In this document: one piece after another, positions 1 to 64,000 of the stretch
How the letters are laid out: each line of letters begins with the position of its first letter
Numbering within the stretch: position 1 is the first letter of the stretch
Origin: Acorus gramineus
Taxonomy: Eukaryota; Streptophyta; Magnoliopsida; Acorales; Acoraceae
DNA: 64,000 bases
Assembly: GCA_030737835.1 (NCBI GenBank)
Contig: CM060855.1
Location: 1-64,000 of the forward strand
Direction of reading: 5' to 3'
Translations under genes and position numbers: made by a program
Notes under the pieces: generated by a model
Told to the model about the DNA's origin: nothing
Seen by the model: only the letters and a program-made list of their open reading frames with translations
Databases searched by the model: none

Positions 1-602
1 ACCAGTCCACGAGGGGTCCACCATTTGTCCGACCTGAGCAAGGGCATCCATGTAAGGAGAGCTCGGCTAGCCTGGCGTAACCCGACCAAGGAACCAGGCC
101 TGGCTGAGGAGGTCCGCCTATACGTCCACATCGCGAAGATAACGGCAACTACAGATAATATCCTCTGACACCTCAATGGCAGGCGGCTGTCGGGGGACAG
201 TTACGCAGCAAGATCGTACGTGGCGGCCGATCCCGATGCCACCTGGACGATTCCGTCCGTATCTTTGATAACCTCACTCCGTGGAGCAAGATCGGCGCAC
301 CCTCTTCAAGTATAAAAGAGAAGACATCGTCGTCTCCACGAGGTATGCAAGAGAATATACTTACTCCTCCCACAGTAACCTTTTAGTTTAAGCAGACTTG
401 AATATTGACTTGAGCGTTGGAGGGGCGTTAGCCAGCACCATATTGGTGTGAGCTGCAGGTGCCCGGAGGAGGAGCTAGAGCCAATAGTCCACCCGATGGG
501 ACCTCGTCAACCTTGAGGAGCTACATCCATTCCTTCTCAGATCCCCATTTAAAGCCCAAATAACCTCCAAGATCCGGCTGCGTGGAGGAGGATCAGATAT
601 CA
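1..602 (+). mobile_element. partial LTR of a Ty3/gypsy-like retrotransposon (fossil)
   Basis: The stretch is much more GC-rich than the AT-rich DNA after it. It has an LTR-like layout: a TATAAAAG box near 311, and about 90 bases further on the motif GACTTGAGCGTTGGAGG, which is typical of the R/U5 part of many plant gypsy LTRs. It appears to end near 602, where AT-rich spacer begins. The left end lies outside the window. No internal gag-pol region follows, so it looks like a solo LTR or truncated copy. The family is an inference from the motif; old insertion. Confidence 0.6.
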
Positions 603-1707
603 CCCCCCACAATATAAAATCAAATACGTTGTATATAATGATATAAAAGTAAATAGCATATTTTTAGAGGGTATATATATGCAAAAAAAAAAAAAAAAAA
701 CTTATACATATAAGTAATGATTTAGTATACTTTTATTTATGGGAAATTATTTCAAGTACTTTTTTCAATCTTATTTTTAGGTCCCTGAACATTTTTAACA
801 CCCCGAAGTTAACAATTACAATTTTGTAACCCTTCAAACTTCTTTTTCCATTCCTTACTTAGTGAAATTCCTTTTGTATATTGTTATGTATTCTGAGTAC
901 ATTGTTAACTCGTACATTATTATCAATCTCCTATACATTATTACGTTGTCTATATAAATTGTTATGCGTCATAAATACATTGTTAGATCTCATACATTGT
1001 TAATCATTTCATATATATTGTTAACTAAGCTAGACATAGAACGGCATTTGATGTAAAAACCTGAAAAAAATATATAACCGCTAATGTGGGATGTTTTGTT
1101 TGGCTATACAAGTTAAGGAAACACAAAAAAAAAGTAGTAATGTCCCCTTTCATTTAGTAGATATACATCACTGTCTTTTTTTCTTCTTTTTTTTTTGTAA
1201 CTAGTTAGTGATCATGACCTCAAAGTATTATGATTATCATGCACTTCAAGATCAGTCTATAATTTGGTACCTGTTGCATTAAAACAGGGTCCCTGCAGTA
1301 AAAACTACAAAAAGCCCCAAGTGTACTAAGATCTTGTCAGCAAAGAATAAAGCAACATATATTCCTGACCTTTAAATTGGTGCATTTTCCATAGAATTCT
1401 CAAGGTATTGTTTCAAAACATATTAAGTTTTACATTGCCCGATGAAATCTCTTCACATGAACAAGCTATTCAATCTGATATCTTCAAAGATGATCAAGTC
1501 GGTTTTTTCTATTTATATGATTCAATTTGATGTATCATCATACAACATTATTTGAAAGAGAGGCACATCCTATCACAACATCTTCCACCACAAGGATCAC
1601 ATCTGCATGCGAGTATGTTTGTCAGTGTATAATATTTTCCATTTCACAAGATCATTTTCTACGAATTCCTTCTAAGAACTGCCATTTCTTGGGCTCAGAG
1701 ATAATTT
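603..1707. other. AT-rich spacer without a gene
   Basis: I see no coding region here. Between about 885 and 1030 a short motif of the type TACATTGTTA recurs seven or so times at irregular 18-28 base spacing. Similar motif runs occur at 27535-27610 and 45020-45120. There are A and T homopolymers near 683 and 1180. The last part may include the 3' flank of the GTPase gene transcribed from the right. Confidence 0.5.
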
Positions 1708-1830
1708 AATTTTCAACCCAACAATCTTCATAGGTAGAATGAAATAATATTAATTTCCAACCCAACAATCTCCATAGGTAGAATGAGATAATATTAATTT
1801 CCAACCCAACAATCTCCATAGGTAGGAATA
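1708..1830. repeat. 44-bp tandem repeat, about 2.8 copies
   Basis: Copies begin at 1708, 1752 and 1796, each starting AATTT(T/C)CAACCCAACAATC. They differ by only a few bases. The array lies just downstream of the GTPase stop codon, so it probably falls in that gene's 3' UTR or immediate 3' flank. Confidence 0.85.
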
Positions 1831-1876
1831 AGATTTGCTTGATGTTGAGGCTGGTGTGACTGCTCTACTACTGACG

Positions 1877-4800
1877 TCATATGGTTGCGGAAAGAAGCTT
1901 TTCACATTCAGATTTCTTTTTCTCCACCTGATGAAGTTGGAGCTGATTCAGAGCTTTGTCAGCTTGGGAAACAACTTTAGAAACTGTAAAACCTGTTTCC
2001 TCAAAGCGCCGTGCCCTGTGAGGAAGCAAGGAGTCGCGCAGTACCACATCAACCCCTTCATATGTCCAAACACCTAAACGAACCATTCCCTTGAGTCCCA
2101 CAGCAAACCAACCAAGACCAGCAGCAGCCACATCAACAGAACTAACTTTCCAACTGTTCCCGGAGACGGTGCATTCTTTCCTTACCCACTTCCCAAGTTC
2201 CTCCACACGCTTCTGACTATTGGGCGGCTGCATATAGAATTGTATGATAGCATCAGATTTGATTTTGAAGGATTGATCTAAGTATCATATGAAAGATGCA
2301 TTAAAGAAGTTTCAAGAAAAGGTAAATTCAATGTTGAAAAACTGGCTAAGAACTTTTTTCTTTCCTCAATGGAGTTTTGTTCTGTTACAGCAAACACAGA
2401 CTTGTGAAATCTAAACTGTGAAACTCAATGTACCTTCAACTGACGACCAAAGTGTGTTTCTATCATTGTGCATGCATTCTCTGTCTTCCCCATGTGAAGT
2501 GGAAGGTGGGGAGATGCCCAAATAGTGAGATAAATTGAATCTACTGACGCTTCCTCCACGTCAAGCCTCATGAGTCCAGCAATATGAACTGAATGACCTG
2601 CCTGTCACAATAAAATTGTCCATGAGAACATGTATACTGAAGTGGAACAATAACACAAATTCTTACCCTCAAAAAGTTGAGAAGAGATATAGTCTCTCAA
2701 ATACTTTATCAATCTTTCAAGATAAATGTGTTCATGCACAATTGTGCGCCTTTGTTTTCAAATTATATTTCTTTGGGATCAGATCATGAAAGGAGACAAA
2801 AGATTCAGAAGAGAAGGAAAGTATGATAAGACAATAAAAGGAATAGAAATGGGAGAAAACAAAGTATATATAAAAAAAAAAAAATTATAATATCTTTGAC
2901 TACAGTATTTCTCCAGGCTCCTACAATAAGTGTAACAATCAAAGCCTTCGGAATTTCGGATGTCCAGTACTCTGGTTTATGGTTAACTTAGTGTAGATAT
3001 CTCAGAGAACCTGCTTGAGTTGTTGCTTGAAGAGGGCATGGTCTGGGGGAATTATACATCTTTGACTGAAAACTTCAATAGAGGGCTGATTTTTATTTTA
3101 TTTTGATGTGCCTGTATGTTTGTTTTGGCGGAAGGGGGTGAATGTTAGGCTGCTGACTGCTGAGAATGATTTGGATGGCCAAGCCTCTCCAAAGATGCAA
3201 TCTTTATGAGTTCATTAAGTCCTAAATAAATCAAACGGGATGCATGGAGTTCCTTTCATCAATGTTGTGCAGGTGTGAATGTGAAGATGCAGGGCATTTA
3301 TTTGTCAAGCACCCTTAACTAAATCAAATAGATTTTGATGGTCAAAATCCTTCTTAAGGTGCAATATTTTATGCATATATTAATCATTAACAAAGTGATA
3401 ACTAAATCAAACAGGCTCCCAACCTGTAAGCTGGGCGGGAATGAAAATGAAGATGCTGAGCATTTATTTGTCAAGACCATACGGTAGGTTTCATTTGGCA
3501 CAAGGTGACTTTCTATGAGAATTACCTCCATCCAATCTATACTAAAGTTCCTTGGAAAAAGAGGAACGAAGACAGAAAAAAAAATAGAAAATTGAGCTCC
3601 ATTATGCTATTTACTAGGTTTTATGGCTAAAAAGATATAAGAAGCTATTATATGTTCTGAAAAGGTGGGCAAGTGTTCTATGCTTCTTAAAAGTAGGGTG
3701 CAACTTGGGCGGGTTGAACCCGACTCAACCCAGTTCATGGGCGGGTTTGGGTTTGGGTTTAGGTTTTTCTCTGCCGGGTTCAACCCGATCCGAACCCAAT
3801 TCGGGTCGGGTTCGGGTTGGGGGGTCGGGTTAGGCGGACTCAACCCGAACCCGACCCCGAATGCATGTTAACATAAATGTTATGTTGTCACAATATACCT
3901 ACATTTCACTAAACCCTAAAAACCCAAATTACATATTGTCTGATTTTTTTTGTTTGTTTGTTTTTGTGTAGACTTATTGTGTATGTACGTAGTAAAAATT
4001 AATTTGAGCATTGAAGATGAAGGGTTTTTTTAGCAAGTGGTGAAGGTTTTTTTTATATTTTTGTTGAAAAGCGATGAAGCTATGTTTAGCTTAATTAAAA
4101 TTTAGAATATGTATTCATAGACTATTTAGATTTTGTAAGTTTTTTTTGTAGTGAATATACATTTAATTAATTAGAATTTATTGTGTTGTTTATTAAATAA
4201 TTTTTATGATCTTTTAAGTATTAAACCCGAGCCCGACCCGAGCTCAACCTGAGCCCGAATTCAACCCGAACCCGACCCGAACCCACGGGTTGAGGTCGGG
4301 TTCGGGTTTGGGTTGAACCCTTCGGGTTGAGGTCGGGTTCGGGTTGGGCTCTATGCAATGCGGGTTAAAGCCGAACCCGACCCAACCCGCCCGAGTTGCA
4401 CCCCTACTTAAAAGATTGCTCTTTTGTACCATGTAGTTTATCAATCTTAGTATAATTGGAGAACAACACCTTTGAGGGGGGGAGGGGGGGGGTGGGTTTT
4501 GCTGACCCAATTGAAAGAGTGACCATAGATATTATGTACTTGACTTGGTATCAACAAGAAACAAAAATGAAGGGAATTCTGTTCTCAGTCTCTCAGGGAC
4601 AACTGGGGTGGCCAGTTAGAGGATGGTTGATCAGCCTGCAGTTGGGATTTTGAGGAGTATTGTTATATACTATAAGAGATCAAAATGGTCTCTGCTGTGA
4701 GGGGCAAGGTGCACCTTGTCAAGGGAAACTTGATCACAATAGAAAGGAGGATCATGATGGTATGGGCGTCTTGAACTTAAGATGGATGGAGAAAAGTTTG

Positions 4801-7408
4801 TTTAAAACAACGGCTTTGGAGGATGATAATTGAACCGGATGCTTTGATGTGCTCTTCTGGAAAGATAGATGCTGAAGGGAGGATCTTTTTGTTTTTTTAA
4901 GAAACAGTAAGCCTTATTTTATTGCTAAAAAAGGGGGAATGCCCAAAATACACAAAGCAAATGCAAAGATAAAAGCAAAAAAGAAGGAACCAGAGACTAG
5001 GTAGAAGAAATATCTACCCACAGCCCACGGATCTTTGAGGAGACATTTCCCAGCTTTTTGGAGTAGCTTACCAAAGCAATAACAGGGTCCAACAGGCATA
5101 TGAGGTGATGGATAATATAATAGTGTGGAGACCAAGACATAAAGATGCTAAAATGAGGAGAAATACCAGAAACAATTACTCCTTCAGATTCTTCATGCTA
5201 CAGAAAATGAGGGTAGATTCTCATGCAACTGATGAGGTGAATTGGAAGAAGGCAACTCTGGTTTTTACAGTAAAATCATGAAACAAGGTTTTGGCTGGGA
5301 GGTCTCAAGTTCAGAACAAAAGTATTCCAAATGAGGTTGATGACAGAAGGCTAAGAGAGAGATTGAAATAAAAGCACCCATTGAAAATGCAAGTGCTCAT
5401 GTGCCTTCTGTGTCAGGACAAGCTTCTTACAAATATCAACAGAAACCATTGTACTGCAGAGGAGTCACTTCTGTGCGAATTCTGCGAGGCTTGTAATGAG
5501 GATGTTACATCTGTTTATCCAATGCTCTGGTAAAGCGAAGAATGCAACTATAAATTGCTTAAACATTTCATCAATCAGAGCAATGTATTTTTTCTTTGGG
5601 AAATTGAGTAAGGAGAGCAGTAAGCAAGAAATAAAGGTTCATCCTGATCATCCCTCAAGGTCTGCTGGGCAATATAGTTGGCAAGAAACGATAATCTTTT
5701 CAATGGGAAGCAGAATATGTCTAGATTTCAAAGGTGAATTAAAGAAAAATCGTGAACTTCACTGGGAGATCTCATGTCACCATTTTGTTTGAAAGGCACC
5801 ATCTTTGATCGTGACAGCGGGCGACAGAAACCAATTATAATTCAGTTTTTCTATATAAGAAAAACTATTATTATGAGATTGTAAGAGGACTGGGTCTTCT
5901 GTTATTTTTATCTTTATTTTCTTTTTTTATCCTCTTCTCTTTGTAGCCTCCCAGGTATATTAATAGATGGTGTCCCAATCTTCTTCTCAAAACTTTTTTC
6001 AAACAAAATCTTCTTCTTAAAAGAAAATCCAAGTGTAAGCAGAGAACAAAAAAAATAAAATAGAGAGATTCCAAGCACCACTCAGCACAATTTCAAGAAC
6101 GCGCACACTTAAGCCTGAACCATTTTTGTATCTTATCATACATGAGAGACTAAAAATAAGAAATGCTGATTAAACTACAAAATGAGGATAAAGAAAGCAA
6201 AACAAACTCACCCCAACCCTATACGTCCTCGGTTTCAATTCCTTGTCAATGCGCACCAGCTTCTGCTCCTCTGAGGTGAGCCTCATCATCAACTGATGGG
6301 GGTGTAAAATCCCAGGCGTATCAAACAGCTTTGCCTGCCCCGGTAGCACCCCATCCACCCTAACAATCCCCAAAGTTGTTCCTGGCACCACCGCCTCGGT
6401 CAATTCGCTCACCACTTTCCCACCACTCACCTTCCCAAGCGAATTAATCAAGGTTGACTTCCCTGCATTCTGTGCCCCAACCGCGTAAACATGCCCCCTT
6501 GCCCCCACCAATTCAACCAACTCATTCAACAGGTTCTTGATCCCCCAGTTCTTCAAAGAGCTCACCAGATGAACAGCCGAGATTTCTCCATCGGCGGCTG
6601 CCTCTCGGGCCCTTCGTCGCACCCAGTGCTCCATACCGGTCGGGGACAACGCTTCCGTAGGGAGGAGGTCGATCTTCGACGCCACCATCACCACCCGCGG
6701 CACATTCCCAGGCTTCCCCTCAGTCCAATCCATCCTATGCTCCTGTATCGAACCCAATAAACTCCTCACGACCCTCCGTGGGAATGACCCGTCAAAGTCC
6801 GTCGAATCGACGACCATCATCACCACCGACCGTGAGCCGGACGCGGATGCGAGACGCCTTCCGACCGTCCGATCGAAGTCGAAGCTGGGGAGGAGTCGCT
6901 CAACCTCCGCGCACTTGACCTTCCCGTAATGCCTCAAAGAGTGACACCGAGCGCACACGACGGGCTTCTTCGGCTCCCCATCAGATTCGACATTAACAGG
7001 GATTCTATGAAGATGATGTGCTCGGTAGCTAGGGTTTTTGGGGGAGGGTTTGGTGAAGAATCCGGGGAGTTTCGGATCGGTGTCCTGCATTGAAACGCCG
7101 CAGCCGGGGCAGAGGCACGAGAGGCTACTACCTCCGACGGCGCCATTGTTGGTGGTCTCTTTGAGGATTGGAGTATTTGAAGAAGAAGAAGAAGAAGAAG
7201 AGAAGCGAAGAGAGGATGTGAAGATGGTGTTAGGGTTTTGGGAGGGTTTTGGGAGGTCTTTGTAGGGTTTCTTCGAATCTGAGTATGCGAAGTAAAGTAG
7301 TTTTACGTGCTTCGACGGCCTGAAAGAGCAGGTGGAGAGCTTCCGAGCTGTCCACGTCAGCATCTCACGACGGCTGCTTCGACGACGACGACGAACTATC
7401 GGCACCAC
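1877..7408 (-). CDS. circularly permuted YqeH/BPG2-type GTPase, organellar (3 exons)
   Basis: Exons on the minus strand are 7408-6212, 2601-2434 and 2227-1877. All junctions are GT-AG and in phase 0, giving 571 aa. The N-terminus is basic and Ser-rich, transit-peptide-like, with a serine run from a TCT repeat near 7177-7205; Met16 (7363) is an alternative start. A four-Cys zinc finger follows (CPGC at 100-103, CARC at 152-155). The G motifs come in permuted order: SKID (G4, 244-247), SSLK (G5, 283-286), GAQNAGKST (G1, 311-319), PGTT (G2), DTPG (G3, 363-366). The C-terminal part matches plant BPG2-like proteins. Bacterial YqeH and plant BPG2 act in 30S/plastid ribosome assembly; the same role is inferred here. 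Which paralogue it is (BPG2 or the shorter At4g10620 type) is unsettled; the length favours the latter. Intron 1 is 3.6 kb and repeat-rich. All G motifs are intact, so the gene looks functional. Confidence 0.93.
3170..3475. repeat. diverged direct duplication in GTPase intron 1
   Basis: Two related segments of about 145 bases, near 3170-3312 and 3332-3475, both end in GCATTTATTTGTCAAG and share several blocks. Divergence is high, so this is an old local duplication. The rest of the intron on either side (2602-3685 and 4415-6211) shows no coding region. A stretch around 4890-4980 (AAGCCTTATTTTATTGC, then AATGCCCAAAATACACAAAG) resembles the 3' end of a plant LINE in reverse, but too weakly to call. 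Confidence 0.5.
3694..4406. mobile_element. hAT-type MITE in intron 1 of the GTPase gene
   Basis: The terminal inverted repeats are TAGGGTGCAACTTGGGCGGG on the left and the matching ...GAGTTGCACCCCTA on the right. A perfect 8-bp target duplication CTTAAAAG flanks it (3686-3693 and 4407-4414), diagnostic of the hAT superfamily. The 713-bp element has no transposase. Both ends are packed with GGGTT(C)GGGTT-type repeats and their complements. Non-autonomous; the perfect duplication suggests a relatively recent insertion. Confidence 0.9.
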
Positions 7409-7440
7409 TTTTTAGAGTGCGCCGGCTTCCTTTTTCTGTC

Positions 7441-7918
7441 TTTTAAGGAGTGCGGATCCAATAAGGACTGGATCTGATCAGTTCTATCAGTATCAAAGTA
7501 AACATCCTTTTATTCGAATTGCACAACGTACGTATAAATCGAACTATACAATCAATTATTGAGTATATATTTCACTTTCTTATTGGATCCAGTCAGATAT
7601 TGGAGAAAATATGAATTCCTAAGTATCATTAGTATCCAACAGGAGAATGAAATAGATAACCAACAATTGGTTGTGCAGTTCGATTTATACGTTGTGTAGT
7701 TCGATTAAAGGGATGTCTAGTTCGGTACTGACCGAACTAATCTCGTCTTTGAAACTCCTCTATAATTCACAGGTCCGGATCTAGTGAGTCCGGTTAGTAT
7801 CGAAATGTATAACCTATGAATCAAACTACATATTCTATAAATCGAATTACGCAGTCAATTGTTAGGTACAGTTTTCACTCTTTTATTAAATCAAGTTAAG
7901 TATGGGTTTGGTCAATAC
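7441..7918. repeat. palindromic repeat region upstream of the GTPase gene
   Basis: Blocks such as CGAATTGCACAACGTACG and their imperfect reverse complements (GTTGTGCAGTTCGATTTATACG) alternate. A related unit resumes after the MITE at 8467-8610. It reads as an old foldback repeat, tandemly duplicated and later split by the hAT MITE. It abuts the GTPase start codon, so the gene's promoter overlaps it. The family is unrecognised. Confidence 0.5.
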
Positions 7919-8466
7919 CAGTGTTTTAAATAGCGATCGGGATATCAAGATCTCGGTTCGATATATCGATTTTGGGAGTGTAATCACTAAAATCGGGCAG
8001 TTATCGAAAAAATATCGATAGTTCCTTTTGCAGATGAAGATATCAACAAAAAGAAAAAAAATCGAAATAGAATAAGAATTAGATGAGAAGATTTCGGCTT
8101 AGCGGTTTCCATCGTTTAGCTTCATCATCTATATCTCTCCGGCAATCTCTCTCTCTCTCTCTCTTTCTTTTTCTTCCTTTCTTTGCGGCATCCATGGCGC
8201 CACCGCATCCTCTCTATTCTTTTTTAGGGTTTGGGAAGAGATAAGTCAAAGTGATGATCACATGACAATACTGATATGTTATTTTGTCCCAAAATTATCA
8301 TCAAATCTAAAAAATGCACGTGCATTGTGTTACATATCAGTACTGACATGTTGTTTTAACTGAAACTTGGCAGATCGATTTAGCGTTCGATTTTTCGATA
8401 TATCGTTCGATATATCGTTTTGACACCCAGATCGATATATCAAAAAAATCGATATTTAAAACCTTG
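7919..8466. mobile_element. 548-bp hAT-type MITE
   Basis: Termini are CAGTGTTTTAAATAG and ATATTTAAAACCTTG, forming an imperfect inverted repeat. The flanks GTCAATAC (7911-7918) and GTCAATAT (8467-8474) are an 8-bp target duplication with one difference. Repeated GATATATCGAT-like segments fill the ends. There is no coding capacity. It interrupts an older palindromic repeat. Confidence 0.75.
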
Positions 8467-8678
8467 GTCAATATCATCAGTATCTAATAGGAGAGTGACA
8501 TTTATACCTAATAATTAACTATGCAGTTTGATTCATATGCTTTGTAGTAGTTTGATTCATAGACTGTGCAATTCAGTACTAATTGATTGACCAAAACCAG
8601 CCCTCACTAGATTCAGACTCATAATCCACCATCCAATGTTTTCAATTAGGGTTAAAAGACATTAGAGACCAATTTCAA

Positions 8679-8905
8679 GAGTTCTTTTACACTCGGTATT
8701 TTTTACTGGTCCAAATGCAATCCACTGTGTTGGAAATTTTTTATATATCTAGAAAATGAAATCATTTAATTAATTGTAGTATATACTTCACTTTTTATAA
8801 AAATATATACTTCATTAAATGAGATATGTGTTTTTTTTTTTTTAAATTGAAAACATGTGCGATCTTTGTTTTGGATTGTAAAATGGATTGTGTGTAACAT
8901 TTTTC
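8679..8905. mobile_element. MITE, GTTACAC...GTGTAACATTTTTC family, copy 1
   Basis: The left side has TTTTACACTC and the right side has ATTGTGTGTAACATTTTTC. The same layout (inverted termini around an AT-rich core holding ACATGTG(C/T)GNTCT) recurs at 10352-10575, 27721-27962 and, inverted, at 34543-34840. A truncated copy ends at 55617. The termini resemble the ends of the MULE at 28271-34208, suggesting a MULE-derived MITE. Confidence 0.5.
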
Positions 8906-11895
8906 ATGTTTTAAAACAAGATCTCACCCATGCCATCCAATTTAACTGTCACCCATTTTGAATTTCAATTCAGTTTATCTTCAAAATCTAATGATATAAA
9001 AAAAAAAGGAATTATAATGTTATGTACATGCACATATGAATGGCATTGGACAGAAAGACAAGAAAAAGAACAACCTCTAACATGTGGGTGTTTTGATCTA
9101 CACAAAAATTTCAGGGAATATAAAAAATAAAAGAGTTGAAATAAATACTTGGAATTAGTATTTCTTTGAGCTGATTTGGCAAGGGATAAATGGTGGGATA
9201 ATGGGTAAATATGGAGATACGTGAGTTAGAGAAGAGCTTATCCCCGTTTGGTATAAAAAATAACTGAGATAAACTGCAGACAGCTGTCCCAATCTTAAAA
9301 TGAAAACGGGGATATTTTGTTCTACCTAAAGGCTGATATAGCATTTATCATCACTTTTTTATCACAATTTTGACAAATATAAATATGAACAAAATTGATA
9401 GATTTTTTATCCCTTAAAATTAAAACAACCTATCATCAAAACCTTAATTCCTTGCCAAACTAGCCCTAATTAATTATTCATTAACCAATTTTAATCGTAA
9501 AATTACCATACCCATTGATTCCCATCTACCAGTAACATTTCCCTCACACAACCACCCCCTTCACTCCTCAAGCAAGATGATTTGTACTAGTCGCCATTGT
9601 TGAAGATCCCATTCACATCAAAAACTGCACTCACGATACCCATTCAAAAATGGCAATTGCAATCGCAATGCGATCCTCACGGTTTAACCACTATCGGTTA
9701 ACAAACATTTATTTGATAATGAATTCTCTTGAATTCTCACACGAATGCATCACCTAGATGCAAAGCAATTAACTATGTTCTTTGTGAATTAATGATTGGG
9801 TATGATTCTAATAATGAAACTTGGTTAATGATGAAACGTGCAAATATAATAGGTAAAAATTGAATAAAAAAGAAATGGAACAATACGAGTTAATCGACAA
9901 ATGACAATGCCAGGTTATTATTTGTACATGGAAATAATACTACTTAGCAAATATTTAAAACATGCAACTTATTAGCTATTAATTGAGTAAATTATTAATG
10001 AAATATATGAATTGTCAATGAATTCTTAAAAAAATTCATATGCTATTAAATATCTTTATTTCTAAACTTCACCAACTCACTTTCATCTCAGGGCCCAGCG
10101 CTCTGAGCCCACGATATGGACTACTGTTGGGGCTCCTACAAATGTGTTTGCTTGAGTCTATGGGAATGTTATGATGGTCTATCATATTTTAAATCTGATC
10201 AGTGTTCTTATGAGTCATCAATGAGGGATTAAAATGTGGATAAAATTGTGACAAGAGACTATAGGGATTGACAAGAATTGATGTAATTTGGCACTTACTT
10301 TAGTCCTGATAATGATCATGATCAGGACTAAAGCAAATCATGACGGGTGAGGACTCTTGTTACACTCATTACTTGATTTTTACTGTTCCAAATGCAGTCC
10401 ATTATATTGGGAATATTTTATATATTTTATGAAATGATATCATTCAATTCATTATAGTACATACTTTACTTTTTATAAAAGTATATATTTCATTATATGT
10501 TGTATATTATTTGAAAAAAAAAAACAGATGCGATCTATGATTTGGACTTAAAATAAGTTGTATTTAACATTTTTCTTGTTTTAAAATAAGATTTGGCTCA
10601 TGCCGTCCGATTTAGCATTCACTTGTTTTGAATTTCAATTCAATTTATCTTCAAAATTTGATGATGTAAAAAAGGAATTTAAATGTTACGGACATGCACA
10701 TATGAATGACATCGGGCAAAAATATTGGAATTAGAATTTCCTTGAACTAGTTTGATAAGGAGATAAATGATGGGATAATAAATAATTATGGAAATATGTG
10801 AGTCAGGATGACAGCTTAACCTTGTTTAGTATAAAAAAATAATCAAGATAAACTACGGAGAAAATTGTGATATTTTGTTCAATCTAAAAGTTGAGATGGC
10901 TTTTGTCTCTCCTTTTTATTTCAATTTTGATAAATGTAAATGTGAATAAGATTGATGGATTTTTTTATCTCATAAAATTAAAATAACTTATCATTAAAAC
11001 CTTAACTATTTGCCAAACTAATTATATAGTCGTTAACCGATTTTAATCATAAAATTAACATACCCCCATTGATTCCTCCCTACCATCAGCATTTCCCTCA
11101 CACAACCACCCCCTTCACTCCTCAAGCAAGATCATTTTAACCCTGTCACCATTCATGATACCCATCAAAATGGCAGTCACATCAAAATCTATACTAATGA
11201 TACCCATTCGAAAATGGCAGTCACAATCGCAATGTGATCCTCATAGTTTAACCACTGTCGATTAGCGAACACTGGTTCGATAATGAATTCTCTTGGATTC
11301 CCACACGAATGCATCACCCAGATGCGAGGCAATTAACTATGTTTTTTTGCAAATTAATGATGGGATATGATCCTAATAACGGGTCATACATAGGCCTGTC
11401 ACAAATAGGCCTAGTTAATTATGAAACGTGCAATTATGACAAGTAAAAATTGAATCAAAAGGAAGTGAATCAATACGAGTTAATCAAGGAATGGCAATGC
11501 TAGGTTATTATTTGCACATGGGAATAATACTATTTAGCAAATATTTAAAACATGCAACTTATTAGCTATTAATTGAGTAAATTATTAATGAAATATATGA
11601 ATTGTCAATGAATTCTTAAAAAATTCATATGCAATTAAATATCTTAATTTCTAAACTTCACCAACTCACTTTCATCTCGGAGGCCCCAACGCTCTAGCAC
11701 ACGATATGGATTGTTGTTGGGGCTCCTACAAATGTGCTTGCTTGAGTCTCTAGGAATGTTATGATGGTCTATCATATTTTAGATCCGATTAGTGTTCTTC
11801 TGAGTTATCAATGAGGGATTAAGATACGGATAAAATTGTGACAAGAGACCGTAGGGATTGCCAAGCATTGATGTAATTTGGCACTTACTGAAAAG
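8680..11895. repeat. 1.6-kb segmental tandem duplication, no gene
   Basis: Copy 1 (about 8680-10305) and copy 2 (about 10352-11895) are diverged direct repeats. For example TTTGGCACTTACT near 10289 recurs near 11879, 1590 bases later, and the 200 bases before it are close to identical. Copy 1 is some 90 bases longer. Each starts with a MITE-like segment (8679-8905 and 10352-10575). No ORF of note is conserved in both. Neither copy shows LTR ends or a primer-binding site. Confidence 0.75.
10352..10575. mobile_element. MITE, GTTACAC...TTAACATTTTTC family, copy 2
   Basis: This is the counterpart of 8679-8905 in the second half of the segmental duplication. It begins GACTCTTGTTACACTC and ends TTTAACATTTTTC. 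It has no coding capacity. Confidence 0.5.
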
Positions 11896-14268
11896 AGATA
11901 GAGCTTGTCATGCCTTGGCCAAGCATGATTATCATTAATAAATCTATTCCATTGGTTATAAAAGCTTAATCTCATGTTGTTAATGAACATACAACTGTCC
12001 AAATTTCATGAAATTGCAAAGGAAACTACGGGGCTGTTTGGTTCAACTTTGATTCAGTACTTATACAACTTAAAGTTGAAAATCTGAAAAAATTCTGTTT
12101 GGTTGGGTGTCAAATAAGCTCATGTGGGTTTCCTCGTTCAGACATTTTTCCCAGCAATTTTTCAGCCCACGAAAGTCACTTAATACGATTCGGATTCAGT
12201 GTTCAGCGATTCGTCCCCGAAGTGAAAATACCAAAGTGCCCCTGACTTCTAATGGTATTTACATAGGGTATATAAACCCTCTTTCAACCAAACATTCTCC
12301 TCTCTCTCTCCTCACTTTGGCTGCGCCAATTTCACCATTTTCGAACTTTAAAAACGAACGACTTCTTCCTCTTCGAGCAGAGCCAGTTCTACCCTTTTTC
12401 AACCCTATAATGGAAGAGTGTCACTTTGATGTTCTTCTGAACTGATCCAGGCTCAGTCCGATCTGCTACATCCTCACGAAACACGAGCAGACTTTACGAT
12501 CTCCCTCTCACCGTCTCCAATGAATCTGCCGATTCTCTCCGATCTGCTTCCTCCTCTTCGGATCGCCTCCCCAGCCAAAGATCTAGGTAAAACCCACCAC
12601 ATCTCCTTGGATCATGTACTGATCCATAGATTTCGATGAAAAACTGTTTAGGTTTTCATAGCGTATGAATGTATATATGTTGCATCAGGTGAAATGTGTG
12701 GTTTTTTTTTTCTGTGGATCGATCAGATGTGAAAGTTGGTGATTCATAGGTTTTTCAGTGCAAAACCTCATTTGTTCAAGTGGGATTGTCTTTGATTCTG
12801 ATTTTATTGATTGGAGTTGCATGGATTTGTGGTACCATATCTCTCTTTCCTGGTCCCATGGGGATCAATCTGTTGCTTTTTCTTTGAAAAATAAAATATT
12901 GTTTCTTGATCTTTGAAGAAGTTAATTCGGGGTTAGGAATTCCAAGATCATATGCAAATGAATGTAGAACATGAATATCATTGCTGATATCAGCTGTTTT
13001 TTTCATATCATCTATCGATTATTGTTATAAAAGCAGCTTAGCACTATCCACAAAATGATGCAATTAAATTTGACCAATTCATAATTTGTGAGTTCTGAAA
13101 AATATTTTCATGCATGGATGGCTCTGACATGCACTTCCTGAAGGGTTTAACTTGCATTTCAGTTTGTGAAAAAATATACCGTTTTTAAATTAGAGACCTG
13201 TTTGGAATGTTACCAGTTATGGGTGATTTTTCCAGATGGTCCTGTCTTTCTAAGGACATTTTCACCACTTAAGAGAAGCCAAATTGTATCCACAATGAGG
13301 TTATATACTATGTCTAATTATACCATTTTATAGGATGCCTCAAAATGCTATTATTTTAATCTTCAAGGGACAAACTAATAAGTTTATGTGAGTCTCATTG
13401 TTAAGCTTGATATTGTTAAATTGGCTGCATTCCATGGGGGTTTAGACATTCCCTGAGACTGAATATGAACTCTCTGCCACTTCATAAGCATTACCAAAGG
13501 CTATATGTTGTTATTCAAATGACTTGTAAAATCTTTAGTAGTTAGACATGCCTTGTAGCATTGGGGACTGACAAAAGTTAAGGTATATAAATCATGCTAA
13601 TAAAAGTACATTTTGTGTCTTTATCAAGTGTTTGCTAAGGAATTTTTTTTTTGAACATCAAAGTTATGGATGAGTTTTTATCAAAATAATTCAATATCAG
13701 TCCTAAGTAGGGGAGAATGGGATGGCCTTATAGTGGAGTCATGTAATAGTTGGGTATGAGTCTTTGTCAAAGTTATTCAACATCAAAGCTATTCTGTTAG
13801 AACCCGGGTGCTTGGTCCTTCATGATGGGACTTCATTTTTTCCCACACAAGTGGGATCTGTCCCCACTGACTATTTTTGGTATCCCTAGTGCTATCAGTT
13901 CTCCCTTTTAGATATCAGCTAAAAAAAAACCCCTTATATCATACTTGCATCATGGTCTACTGGATATACATGTGTTTTTTGAATTTGATATATTAAAAGT
14001 TACCTGTCCTTGTTGAACATGTGTTAGAACAATTCAAAATCTCCCCCAATATCAAGAAAAGAAAAAAACTAGGGAATTATTATTTGATTGATTCGATTGA
14101 CTTGATCATGTGAGACAATGGATTTAAGTTAATGGAATCAAGTAACTTAAATCCCTGTAATTATTTGTATCTTTTAGGTAATGGATATTTTCTTTAAGTG
14201 ATATTTGATTGATTTGATTGAACCACATGATTAAGTAACTTAAATCCCTATAATTATTTGAATTACAG

Positions 14269-14840
14269 GCTTATCCCGATGCGAAACAGTTTCGATACAA
14301 ACCTCTTCCTCATGCCGATGAGATGGAACAATTGTTTAGGGGGGTCACGGCCACGGGGGATCATAGATTTGGTTCTGCTGATGATGACCACCTTCTTTAT
14401 GATCACGATCCACTTCCCATAACCCAACACCGAATACGGAAACTCCAAGTCCACCACTGGGTCCTGAAGGTTCGGGTGAACCCGACCCTGTCCAAACCGA
14501 GTCAAACTATGAGGAACGCATGTCGGACGTTCGACGCAAATGTCCGTGTCCCAGTAGACGTAGGAGGAACAGTGAGGATACCATTGTGGAGAAGATTGAT
14601 GGGGTGCTAGATAAGATTGTCAATTCCGCCAGTAGTCAAGCACCAATTCCGACAAATATAGTACCCACAGTTGATGAATGTTATGCATCCCTCCGTGAGA
14701 CCCCTTCGTTTGTGCCCGGTACCTCCCTCTACATAAACGCTCTGAGATTCATCAACATTCCTGAGAATCGACGACTTTGGATGCTGGAGCTTGATCCAAC
14801 TTCAAGGGCTATGTTGGTGGAGGCTCATTTCAGTGGCTAG
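14269..14840 (+). pseudogene. PIF/Harbinger ORF1 (Myb/SANT-like accessory protein), C-terminal exon, frameshifted
   Basis: After an acceptor TTACAG (14263-14268) the frame reads AYPDAKQFRYKPLPHADEM, the region just after the trihelix in plant Myb/SANT-like proteins. Further on, in a second frame (from about 14420 to the stop at 14840), come an Arg-rich stretch (RRKCPCPSRRRR), a possible nuclear signal, and a C-terminal segment with SLYINALRFINIPENRR. This matches the usual ending of these proteins. The two frames are separated by a frameshift near 14420. The N-terminal DNA-binding exon is not found upstream, so the gene is truncated. In this superfamily ORF1 partners the transposase. Confidence 0.7.
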
Positions 14841-15100
14841 AGTATCCGGTGCCTTGTTCAGTGATGTTTGATGTGATTTGAACTATGTCCTAAGTATTTA
14901 TGTTTGTTTATGTTTTATGAACAGTATCCTATGTTTGCTTGTTAAGAATTTAATAGGACTCCACTATTATGTATTGATACTGCTATGGATCCTTCAGCAT
15001 GGATTGTTCGCTGTGATTTGAACTTGTTAGGTATATGTATTATGAATGTGGATGCTGATGTTAGGTTGGTTTATGTGTGGGCTGCATGTGGTTGGGTTTG

Positions 15101-15295
15101 GTATTATGAATGATGATGTGTTAGGGACTATGAATGATGATGTGTTTGGTATTAGGAATGATGATGTGTTAGGGACTATGAATGATGATGTGTTTGGTAT
15201 TATGAATGATGATGTGTTATGGATTATGAATGATGATGTGTTTGGTATTATGAATGATGTTGTGTTAGGGATTATGAATGATGATGTGTTGGTGT
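15101..15295 (+). repeat. 24-bp minisatellite, about 8 units, open in one frame
   Basis: Units of the type (A)TGAATGATGATGTGTT(A/T)GG(G/T)A repeat about eight times with few differences. Because 24 is a multiple of three, one plus-strand frame stays open across the array. That frame encodes an octapeptide of the type MNDDVFGI, continuous with the transposase reading frame starting at 15385. It lies between ORF1 and the transposase. Confidence 0.85.
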
Positions 15296-15384
15296 TCATG
15301 TGTCTGTTTGTGTTTGCTAATGTAGCAACTATTATGCTACGTAATGATTATGTTTATGGATTGCATTTTTCAATATTAATAGGA

Positions 15385-16624
15385 ATGTGGACTCCACAGA
15401 ATATCCTCATGTTCCTCCTCTTTGTGTATTACATACATCACAAGTACAACCGACATAGAGTGCAAAGAGTAGTGTATGACGGGGTTCTAAGTGGTCGTGA
15501 TTATATTAATGGAATATTGAGTAGCCACGAACTCCCATGTCAAGAATTATTTCGCATGGATCAACATGTGTTCATGCGATTGGCGGATTTTTTCCGGAAG
15601 GAAGGTTGGTTGGAGGACACAAGGAATATGATCATTGAAGAACAATTAGCTATATTCCTCACAATTGTTGGACACAATACAACAAATAGATATTGCCAGG
15701 ACCGATTCTAACACTCTGGGGAAACCATATCCAGACAGTTTAGGGCTGTTCTTTCAGCATGCTTGAAATTAAGCAAATTGGTCATCCATCCACCTGATTT
15801 CTCAAGGACACCCAACCAAATATTAAATAGTCATCGATTGTTTCTTGCGTTTAAGGTAACTAAAATTTCGTTCATGAATGTAGTAGAATTATATCTCCTT
15901 AACAAGATTGTTTAATGCCATATGGGTTTTCAAACATTTACATATAGGATTGCGTTGGGGCAATAGATGGAACCCTTGTCCACGCGATCATAGAGACAGA
16001 GAATCAAGTTCCATTTTGAGGGCGCAAAGGGGATTGCATGCAGAATGTTCTTGCTATCTGCTCCTTCGTCATGTAGCTCACCTATGTTGAGGCCGGTTGG
16101 GAAGGAACGGCACACGATTCTCGTATCCTGTCAGAATGCATCCGAGACCCATCAAGGAAGTTTCCTTTGCCACCTTTGGAAAAATATTATCTAGCAGATG
16201 CAGGGTACAGTAACAATAGGGGATTCCTCACACCATATCGGAACGTGAGGTACTGGTTGGGTGATTATAGGGGAGGCATAAGACCTCAAAATAGGGAGGA
16301 GCTATTCAATTATTATCACTCCTCATTGTGCAATGTCATAAAACGAACTTTTGAAGTGTGGAAAGCGCGATTCCCCATACTGAGAAAGATGGCATCTTAT
16401 TCTTTTGACATGCAGGTACGGATCGTCATTGCGACAATGGCTATCCATAACTACTTCGAAGGGAAAATCATGCTGATAACCTCTTTCATGGTTTTGAAAA
16501 CATGAACACTGATGAAGACCGTACCACTGAAACATTATATGCCCAAGTGCAATCGGAGAGAGATCAATTAAAAATGAATAGAACCCGAGATCAGATAGCC
16601 GATATGCTAATGGCTAGGCGCTAG
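15385..16624 (+). pseudogene. PIF/Harbinger DDE transposase, decayed (2 exons)
   Basis: Exon 1 is 15385-15855, the intron 15856-15947 (GT-AG), and exon 2 runs from 15948. It matches plant ALP1-like/Harbinger transposases: an N-terminal helical part (GRDYINGILSS), DCVGAIDGT with the first catalytic Asp, GTAHDSRIL with the conserved HD, then YYLADAGYSN and CNVIKRTFEVWKARFPIL. In functional relatives the last motif is NVIERTFGVWK; here the catalytic Glu is Lys. There is an in-frame TAA at 15709 (normally Gln in this family's ..RFQHSGET), a TAG near 16075 where Gln is usual, and a 1-base frameshift near 16460, after which the usual tail ending DQIADMLMARR is in another frame. It is a dead transposase that cannot move the element by itself. 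Confidence 0.88.
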
Positions 16625-16720
16625 GGATGTGACTTTTTTTTTTGTCTACTCCATGCATCCCCCTTGTAATAATATGAATATTATAACAGTCTTGTATAAT
16701 TATGTAATATTTTTGATAGC

Positions 16721-17019
16721 ATGAAGACCAAGGATTCAGAGATTCAGTGCGCCTGTGGATGTGGGCCGATGGTCCTCTTGATGGCGAGGACTTCAAAGAA
16801 CTATGGTCGATGGTTTTTGAGGTGCCCAACTAGAGTGGTAAGTCATAGACAGTGTAAACCATGATTTGGTGCTATTTCTATATCCATATAAACTGTGTAA
16901 TGATATCATTTGATGTATTTTGTTGTCATTCATGTAATCAGGAACACCCACAATGCTTCATGTGGGTTGATGAATTGCGTCGGGCGCAAGGACCCGATTA
17001 TTTTCCAGTGCCAGTTTAG
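16721..17019 (+). CDS. GRF-type zinc-finger small protein inside the PIF/Harbinger element
   Basis: Two exons, 16721-16837 and 16942-17019, are joined across a GTAAGT...AATCAG intron in phase 0 to give 64 aa. The protein has CACGCG near residues 10-15, then KNYGRWFLRCP (26-36), then HPQCFMWVDEL (41-51). This is the C-x-C...G-R-x-F-x-x-C...C-x-F-x-W layout of GRF zinc fingers (the domain of NEIL3, TOP3A and APE2, and of many small plant proteins). There is no stop or frameshift. It lies about 100 bases after the transposase, same strand, well inside the terminal repeats. A role in binding single-stranded DNA is known for some GRF domains; any role in transposition here is inference. It could also be a captured host exon pair. 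Confidence 0.75.
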
Positions 17020-18190
17020 AAGAAGGTGGAGAAGGCCGCCGCAGTTGCACGGCCCACATGGTTACTCATCTTTGGATGCTGCTCATGCAAATGTATTATA
17101 TTGATGGTGTTTGTAATATTTTTTTGCTTCTACTCCTAGCCATCAAATGACTATAGAAGTTGGATTATGAAACCAACACTGTAATGTAAATATTAACTGC
17201 TCAAAACTTTTTTTTTTATTTGAGAAGGATTGTAACATTCTCATGTATTTATCTATTGTAGCATGAAAATATATGCAGCTCTAGTACTATGTTTGTGTAT
17301 ATGGTCTTATGTTTGATGATCTACAGATTTTTTTTATATCATAAAAAATTATAATATTCTCTTGTATTTATCTTGTGTAGCATGACATGATGTGAAGCTT
17401 TACCACTATTAAGTGAAACTCTCCTCAAAATTTCAACAAGTATGTGATTACAATGACTTTTCAAATATGGTAAATATAGATTGCATATTTACTGCGTTAT
17501 AAAAATCACATAACAGCTGTGTTTTTATTTTTTAATATCTATGTAGGCTTGAATCGGGTTCTAACAAGTCTTCAAAGTGAAGTATCTCATAATTTATTAA
17601 ATAAGTATTATGAAAGTATCTTTTTTTAATAAATAGAAAAAATAAGCAAATAATCAAGTTTTCAACCAAACATCAAATTACATTCAGCACTTATTAAATG
17701 GACCAAAACACCCTTAGCATAAACTCAACTCTTCAGTACTGAACCAAACACACTTATTTTCATAAGTGCTTATAATTTCCGCTGAACCAAACACTTTTTT
17801 CTTCTGAACTGATTAAAATTTATCAGGACTTATTAAATCTGTACTTGTGAATCAGGACTTAAAGTAAGCTTTTCGCTGAAAAGGGCCCCTACATATGTCA
17901 AGCATGTTAAACATCAGATGCATCATCATATATACCTGTACATGGGCATTCTGCCTAACAGAAAGTGGGTCCTGTAACAGGAGTGTCACTCTCTTAATTC
18001 TTTTCAAAGTTAAATCGCTTTCCGGGGGTAGTATATGATCACATAAAACCAAGTAAAAGAGAGAATATTATTTGGATATTCAATTTTTGTATACTTGTTT
18101 CCAAAGATATATTCCTCATTTCTGTCGTGGACGTATTATATTACTAGTGTGTTACATCTAATATATCTAATCATAGGGAAAAAAGAAAAA

Positions 18191-18420
18191 GAAAAATGAT
18201 ACGATCATCCCCTTATATAGTCTCATTTAAAATTTGCACCCCCATTTTTTTAATAAATTATACATTTTCCATTGAAGTATATCATGTTATAAGAAATAAA
18301 ATATATAATGAGATACAACTTTTTTCTTTTGAAAAAATGAAAAAAATTGTTACTACATACATTATGATAGAACCTCATACACTATGATAACATAGTGTGT
18401 ATCAGCGCTCAATAAAAATT
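18191..18420. mobile_element. MITE with TGATAC termini, copy 1
   Basis: It starts GAAAAATGATACGATC and ends GTGTGTATCAGCGCTC, an imperfect terminal inverted repeat. Its right part carries the palindrome-like CACTATGATAACATAGTG. Related copies lie at 26626-26884 and 27228-27507. The DNA between the PIF/Harbinger end (17892) and this element, and from 18420 to 18620, shows no gene. Confidence 0.5.
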
Positions 18421-18619
18421 TAAAACATGTGAATTAATATTCATGGCATTTAACAATCTAAAAGATTAGTAAACTAAGGATGATAAAATTCAACTGGGAA
18501 AATGTTATATAGTTTCGAAAATACCCAACTTTTAGTCATGCATCTTTTGTTTGAGGTTATATGCATTTATGTAGGAATTCCTTAATTAACGCATAGATGC
18601 ATATGGTCACCAATTAAAT

Positions 18620-19185
18620 GAATATAAACGAAAGACTAAAAGGGTTAAATAAACCCCAGGAGATTGTAATCCCACCCCAAATAAATGTATTTGGGATGGA
18701 ATTGAAAAAGAGGAAGAGAGAAGGAAAAAATAAAGAGAGAGAAAGAGAGGCCACGAAGGGTGGCGGTGGCTGTTGGAGGAGGAAGGCAGCGGCGGCGGCA
18801 ACAACGGTGCACAAAGGAGGTTGCGGTGAAAGGTGATGGGAGGGGGGAGAGAGAGGGGGGGGGGGATAATGATGGGTTGTGGGGGAGGATGAGGTAGGCA
18901 GAGGGCGGTGTGGTCACTCCCTGCCTCTCTTTCTCTTTCTACCTCTCCCCTATTCCACCACTGCTCTCTCTCTCTCTCTCTCTCATCCCTCCTCCTCCCA
19001 CTGCCCGCTATCGTTGTCGACCTCCCCACCCCAGTCTCACTTTCTCTTTCTCTTTCTCTATTTATCCTTCTATCTTTTTTTTTTTTTTTTAACCACTGCA
19101 ATCCCACCCAAAAAAATTCTTTTTGGATTGGGATTGCAAACCTCAAGGAATTTACCTCTCCGATTTGGAAGTTTTTATTTTCAAA
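18620..19185. mobile_element. inverted-repeat element with GA-rich left and CT-rich right halves
   Basis: Left end blocks (AGGGTTAAATAAACCCC, then GATTGTAATCCCACCCC) are imperfectly mirrored on the right (GGATTGGGATTGCAAACC, then GGAATTTACCT). The left inner half is purine-rich (GAGAGAAAGAGAGG) and the right inner half is its pyrimidine counterpart. Large reading frames here in several frames on both strands are artefacts of the low-complexity DNA. The superfamily is unclear and no clean target duplication was found. Confidence 0.55.
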
Positions 19186-20500
19186 AGAATGTAACTACTA
19201 CTTACTTATTAAAGAAAAAGTGACTCAGTTTTTTTTTTTTTTTTACCGTCTCATAAATTTAACAATTACTTATATTTATTCATCAAAATTTAAGATTTCA
19301 AATCAGATTTAGATAAAATCATAAACACAAATTTTAATATTTTAAATCATATTTAAGTTAATCATATCAATATATATAAATTTTAATAATTCATAAGTAA
19401 AGATATTCACAAAATCTACCTCAATTGAATTCTATAAAGAATTGTTATGTTATTTTTATTATAATATGAAAAATATATCTATTATTTACTTATTCAAAGA
19501 AAAATAACCCTGTTGTCATTTTTATTTTATCCTCGCATAAATTTAGGAATCACTCATATCTATTTATTCAAAATTTTAAATTTTAAACTAGATTTAGATA
19601 AATCATACATAATATTTTGGAAACGTATGCTTCAGATTATACAAAAGATGGTCTATGTTATTTATGTGAAAAAATAACAAAAAAATATAATAACTCTTCT
19701 TATATTTAAAAATATCCTAAAAGCCTAAACTATGGTGATAATAATTTTTATAACAATGGCTTTTTATAATATACACAAAAATATAAACACATTCTCAAAT
19801 AAAAAATCATATTCTATATTGTTAATGTTTATTAGTTCAATGTAGTGTAATCATTTTAACTTGGATTAGGGATTGTAAATATATGATGATATGAAGGTAA
19901 TTAAGATTTTTAGATAAGAATGGGTAGAATTCTTAAAAATCTCTGATTTTTGGTATTTTAAAATTTTAGAAGATTTTTTTAGCATTTTCTCTTTAATTAC
20001 TATATATTACTATATAAGATAAGCACAATTAAATCTCTCAAGTTTAAAGTAGATAGACAACAAAAACTATTTTAGATACAATTTTTAAAACAGCTTATTT
20101 ATGTAGTTAGAAACTTTAGAAGATTTATTTAAGATGTTTTACTTTCTAAAAATATAAATAAAAGATATGCCTCAACAAAACCCCTTATTTATACATATAA
20201 TATTACTCTCTAAAACTATGAATCGTAGATAAGCCTTAGCAAAACCCTTTATACATATAATTTTACTTTCTAAAAGTATGAATAAGAGATAATCCTTAAC
20301 AAAAACCCCTTGTTTATATATATATATATATTAAACCATGTTATAATATATATATATTTTTTAAGAAAAGCAGTCACACCAATTGACTGAACCCGTGAAC
20401 ATGTTCATAAAAAATTGTTCCTTGAAAGCGTTGAACACACACAAACAAGTATGCAAAAAAAGAAAAGAAAAGAAAAGATGAGGCAGTGTAAAAAGTTTCT
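19186..20500. other. very AT-rich spacer upstream of the BTB gene
   Basis: No coding region, RNA gene or recognisable element is seen. Around 20150-20310 a block of the type AAAGTATGAATAAGAGATAA...CCTTA(A/G)CAAAACCCC is repeated about three times. TATATATA runs at 20318-20331 and 20346-20357 lie roughly 230-260 bases before the BTB start codon and could include the core promoter, but no single TATA box can be chosen. Confidence 0.45.
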
Positions 20501-20520
20501 GCCTTTTATCCATCGCTGAC

Positions 20521-20543
20521 TCTTTCTCTCTCTCTCTCTCTTT
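20521..20543 (+). promoter_or_regulatory. CT-rich tract in the BTB gene 5' leader
   Basis: A pure TC microsatellite lies 35 bases upstream of the start codon at 20578. Pyrimidine (Y) patches of this kind are common in plant core promoters and 5' UTRs. The position relative to the transcription start is not known. Confidence 0.5.
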
Positions 20544-20577
20544 GAAGGCCGAAATTGGGAGGAACAGAGAGGAAGCG

Positions 20578-23500
20578 ATGAACGATTCGAAGGTGGAGAC
20601 GATATCGAGATTGGCCCAGTGGAAGATCGAGAGCTTCGGCCCTGGCACCTTCCGAAAGTCCGATTCTTTCAAGGTCGGCATTTGGAACTGGTGAGTTTTT
20701 CAATCCGACTTTTTTTGCTTTTTTTTCTCTGTGGGTTTTGATGGTGATAGACGATATTAACGTTTTTTTTTTTATCTTAAAAAGATATATATGGGACTTT
20801 CTTGTAAGAATCCATGTCGGAACAGATGAGTAAGTGATGAAGATTGCATTTGATCTAATAAAATTGTTTATTTTTTAGTGATGGTAATGTGAAATATGGG
20901 ACTTCGTTTTTTCATGGAAGGATTTATGATGGAATTGAAGAGAAAAAAATGTTAATCAATGATTCGTTCTAGGTTTCGTTTTTGTTGGTGATATTCGTAA
21001 CAATAAAAAAATTAGTTTTTTTTTTATGACTAAAAAAATGAGATACCTAGCGAAGAAAAGAAATGGCACTGGAGGGGTGAAAATCAGGTAGTCGGATCTG
21101 TCCACTCCCGCTCTCCTCCGGCCTGCTGGTTGTGGTTCTCACCGGTGAGCACTCCTTCTTGGGCGTCGAAGTCACAAGGAAGTGGGGAGACCCTCCAACG
21201 CAAGTCAGTAATGGTGGTCAAACTAGGATTTTAGGAAAAAGAATTTCACATACATCGATAGAGAAAATTAGCTCTCTATTTATAGTGCTTTTTAGTTGCC
21301 CTAGGATCAATGGTTGATCTCTCTTCCATTAGACAGATAGGAATAGATTCACGATTCTGGTGGATCCAATATATAGTTAGGGGATTTGATCAATTACATT
21401 GATCATCCTTGGTCGAAAATATATATTTTGTTGGGATTATAGAGATCAGTCAATGATGGTTTTGAATTCAGGATATTTTATTGTTATTTGGGAATCAGTT
21501 TTAATGATAACTCCAAATCAAACAAATATACTGGGGAGATTCAGGAAATCCATTATTGCCCCAATTTAACATTCATTGAGATATACTGACTTAGGATATT
21601 GTCGCCGCCGTATCCGAGCGGACTGATGGGCCGGGTTAGCGGGTCGCAGTCACCTGGGTCACGGACCCTCATAATCGGGTCATGGGCCACGGGGAATATG
21701 ATCCGTTTATAGGGGCACTAAAAATGGGCCCCACAGGTACACAACTTTGTTTTTAAGAATTATGATTGATTTTTTTTTTTTAAAAATGGGCCCCACAGGT
21801 ACACAACTTTGTTTTTAAGAATTATGATTGATTTTTTTTTTATTAAACGCATTCTGCGTGGACAGTCCATGTATTGACATCCATCGAGTTATATGACTCC
21901 TTAGGTGAGGTATATAGCTCGTTAATTTTTTTTTTTACATCTGTTAAAAATAGGTCTATTCAATTCGAAATGGAGTGATACATACTTTTGATCAAAGCAT
22001 ATACCTCTTTTTTTTTTTTTGATGAAATGATAGGCATGATCCGTGATTTTATTAAGACTGGTGCAAATGCCCAAAACGTACAAAAGAACTCATGGTTGAT
22101 GAGGTTTCTACCATTAGACGAATGCGAACTGTCCTTGGGTCTGTCCCTAATGTAATTCTTTTTTTTAAAAGGTTTTTGTCAGTCGAAAAGAACCGGTACA
22201 TGTACATCCGCCTCTACCCTGAGCCTTGTCGACTCTCAAAAGAACAACCTCCTATGGCAAGATTCATACTCCGGGTCTGTAATGTTGGTGGGAATCGCCG
22301 GCCCTACATTTCACCTGGTAAATATTTCTTCTTTCCATGACATGGTGTACTTTGCTTTTCTTTGAAGAGGATGTTATTGTTAGTTAGTTTTGAATTTCAA
22401 TGTTAGTAGCTTTGCTGTTAGTGTTCAATAATAATTGATTGATGAAATCCCTCAAATTGGTTTGTACGTTTGCATGTGTGTGTGTTAAATCCTGAATATA
22501 TCAGAGGCTTAGGATTATCATTATAGATATATATATGTGTGTGTGTTAAATTTCTTGTTTCTGGGAATGCAATGAATCCATCATTATTTATAATAGCATG
22601 GTCTCATTTAAGGGTGGTACACTCACAATTCAGAAGTGGTCCTTTTTTTTTTTGAAAAAGTTCAAGGACCTTGTAGCTGTAGGGAGAGTTACATTAAGTT
22701 TTTCAACAAGATTGCAAGCAAACTGCAAAGACAAAACTCATAAAGCTTTTTCATACTGGGATGAAATACATGGAACACACACAAGTTAACACTACTCAAA
22801 AGACTTCCATCTTAATCTCTATGAAGAGGATAACTTGAGGACACTGTTAATCAAATTGGAACTTTTTTTCTTCTCTTGTTCTCATATAGGATTGTAGAGC
22901 AATGTAGGCTCTATGCTACTTGACATGGCTAGAGAACTCAAGGGCATGAAGGGGCCCATTACCCCTCTTTAGTGCCACTCATGTCGGAAACTCATTCTTA
23001 AGAAACTAGTGTTTGAAGGAAACGGAGCTCTTTCATTAATGGGAGATCAATCCTGAATTGCTATTTAGTAACATAGGAGTTTATGAATTATGTTGAACTG
23101 AGTGGAATGAGATGATTCATCTTCAAGTTTAATTTTAAGAAGGCCTTGAACAAAAATAATTGGGAGTTAACACTACTCAAAAGACTACTCAAGTTAACAC
23201 TACTCAAAAGACTTCCATCTTAATCTCTATAAAGAGGATAACTTGAGGACACTGTTAATCAAATTGGAAATTTTTTTCTTCTCTCGTTCTCATATAGGAT
23301 TGTAGAGAAATGTAGGCTCTATGCTACTTGACATGGCCAGAGAACTCAAGGGCATGAAGGGGCCAATTACCCCACTTTAGTGCCACTCATGTCGGAAACT
23401 CATTCTTAAGAAACTAGTGTTTGAAGGAAACGGAGCTCTTTCATTAATGGGAGATCAATCCTGAATTGCTATTTAGTAACATGGGAGTTTATGAATCATG

Positions 23501-26432
23501 TTGAATTGAGTGGAATGAGATGATTCATCTTCAAGTTTAATTTTTAAGGAAGCCTTGAACAAAAATAATTGGGAGTGCTTGATAGTTATCATGGGGAGCA
23601 CTGGGATTTTTGGAAAATGTATTTGATGCTTCCAAAAAATGTTTCTCAATGACTTGCTTCTCACTGTATGTTTTAAAAGTATAAATACTTACGTAAATAA
23701 CATCAAACCCTCTACATTAATAAGTATTTTCTATTAGGCCTGATATATTTTTCATGTCATCCTTTAACCCCATTGCTATATTTAGACTTCTTGGTGGTTA
23801 AATTGAATCTTTCTCCCTTTAGTTTTATTCAAATGTCCCTAGTAGAGTACTTTTTTGGAAATCAAATTACACTTATAAATATTTATCATAAGGTTCAAAT
23901 TTAATTTATCATAAGATCTACAACTTTGTTCTCATGGTTAATAACAATGCATCCCTTATAAAATTTATAATATTTATGAATAAATCCCCTGAATGTTTGG
24001 ATTCTACGTGCGACTGCACATATCAATGTTCGGCCTTAAGCACACATTAGTGCACACATGCACCACGTGTTGTCAATGTGCGGCACATGCGTTGCATATG
24101 CTAAAAAAAAATGCATGTGCGGTCATCTGCTGCACGCATTACCGCACATGTTGCAATGGTTGAAGACGGATGTACCCCCTTTTGAATGGTTGAAGCATGG
24201 CTCGAACCCTTCGAAGGGGGTTCGCCCTAGGCTTTAGTTGTTCAAATCCCATTCGGACAGTCCCAGCCTTCAGTTGTTCAAATCTCATTCTAATGTGGTT
24301 CGAACGCCTGAAGGCATGAATGAAAAACAATATCCATTCGAACTTCATTTGAATGGCGCACAATGTGCAGCCGCGTGCACTGTACATGCGTTTGCGTGTA
24401 CCTTATGCAGACTTGACCGTATATGTGGTCCGCACATTCATTTTGAACATTGGTTTCTGGTTCTGTTTGCTGTGTAGTTTTGTTTTGTTGTCTGTTCTGC
24501 TTTACTTTGATCTTGATCTGTTTCATCATGGTTTTGTTGGGTTCCTTTGTTTCTTCTTGCTGGGAAATCAGATATTAGAAGACTCATTTTCTATTTCTGA
24601 CCCTGCCTTCCATATAAAAAAAAACAGAGAGAATTTTGATGGAATTTATTTATTTGAGTGACATTGTTTTGTTGGGAATTGCAACATCAAGCTCTAGCAG
24701 TAATGAATCTATGAAAACATATTCAAATTCATGTCTCGAAATGAATTTAGCAGAACAAGGGAGTCATTTGGAACATTGCACACTCGAATAACAGGTAAAA
24801 ATACCATCCAGGTTAGCATGACAAAAGATACAGGAATTAAAAAGGGGTAGTAAACAAAAAAGAGTATTTGGTGATTATTGAATATCTAGTGCATGGTTTG
24901 GTATGATTATGAACCAATCCACATAATGATGGGCTGCTGTTATAACTGTTTAATCTATTCCAAATTTTCTTATATTATTTAGAAGATTTGGGCCTTATGA
25001 ATTGTTATATTGTTTCATGTTATTTATAAGTATAATCGGGATTGGCATGGAAGTCTCTTATTTCAGTAACTCCAACCTAGGAGACTATTCAATATTCGCT
25101 TGTCTTTATGTTGTATTACCACAATTTTTTTCAATACTTTAAAATGATTTTGTCTAACATTTGTGGGTATTTGAGGAGATGTGTGATTAATTTTACAGAT
25201 TGACATTAATAGGGACTTTTGTTTCTCTAAAAACAACAAATGTGCATTGGGGAATTATTTATTGTTCATGTTTCCTTTGTCCCCTATTTAGCTTTCTGCA
25301 TGAGTGCAGATACATGTAAATATTTGCATGTAACTTCCACGTTATCTATAGACATGATTCTAAGTCACAAATTTCCTAATAGAATGCATTTTTTCACATA
25401 TCCCTGTCTCTTGCTGCTCATTAGCACCTATGATTTCTAGCCTTTAAACTTTCTCAATTGCTCTTGATTATAAAGTTACACCTCAAAGTTAGAACACTTA
25501 TAACCTCTCTAATGTCTCGTTTTTTTCACTTAAATTGCTGCAATTAACAAACTAAATGATTTCATGACATGACTTTACATGTCAATGACCACCATTAGTG
25601 AACTGCTCCCTGCAGTTCATGAGAGATTACTTCGCAACAGCGATGACTTCGTTTGGCCGGTTGATTCTTCCTTTCATGGACGATTCACCATCGACGTAGA
25701 ATTTCTTGACCTCAAGATTTCCCAACTAAATGTAAGGATTTCCAAATATCTTTAATTATTTGGAAACAGAAACTCCTCCTCTTCTATCGAGTGACTAAAA
25801 CGTGCCAATGTTTCTGAGCTTTTCAGGGCGCAGAAGCCATTTCGATTTGGCCCAATGAAGGAACAATGCAATCTCTCGCAAGCCGAAGCACTCTCCGATG
25901 TCTCTCTCGGATGCTCGAAGAGGGCATTCACACAGACGTCACCATCAACACCTCCGATGGCACACTGAAGGCACACCGGGCTGTCCTCTCTGCGAGTTCT
26001 CCTGTTTTCGAGCGCATGTTCATTCACGACCTCAAGGAGAAAGAATCCTCGACGATCGAAATAGAGGATATGTCGCTTGAGTCATGCATGGCCCTCCTCA
26101 GCTACATATATGGGAACATTACACATGATGAGTTTTGGAAGCATCGACTCGCACTTCTTGGGGCTGCAAACAAGTACGATATTGTTGATCTCAAAGAGTG
26201 TTGCGAGGAGAGTCTCTTGGAGGACATCAATTCAAGCAATGTGTTAGAGAGGCTTCAGGAGGCTTGGTTGTACCAGCTGAACAATCTGAAGAAAGGATGC
26301 TTGACGTACCTCTTCGACTTCTTGAAGATATACGATGTGAGGGACGAAGTCGATGACTTCTTTAAACACGCCGATCGGGATCTGATGTTGGAGATGTTTC
26401 AAGAAGTTCTCACTGTTTGGAAGCCAGCTTGA
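20578..26432 (+). CDS. MATH-like/BTB/BACK protein, At1g21780 type (4 exons)
   Basis: Exons are 20578-20690, 22172-22317, 25616-25731 and 25827-26432, with GT-AG junctions and consistent phases. The product is 326 aa, the same length I recall for Arabidopsis At1g21780, with which it aligns end to end. It begins MNDSKVETISRLAQWKIE. Residues about 10-135 are the MATH-like N-terminal region. BTB/POZ runs about 161-258 (TDVTINTSDGTLKAHRAVLS) and a BACK-like segment follows. Such proteins dimerise through BTB and bridge substrates to CUL3 ubiquitin ligases; that role is inferred from the family. No stop or frameshift is present. Introns are 1481, 3298 and 95 nt; the first two are swollen by repeats. 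The start follows the CT-rich leader and is the first Met of the conserved N-terminus. Confidence 0.96.
21050..21760 (-). mobile_element. old LTR remnant in BTB intron 1 (fossil)
   Basis: Read on the minus strand, the stretch holds GACTTGCGTTGGAGGG, like the plant gypsy R/U5 motif seen at the start of the window, and a TATAAATAG box at 21274-21282 in the right order. It is more GC-rich than the surrounding intron. The ends are not clear and no target duplication was found. Likely a solo or truncated LTR, old, inserted antisense to the host gene. Confidence 0.5.
21720..21843. repeat. perfect 62-bp tandem duplication
   Basis: AAAAATGGGCCCCACAGG begins at 21720 and again at 21782, and the 62 bases are essentially identical apart from the T-run length. 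It lies in BTB intron 1 at the right edge of the LTR remnant, so it arose after that insertion and is recent. Confidence 0.85.
22008..22090 (-). mobile_element. possible LINE 3' end in BTB intron 1
   Basis: A T-run is followed by TGATGAAATGATAGGCATG and TTTATTAAGACTGG...GCCCAAAACG. This is the reverse of a poly(A)-tailed 3' end as left by plant LINEs. Only about 80 bases are present. A similar piece is at 4890-4980. It is weak, because no reverse-transcriptase coding is attached. Confidence 0.3.
22785..23580. repeat. 409-bp direct duplication in BTB intron 2
   Basis: Two near-identical copies, about 22785-23168 and 23194-23577, have a period of 409. Both run from TAACACTACTCAAAAGAC to AAAAATAATTGGGAG and differ at few positions. 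A partial third start (ACTACTCAAGTTAACAC) sits at the junction. It is non-coding and a recent unequal-exchange product. Confidence 0.88.
24000..24480. repeat. GC-richer inverted-repeat island in BTB intron 2
   Basis: The island has many short palindrome-like blocks such as GCACATGCG, TGCACACATGCAC and TTCGAACC on both sides of a centre near 24240. Its composition differs from the AT-rich intron. Reading frames here (up to about 100 codons) show no family signature. It could be a MITE, but ends and target duplication were not found. Confidence 0.35.
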
Positions 26433-26559
26433 GATCCTACTGGACAGTATACTTCTGCTATCAGGGAAGAAGAATTCTACTGAGCTTCTGCATAGGCTGC
26501 TTTTATTATGATTTTGTAATGTTGTTGGGAGATAATTATGCTGTTTCAGAGCGTATATA

Positions 26560-26565
26560 AATAAA
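26560..26565 (+). terminator. likely BTB gene polyadenylation signal
   Basis: AATAAA lies 128 bases after the BTB stop codon in an AT-rich 3' region. Plant signals are loose, so the exact cleavage site is not predictable. Confidence 0.45.
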
Positions 26566-26625
26566 TATATGTTAAATGTTGCTAATCACTGTTGGGTACT
26601 CTAAAATCATGTTTTATACATGTGT

Positions 26626-26884
26626 AGAAATTATATGTTCAGCCTTGTGTGCGGCCCCATCCATAGTCATCATTAGTTTTCTTTCTCTTAAAAAAATTAT
26701 CCATTCGTCTATTAAAGTACATACTGTTATACCAATTGAATACAGTGAAGTATACTAGTATATTTTTTGTCCTTTTAAAAAATACAAAAAAAATTACAAT
26801 CTAATACACTATGACAGCGTAGTATACGTATTACGCTATGACAAATCATGAGATTGAAAAATAGATTGAATGCATCACCCTCTT
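26626..26884. mobile_element. MITE with TGATAC-like termini, copy 2
   Basis: It starts AGAAATTATATGTTCAGCC and ends GATTGAATGCATCACCC. The left end resembles the MULE terminus GGAAAATGATATACTCAG at 28271. The right part holds ACACTATGACAGCGTAGTATAC. It has no coding capacity. Confidence 0.5.
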
Positions 26885-27227
26885 TATATATATATGTGTC
26901 TTATGTGGTTTTTATGTCTCTTGGATTTAGTTTTTTTTTTAATAAATGGGGAAATTAATTCCAAGAATTTTTTTTTTTCAATCCTTTGTTTTTTAAGTTC
27001 TTGGATTTTTTGAACATATGAAAATACCACTAAATTAGTGATTACCTTTTTTCTCAATCCTTAGTCTTCTTTTTCTGTAGTACTGTTTTAAAACTCGACC
27101 CAATCCGGCTGGTTCAATTGAATCAATGATCATTTTTTGATTCGACAAATAATTCAGTTTTTAAGACAATATGATTTCTGTTTTTTTTTTTTCCAATTGA
27201 AATACAGTTATTGTACACGGTGTATAA

Positions 27228-27507
27228 CAAAATGATATATCCAGCCCCTTGTGCAGCTCTAATTGCAGTCCACACTATTTTTATTTTTTTGATAAAATTA
27301 TACACCCCCATTGAATATATACAATTATTCAAAATGAAATATATACTGAAATATAATAGAGTTTTTTTTCTCTTTTAAAAAATAAAAAAATTTATTCTAT
27401 ACACTAATAGAATCATATACACTATAATAACGCAATATATATTGTGTTATTATATTATATAGGATGCAGAAAGGGGTACAAAACAGATTGAGTGTATCAA
27501 TGCTTTT
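27228..27507. mobile_element. MITE with TGATAC-like termini, copy 3
   Basis: It starts CAAAATGATATATCCAGCC and ends GATTGAGTGTATCAATGC. The start continues CCCTTGTGCAG, matching the MULE end CCCCAAATGCAG over the same distance from the terminus. The right part holds ATACACTATAATAACGC. It is probably an internal-deletion relative of the neighbouring MULE family. Confidence 0.55.
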
Positions 27508-27720
27508 GTGCGTATTGTAACCCGTTTACTGTTATCATTCTCTGTACATTGTTATGCATTATTTATTTGTTATATCTTTTACACTCTTAACTACCACCTA
27601 GACATTGTTAGCTAACCTACTCATATGAACATTGGATGGAAGAATGTGAAAAATATGAAATTTATATTAAGTGAATTAATTTGATCAAATATGAAATGGA
27701 CCTTAATGGGTAAATTATAC

Positions 27721-27962
27721 GAGTGTTGTTACACACAATCTTCGTTAGCTGCATATACTCACTGATTCACATTAACGAGGAATATGCTTCTATAGAAATT
27801 TTTTATATTGTCCATAAATACATATATTCAATTAATTAAAATATATGCTTTATTTTTTTATAAAAGTGTGTACCTCATTAAATGATATATATATTATTTA
27901 AAAAAAAATCAAAACATGTGTGGTCTGAAATTACTGAAAAAGTGGTTGTACGTAATATTATC
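27721..27962. mobile_element. MITE, GTTACAC family, copy 3
   Basis: It starts GAGTGTTGTTACACACAATC and ends GGTTGTACGTAATATTATCC, an imperfect inverted repeat. The core contains TAAATGATATATATATTATT and ACATGTGTGGTCTG, shared with 8679-8905 and 10352-10575. Confidence 0.55.
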
Positions 27963-28772
27963 CAAATGAATAGTTCTTTAACTTAAATGGGCGTTAGAGA
28001 GTTTAACTGGACATTTGCTTTCAATGCATAAGTTAAATGGATCATTAAACTAAATGGTGGTCATATGATAAATCCATTACTATTTTAGATTATTATTTTG
28101 TTTGAGATATACAAATCAATTAGAACTATATTTGTGTTGTGTGTTCTTGGTAGAAGTGACCCTCTACATACATTTGTTAGGTTCAATCCAATTTCATACA
28201 CATATATTCTCACCTTCCCATTGTGGGAGGAAAAAGAACGAGCTCTCACATACTAACACATATTGTGCACGGAAAATGATATACTCAGCCCCAAATGCAG
28301 CCTGGCTCGTAGTCTCCACCTCAGCAATCCGACGTGGCAGGATCTGACGTGACTTTTCTCTGCTTTCTTTATTTCCAGGCGGACAAATTTTGAATTTCAA
28401 AACTCTCTGACACATCAATTAATGATGTCTCTCTCTCTCTCCCCCTCTCTCTCTCACTCACTCACACACACACACGAACTCACCAAACCGCACTTCTTTC
28501 CTCTCTCCTGTTTCTTTTTCTTCTCCGAATGGATCTGATTTTTCTTGTTATCTCTTTCTCTCTTCCTTTCTCTTTGTTGTATGTATGTTGTTCTTTTCTT
28601 TATGTATGTTGGTCTTTTTTTATTTTTTTTATATTACATGCAGTGTTTTTTGATATTCCGAGAAGACATCAGCTCTCAATTTATGATGCATGTTTGTGTT
28701 AGAAGAAGTGTGACCCCACAAACTCCCCCACGAAGGCGATCAAATCCACCCCAACTTTTCCTATTTTTTTAG

Positions 28773-30291
28773 AAAACAGGTGGCGATCACAACAACCCCT
28801 GAATCCTCCTGAGGACCTGTCGGCCGCCTCAGCCGGGAACGAAAAACCCCCCACCATTCCTTCCGAGAGACGATCCAACCGAGCCTGCCAAGGCACGCAC
28901 CGGATCCAAACCCCGAAGAACCCCCACACACGCCATGCACCCACGCCACAAAGGAAAAAGGAGGCCCCCTCTCTTTTCCGAGAGCCCCCCCCCCGCTCCG
29001 AAGTCCGATACTGATAGACACAGAACTCCAGAAGGGCATAGAGTTGTCGAAGAAGGAAGCGGAAGAACAGAAGCCCGTGTATAAGGAAGTAACACCGGCA
29101 CTGATCGTTGTACGTAACATATTGATACCTTCGGTGCTGTGATACCTCTGTTCATTTAATTTAGAATAAACATCCTTCTTTTACTTTTGTAGAATTTCCA
29201 AGGGACATCGGCGATTTCAGATGAAGAACGCCAGATCATTTTGGAATTCTTGCAGCTTGAAATGAACAAGTCAGTTTGATATATTCTCCTGTTTAGTCCT
29301 ATTTTTCAATAGTATTCTTACCATTCTTTGACATTTCTTAAATCGTGTACATAATGCTAACATAGAGTATACTAATCTAATATAGCGTATACTGTTCTAA
29401 TATAGCGTATACTAATCTATTATAGCATATACTGTTCTAACATAGCGTATACCAATCTAATATAGCGTATACTTTCTTATTTACAATTTTCAAACTTCTT
29501 GCCTTGTAGTGATGTGCTTTGGAAATCAGAAGATGTTGACATGAGAAGGTTGGACTTGTTTCCGGTGATTGGAAATGATTGGCTTGGTGAAGAGATCATT
29601 GATGGCCTAGGGTTGATGTTCGCCCATAGAGAGCATATGCATGACCCTGTGGACAAGACGAAGTTTGTAAAGTCCACTTTAAACGTGCGTATATCATTTT
29701 TTTTCCTTTTGTGGTTTGTCCTTCTAGTGGTATATACTAGATGATTTTCTAACATAGATATGTTTTAAACACAACATATGATTAAACTTGGGGCAGACCA
29801 GGCCCTAAAATTCCTGGAGGAGCAGTGCTTCAAGCCTGATGAACTTGGAGGGGTGGGGAAGATTGTGTTTCCACTGTGGCACGACTATCACTGGTTGTTG
29901 GTCTTGGACAGAGTGAAGAACACATACGATGTATTCAACTCCACCCGCAACCCCAGGCACTACACGTACGCCAAACAAGTGGTACATGCTGCACTTAACT
30001 TTCAAATTCTCCAATATTAATACATAATGTCACCTGAATTCCATTTTCCATGTTATCCAGATGCGCAGGTGGGCTTGCTAAAGAGTTATCAGAAGGATAC
30101 ATCTGCATTCAAGGTGAATAAGAATCGCTGGTGTCCAACCCAAAAAGGTGGGCAAGATTGTGGCGTCTTCGTGTTACATTGGATGGACTGTGTGTTCCAG
30201 CGATGTAAATTCTACCCCTTTGAGTGAGCAAGACATGGACTTCCTGCGAGCTAAAATCACCGCTTCTTTTTTATTTGGCGAACCTGTTTGA
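28773..30291 (+). pseudogene. Ulp1-like C48 cysteine protease gene of the MULE, decayed
   Basis: Likely exons are 28773-29109 (after acceptor TTTTTTTAG), 29193-29269, 29510-29684 and about 29778-30291. Exon 1 reads a basic, Pro-rich linker (SERRSNRACQGTHR) and changes frame at a C10 run (28985-28994). Then come DEERQIILEFLQLEMN and the catalytic domain: HDYHWLLVLD (His), YDVFNS (Asp), CPTQKGGQDCGVFVLHW (Gln and Cys). All four key residues of the SUMO-protease fold are still present. An in-frame TAA lies at 30018, and near 30215 a frameshift moves the usual tail (LSEQDMDFLRAKI) to another frame. The acceptor of the last exon is unclear. The substrate is unknown; plant MULE-borne Ulp1 genes are not shown to process SUMO. 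Confidence 0.85.
29350..29480. repeat. array of GTATACTAATCTA-type units in a protease-gene intron
   Basis: Units of about 20 bases (ATAGCGTATACTAATCTAAT and variants with TGTTC) repeat six times inside the intron 29270-29509. They share the GTATAC/AGCGTATAC core with arrays at 30430-30640, 32130-32300 and 33478-33570 in the same element. Confidence 0.75.
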
Positions 30292-30429
30292 TATGGTTAT
30301 TTTTATTGTATAAATGTGTGTGTTGGGTTGGTGATGTGTATAAACAATCATGATACAATTTGAGGTTTTATAATACGAAGGTGTTTTTTGAGGTTTTTGT
30401 CATTCTTACATTGTAGTGGTAATATATAT

Positions 30430-30640
30430 AGTTATGTTAGATAAGAATACACTATGTTAATCAAGTACACTATGTTAAATGAGTATACGCTATGGTAAGA
30501 TGGTATATGCTTTGTTATGTTAGTATATGCTACAATTAACTAGTACACACTATGGCAAGATCGTATATGCTTTGTTATCTTAGTATATGCTACAATTAAT
30601 GAGTACACACTATGTTAATAGCGTACACGCTAACTTTTTT
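30430..30640. repeat. array of TATGCTATGTTA-type units between the two MULE genes
   Basis: About ten loosely spaced units such as GTATACGCTATGGTAAGAT and GTATATGCTACAATTAA follow the end of the protease gene. This is the convergent intergenic spacer of the MULE. Confidence 0.75.
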
Positions 30641-30787
30641 TATATATTTGTGTATTATATGATGATATAGTCTGTATCCATGGGATAACTCACCTGTTTT
30701 GACCAAATCAACAATCATTTTGTATTTTGATGTGACTTGTATATTAATTTAATAAAGTACACATATTTTACATTTTACTGCAATGGT

Positions 30788-33454
30788 TCACTGAGGAACT
30801 TGGGATTCAAGCCAACGATCAAACTCGCCATCAGCATATGCATCGACAGTGGACCACATTGATGGTGCACATTGATTCATGCTCTCCTGAGTTGACTGTA
30901 CATTGACCTGCATTGGCGTAGAGTCTTGCGTTGATGGTACACGTTTATCATTCTTCTTTGTTTGCTGAAAAATGGTGGGGGGAATGATCAGCAACACAAT
31001 TATGTGTTACCTAAGAAAGTATGTGCTACACCAAGTGTCTGAACAGATAATATACTTACAATTTTTTTCTTCTTGTTGCATGCAACTTTAATCCTGGATT
31101 TCAACCTCGTCTTGCGAGGATGACCCTTGGATTGTACAACTTCAGGGGGTTGGATTTTATCAATATTCGTGGGTGTGTTACAAATTGATGAAGGTTGAAG
31201 ATACTTTCCAGTCATGTGGGTGGCCATCTTTGCCTTCAGTTCCCTAAACAGTGATGCAGCATACTCCGAATCATCTTTAGATGAATTTACCATCTCCATG
31301 ATCTCTTGCACGGTACATATCCCCATATTGTACAGTGAATCGAACAAGTCCATTGCTCTGTTGGGATGATAGAGTGTGCGACTAGCGGATGAAGAATGAA
31401 TCTGCTTGAAATCCTTCCTCCACCAAGGAAGAATATACCTTTCAGGTATATTCGTCACGAATTCATTTCAAAGAACGCAGAGACAATGTCGACAAAGTAT
31501 CTCTCTAAATTCATATGACCAACAAATGCATTGTATCTCTTCGGTGCCTCGGTAGAAAATAACCTCAAACTTCAAATGCCTATTCAGCCTCTTCACCATC
31601 TCAATCACCTCGTATTTGATGATGTTGTCATCCCCTGTTTATACACACCGAGCATTCAATTGGATCAATTGTTTGAGTTCTTTTTGAAACTTTCGAAATA
31701 TATTAATTGTGTATATTTTTGCCATCTGTTCTTCCAATTCCATTGATGACACAAGTTGGGGGGTACTATGGAAGCACGTAAAGTCCTCTAAGGCCTCCTT
31801 CTCATGCTTATTCTTTAACGCATTCTCATACTGCACAACAAATTGACTCAAACTTGTTTTTGAAGTAACATAATCATCAAAATGTGCATTCATGCTCTCG
31901 CTACGTTAGGTGGTGGACATCCCCGCTCAAAAGGTATCCCTAATGTAAACTGGCACCCAACGTTTTTGGTCCTTGTACAAAGAAGACAACCATGTATTTT
32001 CTTGAAGACCATATACATCCATCACTTCATTCCATCTCTCCTCGAATTCATTTACGGTGAGGCAATCATAAACTAGATTCATAAGTTGATCTTTGAAAGA
32101 CTTGTAATCCTTCACCTAGATTCACAAATTGAACTTATTATAGTATATACTATGACAAAACGGCATACGCTCTGATAAAAAGGTATGCGCTATGATAAAA
32201 AGGTATGTACTATGTTAAACACGTATGTGCGCATTAACAAATGTATACGCTATAATAAAGCAGTATACGCTTTAGGAAAGACATACACTATGTGAAACAT
32301 GGACTCGCTGCATGATGAATAATTTACAAAAGCTCTAGAAGATATATATATTATAAGTTGATGAATTGATGATAATAGTATACGTACCATGCCAAGTTTT
32401 TCAGGAACTTTTTTCAAGATATGCCAGATTCAAAGACGGTGTCTTGCATGAGAAAACACTTTTTCAATGGCTTCTCCGATGGATCTGCATTGGTTAGTGA
32501 TTATCGCTTGAGGGGGACAGTTCCCCATGCACGCCAACCAAGCCTTAAAAAGTCATACGTATGTCTCTATCGTCTCATTAGCTAGCAAGCCGCAACCTAA
32601 CAAAATGGAATGTCCATGGTGGTTTACGCCAACAAATGGGGCAAACGGCATTGCGTATTTGTTTATCAAATACATCGTGTCAAATGAGATCACATCACTA
32701 AAATACTAAAATGCAGCCCTACATCTTGCATCTTTTCGAAAAACACTCTTCAAACCACTATCGCTATCCAAATCAATCCTATGAAAAAAGTTAGAATGTA
32801 TTTTTTGCTGCCTGCTAAAATATTGAAGGAGTGCTTCCGCATCGCCTTCCCCAAGCTGGATACGTCTTACTTTACTGAGGAAATTACGACAATCCCTTTC
32901 TGTAAATGGAAGTTGATCATATCCCCCTCCTTCGATAGCTAAGGCATCAAATGTCTTGCATGGCTGAACCCCGGCAGCATCATTTATCGCCAGTTGTTTC
33001 ATGGCATGTGCGGTCAATGCCCGATGACATTTGTGAAATCGTGAGAGCTTTGGATCCACCTCGATATTATGTTCAAGAACAAGCAGGTCTAGCACCCACA
33101 TACCATCTCCATACGTCTTAATTTGCATTCTTGCCTTGCAATTATCTTACAGAATGGTTTATGACGATGCACAGATTTCACCGGGCCGCTCTCGATTGCC
33201 TTCTTCCTCTGCTTGCTTTCCTTGGAATATGCAAATATCACGGCCTTTAAATCTCCTTCAATAGTGTATATCCTTCCCGTTTTAATGATGCCGAACCCAC
33301 AACGGAAAGCATATTCTTTATAGGATTCGAAGGCTTCGTCGATTGACTTGAATTCCATTCCAACCTTCAGTTTCGTATCTCCATTTTCCTCGTCTTCCAC
33401 GATGACATTTGCATCTGTTGTATGTATTTCGTCGCCCCCGCACAAACCCATGTA
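30788..33454 (-). pseudogene. FAR1/FRS-type MULE transposase, decayed (4 exons)
   Basis: Minus-strand exons are 33454-32388, 32115-31060 and 30964-30788; a further upstream exon is likely. Exon order gives the FAR1 zinc-finger region (MEFKSIDEAFESYKEYA), then [31 protein letters not shown] (first catalytic Asp), PQAIITNQCRSIGEA, WHILKKVPEKLG, the segment up to SESMNAHFDDYVTSKTSL, a SWIM zinc finger (CICWSYEFREILCRHCL) and a basic tail GHPRKTRLKSRIKVACNKKK. The last exon ends FDRWLESQVPQ and TGA. Where relatives have TDQ the sequence has TNQ, losing a catalytic Asp. A 5-bp duplication (CTTGC twice, 33130-33139) shifts frame in FAR1, and about six in-frame stops follow, several being CAA to TAA or TGG to TGA. 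It is not functional. Confidence 0.88.
32130..32300. repeat. array of GTATGCGCTATGATAAA-type units in a transposase intron
   Basis: About eight units such as GGTATGCGCTATGATAAAAA and GTATACGCTATAATAAAG lie in the intron 32116-32387. They have the same core as the other arrays of this element. Confidence 0.75.
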
Positions 33455-33477
33455 CTGAAAAATACACAATCTATTTA

Positions 33478-33570
33478 GCTTAGTATATTGTATATACAAC
33501 ATTAACTTAGTATATGCTATGTTCAAAAGGTATACGCTATGTTACATAAGTACATACTAAGATAATGTAG
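33478..33570. repeat. array of GTATACGCTATGTTA-type units near the transposase 5' end
   Basis: About five units (AGTATATGCTATGTTCAAA, GGTATACGCTATGTTAC) lie directly upstream of the FAR1 exon on the minus strand, in the presumed intron or promoter. From 33570 to 34000 there is no further clear coding exon; the transposase's first exon may lie there. Confidence 0.7.
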
Positions 33571-34217
33571 TATGTACATATATATTTTAATGGATGTTTT
33601 TATTTCGATTATTTTGCCACTCTTTCGTCCTATTGAACGTGCGTGTCATGATACACACTGAATAAATGTCATCCACGAAATACTAATTTAAAAATAAAAT
33701 ACGTGCGTGAAATTTTCCTGCAACGAACCCTTGTTTTACAAATATCAAAAGTAAAAAATGACAAACATTTATTCCCACAAAAGAAAATGTCAAGATTTAT
33801 AGATATTAAAAACTATGTTCACTTAGATCACGTGAAAGAATTAAATACAAACAAACAAATACTTACTTTCTGTTTTGAACTAGATATTAATGTCAATGCT
33901 TCAAGTGTTGAGCAAAAATGCAGCACAAACAACAAAAACTCACTTTTCATAAGCTTTAGCACAAAAAAAGGCGTGATGTCCCACTGAAACAAAGCCAAAA
34001 GTGAAATAAATGAAAAAAATGAAATCTGTTTTATTTCTTTTCGTCAAAAGTGGTTTTGGAGGGAAACAAAAATTTTATTTTGCGGGGGAAAACGAAAAAA
34101 GGGTGGCCGATGTGGCTGGCGCTAACGTGGAGGAGAGAGGGTGGTTTTTTACACAATCTGACGTGAAGATTGTAGCCCGGATTACAAAAGAGACTGTGTG
34201 TATTACCCATTGTGCAC

Positions 34218-34542
34218 ACATAGCTCGTCTGTCATGAGCTCTAATGGGCTTTGTGGTCGGTGTAGAGCCATTAGATGGATAAGGGCCCAATACTGGCTGA
34301 ATAATTGGATATTGGATGGATTCGATTATAAGGTCAGCATGATATGGTTGAAACCGTCCTTACGCTCATATTGAGAGCTCAAGAGGGATATTGAGCGGCC
34401 TAGCGGACTACTTCATAAGATCATGGGTATGGTAGTTGATCTGGCCAACAACCCGCATCATTACCCATGCGACATGGTTTAAAAGCACGTGACTAACTTG
34501 AAGGGTCAACACATCTCTTGTGTTTTATAGGCAGTTACAAAT
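34218..34542. other. spacer right of the MULE, no gene
   Basis: Mixed composition with no ORF signature. Phrases such as GGGCCCAATACTGGC and CAACACATCTCTTGTGTTTTA look like decayed retrotransposon LTR sequence, but no boundaries can be set. Confidence 0.35.
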
Positions 34543-34840
34543 GGAAAATGTTAGACTCAGTCACATTCACCAATCAAAACTCAGACCTCACATGTTTTCA
34601 TTTTTTTTAAATAGTAAACATCATCTAATGAGGTATATGCTTTGATAAAAAGTGCATATCGTTCCATTTCGAGTTGAATGAACCTATTTTTAATGTTTGA
34701 ATGAACCTATTTTTAATGTATAAGAAAATATTTAATGTGATATATACAACATCTAACGAGGTATACGCTTCACTGGATTTCTAACATGGTATATAGGACT
34801 GTGTTTTAGACTGAGAAAAAAACTAAGTGTAACAGCACTC
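34543..34840. mobile_element. MITE, GGAAAATGTTA family (inverted copy)
   Basis: It starts GGAAAATGTTAGACTCAG and ends GTGTAACAGCACTC. The start differs from the MULE terminus at 28271 (GGAAAATGATATACTCAG) at only three positions over 18 bases. It contains GAGGTATATGCTTTG and GAGGTATACGCTTCAC, again the MULE-type motif, and a 23-bp direct repeat (AATGAACCTATTTTTAATGT twice). A truncated relative begins at 35356. Confidence 0.6.
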
Positions 34841-36012
34841 AAAATGGAAAATATAACATGTGGTAGCCTGTCATTGGTTCTTAAAGCCCATAAATATAGC
34901 ACACATTACTCCCAAAGAAAAAAAAAATTAATGGATTATTCTTATCTAATTTTTTACCATAAGGAAGAACATTCCTGAGATATTGTTAACTTAGGTGTCA
35001 AAGATTCTTTGACAAACACCACGTTAGTGTGTCAGCTCAAACTACTCTCACCCATTAATAAGCATAGCAAGAGAGATAGAGGCTTACTATAAGTTTCTTT
35101 TATGGATAGGGAGCATGGTTAGCCCTGACCCTAGGTTTAAGAATGTTAGTGCTTTTTCTTTTTGTGTATGTATATGCAGGTTTTATTTTAGGAGATCATC
35201 TAAACTGCGATTGGGACATAAAAAAATATTTTAACTTTAATACAAAACAAGCTTTTATTTGAAGTTAATCAAAACAACTTTGTATATATAGAAAATTATT
35301 ATTTTGACTTGTACTAAAAATAAATACTCGTGATACGAAAGAATATTTTAAGTAAGGAAAATGTTAAACTTAATTATTTTTACTAATCAAAACTTGGACC
35401 ACACATGTTTTTATTTATTTTTTAAATAGTAAATATAATGAGGTATGCTTTAATAAAAGAGTTAAAGACATCTACATCCTTGTAAACATTAAAAATGTTA
35501 TATAAATCTCTATCAAAACTAGAACAGATGAAAACACATAAAAACTCAAAAATCAACATGGGTTAAATTTTCATCCAAACTAATAGAATATTTCTAGAAT
35601 ATTCTCATCTCTATAAATTTGGGTAGTCATATTAGTCCCTACAAACAATAAGAAAGTCATATCAGTCCATATAAAAGATAAAATTATCCTTAGAAGGTTT
35701 TTATGTTACCTCTTCTATCTTGTCTCTCATTGTCACACCTCCTCACCTGCAGACTTCAACCCCGACTGACGGCGTCCACCACCTCCGCACCTGCACCTCC
35801 CCAGAGTGGCATCTATAAATTTTTTAATACAAAAGCAAAAAGGTATATGTTTATTACACCGACAATAAAATTGGAGATCACATTATTTAAATGAAAGAAA
35901 AATCAATCTTTGTTAGCTTAGTCGTTCATTCCTTTCTGTTGTATGGTTATTAGAATATAAAATTCTTTTCTTCATCATCTGGATTATATTTTCACTTCCC
36001 ACTAACCACTTT
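34841..36012. other. spacer with MITE fragments, no gene
   Basis: A truncated GGAAAATGTTA MITE starts at 35356. A segment at 35445-35690 with repeated TCATAT(T/C)AGTCC(C/A)TA is related to 43165-43250. No coding region is supported. Confidence 0.45.
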
Positions 36013-36829
36013 CGTCACACCCCAGGGCGGCCGTCTCAGAGACGTGGCAATATATAATATCAGTAATCATACAAGAGGTCAACAACGACGCCAATATATA
36101 TAACATACAAGGTTGGCAAAACAATGATAACTGATAGCTCAACTAAAAATGCGGAAGCATAAAAATACTAATAAGTCTGTAACTCAAAACATTATTATAG
36201 ACTCGAATACACAATCATTGTCCCGTGAGAGCCAAGTCTAGTCTAATAAAATACAACCAGTGCAACACGCACGATTAACAAATTCATATGACACTAGGAC
36301 TGCTGACAGCCTCGCACTCGCCAACCGCCGGATGGGACGCTTCCACGCACGCAAGACCACGCCACAGGGAAGCTCCAACTCCACGCCCAACACCACCACT
36401 GTAGAAGAAACAGTACGCGAGGGGTGAGCTACAAGCTCAGTGAGTGGCTGGAAACCAAACACCAGTACAACAATTTAATTTTTAGGCAATTTCTTTTCAA
36501 GGAAAATATGGGTGTAAACCCAAAGGATAGCAAGGTCGTGCAGCGGCGCGACCACACCTCACCCTCGCCCTCACCTCTGAAGGGAACTCTTGGGACACTC
36601 GGGGAGGAATAAACTGTTAACCATAACACATGGTGTTTACTGAAAAACAAGATACAACGAGTCCATCCGCTACGAGATAGAGATACACTACGATACCTCA
36701 AGCGTTAGGAGTAATATACTCAGAGTATACTCGATGGGTATAAGGGTCACATGACTACGTGACTTCAACTCACCCTCACCCTCAACCTCAAGGGTGAAAT
36801 AGGACTATCGGGAGAAATTCGCTTGCTCT

Positions 36830-37200
36830 ACACCCTTCGTCATCCGGTAGCCCTCTTCCGGGTAGCCTCTACCTGGTAGCCTCCCATGACCACTACCTCT
36901 GCCGTATGGGCGCACCAACAGGCATCATGAGTAGTACCCGGGAGCACCTCACAAGACAGCTACAACGCCGGACAGCTTCAACGCGGACCCGTTGAAGGGG
37001 AGAACGATTCCACGCTCGCAATATCGTCCGGTAGCCCTCTCCCGCGTAGCCTCTACCCGTCGGCCTTCCACGATCGGTACATCTGCCAGGTGGGTACCCA
37101 AATACGCATCAGTAGCACTTACAAGTGGTGGCACCACACAGGACAGTTTCAATGCTGGGTAGCTTCGACGCACGATGATATTTGGGGGGGGGGGGACACT
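36830..37200. repeat. 184-bp tandem duplication inside the long LTR
   Basis: CCGGTAGCCCTCT(T/C)CCG appears at 36844 and again 184 bases later, and the pattern of following blocks is kept. The copies are well diverged. A G12 homopolymer lies near 37184. Confidence 0.65.
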
Positions 37201-38779
37201 CCACGTTCGCAATGCAAACCCTATAGAGAAACAACTACTCTCAGTAATCACATACCGATGCTATCAAAAACACTTGAACTCCCACAAAGATGCGTCTCTC
37301 GGAGGCGGGGAGTTACCTCTGCTCTCGCACAGAGATAAGCCCAAGGCATAACCTAGCAGGCGGTTCATACACTCGCCTAGCACGGGTAGGCCTAGCTTAA
37401 TGCCGTAACCACCAGCTTAACAAAACCGATATGACAATGAATTCTCTTGAATTCCAATCGAGTGCATCACTCGGATGCAAGGGGGCGATTACATCATTAG
37501 CACTCTAACTAATAAGGTACAACCCGATAGCGGGTCATACCCACGCATATTACAGATAGGCCCAATTAGTCTAACATGCGCATAAGTATAACTGGAGAAT
37601 TCACTCACAGTTAAGTACCTGAACAACATGTATGCCAACATAGTGATTTAATTATAGGGGTTCTCCCTAACATGGACAAAAAGCATAAATAACATATCAT
37701 GTATACAAGGTATGGCCTAATTAAACATGCATACAAAGTATACCCTAACATGAGTTGGATATCACAAACTTAAAAGGGAAGGGTTAAGTGCGATCTTGTG
37801 CACCAACAGGCGCATGCCAATAATCCCGAGAAAAAATAAGTCAAGTAGGAACCACATCTACTTACTCAATTCGTGCAAAGAGGGAGGGCGAGAGAGAGAG
37901 AAGGCCTCATCATCTCAGGGAGCTGATCATAGCTTTGGCCCAACAAGATGGGCGCAACAACTATATCATGCCCTCAAATCTTATGACCAGGGAATATTTA
38001 GTATGCACCCGGTTATTAACTCAGGCTTAATCATGCTAGATATTACTAACATAGGGGAGTAGTATTACAAATAAGACTACCTAAGGCATGCCATATTCTA
38101 TACATTCATATAAATACAAAGAGATACATGCCCATACAAGCAGGGCACATGCAAACATGATCATTCACATATGAATACAATACATAGGTAAGTACATGGT
38201 AGAATAGGGGGTTTTACGCAATATACGAGCTATATAGGCCTAGCATGCAATATCTAACATAATATGGGTGCCAAGATGCCCCATGAATGTGCAATGCACG
38301 ACTACGTGCATCGAGCGCTTCCTGAAGGGTTGGATCAAACCACTCACCGCAACCCGGGTTGATGCAAGACCGATCGCCGCAAACTGCAAGACATAACATC
38401 AAAGATGTAAGCACAACTACACAACAACATCAACAAATTGATTAAATGGGCTAAGGGCTTAGACATGCACGCATGCGAGTACGCACGCACGCACGCATGT
38501 CCGAGCCCCCAACACCCATACACAAGTGTACTGACCCTCGGCACACCAAACCGGGCCCTGGGCAGCCCTACGCACAACTCTGCACGCAAGCGCACACGCG
38601 TGCGTGCAGTCCCATGCCTGTTGCACTCTTCCCGCGCGCTTGGACTCACACCTCGCATGCCAGCGTGCCCCGAGCGCACGCATGCGCAACCGCCGCGCAC
38701 ACTCGCACCCCCGCGCGCACTAGCATGCACACCAGCACGTACAGACCCGCACGCCTACACGCCTGCATGCCCGACTCCC

Positions 38780-38815
38780 CCCCCCACCCCCCCCCCCCCC
38801 CCCCCCCTCATCCTT
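38780..38815. repeat. C homopolymer, 21 bases, in a C-rich core
   Basis: A C10 run, one A and a C21 run lie in a block rich in CGCACGCACG and CCCAAAC. Reading frames across it are low-complexity artefacts. Sequencing or assembly of this site is likely imprecise. Confidence 0.8.
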
Positions 38816-39271
38816 CACACACACCCAAACCCAAACACCCCACATGCATGCCCTCCCAAACACCCAAACATGCATAAAAAACTAGATAAAGAAGAGGGAA
38901 AGCTTACCAAAAGAGAGTGGGAGGGAAGGGAGAGATGTAGGGGCTCGCAAACACACCCTTGACCACCTTGACCGCCACCACCGCTACCACCACCTTAGCT
39001 TTGGATGCTCTTCTTCTTGCTGACCAGGGGGGATGGGTAAACCAGGGAACCATAAGGGGGAGCTAGATGAGGAGGAGAAGGAATAGGCAACAACAATAGC
39101 ACACACCTTTATTTGATCTTCCTCTTCTTGCATCACCTCTTCCAAGCACTCCTTCATCTTCTTCTACCATCTTTTTCACCAAAAACACCCACACAAAGGG
39201 CTGAACCAGATGGAAAGAGAGGGAGCTTACGAGGGGGAGAGGGAGGGAGAGAGAGGGAATGCACTTGGGGG

Positions 39272-40113
39272 TAGGCCTGTCAATGGGTCGGGTCCGGGTC
39301 GGGTCGCGGTGGACCCGGACCCGACCCGTGACAGGACCCGGTGGGTCCGGGTCCAACCTAGGACCCGGCGGGTCCGGGGAAATATGGACCCGGACCCGGA
39401 CCCGGCGGACCCGGGTCTGGTCCGGGTCCGATCTGACCCGGATGGTTGGGTAAAAAGAGAGAGAGAGAGAGAGAGAGAGAAGAGCTCATGTATTTGTTTA
39501 CCTTATCATTCTATTTGAAATTTTTTGTAATAAAACATTATTGTTAATGAGACTATGTTTGAATATAATTTTATACAATTCAAAAGAAGTAAATGAATTA
39601 TTAAACAACATCCAAAACAATAATCACTAACATAAAAAACATATTAACTTAAATAATAAACATAACTAACCTAAACAACATTCAAAACAATATTAACCTA
39701 AACAACATTCAAAACAATAAACACTAACATATTAACCTAAATAATAAACATAAATCATGCAATAAACTAATTAATCATACAAATTCAAAAGCTAATAAGT
39801 TAATTGTCCAAAACAAACTGATTTATAGGCTTGTTATGATTATGATTTATGAACTTGTAGATACAAAAATAAGTTAAGTAAGAAATAAAATTATATATCA
39901 ACTAATACTAATGGTCTTATAATATATGAGCATATTTTAATAAAACAATTGGGTCTCGGGTCCAACGGGTCGGGGCGGGGTGGACCCGGACCCGACCCGT
40001 TTGTTTGTTCGGGTCCGCTGGGTCGGGTCCAAATCGGGTCGGGTATATTACACGTGTAATCGGGTCCGGGTCGGGTCGGGTCCGGGTCTGGACCCGACCC
40101 ATTGACAGGCCTA
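39272..40113. mobile_element. 842-bp hAT-type MITE nested in the long LTR
   Basis: The terminal inverted repeats are TAGGCCTGTCAATGGGTCGG and its perfect complement at the right end. Flanks CTTGGGGG (39264-39271) and CTTGGGGC (40114-40121) form an 8-bp target duplication with one difference. Both ends are filled with GGGTCCGGGTCGGGTC-type repeats. A GA microsatellite (39460-39481) and an AT-rich centre follow; there is no transposase. It is related in design, not closely in sequence, to the MITE at 3694-4406. Confidence 0.92.
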
Positions 40114-40503
40114 CTTGGGGCCTTTAATACGCAAAAATGGGGTTGGTGGGGGTTGACATAGTCAACCCAACTACACAACAAAACAAAAGAAAACCCTTGA
40201 CTTGTCAAAGTCATCCCCACTTAGACGTGTGCATTTGAAATTTCACCTCCCAAACCAGTAACAACCAAATCCGGATGCGATTCAAACTTCATACTTTCCA
40301 AAACAATACCGGAATTCGATAAAATTTTCATGGGTAGTACAAAATGGTGCCAGGACCCATAATATGCTGTTAGATTTTCAATTAGAGCACTCCAACTCCC
40401 GCAGGTAGCTAAAAACAAAAATTTTAGCGACTCCTGTCAAAAAAATAAGGCTCCAAATGACACTAGCTTAACTAAAATGACTCCAAATGACACAGGCACA
40501 ACA

Positions 40504-41900
40504 ATAGTGATATTTATGAAGATTTTTTTTTGTTTGTTTCTTACAACCAGTACATCTACTTAAAAAATACCCAAACTTGATTGTTTCACACATCTACTTA
40601 AAAAATACCTAAAACATTATGCTTATTGGACACACTATACTTTTTTATTCTCGTGTTTGTAGAAGTCTTTTCAATTTAATGTTTCTCTAGAAAAAAAATC
40701 CGACCACCATATAATCTCACTATTTTGGAAAGGTCAAAGTTGAAAATTACAAAATTGGATAATGTTTTCTCTATCAAGAAATGGTGCAACTTAGTTGTTG
40801 GTTTTCCAATGTGTGGTTGACATCATACACATAAAAATGGATTTTGCCATTCCTTCTAATATAATTGTGATCATATAATTGGGATGATCTCTAACATTGA
40901 GTTGAATTCGTATGATTTTGTTTCACATTTTAAGTTTTGATTCACAAAAGAAAATGCCATTGCATTTTAACCTACCATGTGCTTGATCAGTTAGAAATTG
41001 ATCAAATACGTGTTTCAGTTTTAGCTGTACTTAAAATTTGTTTTGTTATCTCTTTTATGGAATAAATATTTGCATGCCCTATTCATTCCAGTCTAGGATG
41101 TCCTTTATTGCTCAATGTGTTTGTTCATGTTTTAAATGCACTTTTTAAAGTAAGTTTTCAAATGCATTACAAAAGTAAATTCCTTTTTTTTTTTACTCTA
41201 CCATTATTTGTTTACTTCCATTCTACAAGAATTTAAATTTCAAGTTTTGTTAATATGAGCATATTCGTACTTCTATTGCATTATGAAATTTGTCATATCT
41301 GAGTCTTTTTTCATGGTGGTTGCACATACATTTACCATTGGTTGTATTAAGTATCATTTGCACTTTGAGCCTTCATAACCAATTTAAAAAGTATCATTGT
41401 AGATGGTTTTATGTATCTCATTTCTCCCCATCCAAAAAACTTTCGACATGCTACAACACTAACAACATGTGAACAACATATTTTCATCCCCATAGTTAAA
41501 AAAAAATGAAAAATTACTTTATTTTACAAAAAAATGGTTTTTTTTTAATGCACACATTGTGATGATCATACATTTTGGTAATAAGCAATCTATTAACTCG
41601 TGCGCATACGAGTACATTTTCACTAGTTTGTTATAGTTGGTCAACATCTTGTTTCATTTGCTGTGGTTCTCACACTATTTTTTTTCACTTGTTGTCTGGA
41701 GTCTGGTGAAGCATAGACACTCCAATTGGGGGGCTCATACCCGTGTCGGACACGTATGGATACATGTTTGACACATATTGGACACGCAACAGACTTGTCC
41801 TATGAAATGGTTTTCATTTCCTGTCTAGACACAGGGTGGTAGCCATTAACCAACCTATTTAACAGCCCAACCACACCCCTTTAACCAATCCAACCCACTA
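40504..41900. other. AT-rich spacer, no gene
   Basis: No supported ORF, RNA gene or bounded element. Around 41735-41805 a block with GTGTCGGACACGTATGG and GACACATATTGGACACG repeats a GGACAC core. This is common repeat debris in plant genomes and not a gene. Confidence 0.4.
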
Positions 41901-41909
41901 AAAAACAAA

Positions 41910-42966
41910 GGGGGAATTGTTCAAATACTTCTTGACTAAGGGTTAAATTTTTTTTATGCCCCTGGACTTTTTTTTATTTTTTATTTACCCCTGAAATCTA
42001 GTCCTATTTTTTTTTGCCCCTGAATTTTCATAATACCTGAACTATAATGTGATACATACAAAAATTATACACATAGTTACAGATATTTAACTATCTATAA
42101 AAATATTAAAATACGCAAATATGTTTATACACAAAATGATCATATATATATTCTCAATGTCATTACATTATCATCTGTAAATGCATTCAGTGTACACAAA
42201 ATTGTTATAGATACAATCTCAAGTCTTGTTAAAATAGATATATCAATTGTTTGAATTACGAGGTTTTCTTCAAATCTTAATGATTAATTGTTATCTCCCC
42301 CTTAATCCTCTTCATGTCCTCCTAGGTAAAATGAAACAAAATTATCGAACTAGACATTCAATGTACTTCATAACGAAGAACGGGTTTTTCAAGCTATATA
42401 AAAAATACAACAATCAAACACTTAAATAAACTTTTATTTAGCAATATGAACAAAATTAGTAATAGCATGAATCTGAACTGAAAATTTATGAACAATTGTA
42501 ATATTTTAATAAAATTACTTCTTGATCCATGTACTTAACAATTACTGAAATTAACATTTACATAACAACTACAACAAAAACTACCAATGTGATGCACAAT
42601 GACATAATCACTATTTACATAATAGAAATGTAATATCTTCTATTATTCTTATAACAATTACAACAGAAATTACAAAATCTATAATTTACACAACAAATAT
42701 GTAATATCATACATATATAGAACTAAACTAAGGCCATGTAAATTACAGAAATGTAATAACTGATTACAGATATATAATGATCAATTACAGAAATTTAATA
42801 CTAATTTACAGATGGGGTGGTTTAGGTATTAAAAATGAGATGGCACAAGTCTAGGGGCAAAAAAAAACAATAAGACCAGATTTTAAGGGTAAATAAAAAA
42901 TAATAAAAATTCAGGGGTAGAAAAAAAATTAGACCCTCAATCAAGGGGCATTTGAACAATTTCCCC
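41910..42966. mobile_element. 1.06-kb non-autonomous Mutator-like element
   Basis: A perfect 9-bp duplication AAAAACAAA flanks it (41901-41909 and 42967-42975). The ends are inverted repeats of about 130 bases: GGGGGAATTGTTCAAAT... on the left and ...ATTTGAACAATTTCCCC on the right. They contain repeated (A/T)CCCCTGAA(T/A)(T/A)T blocks. The AT-rich centre codes for nothing recognisable. Confidence 0.9.
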
Positions 42967-42975
42967 AAAAACAAA

Positions 42976-45900
42976 ATAGAAAAATCAACAGTAACACAAA
43001 TCCTAGTTGTTGTCTCTAACTTCTTAATAAAACAATATTTTGATTGATTCAATAAACAACAATATTCTAGATTTATTTGATTTAAATAATCTTTTTCTCG
43101 ATAAAACAGTGACATATAATGTGTAAATTTTGTTTTTTTCTATCAAACATTATAAAAATTATTATATTAAAGGGTTAAAGACATTTAAGTCCCTACAAAC
43201 ATGGAAAAACTCATATAAGTCCCTACTAAAATTGGAAGAGGCATATGATCACTACATGGTCGCAGAAATTTTCATGAGACCCCAAATTTTGCAGTTTAGT
43301 ATCCAAGTTTTGTGAGAAGGATTATGTATTCTTATTTGAGCGCATGCTATTTAACTGTGGTCCTAGATTGTATTTTTAGAAGAGAAGGATTCTGGTCATT
43401 GTTTATTAAGGACATTAATTAAAGATCCCCCAACATACCCCAAAATAATTTTTAGTCCCCGAAACTTTTTACCTCAATGATACATCCTTAATATCAAAAC
43501 CCATCGGATCCCTCTCACTAACATACCCCCTTTTAATACCCAATGTATCCTCCTCTTTAAAACACCGTCTCCCCCAAACAAACCCATTGAACCCCTTCTC
43601 CCCCCAAAAACAAAAAAACCCTCACCTCCCCTTCTCTCCCCCAAATCCCCCTCTCCCATTCTCAACCACCACTGCGAAAACCTAGCCCCTTTCACTCTCC
43701 TCTCTTCCACACAGCTCGACCGTCCACCCCAGTGAAGACCTAGCCGTCCCCTTCCCCTTCGGTGAGTTCAAAATAACAGATGTCGCTTCGTGACATCTCC
43801 GCCATCGTCAATGTGACGACTTCCTCTCTCTCCCCCCCCTCCCTCTCACTCTGTTATTGGATGAACATCTTTAAATTTTTAGTGGGTCTTTATATGAGTA
43901 TTTGATTGTTCTAGAATGTGAAACTGAAATGTAATGCCTGAAATGAGCCATCGGCACGAATGCACATATACTCTGAACTCGATTAATATGTTGTAGGTAT
44001 GCGATGAATGATTTATTCCTGGATGATTGATCGACCTCCTCCAATCTTCGTCTTGTCGTCAAATTTTTCATTAGATGGACCGATTCAAGCCTCATCATGT
44101 TTACTAAGTTGTCATTGAATCTTGTTTATATTGCGTCAATGTGAGGGCCCCTCTCTCTGTTTTTCAATGAAACACATTGACAATGTTGGATTTCCATTTC
44201 AATGGGTTAGATTTAAAATTTGAGTGGGTCTTCAAGTGAGTTTCTGTTTGGGTATTGTTTGCATGTTAGTGTTTGCAGGGTAGGAAAAGCCTTATTATTA
44301 GATTTTTGTTGTATAATTTCCTTCAAGAACATTTATTGTCTAATTAAGGATTTTCAAATCATGTTTTCCATTATGATCCCATATTTTATTTGTTTATTTT
44401 CTTTCTCTGTGAAATCACTCTTGGATGCTTCATATACAAACAATTTTTTAGGTAAAATTGAAATTTCTTAAGGGTGTACACACCATTACAAACAATTGTT
44501 CAAATGAAATTGAATCTAACTAAGGATGTACACATCATTACAAACAATTCTTCAAATGAAACTAAAACTGATTAAGGGTGTACACATCATTACAAAAGTT
44601 GCAGAGTATTAGTAAATGATACATGGTTTATTTGGTTTCTTTGCTATAATCTGCCATGGGGTTCCTGATTTCATATAGGTTTTTGGGGTTCCCTCCTACA
44701 ACTATCTATGATTCTCTTATATAAATATATAGTGCTATAATTACTTCTAAATGTTTATTTTTTGCAACATTGTATGAATGTTGTGCAACTTTTGTAATCT
44801 TGTGTTCATCTGTGTTTGTGTTTTTTAGTTTATAAATAGAACTGAAGACAAACTTATTTATTAATTATAGAGAGTCTTGGGATGCATTATTTAGAAAAAA
44901 AATGTTAAATAGGTAATTTTCAAAAGCATATTTGTCCCTATTGATTAAGGGTGCATGCATCACTACAAATAGAATAACAATATTCACAAATATGATTAAG
45001 GGTGTATATATAATGTGTACAAATTCATAACAATGTACATGTACTTATAACAATGTACACTGAGAATTTAATAGTATAGTATATAGACAACATAACAGTG
45101 TACAAAAAGATTTCAACAATGTAAAAAGATAATATAACATGATGAAGTCCTTCAATTATAACAATGGCCTTGTTAATACCTGCTAGAATAAAAAAATTTA
45201 GGCCACCATGATGAAGTCCTTCAATTGGTTGGACTTCTTTCTCCTCTTCCTCACACACATCCTACTCCAACTTGCCAAGCATCAATTGATCTTCTCGTTG
45301 ACCTCTAACACCATCATTGAATTCTGTTGTGATATCACCTTTGTTGTCCCTTGCAACATCTGCTAGCATGAATGACTCTTCTTTTAGACACGTGAGAGAA
45401 AGATTGTAATAGCTTATCTCCCTTCCTCTCTCCCTACCTGTCTATCTTTTTCTCTCGAACAAATGTATTCAAGTTGAATGAAATATGAAACAATGAGAAG
45501 AAGGGATGTGTGTTTTGGATTTCTGCCTTTTTTTATTTATTTTTTGGTTGACACAATTTGGGTTTTATGTTAATACTATTGTATGTACACTGATATTCTT
45601 CAAATGTACACTCTTAAATCTTATTTTGATTGTGTATTCATGGAGTACAACTACATGAGAAATGTGTCTGGGTTTGCAGAAATAACAGATTGATTAGTGT
45701 ACACTATCATTCCAAGCTATGTATAACTACGTACATTAGTATATTATCAAACAATGTTAAATTCTTTGTGCACATTGTTAACATTATTATGAACATTGTT
45801 ATCTGTCTGTGAACACTAGACACTATTAAATTCTTTGTTTGTAATAATGTATGTCTCATGTATTGATAGTGTGACATTACAATGTGCAGGTTAATTGGTT

Positions 45901-46071
45901 AAAAAAGTGTTTTTGATTGACTTATTTCATACTCGACATTGAGGACTAGCTGATCACAAGGAATGATCAATACCCACAACAATCCAATGTGTAAGTGTTG
46001 ATGGTATACATTGTCATGATTAATGTACCTATATTACACTCATGATATTAATTTATGGTGTTTTTAGGGTT
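42976..46071. other. spacer between MULE and second long LTR, no supported gene
   Basis: A CT-rich, GC-richer stretch at 43480-43860 (TCCTCTCTTCCACACAGC, CCTTCCCCTTCGGTGAG) looks like a 5' leader or a captured gene edge, but no conserved coding frame follows. Short duplications lie at 45138/45209 (ATGATGAAGTCCTTCAATT). Many GTACA(C/T)TGTTA-type motifs occur at 45020-45120 and 45690-45800. Confidence 0.4.
44469..44600. repeat. 52-bp tandem repeat, about 2.5 copies
   Basis: Copies start at 44469, 44521 and 44573 with TAAGG(G/A)TGTACACA and continue CATTACAAACAATT. A related single copy lies near 44945. Non-coding. Confidence 0.8.
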
Positions 46072-47099
46072 AATTGTGTCACGCCCCAGGGCGGCCGCCC
46101 CGAGACGCGGCAAGTGTATATATAATATCAGAATCTACACAGGAGGTCAATAATATATCATATTCAAACAACTAGAATGACACACATGCAACAAAGGGCT
46201 GACATGATATATACACCAAATGCGGAAGCAAAAGACTGAATCTGTAAATAAACATTCTACAGACTCGATACTCAATCATCTGTCCTGTGAGAGCCAATAT
46301 ACACAAATACAACTGAACATATACAAACACGTGCCAAGCACGGAAATCAAATACATACAGTCAAGAAGGGATGCTGATAACCTCTGGCACTCGCGGAACG
46401 TGGCGCTGCTCCGCTACTGAAGGAATCCCTCGGAAAGCTCCAACTGCTGCTCCGGCTCTAGCTCAGGCTCAGTGACCACTGGGGAAAAACATATGCGAGG
46501 GGTGAGCCACACGCTCAGTGAACAGCACAACCCATGCATCACAGACAATATTTACCACAATTCCATTATTTATCCAGCCTCTAAGACATAACAACATAAT
46601 CCAGTGGTTCGTACCTCGCCGAACCACCACACCCTCACCCTCACCCATCAATGGGTGACATAGGCTATTGGGACTGATAATCATCCAACCACAAATCCAG
46701 TGGGTCGCTCATCGCCAACCCACTACACCCTCACCCTCACCCTCGCCCTACCACGGGTGACATAGGATTTTGGGACTGACTAGGCTGTTGGTCACCCTTG
46801 GTCCACCGATAGTCTCTCCTCCACTCCGTAGGCCGCTTGGTCTCCACCCACAACTTCAGCACAGTCCGTCACAAATATCGGGAGGCGCCTACTGATGTGG
46901 GTCCTCCGAAGGACGGCCTTTCTAACGCTGGGGCAGTCTCTACCGGATCCAACGAAGAGAACAGAACAGCCTATCCATACGCATATGATCCACTCGGATC
47001 CGCCGACAACACATCTCTACAACTCTAATGTCATGAACTCTTCAGAGTTCTTCCAGGCGCATAACCAAGATGCGGGGAACATGTACAATAAAAGCAAGG

Positions 47100-47425
47100 T
47101 TGTAATATCATTGGGGGAAAGAACTCGGGAGGGCGGCGTGAGTTCCCGATATAGGATACCCTGACAACCAAACAAGGAACACGGAGTACCCTAACCCGGG
47201 TCTCACCGCTGTCCTCGCAAGGCCCCTCCCCTATAATATTCACTAACATGCTAATAATCATACTAATCATACAACATTACATATAATATTATTGGGACTA
47301 GAAACCTTGGGAGGGCAGCATGAGGTCCCGATACAGGACATCCCGACAACCAAACAAGGAACACGGAGTACCCTAACACGGGTCTCAATGTTGACCTCGC
47401 AAGGCTCCTCCCTATAATATTATCT
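47100..47425. repeat. 182-bp tandem duplication inside the younger LTR
   Basis: GACAACCAAACAAGGAACAC occurs at 47163 and 47345, followed in both by GGAGTACCCTAAC(C/A)CGGG and CTCGCAAGG. The copies are similar but clearly diverged. They occupy the same relative position as the 184-bp duplication of the older LTR. Confidence 0.85.
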
Positions 47426-47859
47426 AAGGCATGCGATTTAACATACACTAGCATTTAATTTAATAAATAAACTAGTAGGACACATGCATAGGCCAAGGTT
47501 TCCTAGCATGAGAACAGGGGACATGGTGCATGGCTCATACACATATCCTAAGGGTGCAAGTCCCTAACATGCAAAGTCTAGGGTAACATGCATTCTACAT
47601 TTAAATCATGCAAGCATGGATTACATATTACTGCCGGTTAATATATATCCATGGTGCCCCAGGAGAGGTCGGTATACGCCCAAATGCGTATAACGCCTCT
47701 CTACTGGGTTGGATTGTTCCACTCACCCCTAACCGGCTCGTCGCGCGACCATCCGTCCAGATCTGCAAGACAGACATTCAATATGGTGAGAACAATACAT
47801 AAATACTCTAAAATACCCAAACATACAAAACCCACAACTAAACACCTAACACTCGGGCA

Positions 47860-48960
47860 AACGTGCATACGACCCGCACGCACGCTAGCCCGAGCACCCC
47901 CGGCAACCACCCGCACGGCCGGCAACCACCCGCACGGCCGGCCGACCGCCCGGGTGCACCGCCGCGCCTCAGGCAACGCACCCCGCGCACCGCCGGGCCC
48001 CCGCCCGCCGCCTGGACACGCCGCCGAACCTCCCGGGTGCACCGCGCGCCCCCTGCGCCCCAGCGCAGCCGCCCGCGCACACCCCGCACGCCTCGCGCTG
48101 GCCCGCGAGCACCCCGCACGCCCCGCGCGCAGCGCCTCGCCCCTCACGCACCCCGCGCGCACCACCTCGCTCCGCGCGCACCCCGCGCGCACCACCAGCC
48201 TCTACCCTCCTCACCGCGCGCACGACTGCGCCTCAACCCAGCGCCCCGCGCGCATACTCACTGCGGTGCCCAGCGCCCCTGCGCCCAGCGCTCAGCACCC
48301 TCGCCCAGCACACCCGGTATCCGCGACCAGCTCCCAGCGCTCAGCGCCCAGCACCCGGGACCCTCACCCAGCGCCCACGCGCACGCACGCGCAACACGCG
48401 CCCAGCGCGCCTGGCAGCACGCGCCCAGCGCGCCTGCCAGCATGCCCACGCTGCTGCCCGCGTTGCCTGCCTGCACGCGTCGCCGAGTGGCCCGAGCACC
48501 GTTCGCCTGCACGCCCGGCACTGCTTGCCTGATGCCCGAGCACCTCCTGCCCTGCTCGCCTGCGCGCCCAGCCTGCCAGCCCGGCCTGCCCGCGCGCACA
48601 GCCCACAGCCTGCCTACTCACATGCCTCCCCCTGCACCCCCCCCCGAGCGCACGCCCGCGCGCGCGCCCGGCAACTGGTGCGCCTGCTCCCAGCCTACCC
48701 GGCTAGTCCTACCCAGCTCCTCGCGCACAGCTCGCCCAGCTCCACAGCACCAGCCGCTCGACCAGCCCTCCCGGGTGTACCCGCGCGCAGCACGCCCAGC
48801 GCCCGCACGCCCAGCACACCCGCGCGCCCAACACCCGCACGCCCAGCACGACCAGCACGCGCGCCCTGCACGCCCGCGCGCACGCCCGCGCGCGTCCAGC
48901 CTGCTGCGCTGCTGTGCTGCTGCCGGTGCTGCCTGCTGCCCGAGACAGCACCTCTACCAC
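47860..48960. repeat. extremely GC-rich, CpG-rich low-complexity core of the younger LTR
   Basis: Short CGCGCAC, CCCAGCGC and GCCCGCAC words repeat endlessly. Several frames on both strands stay open for 100-400 codons because stop codons are rare at this composition. These are not proteins. The older LTR has a much shorter equivalent (about 38460-38830), so this block has expanded. Confidence 0.8.
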
Positions 48961-49672
48961 CACCCACCGACCTCCGACCACCTCCACAGCCCTCCGACGG
49001 CCACCCACAGCCGCCGACCTCCACCCAACCCCAAAACCCACCTCCTAACATCCATCTAAACAAGAAAAGAGGGGAAATAGGGCTTACCAAGGGGAGGAAG
49101 GGAAGTCCGGACGCTCTCCGCGCGTCGAAACCTTTCCCCAAAGGTTTCCACCGCCCGGATCTACTCCCACCTCCGAAATGGGCCAAAACAGAGGAGAAGA
49201 GAGGGCGGACGGAGGGGCAAAACTCGCCGGAATCGGGATTTGAAACCACCGGGGTGACCCGATCTACACTTCCTAGGTTTTGGGTTTTTTGGTTTGAGGG
49301 CTCTAGGGGGGCTCAAAAGTGAGAAAAGGAGAGAGGGGAGAGAGAAAACCAAATGGTAGGGATGATGAATAGTGGTCAACCAAAAATTAGATTCCATTTA
49401 TATAGCGAGCGACTTAAAAACCCAGATACGCCTCGGAACTGCGAAATTTCGGGAACGTTACCGGAATTCAATGAAATTTTCGTGAGAGGCTTAAAATGGT
49501 ACCAGGACACCACATATGCAGTTAGATTTCCAATCGGAGTCCTCTAACTCAGGACGATAGCTAACAGTCCAAAAATTAGCGGTTCCGATCGAAAACCGAA
49601 AAAAATTGAAAAACTGCCAGAACGCTCCAACGGTTACCAGCAGGTTAAAAGTGACACAAATATAACAAATTG

Positions 49673-51464
49673 TGGCATGTTTACCACCAGATACGATAAA
49701 TACCTAATAAATGAACAAGTATGGAAATTGAGCAAAAGGACATTCAAGGTTCTAATGGGAGTATGCACAAAAAGTAATTCTAAGAGTGAAAGAGAGTGAG
49801 GCTCAGATTAAGGAACTGCAAGAAGATTATAAAAGATATAAACAATAGAAGTAAATATAACTATGTCGTTATTTTGTAAATAGGTGGTGATGACAAATAG
49901 AAATGATGGTTAACGTGCTCAAAGTTCTCAACCACAACCATTCACAAATAAGGAAATCAGTTTGGACCATTCAACAACTACCATCACCTATTTTTGGTCA
50001 GTCCACACGAAAAGTTAGTTATCATAAAGTCCATTATACCAAGTGAAATGACCCACAGAATGAGATTACGCGGTCCACTGTTGCTGATCGTGCTTGTGTG
50101 ACGTGTCACAACAGTATTGGTCTTATGTAACGTGCGTTTCTTTTTCTAACCAGTACTGAGAGGTCATTCAATGCCACGTAGTGAGATCAAGTTTGTTGAA
50201 AAGTTGTTATAAGGTGTATTACTAGTCGTTAAACATGACTTCCAAACTGTGAGTACAATGCATTTAACAAAAAAGCTCTTGAAATACAATTAATACAAAA
50301 CGAATCCCACCTTTGGTCCCAGGTACTGATGTGAAGTAGAATGCTTTATTGATTAGATGGTCCTAATTAACTCATTGAATCGTCATAAATCAAATATTAA
50401 ACCTTCTATGATTTTGTTTTCATTTGTTCTCTTCTACTACAGTTGATTATGGTGGGCCTTTTTTTTATTTTTCAATATATATACTAGTATAATTGTACAC
50501 ACAAATACATGTATTGACAATATATATACTAGTATAATTGTACACACAAATACTAGAATATAAATTTTACAAGCGTGTTAACAATCCATAATTTTTTTTT
50601 ATAAGATTTTCTTAAGGCTCATTATTATTAATATTTTAGAAATTATTCATAAAAAAAATCCATAATATAAAACTCACATGTTCATTTCAACAATAACAAA
50701 CTGAACATCACCATAATGCATAAAATAGCCATGATATAAACAAAGTATGACCAATAATAAAATAATGAAATGTTTGATAACTAAACAATAATGCATGGGG
50801 TTTACTTCAAAAGGTATGATAACATGAAAATAGCGATAATATAAATTAATAAGTATAACCAAGGCTAAATGATGAAATGTTAATTTTGATAATTGAACAA
50901 TATTTGCAAGGGTTTTTAGTTCAAAAAGTATGTTAGTATGAAAACTTATAAAAGAACACCCTTTTAATGCTAAGGAAAAAGTTAGGCAGGGAAGAAATCA
51001 TCAATAAAAAATAATAATAAAATAATCTCAAGAGGATCACCAAAATCTAAAAAAATAAAACTTTTCATCATATTTGAGCTCCCACAAATGATAAAATCAA
51101 ATTTCTCTAAATAAATCTTTAAAAAAAAAGAGCGAAAAACATCATAACAAACTAAAAAGAAATAATAAATTCCCAAAAATAAAATTAAGATTTGAAAAAC
51201 TTCAAAAAAGAGATAAAAATCACCATATGAATCAAGGAGAGGAAGTACCCTCATAGAAAGGATAAATCATAGTAGAAAATAAAATAATTTTATAAAAAAC
51301 AAATAAATAATAAATCATAGTAGAAAAGCCTAGGCATGCAAATGCGGTACTGATTGACATGCAAAATATAGTAGGATGAAATGACAATAGTAATTGAGCA
51401 GATAAAACAATAAAAGAGGGTTGAATATTGACATCACTGTGATATTTTAAATTGTATGCTATAT
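49673..51464. other. AT-rich spacer with small tandem duplications, no gene
   Basis: A 43-bp unit (ATACTAGTATAATTGTACAC) is duplicated at about 50477 and 50520. An imperfect unit of about 105-115 bases is duplicated at 50722-50825 and 50826-50940. AAATCATAGTAGAAAA occurs twice near 51264 and 51311. Nothing coding. Confidence 0.5.
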
Positions 51465-51901
51465 TTATACACACACACACCAACGAAGCATGGTTCTAGG
51501 GCATTAGTTCCAACGAAGCACAGTTCAAGTCTACAATATTGTATGTTGCCACACAAAAAAAAAAAAATGTTGTACATGCTTTGTGTATTCACATGTAACC
51601 ATATATACAACAAAATCTACAAAAAAAAAAAAAAACCCAATTGATGTGCAGAATTTTGATGGGAATTTGTGATGGTTAAGGAGAAAAAGAGTCCAGTTGA
51701 GTGGACAGGATTAGATCAAGGAATATCCCTTGGGACAACTTTATTATCAATTGTTATTTTTCAAAAAAATAAATTATTTTTTATAGTTTATGTGGTAAAA
51801 TGATCAATTGTTTATAGTTCAAGGTCATGATGATTCAATTAGTTCTGAGTGAGAAAAAACTTTTTGAAATCTATTTACAGAAAGTTGTCACAGTTTTTTT
51901 A

Positions 51902-51965
51902 TTTGGTTGCATGATTGTAAAAGCAGCTTCTATAAACGCAAAAGCTAAACAATCATGCAACCAAA
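51902..51965. repeat. perfect 17-bp hairpin, repeat copy 1
   Basis: Arms TTTGGTTGCATGATTGT (51902-51918) and ACAATCATGCAACCAAA (51949-51965) are exact complements around a 30-base loop containing GCAAAAGCT. Confidence 0.9.
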
Positions 51966-52404
51966 CGCAGCCTACACACAAACACACACACACACACACC
52001 AACGAAGCACGGTTGCAGAGCTTCAGTTCCAACGAGCATCAGTTCCAATGTAGTATGTTACCACCAAAAAAAAGAAAGTTGTATGTGCTTTGTGTATTCA
52101 CATGTAACAATATATACAACAAAATCTACTGTTAGATCTTTCCGGCAAATCTAGTTGATATGTTGAATTTTTATGGAGATTTATGCTGATTAAGGAGGAA
52201 AAGGAGACCAATTGAGTGGACAGGATTAGATCATGGAATATCCCTTGGACAACTTTATTTTAAGATGTTCTTTTTTAAAAAAATTCAGTTGTTTATAGTT
52301 CATGTGCTGATCTGATCAATTGTTCAAGGTGATGATGATTTAAATAATTCTTAGTGAAACAACTTCTTGAAATCTGTCGGTAGAAAGCTATCTCAGTTTT
52401 TCTG

Positions 52405-52466
52405 TTTGGTTGCACGATTGTAAAAACATCATGTAACCGCAAAAGCTGTCCAATCGTGCAACCAAA
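52405..52466. repeat. perfect 16-bp hairpin, repeat copy 2, covarying with copy 1
   Basis: Arms TTTGGTTGCACGATTG (52405-52420) and CAATCGTGCAACCAAA (52451-52466) are exact complements. Relative to copy 1 the left arm has T to C and the right arm the matching A to G, so pairing is kept. Confidence 0.9.
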
Positions 52467-52772
52467 TGTAACACACACACACATAAACACACACCAACAA
52501 AGGACGGTTGCAAAGCATCAATTCCATTGTTGTATGTTGCCACAAAAAAAATGTTGTACGTGCTTTGTGTATTCACACATAACCATATATACAACAAATC
52601 TACTGTTAGATCTTTCCAGCAAATCCAGTTATATGCTAAATTTTCATGGGGATTTGTGCTACTGAAAGAGAAAAGGAGTCCAATTGAGTGGACATAATCA
52701 AATCAAAGGTTTATCCTTTAGACAACTTTATTTTCAGAAAGTGATAATGATTTACTTAGTTCTGAGTGAGAA

Positions 52773-54074
52773 TCATTATTGGATTAATAAAAAAGAAGAA
52801 GAGCTTTTATTAAGCCATGCAAATTAAAATATTAATAATTTAATTACATAATAAGAGAAAAAGAGTTTTTATTCCTATAAACCTTTAGATGACTTATGGG
52901 GTATTCAATTCAATGTATTAACTTTGATTTACTTTACATATTTTGGATAAGTTGTGCTTCTCTTATACATGAAATGTATTATGTGATATTGTCTACTAGG
53001 TCAACTAGGTTACGAAGAGCATGTTATTTTTTTATGAGACATGACTGTGCATGAAATTTGTTTTTGATATGACATTCACTGGTTCTAGATCTTCATGTGA
53101 GATTACCTGGTTGAAAACTTGATACTCATCCAGGGATAGAATTTTGGTCTGTGATTTGAATTAATTAAGAACTTATAGATTTGTTTTTATTTAATTTGAA
53201 TGTGAACCTCTTTTTTATTATCCAAATTCTGATTTTTTTACATAGGCTTCGACAAGACTAAACGAAGTCCTAACTGTTAGAAATATTCTTAGAAATCATA
53301 TAAAATATTGTATCTCATGGAGTGATAAAATTTGAAGAATTCATGTATAATATGATTAATATAAAATAATAAAATAGAGAGAAAAAAGGTTTGGAATCGC
53401 CCGGTCAAGAGACACATAGGAGATACTATCCTTGAAACAAATATGTCATCCATATGCACGAAGTTTTACTGACATCATTCATTCCCGAGATACAACTCGA
53501 CCCACGAGATTCCCGAGGTGCGATCAAGTGGAGTCCTCGAACTGAATCCTTGTATTTTCAATGACTGGAATAGATAAATAAGGCTTGATCAAGATCTTTT
53601 ATATAACATAAAAAGTATTTTGATGGAAAAAATTCTCAGAGAAGAACTTGATTGATACTCTTTTGTTAGATACCAAACAATTCAATATATAGGGAGAAGT
53701 TGGGAAAATGTAACGCAAATGCATTGAATCACATGAACATTTGACACATTAATTCAAAACTATTTTTCATGCAATTGTAACTGCCAAAGCTATTAAAATT
53801 TGGATCACAATCAAAATACATACAACACTAACAACATAACTAGATCTAATATGAGACTCTTAACAAATTGTGGACAAGGCACACTGAAACACCAGCCCAA
53901 CTAGGCTATATTGTTCACTTCTTTTTTTTTACCTTGCTTGTAGCAAGGATGGATCCTGGGATATCTCAGTTACCTCAACAATGGAGGCATTTACTACTAG
54001 GCCACACCAATTATTATCTCTTCTCATTTTCTCGTCCACATCAAAGGAATATTTAATATTAAAATAATAGGTTG
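52773..54074. other. AT-rich spacer, no gene
   Basis: No supported ORF, RNA gene or bounded element. A GC-richer phrase at 53400-53550 (GATACAACTCGACCCACGAG) looks like old repeat debris. Confidence 0.4.
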
Positions 54075-54082
54075 TTGATAAA

Positions 54083-55345
54083 CAGGAGCTGAACTACTAG
54101 TACACTTGGCCGGGCTGTAGCCCCACACAAAATTTTGAAATTTTTTTCAAAGAGGCCCCAATCTCAGACCCCCAATTAACCAGCCCAGCCTAGCCAGCTT
54201 AACCCATCAAAGACAACCCCAATCCATCAAAGACAACCCTAATCATACCAATTACCAAATAAAGATAAAATTGATTAAAACCTAAATACCCTTCTCCTTC
54301 CTCAATTCCTCCCACAATTTCTCTGCAAACCTGCATTGACGGACATCAATCAGAGGCTTGGAGCATCAAGCGATGACAAGGGAGGCGAACCACTGCCCAC
54401 AAGACCAGGTTTGAACTTTTTCTCTATTGATCCCGCTCTTTCTCCCTTCCTCCTGATGAGACAGACAGAGAGTCGCAAATCAGCTCTCCCCCCATGATGA
54501 GATGGACAACGATTGTATCTTCCCCCGAGTCCCTGACGAGACCGACGGTCATCGGGTTTCGGGCGAGAGCAAGATGATGACTTTTGGTAAGAAAACAGAA
54601 GACTTTATGTTTTTATAGAGATTCACATTTTTACCACTGTTTTGTTCATTGGATTTGGGGATTTTATAAAGGTGTATGTGTGTAAGTGAGTCTATGAGTG
54701 GTGTTCATAGGTGTAGACCACTAGTACTTCTATGGTCATATTAAATAAAATATTTGAATAGTTGGTTTTGGCTTGTATTCAATAATATATTAGAATTGTT
54801 TCATTCTAGCTTGAAACCTCTATGTTCTTTTACTTCTAGAATGTGTTATGTATAGACATAGAATGGCTTGATCCCATTCCCTTTTTGGATTAAAAATTAA
54901 GGCGTGATGATAAATTTACAATATATTTAAAAAGGTGTATAAATCAACACACACACACACCACACACACACACATACATATATTTTATTATTTATAAGTG
55001 GTCTAAGTGGACAAGTTATTATCTGGACAAAATATATATTTTCATTATTTTTTATTTATTCTCGAATACTTTATTTTTAATTTTTTAATGTATGTTGCTT
55101 TTGATGTTAAGATTTAAGAAAAAGTTTAAAAAACAAGTGGTGTTGTCAATTGTATGACTTGTGTCTCGACCAAAATTGAAAGTGGATCAGTGACAATCGA
55201 TAGATATTGAGTTAATTTTTTAATTGGAGATTCTTTGAAAATAGCCACAAAGGTATGTACAATTTTTTATATTAAACTCAAATTGTTTATTAGATTTTGT
55301 ATTCGTGTTAGCCCTCCCCCATATAAAATCCTGGTTCCGCCCTTG
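54083..55345. mobile_element. 1.26-kb non-autonomous hAT element
   Basis: A perfect 8-bp duplication TTGATAAA flanks it (54075-54082 and 55346-55353). Ends are CAGGAGCTGAACTA and, read inward from the right, CAAGGGCGGAACCA, matching at 10 of 14 positions. The phrases GGCCGGGCTGTAGCCCC near the left and ATCCTGGTTCCGCCC near the right are typical of this plant hAT group. There is no transposase. The stretch 54290-54600 resembles a captured 5' leader and short coding edge but cannot be assigned. A CA microsatellite is at 54950-54972. Confidence 0.85.
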
Positions 55346-55504
55346 TTGATAAACTTAAAGGGTAAGGGGCCAAGCCAAGTATGAAATATTTACGTTCTTG
55401 TTTTTTCTTAATATAATCTTCAATCTTTTTTATAGTATCTAATGCAGTCTTATATATTTCGCTAGTCGTCTCTATACCGATATATATTGCATTAGAAAAG
55501 ATAT

Positions 55505-55617
55505 TATTCAATTTATTGAAATATTCATTTCTGCTTTCATAAAAAAATATATCTCATTATGATTTTTTTTTTAAATAAAAAATTGTGTTTTGAATTGTAA
55601 AATATGTAACATTTTCC
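55505..55617. mobile_element. truncated MITE, GTTACAC family
   Basis: The right part of the family is present (TATATCTCATTATG, poly-T/A, GAATTGTAAAATATG) ending TGTAACATTTTCC. The left terminus is missing. Confidence 0.4.
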
Positions 55618-55799
55618 TATTTTAAATTTAAAAATCAAGCAGTATCACCTATATGAGAAGCAACTAAACATTATCATTTTCTTTGGTCCTCAATCAATTA
55701 ATTGCACAACATAGGCTCCCCACTATTGAACTTAATTTCCCTTCAGTCATGTGGTTTATGGATAAATCCCATTATTCAACCATATTTTGCTAAAAAAAA

Positions 55800-56855
55800 A
55801 TTTGAGAAAATTTTAAAATAACCCCACAAAAAAACAACTTTCACTTTTTAACCCCAGGGCCAATTTAATTATAAAACTGGTCCTCGAGTCAATTTTGACC
55901 TGTCAGCGCCCCCAAGTGGCGCGCTGACTGGTCTAAAAATGGCCACGCTGGCGGAGACATGATTGGTAATCACGTCTCCGCCACTTCACCCCTCAGCCCC
56001 GTGTACGCCGACCCGCTGCTCGCAGGGGGACTCGTCTCCCCCATGAGTCCCGCTGCACAGCGCGGGTCAGCACGCACTTGTGGGGGTTAAGCATTGATTT
56101 TTTTTTTTTTACTTTTTGTTTTTAATTTTTTCTTGACATGACATAGTGTATTTACACTTTTATATATCAATAGATTATTTGTGAAAATGAGATAGATTGA
56201 TCCTACTAGGTGTTAAATAAAACTTAATTTTATAAAACAACCATTTATATATTTTTGCATGTGATTTTTTTTATAAATTGTTGTTTTATAAAATTAAATT
56301 TTAAATATTATCTAAATTTTAAATCTTATTTGAATTTTAAAATTTAGACTTGATCTTAATTTTAAATCAAAATTAGGTCTTATCATTCCAAAATTATTTC
56401 TAACCAAATATTACTTTGAAAATAGAGAAAAAAAAATTATGATGAGTATTATTTGTATTTGGGAATTGATCTTCTGCTTATTTTTTATGCTTGTTTACCT
56501 ATTAGATCATTTTATTAAAATTTTCAACACCTCGGGAGATCTATTAATCTCATCTCCATGAATAATCTATTAAATTAAAAATGACCTCTTAAAATAAAAG
56601 GCAAAAGCAAAAAAAAATTAATCAACCCCACGCGCTAACAAGCGCACGCACTAATCACGTCTCCCTCTGAGACGTGTCACCCCTGCGTGGCACGGGTCAG
56701 CGCACGCGCAGGGGTGATTAGGGAATCACTTCTCTGCCATGATATGTTTACTGGGGCAAAACCGTCTCCAGGGCCAGTTTTGCAAATAAACTGGTCTTGT
56801 GGTCAAAAGTGAAATTCTTTTTTTTAGGAGGTTATTTTTAAAAAAAATTCATTTT
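55800..56855. mobile_element. 1.05-kb element with ~95-bp terminal inverted repeats
   Basis: Left end blocks AAAATAACCCCACAAAA, TTTCACTTTT and AAAACTGGTCCTCGAG are mirrored on the right (CTCCAGGGCCAGTTTTGC, AAAAGTGAAATTCTT, GGAGGTTATTTTT). Just inside lie palindromic segments around CACGTCTCCGCCAC and ACGTCTCCCTCTGAGACGTG. The centre is AT-rich and non-coding. No target duplication could be separated from the A/T-rich flanks; probably a non-autonomous MULE. Confidence 0.65.
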
Positions 56856-56880
56856 TTTTATAATTTAAATAACCATTAGA

Positions 56881-57421
56881 ATATATATATATATATATAT
56901 ATAGGGGCCCGATGGGTCGTGCGCACGGTGCACCACATCGTGCGTCCCTAACGTCGACCGTGCGATCGATGTACTCGTCGATCGCACGGTCGACGTTTTT
57001 TTTTAAAAAAAAAAAAAAAAACAAAAACGGTCGCCCGGCGACTGCTCGCGACGCCCGGGGACTGCTCGGGATCGCCCGGCGACTGCTCGCGACGGACCCC
57101 GGCGATCGCCACGCGACGGACGGACCCCGGCCGATGGTCGCGGGTGGTCGCCGATGGTCGACGATGGTCGCGGGTGGTCGCCGATGGTCGCGGGTGCTCG
57201 CCGATGGTCGCCGGCGAGAGAGAGTCAGAGAGAGTCGAGAGAGAGAGAGAGAGAGAGAGTGAGTCGAGAGAGAGTGAGAGAGAGTCGAGAGAGAGAGTGC
57301 AGAGAGAGTCGAGAATGGTTTTTTTGTTTTTTTTTTTTTTGGACCGTTCGATCGTGCTCGATCGGACGGTCGGCAGCGGATCCGCACGGCGCGCACGTCC
57401 GCAGCGGATCATCTCCCTGTG

Positions 57422-57472
<51 letters not shown>
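56881..57472. mobile_element. CpG-rich hairpin element between (TA)n tracts
   Basis: A (TA)n tract (56881-56902) and a GT/TA tract (57417-57472) bound a block quite unlike its AT-rich surroundings. Near each end is a hairpin: a perfect one at 56951-56996 and an imperfect one around 57350-57372 (GACCGTTCGATCG / CGATCGGACGGTC). The centre has short tandem words (GGTCGCGGGTGGTCGCCGAT) and GA microsatellites. The reading frames in it are low-complexity. The superfamily is unclear. Confidence 0.6.
56951..56996. repeat. perfect 19-bp hairpin with 8-base loop
   Basis: Arms ACGTCGACCGTGCGATCGA (56951-56969) and TCGATCGCACGGTCGACGT (56978-56996) are exact complements around TGTACTCG. Confidence 0.95.
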
Positions 57473-58925
57473 GAGAGAGCTGATTTTATGCGGATGGTGC
57501 GGCAAGCAATAATGATTGTCCAAATCTATTTCCACTGATCTAATGGTCGGTTTAAATGCATAACATGTCCAAAAAGTTGTAACCTATCCATCTGTTACAC
57601 TAACATCCCCTCCCTCTCGATCAGGTTCTCTCCCTGTCTCTCCTCACATTTCATTTCATCTTACAGAACCAAAAAAACATATAAAAAAAAACTCAAAATC
57701 GCCTTACCCTCACTGTCTCTCTCCCACTTTCTTTTTTATTATCATTTGATTTAATTTTTCTATAGGTTTGTTGTTTTGTACTTTTCATAAACACTCCTAC
57801 TTTGATCATTTTTTATTTGCTTCAATAATTTGGCAAACTGTTAGACTCTCCACCTTAAATTTTTTTTTTTAATGAAGCTATGCAATGAAACATTTGTGTG
57901 CAATCTCAATTATGATCTTTTAATTCTATGTTATGCTTTTAATACTGAAATGTGTCAAAGTTGTATGCATAAACAAGGTCAAGTCCAACCGGGTAAGAAT
58001 TTTTTCACATTCTATATATTATTCTTAGCTAGATGTTTATTTATTTTTTATATATAAGTTTGATGTTGTATGCTGTTTAATGATTGTAATTTTTTTTTGA
58101 TATATTGGAATCTTGATTCAGGTGGAGGTTTTTTCAGTGAATTGATTTTAAGAAGTGTTGAGTCGATTTCGCAAATTGCAATGAAGAAAATATAGAAGAC
58201 TTTAGAAGCATAATAAAAAAATTTCTTCTTGCTTATTGTCGTTTGCACTAATTTATTTATTATTAAAATCTTATGTGTAATTTATCTTTAGGTGGTATTA
58301 TTTATCTTTTAACACATGAGTGTATAGTTACAAGGATGAATTGATGCAAAAATTTGTTGTTCATCTTGAAATGAGCATTTTGTATTTAATACTCTACTCA
58401 AATAGTTTTTTGTTGTCAACAAATCAAAAGTCTATTGGTAGAAATTCGTGAAACCTGTTCAAATACAATTATGAAACATGTTGTTTATAGTATCAAGACT
58501 TTTTAAAGCTTCTTAAAAAAAATTTATAACTTAAAAATTAATACCAAAAAAATTAAATACAAAAAAGACTTTTTAAAATCTTTTATATGTTTTGAGCTAA
58601 CAAAAGTACAAAACAACAAACCTCTAAGAAAATGAAATCAAATGATAATAATAATAAAAAAGGTGAGAGTGAGACAATGCAGGGGAGACGGTTTTGAGTT
58701 TTTTTATGTTTTTTCAGGTCAATCAAATGAAATGAAAAGTGAAGAGAGATAGAAAGAGAACCTAATCGAGAGGGAGGGGGTGTTAGTGTAACTGGATAGG
58801 CAGGCTATGACTTGTTGGACAGGTTACCCATGCATTTAAACTGACCATTAGAATAGTGGAAATAGATTTGGAAGATCATCATTGCTTGCCGCACAATAGT
58901 CCCAATGCCGCACTACCGTCCGCAC

Positions 58926-58926
<1 letters not shown>
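57473..58926. mobile_element. 1.45-kb element with ~300-bp terminal inverted repeats
   Basis: Left arm (about 57494-57790) and right arm (about 58600-58915) are inverted copies: GTGCGGCAAGCAAT near each end, then CCAAATCTATTTCCACT, TTAAATGCAT, TTACACTAACA(T/C)CCCCTCCC and finally AGGTTTGTTGTTTTGTAC. The unit lies directly between (TA)n tracts. The roughly 800-bp centre is AT-rich and has no recognised family; it may be captured DNA. Long arms suggest a non-autonomous MULE. A target duplication cannot be read because both flanks are TA repeats. Confidence 0.75.
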
Positions 58927-58964
<38 letters not shown>

Positions 58965-61599
58965 CCAATTAGATGCAACGGTGTGGTGGTGTACCCCTCG
59001 TGCGGCAATGTATTCTGGCCATCAGATCTATGGATTCCAGATCTGACAGTCATATTTGTTTTCATAAAAAAAAAGAGATACTTGTTGTTCAGGTTACCGA
59101 GTCACCCATTTCAACCCCTTCATTCTCTCTCATCTCTTTTTTCACCCCCAAAAAGCAGAGATGAAAAAAGTGGAGAAGGTGAAGAAGGTCACCATGACCC
59201 GCGTAGATCACCCCCCCCCCCTCCCGTGCCTCCTGTCAACCACTCCACCTCCCTCACCGTCGGTCAGCCACCCCCTTCCCCTCCCGCACCACTAATCAGC
59301 CCCACCTCCCCCGCCAGTATTTTTCAAATTTAAAATATTTGAAAATCATGGTTTCTTTAGATCTAAGGCTTGTTTTAATATTTATCTACAAATCTAACTT
59401 ACCTTTCTCATTTGTTTGTAAATATGGGGTTTCTTCAGATCTAGGGTTTCATTTTGGTCTCATTTTTTGTATTCAAATCTAGGGTTTTATTTATATGTGT
59501 TGATCTATATGTAGGTTTTAGATTTCAGATTTGTATATGTAGGTTTTCAAATCTAGGGTTTTATCTGTATTTTTTTTTCCAGATTTGTTTCAAAACAAGA
59601 GTTTTTTCATCTTTATTTTTAGATATAGTGTTCCCATATTTTCAAACAAAAGTTAAAACCATATTTTATAGAATTTATGTTATATCACTACATCAGGTAA
59701 GCCTTGAGGGTTTCTTTCCATTGTTACACTTATGCATAGCTAATGTTTCCCAATCATCTTTCTTTGGAATGGAAGCTCCCTAAAATAATCAAGTGCTTAT
59801 GTTTAATACTCTAACAAGCATTTATGGCATATCCAATGTTATTGTTGAAAATAAAAATGACAATAGGACAGGAAACTATGAATTTTATCAGAGGACTCCT
59901 TTTTTTTCTTATGTGATTTTTAGCAAATAGGAATCTCATAAGACTGTGTAAAAAATGTATTTGTTGTTGTAATTGTAAATAAATGAATGCATGATTCAAA
60001 GTAATATGATGGTTATGAAATTTTCATATTTTACCTGATTAATTATCATGTAATATTTTTGTATGATTATTTTTACGGAATCTATGTTTTTTTTACTCAT
60101 GATTTAGGTTTGTTGAGCATTCAATTAAAATGTTTAATGGATGAAGACAATGAAATTGTGGAATGATGTTGTTCTATCTGTTCCATGACCAGATTGAAGT
60201 GATCCAAGTGGTTGAGAGTACATATCATTAAATCAGATGACTAAGTTGTTGAGAGTGGATATTATTATAACGTTAAATCAGGTGCTTAAGAGTGTTGAGA
60301 GTGTTGACAGTATAATGAACAATCTCAAATTTGTTGAATGTAATGGTTGAACTTGTGTGTAATGGTTGATATAGAACTTGATGTATGTAATCCAATACTT
60401 TATATGGTTTTACTTCTTGTAATCGTTGAAGAAATAGTTGAACTTTTCTTTTTGCTTGGTCTCAAACAAGCAAAAAAAAATTAGACCAAGTGAAAAGGAT
60501 CTTGAAGATGATGATGATTTGGATATGAGCTTGAGATAGGAATGACTTGGTGCTCTGTCGTTCATAACATAACTTTGAATTTTTTTATTTGGTTCAACTC
60601 TTATGGACAAATCAGTTTGGAAAGTCTTCCTGGTGTATTAATGCCAAGAGATCATATTACATTAACAATCTTTTTTCAAAGGTGAGGTGTAAATGTATTC
60701 GTATGACTGAGGATTAATGGAAGTTAACAAAGCTACTTATAACTATTGTATAGGATTTATTTCATAAAAAGAAAAACTATAATATAGGATACTACTGTGA
60801 AAGTTCCTGCCCAGACCTGATGAAACCAATGAGCATAAGAATTTTCATATTAAATCAGACTATTCTTCTGGATCCTGCTAGAGGACAGAATCTGAAAATT
60901 TTATTCTTACAGAGTTTTTCAATTTTCACAATTACGATTCATCATGAAAAAATCTTCTCATTAAAGCAGGTGTTCTCAGAGCAGCTGTTGTACATGATAG
61001 AATTTTCTAACTTGATGAATCATATTTTTCACACTGGATGAAAAAAATTAAAGAAATATTGTGTTACAACACATGGATACCTGGTCGTCATCAACATATC
61101 AAACATAAATTTTTAGTTCTTGGTTGATCACGGTCTTCCCGACCTCTCATAAAGACTCGAATCACAAGATGCTCTGAGGCATATGTAATGAAGGACGCCA
61201 ACAATAGACCTGTGCCGACCATCAGACTAAGCCTGGTCAAGCACAAGAACTGCAAGAAATACTACATAATTGTACTTCTGTACCACAATTCTGTGTTTGA
61301 TTTATCTAAACTGACAGCCATATCACAATTCAGGAGTAATGAAGGAATAGAAATAACAGTGGATGATCATTGACTCTTTAGATGATGGATAAAGAATTGG
61401 TAATGAAAGCACAACAATAACAGTTCATGATTGTTATAAAATTGTATTCTTCCCACAATAATAGTTTTTGTGAGATGTAGATCCATGAGAGGAAGCTGTA
61501 TTTGCAACATCATTTACAAAAGCACAAAACACATTATTTAAACAATCTTACATGCAACATCATTTATAATAAACCATCATACCACTTTGCAAATGCATC
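58927..61599. other. AT-rich region with microsatellites and leader-like sequence, no supported gene
   Basis: It starts with (TA)n and (GA)n tracts (58925-58963), then GCAACGGTGTGGTGGTG..., resembling the ends of the two elements to its left, so a third such element may begin here. CT-rich and C-rich leader-like DNA (59100-59310) is followed by repeats of AAATCTAGGGTTT (59400-59570). No coding frame with family similarity was found up to the transposase relic. Confidence 0.4.
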
Positions 61600-61945
61600 T
61601 CTATTAGCCTTCAAGAGTGGTAGATCAAAAACAATACAAAATGTGCTAGTTGTTGTGACTTTCACATGTGTTGTACATTTGTTTCCGCTAGTTGGGAGGG
61701 CAATGCACATGATGCGAAAGTATTGGGTCATACAATATACAACCCAACACATAATTTTTCACATCTTCCTCAAGGTAAGCAAATTAAATCAATCATTATC
61801 AGCCACATTCATTCATTTACAATTGCATTCTAATAGAATTGTGTTGGAATTGTAGATAAATACTATGTAGTTAATGCTGGATATGTGAATCACAAGGACT
61901 TCTTAGCCCCATATCGTAATACAAATTTGGGCGTCAAACATGGGT
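61600..61945 (+). pseudogene. PIF/Harbinger transposase relic (fragment, 2 exons)
   Basis: AFKSGRSKTIQNVLVVV (from about 61606) is followed, in a shifted frame, by SWEGNAHDAKVLGHTIYNP. After a GT-AG intron (61775-61855) comes DKYYVVNAGYVNHKDFLAPY. These match GRKGxxTQNVL, GWEGSAHDSRVL and YYLVDAGY...FLAPYR of Harbinger transposases. The catalytic Asp of VDAGY is Asn. Only the middle of the gene remains, and it belongs to a different copy than 15385-16624. Confidence 0.75.
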
Positions 61946-62230
61946 GACCAAAGAAACCTTGAACCAAAGTTGATAAGAACATAAAAAATAAGAACGGAAC
62001 TTGGTTCTTAGCCGAGTGCATAGTTATTTAAAAGGGGGAAGAAGAATCATCATTCTATGATTGAAAGGGTTTATTTCCTCTTTCTGAGCTCAGCTTTCAT
62101 CATCCATTGAAACCCCAATCATCCATGACGTGACATTTATTGAAAGTTGTACACTTAAGGGAGGGAGAAGAAAGGGTTTCTTTTGGGAAGGTAAAGCAAA
62201 TTTTTAAGCTTCTATGAGAGGAACACATGT

Positions 62231-63800
62231 CACTACAAGAAATCTATCATATAGCTATGGTTGTAAACCGTTCAAATCCGTAAAACCGCAGCTATAACAT
62301 TTACCAATGGTTTAAAACCCGGCTTTGTATAAATTATCGTATTAGGTTTTAGCAATGGTCGGTGAAACCGCCGCTAAAAGGTTCCCCAAGCTTTCTAATT
62401 TTGTTTACGTTCTTCCAACAGTTCATGGAGGTACAACTACATTTCTAAAAGCACAATCAAATGCACAGCCATAAAATATACTCAACAAGGAAGGCTACGG
62501 CTTAGCCCTCACCTTGAGGATCGATGGTGGCAAAGGGTTGATACAGAGATAGATCCTCCTCTATAACAATTGAATCAAACCAACCACTTTATGCCTGCCT
62601 AAGGGATTGTTTTATTATTTTTGTCAGTTACAACAATGGTGCATTAAGTAAAAGGTGCACAAAATTTTTTTTTAAAATATATTTAGGTTGCATTTATTTA
62701 ATATCATAAAAAAAACATTTAAATTTATAATTCTAAATAGTGTTATGGTACAAGAAATTTGAACTTTATATAAAAAAAAAATGAAAGTCTAAAACTAAAA
62801 TACATTTGAATTTATAAAAGAAATGAAATTACAAAACAAAAGTTAAAAATCAAAATCTAAAAAAAAAAATTGATAAATTCTTTAAAAAGTTGATCATTGT
62901 TCTTATATCTTTTACATCTTTTCCATCATCTTCTCCTCCTTTTGATCCTATAGTTTTTTCTTGCAATTTTTGCATGCATCTATTGTGTATTTTGCTTCTC
63001 CATGCAATGTATCCTAACATATAAATGATTTGGTACTGTATCCAAGTTCTGTTTTTATCCTTGTCCTCGTGTATTTTAAAAAAAATGCAAAAAAATGATT
63101 CTACTTCAAAGATCACATCTTTCAGATAATCTTAAAAATAAATTTCAATAAATAATACGATTAAAAATATAATTACTAATCCATACTCTAGAATCTAAAA
63201 AAAATGGTAATTCAAACCCAAGAATATCAAAAATATTACACATGAAAAAAATAGAGGGATTATGACTAGTTCTGTGAATTCAAAACGAATGTGATCAAGC
63301 CGGCTTGATCGTGATCAATGGAGTTATGTGGAGAAGATGGGGACAGCGTGATCAATGGAGTTCAACAAAGAAGTGTGGAGTTTTATGGAGATGAGTGATT
63401 TTTCAAATGAGAATATTTTTTTCAAAGATCGAGGGATATGAAAAAATTGTAACTGAGAAGGAAGAGTCACAGCCATAAATGGTCCTTATTGCTGCAATTT
63501 CTAAAAATTCATCATCACTAATTAAGTTAATGGTTGTGGTTTCTAGAAAAGGTAGCACCAAATAAATTACAATAAGGCGGTTTCTAAAAAATCATAGCTA
63601 TACATATCACCGCACCACAATCCCATAGATTTTGCTCCCAATTAATTTTTTTTATGTAGCTACGGTTATCTCTCACAAAAAAATTTATTTCAAAATAATG
63701 CTACTATTTTCTCTAAACCACAATTATATCCTATATATACCCGTGGTTCATAAAACTGTAGCAAAAAAACCGCAGTTATATCATATATGTACATGGGAGA
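62231..63800. mobile_element. non-autonomous CACTA (En/Spm) element, right terminus not found
   Basis: It starts CACTACAAGAAATCTATC, the hallmark CACTA terminus. Subterminal repeats of the type GCTATGGTTGTAAACCG and AAAACCGCAGCTATAAC follow within 200 bases. Similar motifs in both orientations fill 63450-63780 (AGGCGGTTTCTAAAAAATC, AAAACCGCAGTTATATC), marking the right subterminal zone. No TTCTTGTAGTG end is present in the window, so the right end is lost or mutated. No transposase; 62640-63430 is AT-rich and empty. Confidence 0.7.
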
Positions 63801-64000
63801 AAAAAAGGAATGTGACTTTTAAGTTGTGGACATTTTAGGTATTTTTTCACTAAATCACACGTGGATTTACTTTTTAATCAAGTAAAAAAATTTAGTTTTG
63901 AACTTTCGTATGTATTGCCAAACTTGATTTATAAAAGTGATTTCATGAAATGATGGGAAATCAACTTCAAAATTAGCTTTTTATCTATTTAGAGCTTCCA

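Follow-up and report, generated by a model that had tools for sequence, protein, structure and literature searches.

The window analysed here is the whole stretch of 64,000 nucleotides from positions 1 to 64,000 of contig CM060855.1 of Acorus gramineus (assembly GCA_030737835.1). As shown in Table 1, it contains a PIF/Harbinger element with remnants of ORF1 and of the transposase gene and, past the transposase, a small two-exon gene encoding a GRF zinc finger, which is here called ORF3. Loci fetched from the same assembly are designated by L numbers.

Table 1. Features of the PIF/Harbinger element in the window (positions of the window)
Feature	Position	Strand	Basis
Whole PIF/Harbinger element, 5,860 bp, ends GGGGC...GCCCC, TAC on either side	12030..17889	+	Ends read, sister copies compared
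ORF1 remnant, second part only, Myb/SANT exon missing	14296..14825	+	tblastn with both parts of L048 ORF1
Transposase exon 1, interrupted by a single in-frame stop	15385..15855	+	Alignment to intact relative L048
Transposase exon 2 (DDE_Tnp_4), interrupted by two in-frame stops and a deletion of 1 nt, with Lys for the catalytic Glu at 16341-16343	15948..16624	+	Alignment to L048
TTTTTGATAG, 3' splice acceptor-like, directly 5' of the ORF3 ATG	16710..16719	+	Alignment; role putative
GRF gene (ORF3) exon 1	16721..16837	+	Read in sequence, aligned with relatives
ORF3 intron, phase 0, GTAAGT...CAG	16838..16941	+	Alignment of relatives
ORF3 exon 2, up to the premature TAG at 17017-17019	16942..17019	+	Alignment
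Former ORF3 C-terminal tail (linker, hydrophobic helix, old stop 17137-17139), severed by the TAG	17020..17139	+	Frame read past the TAG

The set of elements related to this copy displayed the hallmarks of PIF/Harbinger: a DDE_Tnp_4 transposase, a Myb/SANT-like ORF1, terminal inverted repeats and a TWA duplication. All three genes were open in L048, in which ORF1 matched PF12776 (Myb/SANT-like) at 73 bits and exon 2 of the transposase matched PF13359 at 79.7 bits, as expected of a DDE_Tnp_4-type transposase. Sister copies with both ends readable were flanked by TAA (L011 and L013) or TTA (L017); the flanks of the element in the window were TAC on both sides, not TWA. A minisatellite with 24/48-bp units occupied positions 15096-15290, inside the element just 5' of transposase exon 1, and two similar stretches (9442-10299 and 11000-11890, 83% alike) were located close to the left end of the element.

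The initial annotation had described the transposase as decayed and ORF1 as truncated, and both descriptions were borne out. The transposase in the window carried three in-frame stops in total, a 1-nt deletion and a Lys where its relatives carry the catalytic Glu, and this Lys and the three stops were also present in L009. It was found among the best 150 of 410 DDE_Tnp_4 matches in the assembly (C9:15963-16451, 73.6 bits, two stops inside the match). The Myb exon of ORF1 was missing from the window copy, and the Myb part of L048 ORF1, used as a tblastn query, matched neither the window copy nor L009 nor L012.

To place ORF3 among its relatives, the assembly that contains the window (398.6 Mb, 137 contigs) was searched with the DNA of the GRF stretch. 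Of 128 candidates, at least 40 were scored as matches, counting the window itself. An alignment of 40 rows was built from the window and 39 loci fetched from the assembly. Copy numbers given throughout are lower bounds taken from the best-scoring candidates. The annotated structure of two exons joined at GTAAGT...CAG into a 64-aa product was verified in its coordinates and splice signals; the intron borders GT and AG were present in 37 of the 40 rows (the exceptions being L024, L025 and L044), and intron length across the rows was 102-105 nt. Some copies were open through the intron, with frames of about 150 aa; an intron serving as coding sequence was ruled out by this length range together with its spacer-like divergence. 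The assignment to the GRF family was also sound, as the spliced 64-aa product scored 32.4 bits against PF06839, the GRF zinc finger of Pfam, where the cut-off is 25.9.

The statement that the ORF bears no damage, however, did not hold. At positions 17017-17019 an amino acid is encoded in 36 of the 40 rows (Gln in 34, His in one and Glu in one), and the window, L012, L023 and L033 carry TAG. Beyond the TAG of the window, the old frame continues for 39 more codons, into a hydrophobic tail. The TAG is a premature stop, and the window copy has lost its tail. CAG is a context that is often methylated in plants, and a C to T change in CAG would explain the recurrence of the same stop.

ORF3 was located downstream of the transposase, on the same strand and at most 5 kb away, at 51 of 150 listed DDE_Tnp_4 loci (the best 150 of 410 matches), while about 0.1 such pairs would be expected with independent places. 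One row per place was used in the pairing, which gave 106 ORF3 places from the best 150 of 338 matches. The distance from the DDE match to ORF3 was 267-537 bp in 50 of the 51 pairs. ORF3 followed the transposase in four transposase subfamilies (A, to which the window belongs, B, C and D). The proposal in the initial annotation that the ORF is a third gene of a PIF/Harbinger transposon, to be looked for past the transposase in related copies, was therefore confirmed in the genome of the window itself: sister copies carry the GRF ORF at the same place.

Among the 99 DDE loci without a listed partner, the neighbourhoods of nine (L050-L057 and L063) were read. L050, L053 and L056, all of subfamily D, contained a more diverged ORF3. 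At L057 the copy was rearranged, and ORF3 lay to the opposite side of a piece of transposase. For subfamily E (L051, L052 and L054), the 1.0-1.2 kb read past the transposase contained no GRF match by tblastn, indicating that some lineages can do without ORF3 or that it was acquired after they had branched off. No ORF3 match was present in the neighbourhood read at L055, where a B-type transposase is followed by other sequence, or at L063, which belongs to another lineage. In the transposase tree, A and B formed one group (support 92/94) and C and D another (83/91); the tree does not separate a loss of ORF3 in E from a split of E before ORF3 was gained.

Single complete copies of ORF3 from different subfamilies gave dN/dS values of 0.25 (A-B), 0.24 and 0.21 (C-D), 0.21 (A-C) and 0.18 (B-D), and the synonymous excess was significant (p 3e-5 for A-B, 1e-6 for C-D and 2e-9 for A-C). 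A pair within D, at low distance, gave 0.52. When decayed copies were included (16 A by 9 B of the 40 rows), the mean was 0.33 with a range of 0.23-0.44. In a second set, of 16 A by 2 B rows, dN/dS was 0.30 for ORF3 and 0.21 and 0.22 for the transposase exons, and the divergence of introns and spacer was 0.31-0.35. The comparison with the transposase suggested in the initial annotation thus gave a divided answer: between subfamilies the constraint on complete ORF3 copies is near that on the transposase, but this particular insertion shows no constraint (see below). A chance ORF was ruled out by copy number, position and dN/dS.

Judged from these sequence comparisons, ORF3 appears to be a long-maintained third gene of the PIF/Harbinger clade, under purifying selection in four subfamilies. 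The ORF in the window is most probably a decayed copy of this genuine third gene, selected while the elements were mobile and drifting after insertion.

The initial annotation had called the ORF selectively intact-looking and had suggested that the host may now use it. A 64-aa frame that is open and has splice signals would agree with selection for a host function. However, the premature TAG takes off the tail, and the density of damage was not below that of the transposase: in 16 subfamily-A copies, ORF3 had 12 disablements, stops and frameshifts taken together, in 5,184 nt and the transposase exons had 30 in 18,336 nt (Fisher p 0.35). This comparison used 16 of the 21 subfamily-A rows; L019, L024, L025, L027 and L028, with incomplete transposases, were left out. 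Of the six ORF3 frameshifts, four were single-base changes beside a T run close to the 3' end, with an effect confined to the last residues; without these four, ORF3 had 8 disablements in 5,184 nt, similar to the transposase. At the transposase's own rate, the chance of a 192-nt stretch staying undamaged is about 73%, so the openness of such a short ORF does not point to selection. Both flanks are common to the window, L009 (contig C54) and L012 (contig C91), which therefore represent one insertion, at a locus that is duplicated or unmerged. The region near 11000-18500 of the window is present three times in the assembly (at the start of C9, at the end of C54 and on C91), the copies being about 97-98% alike, as unmerged haplotypes or a recent duplication. 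Within ORF3, 6 nonsynonymous changes at 248 sites and 2 synonymous changes at 70 sites separated the window from L009 (p 0.56); the corresponding counts were 13 and 4 for L009 and L012 (p 0.54) and 14.5 and 4.5 for the window and L012 (p range of the three pairs 0.54-0.59). The p-values here and elsewhere assume independent sites, and copies related to each other do not count as separate events. Changes among the three copies were as expected without selection, with synonymous ones not in excess, and two of the three carry the TAG. A domesticated transposon gene would stay constrained at its fixed locus once mobility is lost; the window copy is dead, and no such constraint was found. Retention of the window ORF through host use is, accordingly, very improbable.

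Two other explanations concern the whole set of ORF3 genes. A host GRF gene could have been captured once by an ancestral element and carried passively ever since. Other sources of such a gene do exist, because frames with a GRF domain and a tail occur without an adjoining transposase frame. One example is L061 (G000:C6:22247500-22253000, minus strand), a 177-aa frame with a GRF domain and a hydrophobic tail that was found with equal score at at least nine listed places; no transposase frame of 100 aa or more was present in the 5.5 kb read there, and L061 is perhaps another repeat family carrying GRF. Passive cargo should drift, however, and values of 0.18-0.25 at synonymous distances of up to about 1.5 demand continued selection. 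ORF3 may have originated by capture, but passivity does not fit, and passive carriage is quite improbable. Alternatively, ORF3 could be an alternative 3' part of the transposase transcript, spliced at the acceptor-like site before its ATG. The site reads ATAGCATG in 31 of the 40 A and B rows, and the five loci read from C and D have either TTTTTGACAG or TTTTGGACAG, so that TTTTTGATAG or a close variant abuts the ATG in the loci read from four subfamilies, and from this pattern it may act as a splice acceptor. However, the ATG comes immediately after the site, and an intron in the 5' leader accounts for the site equally well. A joined transcript is unlikely, if slightly less so than passive carriage, and a separate, selected third gene remains the reading that we favor.

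The complete ORF3 protein encoded by the two exons has about 108 residues and consists of an N-terminal GRF ribbon, a short linker and a C-terminal hydrophobic helix. Scores against PF06839 were 32.4 bits for subfamily A (the window), 29.2 for B, 26.0 for C and 32.3 for D, all above the cut-off of 25.9. Cys10, Cys12 and Cys35 were invariant in ten aligned proteins. The fourth cysteine (Cys44) was kept in A and B. Those copies of C and D that were read have Ser or Ala instead, with a conserved His near that position; because the fourth Cys is lost, zinc binding is unsure in these copies. In A, B and C the Kyte-Doolittle maximum over 19 residues was 3.6, at residue 89 of 108, and the corresponding maximum for the 64-residue product of the window was 0.83. 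The hydrophobic tail was kept from A to D and is strongly conserved within the Harbinger set. With a single C-terminal hydrophobic helix and none earlier, the predicted layout is of the tail-anchored membrane protein type.

The best matches of the ORF3 family profile among solved proteins were the NEIL3 GRF structures 7jl5 and 7omk, and the match to the APE2-type chain 5u6z was weak (E 0.87). The GRF domain of NEIL3 is reported, in the accessible part of PMC9737245, to bind single-stranded DNA. ORF3 belongs to the same Pfam family as the GRF zinc fingers of NEIL3 and APE2. In contrast to these, ORF3 is a small protein that has the ribbon by itself, followed by a membrane-type tail. At the fourth Cys the spacing is shorter by two residues, and the copies read from C and D have lost this Cys. 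ORF3 may thus encode a membrane-anchored accessory protein. The tail would anchor the protein in the ER or nuclear-envelope membrane, and the ribbon, if it binds zinc, would face the cytosol or nucleoplasm and hold nucleic acid of the element or a partner protein. Such a protein could raise the success of the element, either by aiding transposition or by shielding element RNA or DNA from silencing.

GRF genes were also found beside transposases of another type. Outside the Harbinger set, the GRF locus L062 adjoins a transposase with Pfam MULE (PF10551, 77.9 bits) and a SWIM finger. The genome was searched with the L062 GRF protein and the L062 transposase, and places were paired at distances of at most 8 kb; 130 listed transposase matches formed 105 places and 146 listed GRF matches formed 141 places. 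A gene for GRF plus tail was nearby at 39 of the 105 listed MULE places, convergent with the transposase in 39 of 39, and about 0.15 pairs would be expected with independent places. Many of the 146 listed GRF matches span just the latter half of the protein, and copies related to each other do not count as separate events. The other 66 MULE places had no listed GRF partner. At one of the 39 listed places, the L062/L072 locus (G000:C9:18991000-19000000), inverted repeats of 132 nt enclose both the MULE transposase and the GRF gene; a target duplication around this element was looked for and none was evident.

Two MULE-side proteins exceeded the GRF cut-off, with 39.2 and 40.8 bits, and both have a hydrophobic end, with hydropathy maxima of 2.4 and 2.7. 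Two pairs of MULE-side GRF genes gave dN/dS values of 0.19 and 0.29. Of eight MULE-side loci fetched, five (L064, L065, L067, L069 and L071) had both borders of a phase 0 intron, placed four residues past the third Cys and abutting the five residues that end in the fourth, a position identical to that in ORF3. L070 was intronless, and no exon 1 was recognised in L066 and L068. The shared intron position and phase argue for common ancestry of the MULE-side and Harbinger GRF genes. A gene for a GRF ribbon with a membrane tail may therefore be a shared module of plant DNA transposons, derived from one ancestor and selected both in PIF/Harbinger, on the same strand as the transposase, and in MULE elements, convergent as mudrB is; we put this forward tentatively, as a proposal that stands a little below even chances. 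If it is true, there would be a membrane-based step in the life of cut-and-paste transposons, for example tethering to the nuclear envelope or protection from silencing.

PIF/Harbinger elements have been published as systems of two genes, ORF1 and the transposase, in the accessible parts of PMC2836001, PMC2213677 and PMC4482050. The elements described here share with Ping, Pong, PIF and Medicago MtPH the DDE_Tnp_4 transposase, the Myb-like ORF1, terminal inverted repeats and TAA/TTA duplications. They differ in the added gene for GRF plus tail past the transposase, with which subfamilies A-D exceed the two-gene description. Accessory genes on the strand opposite a Mutator-type transposase are known from mudrB of maize MuDR and from ORFR of the Abermu MULEs; in the available portion of PMC9168764, MURB and ORFR are reported without mutual similarity, and the function of ORFR as unclear, with Ka/Ks below 1. 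The GRF genes of the MULEs found here are likewise on the opposite strand and convergent, and they are likened to mudrB and ORFR by arrangement, not by sequence. The term GRF is absent from the accessible text of PMC9168764 and from that of a broad MULE survey (PMC6446971). No description of a GRF gene in a plant transposon was found among the open-access papers listed by the searches, and subscription journals or repeat databases may hold one.

A third gene selected across subfamilies suggests that a step is missing from the account of PIF/Harbinger as a two-protein system, either in its movement or in its survival of silencing. The similar gene found next to Mutator-like transposases is relevant to the role of the additional genes in Mutator elements. 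Plants have small GRF proteins, of the At4g04775 type, that consist of a GRF domain, a helical stretch and a C-terminal hydrophobic segment. ORF3 resembles them in this described layout, not in a sequence comparison, and some of the annotated small plant GRF genes may be transposon genes.

Two further repeats were noted. L027 and L028 (G000:C122) are near-identical copies of the element on the same strand of a single contig, separated by about 33 kb. Both lack the same short piece ahead of the hydrophobic tail, and the pair is probably a segmental duplication. Positions 22782-23576 of the window contain a tandem pair of near-identical 408-bp units.
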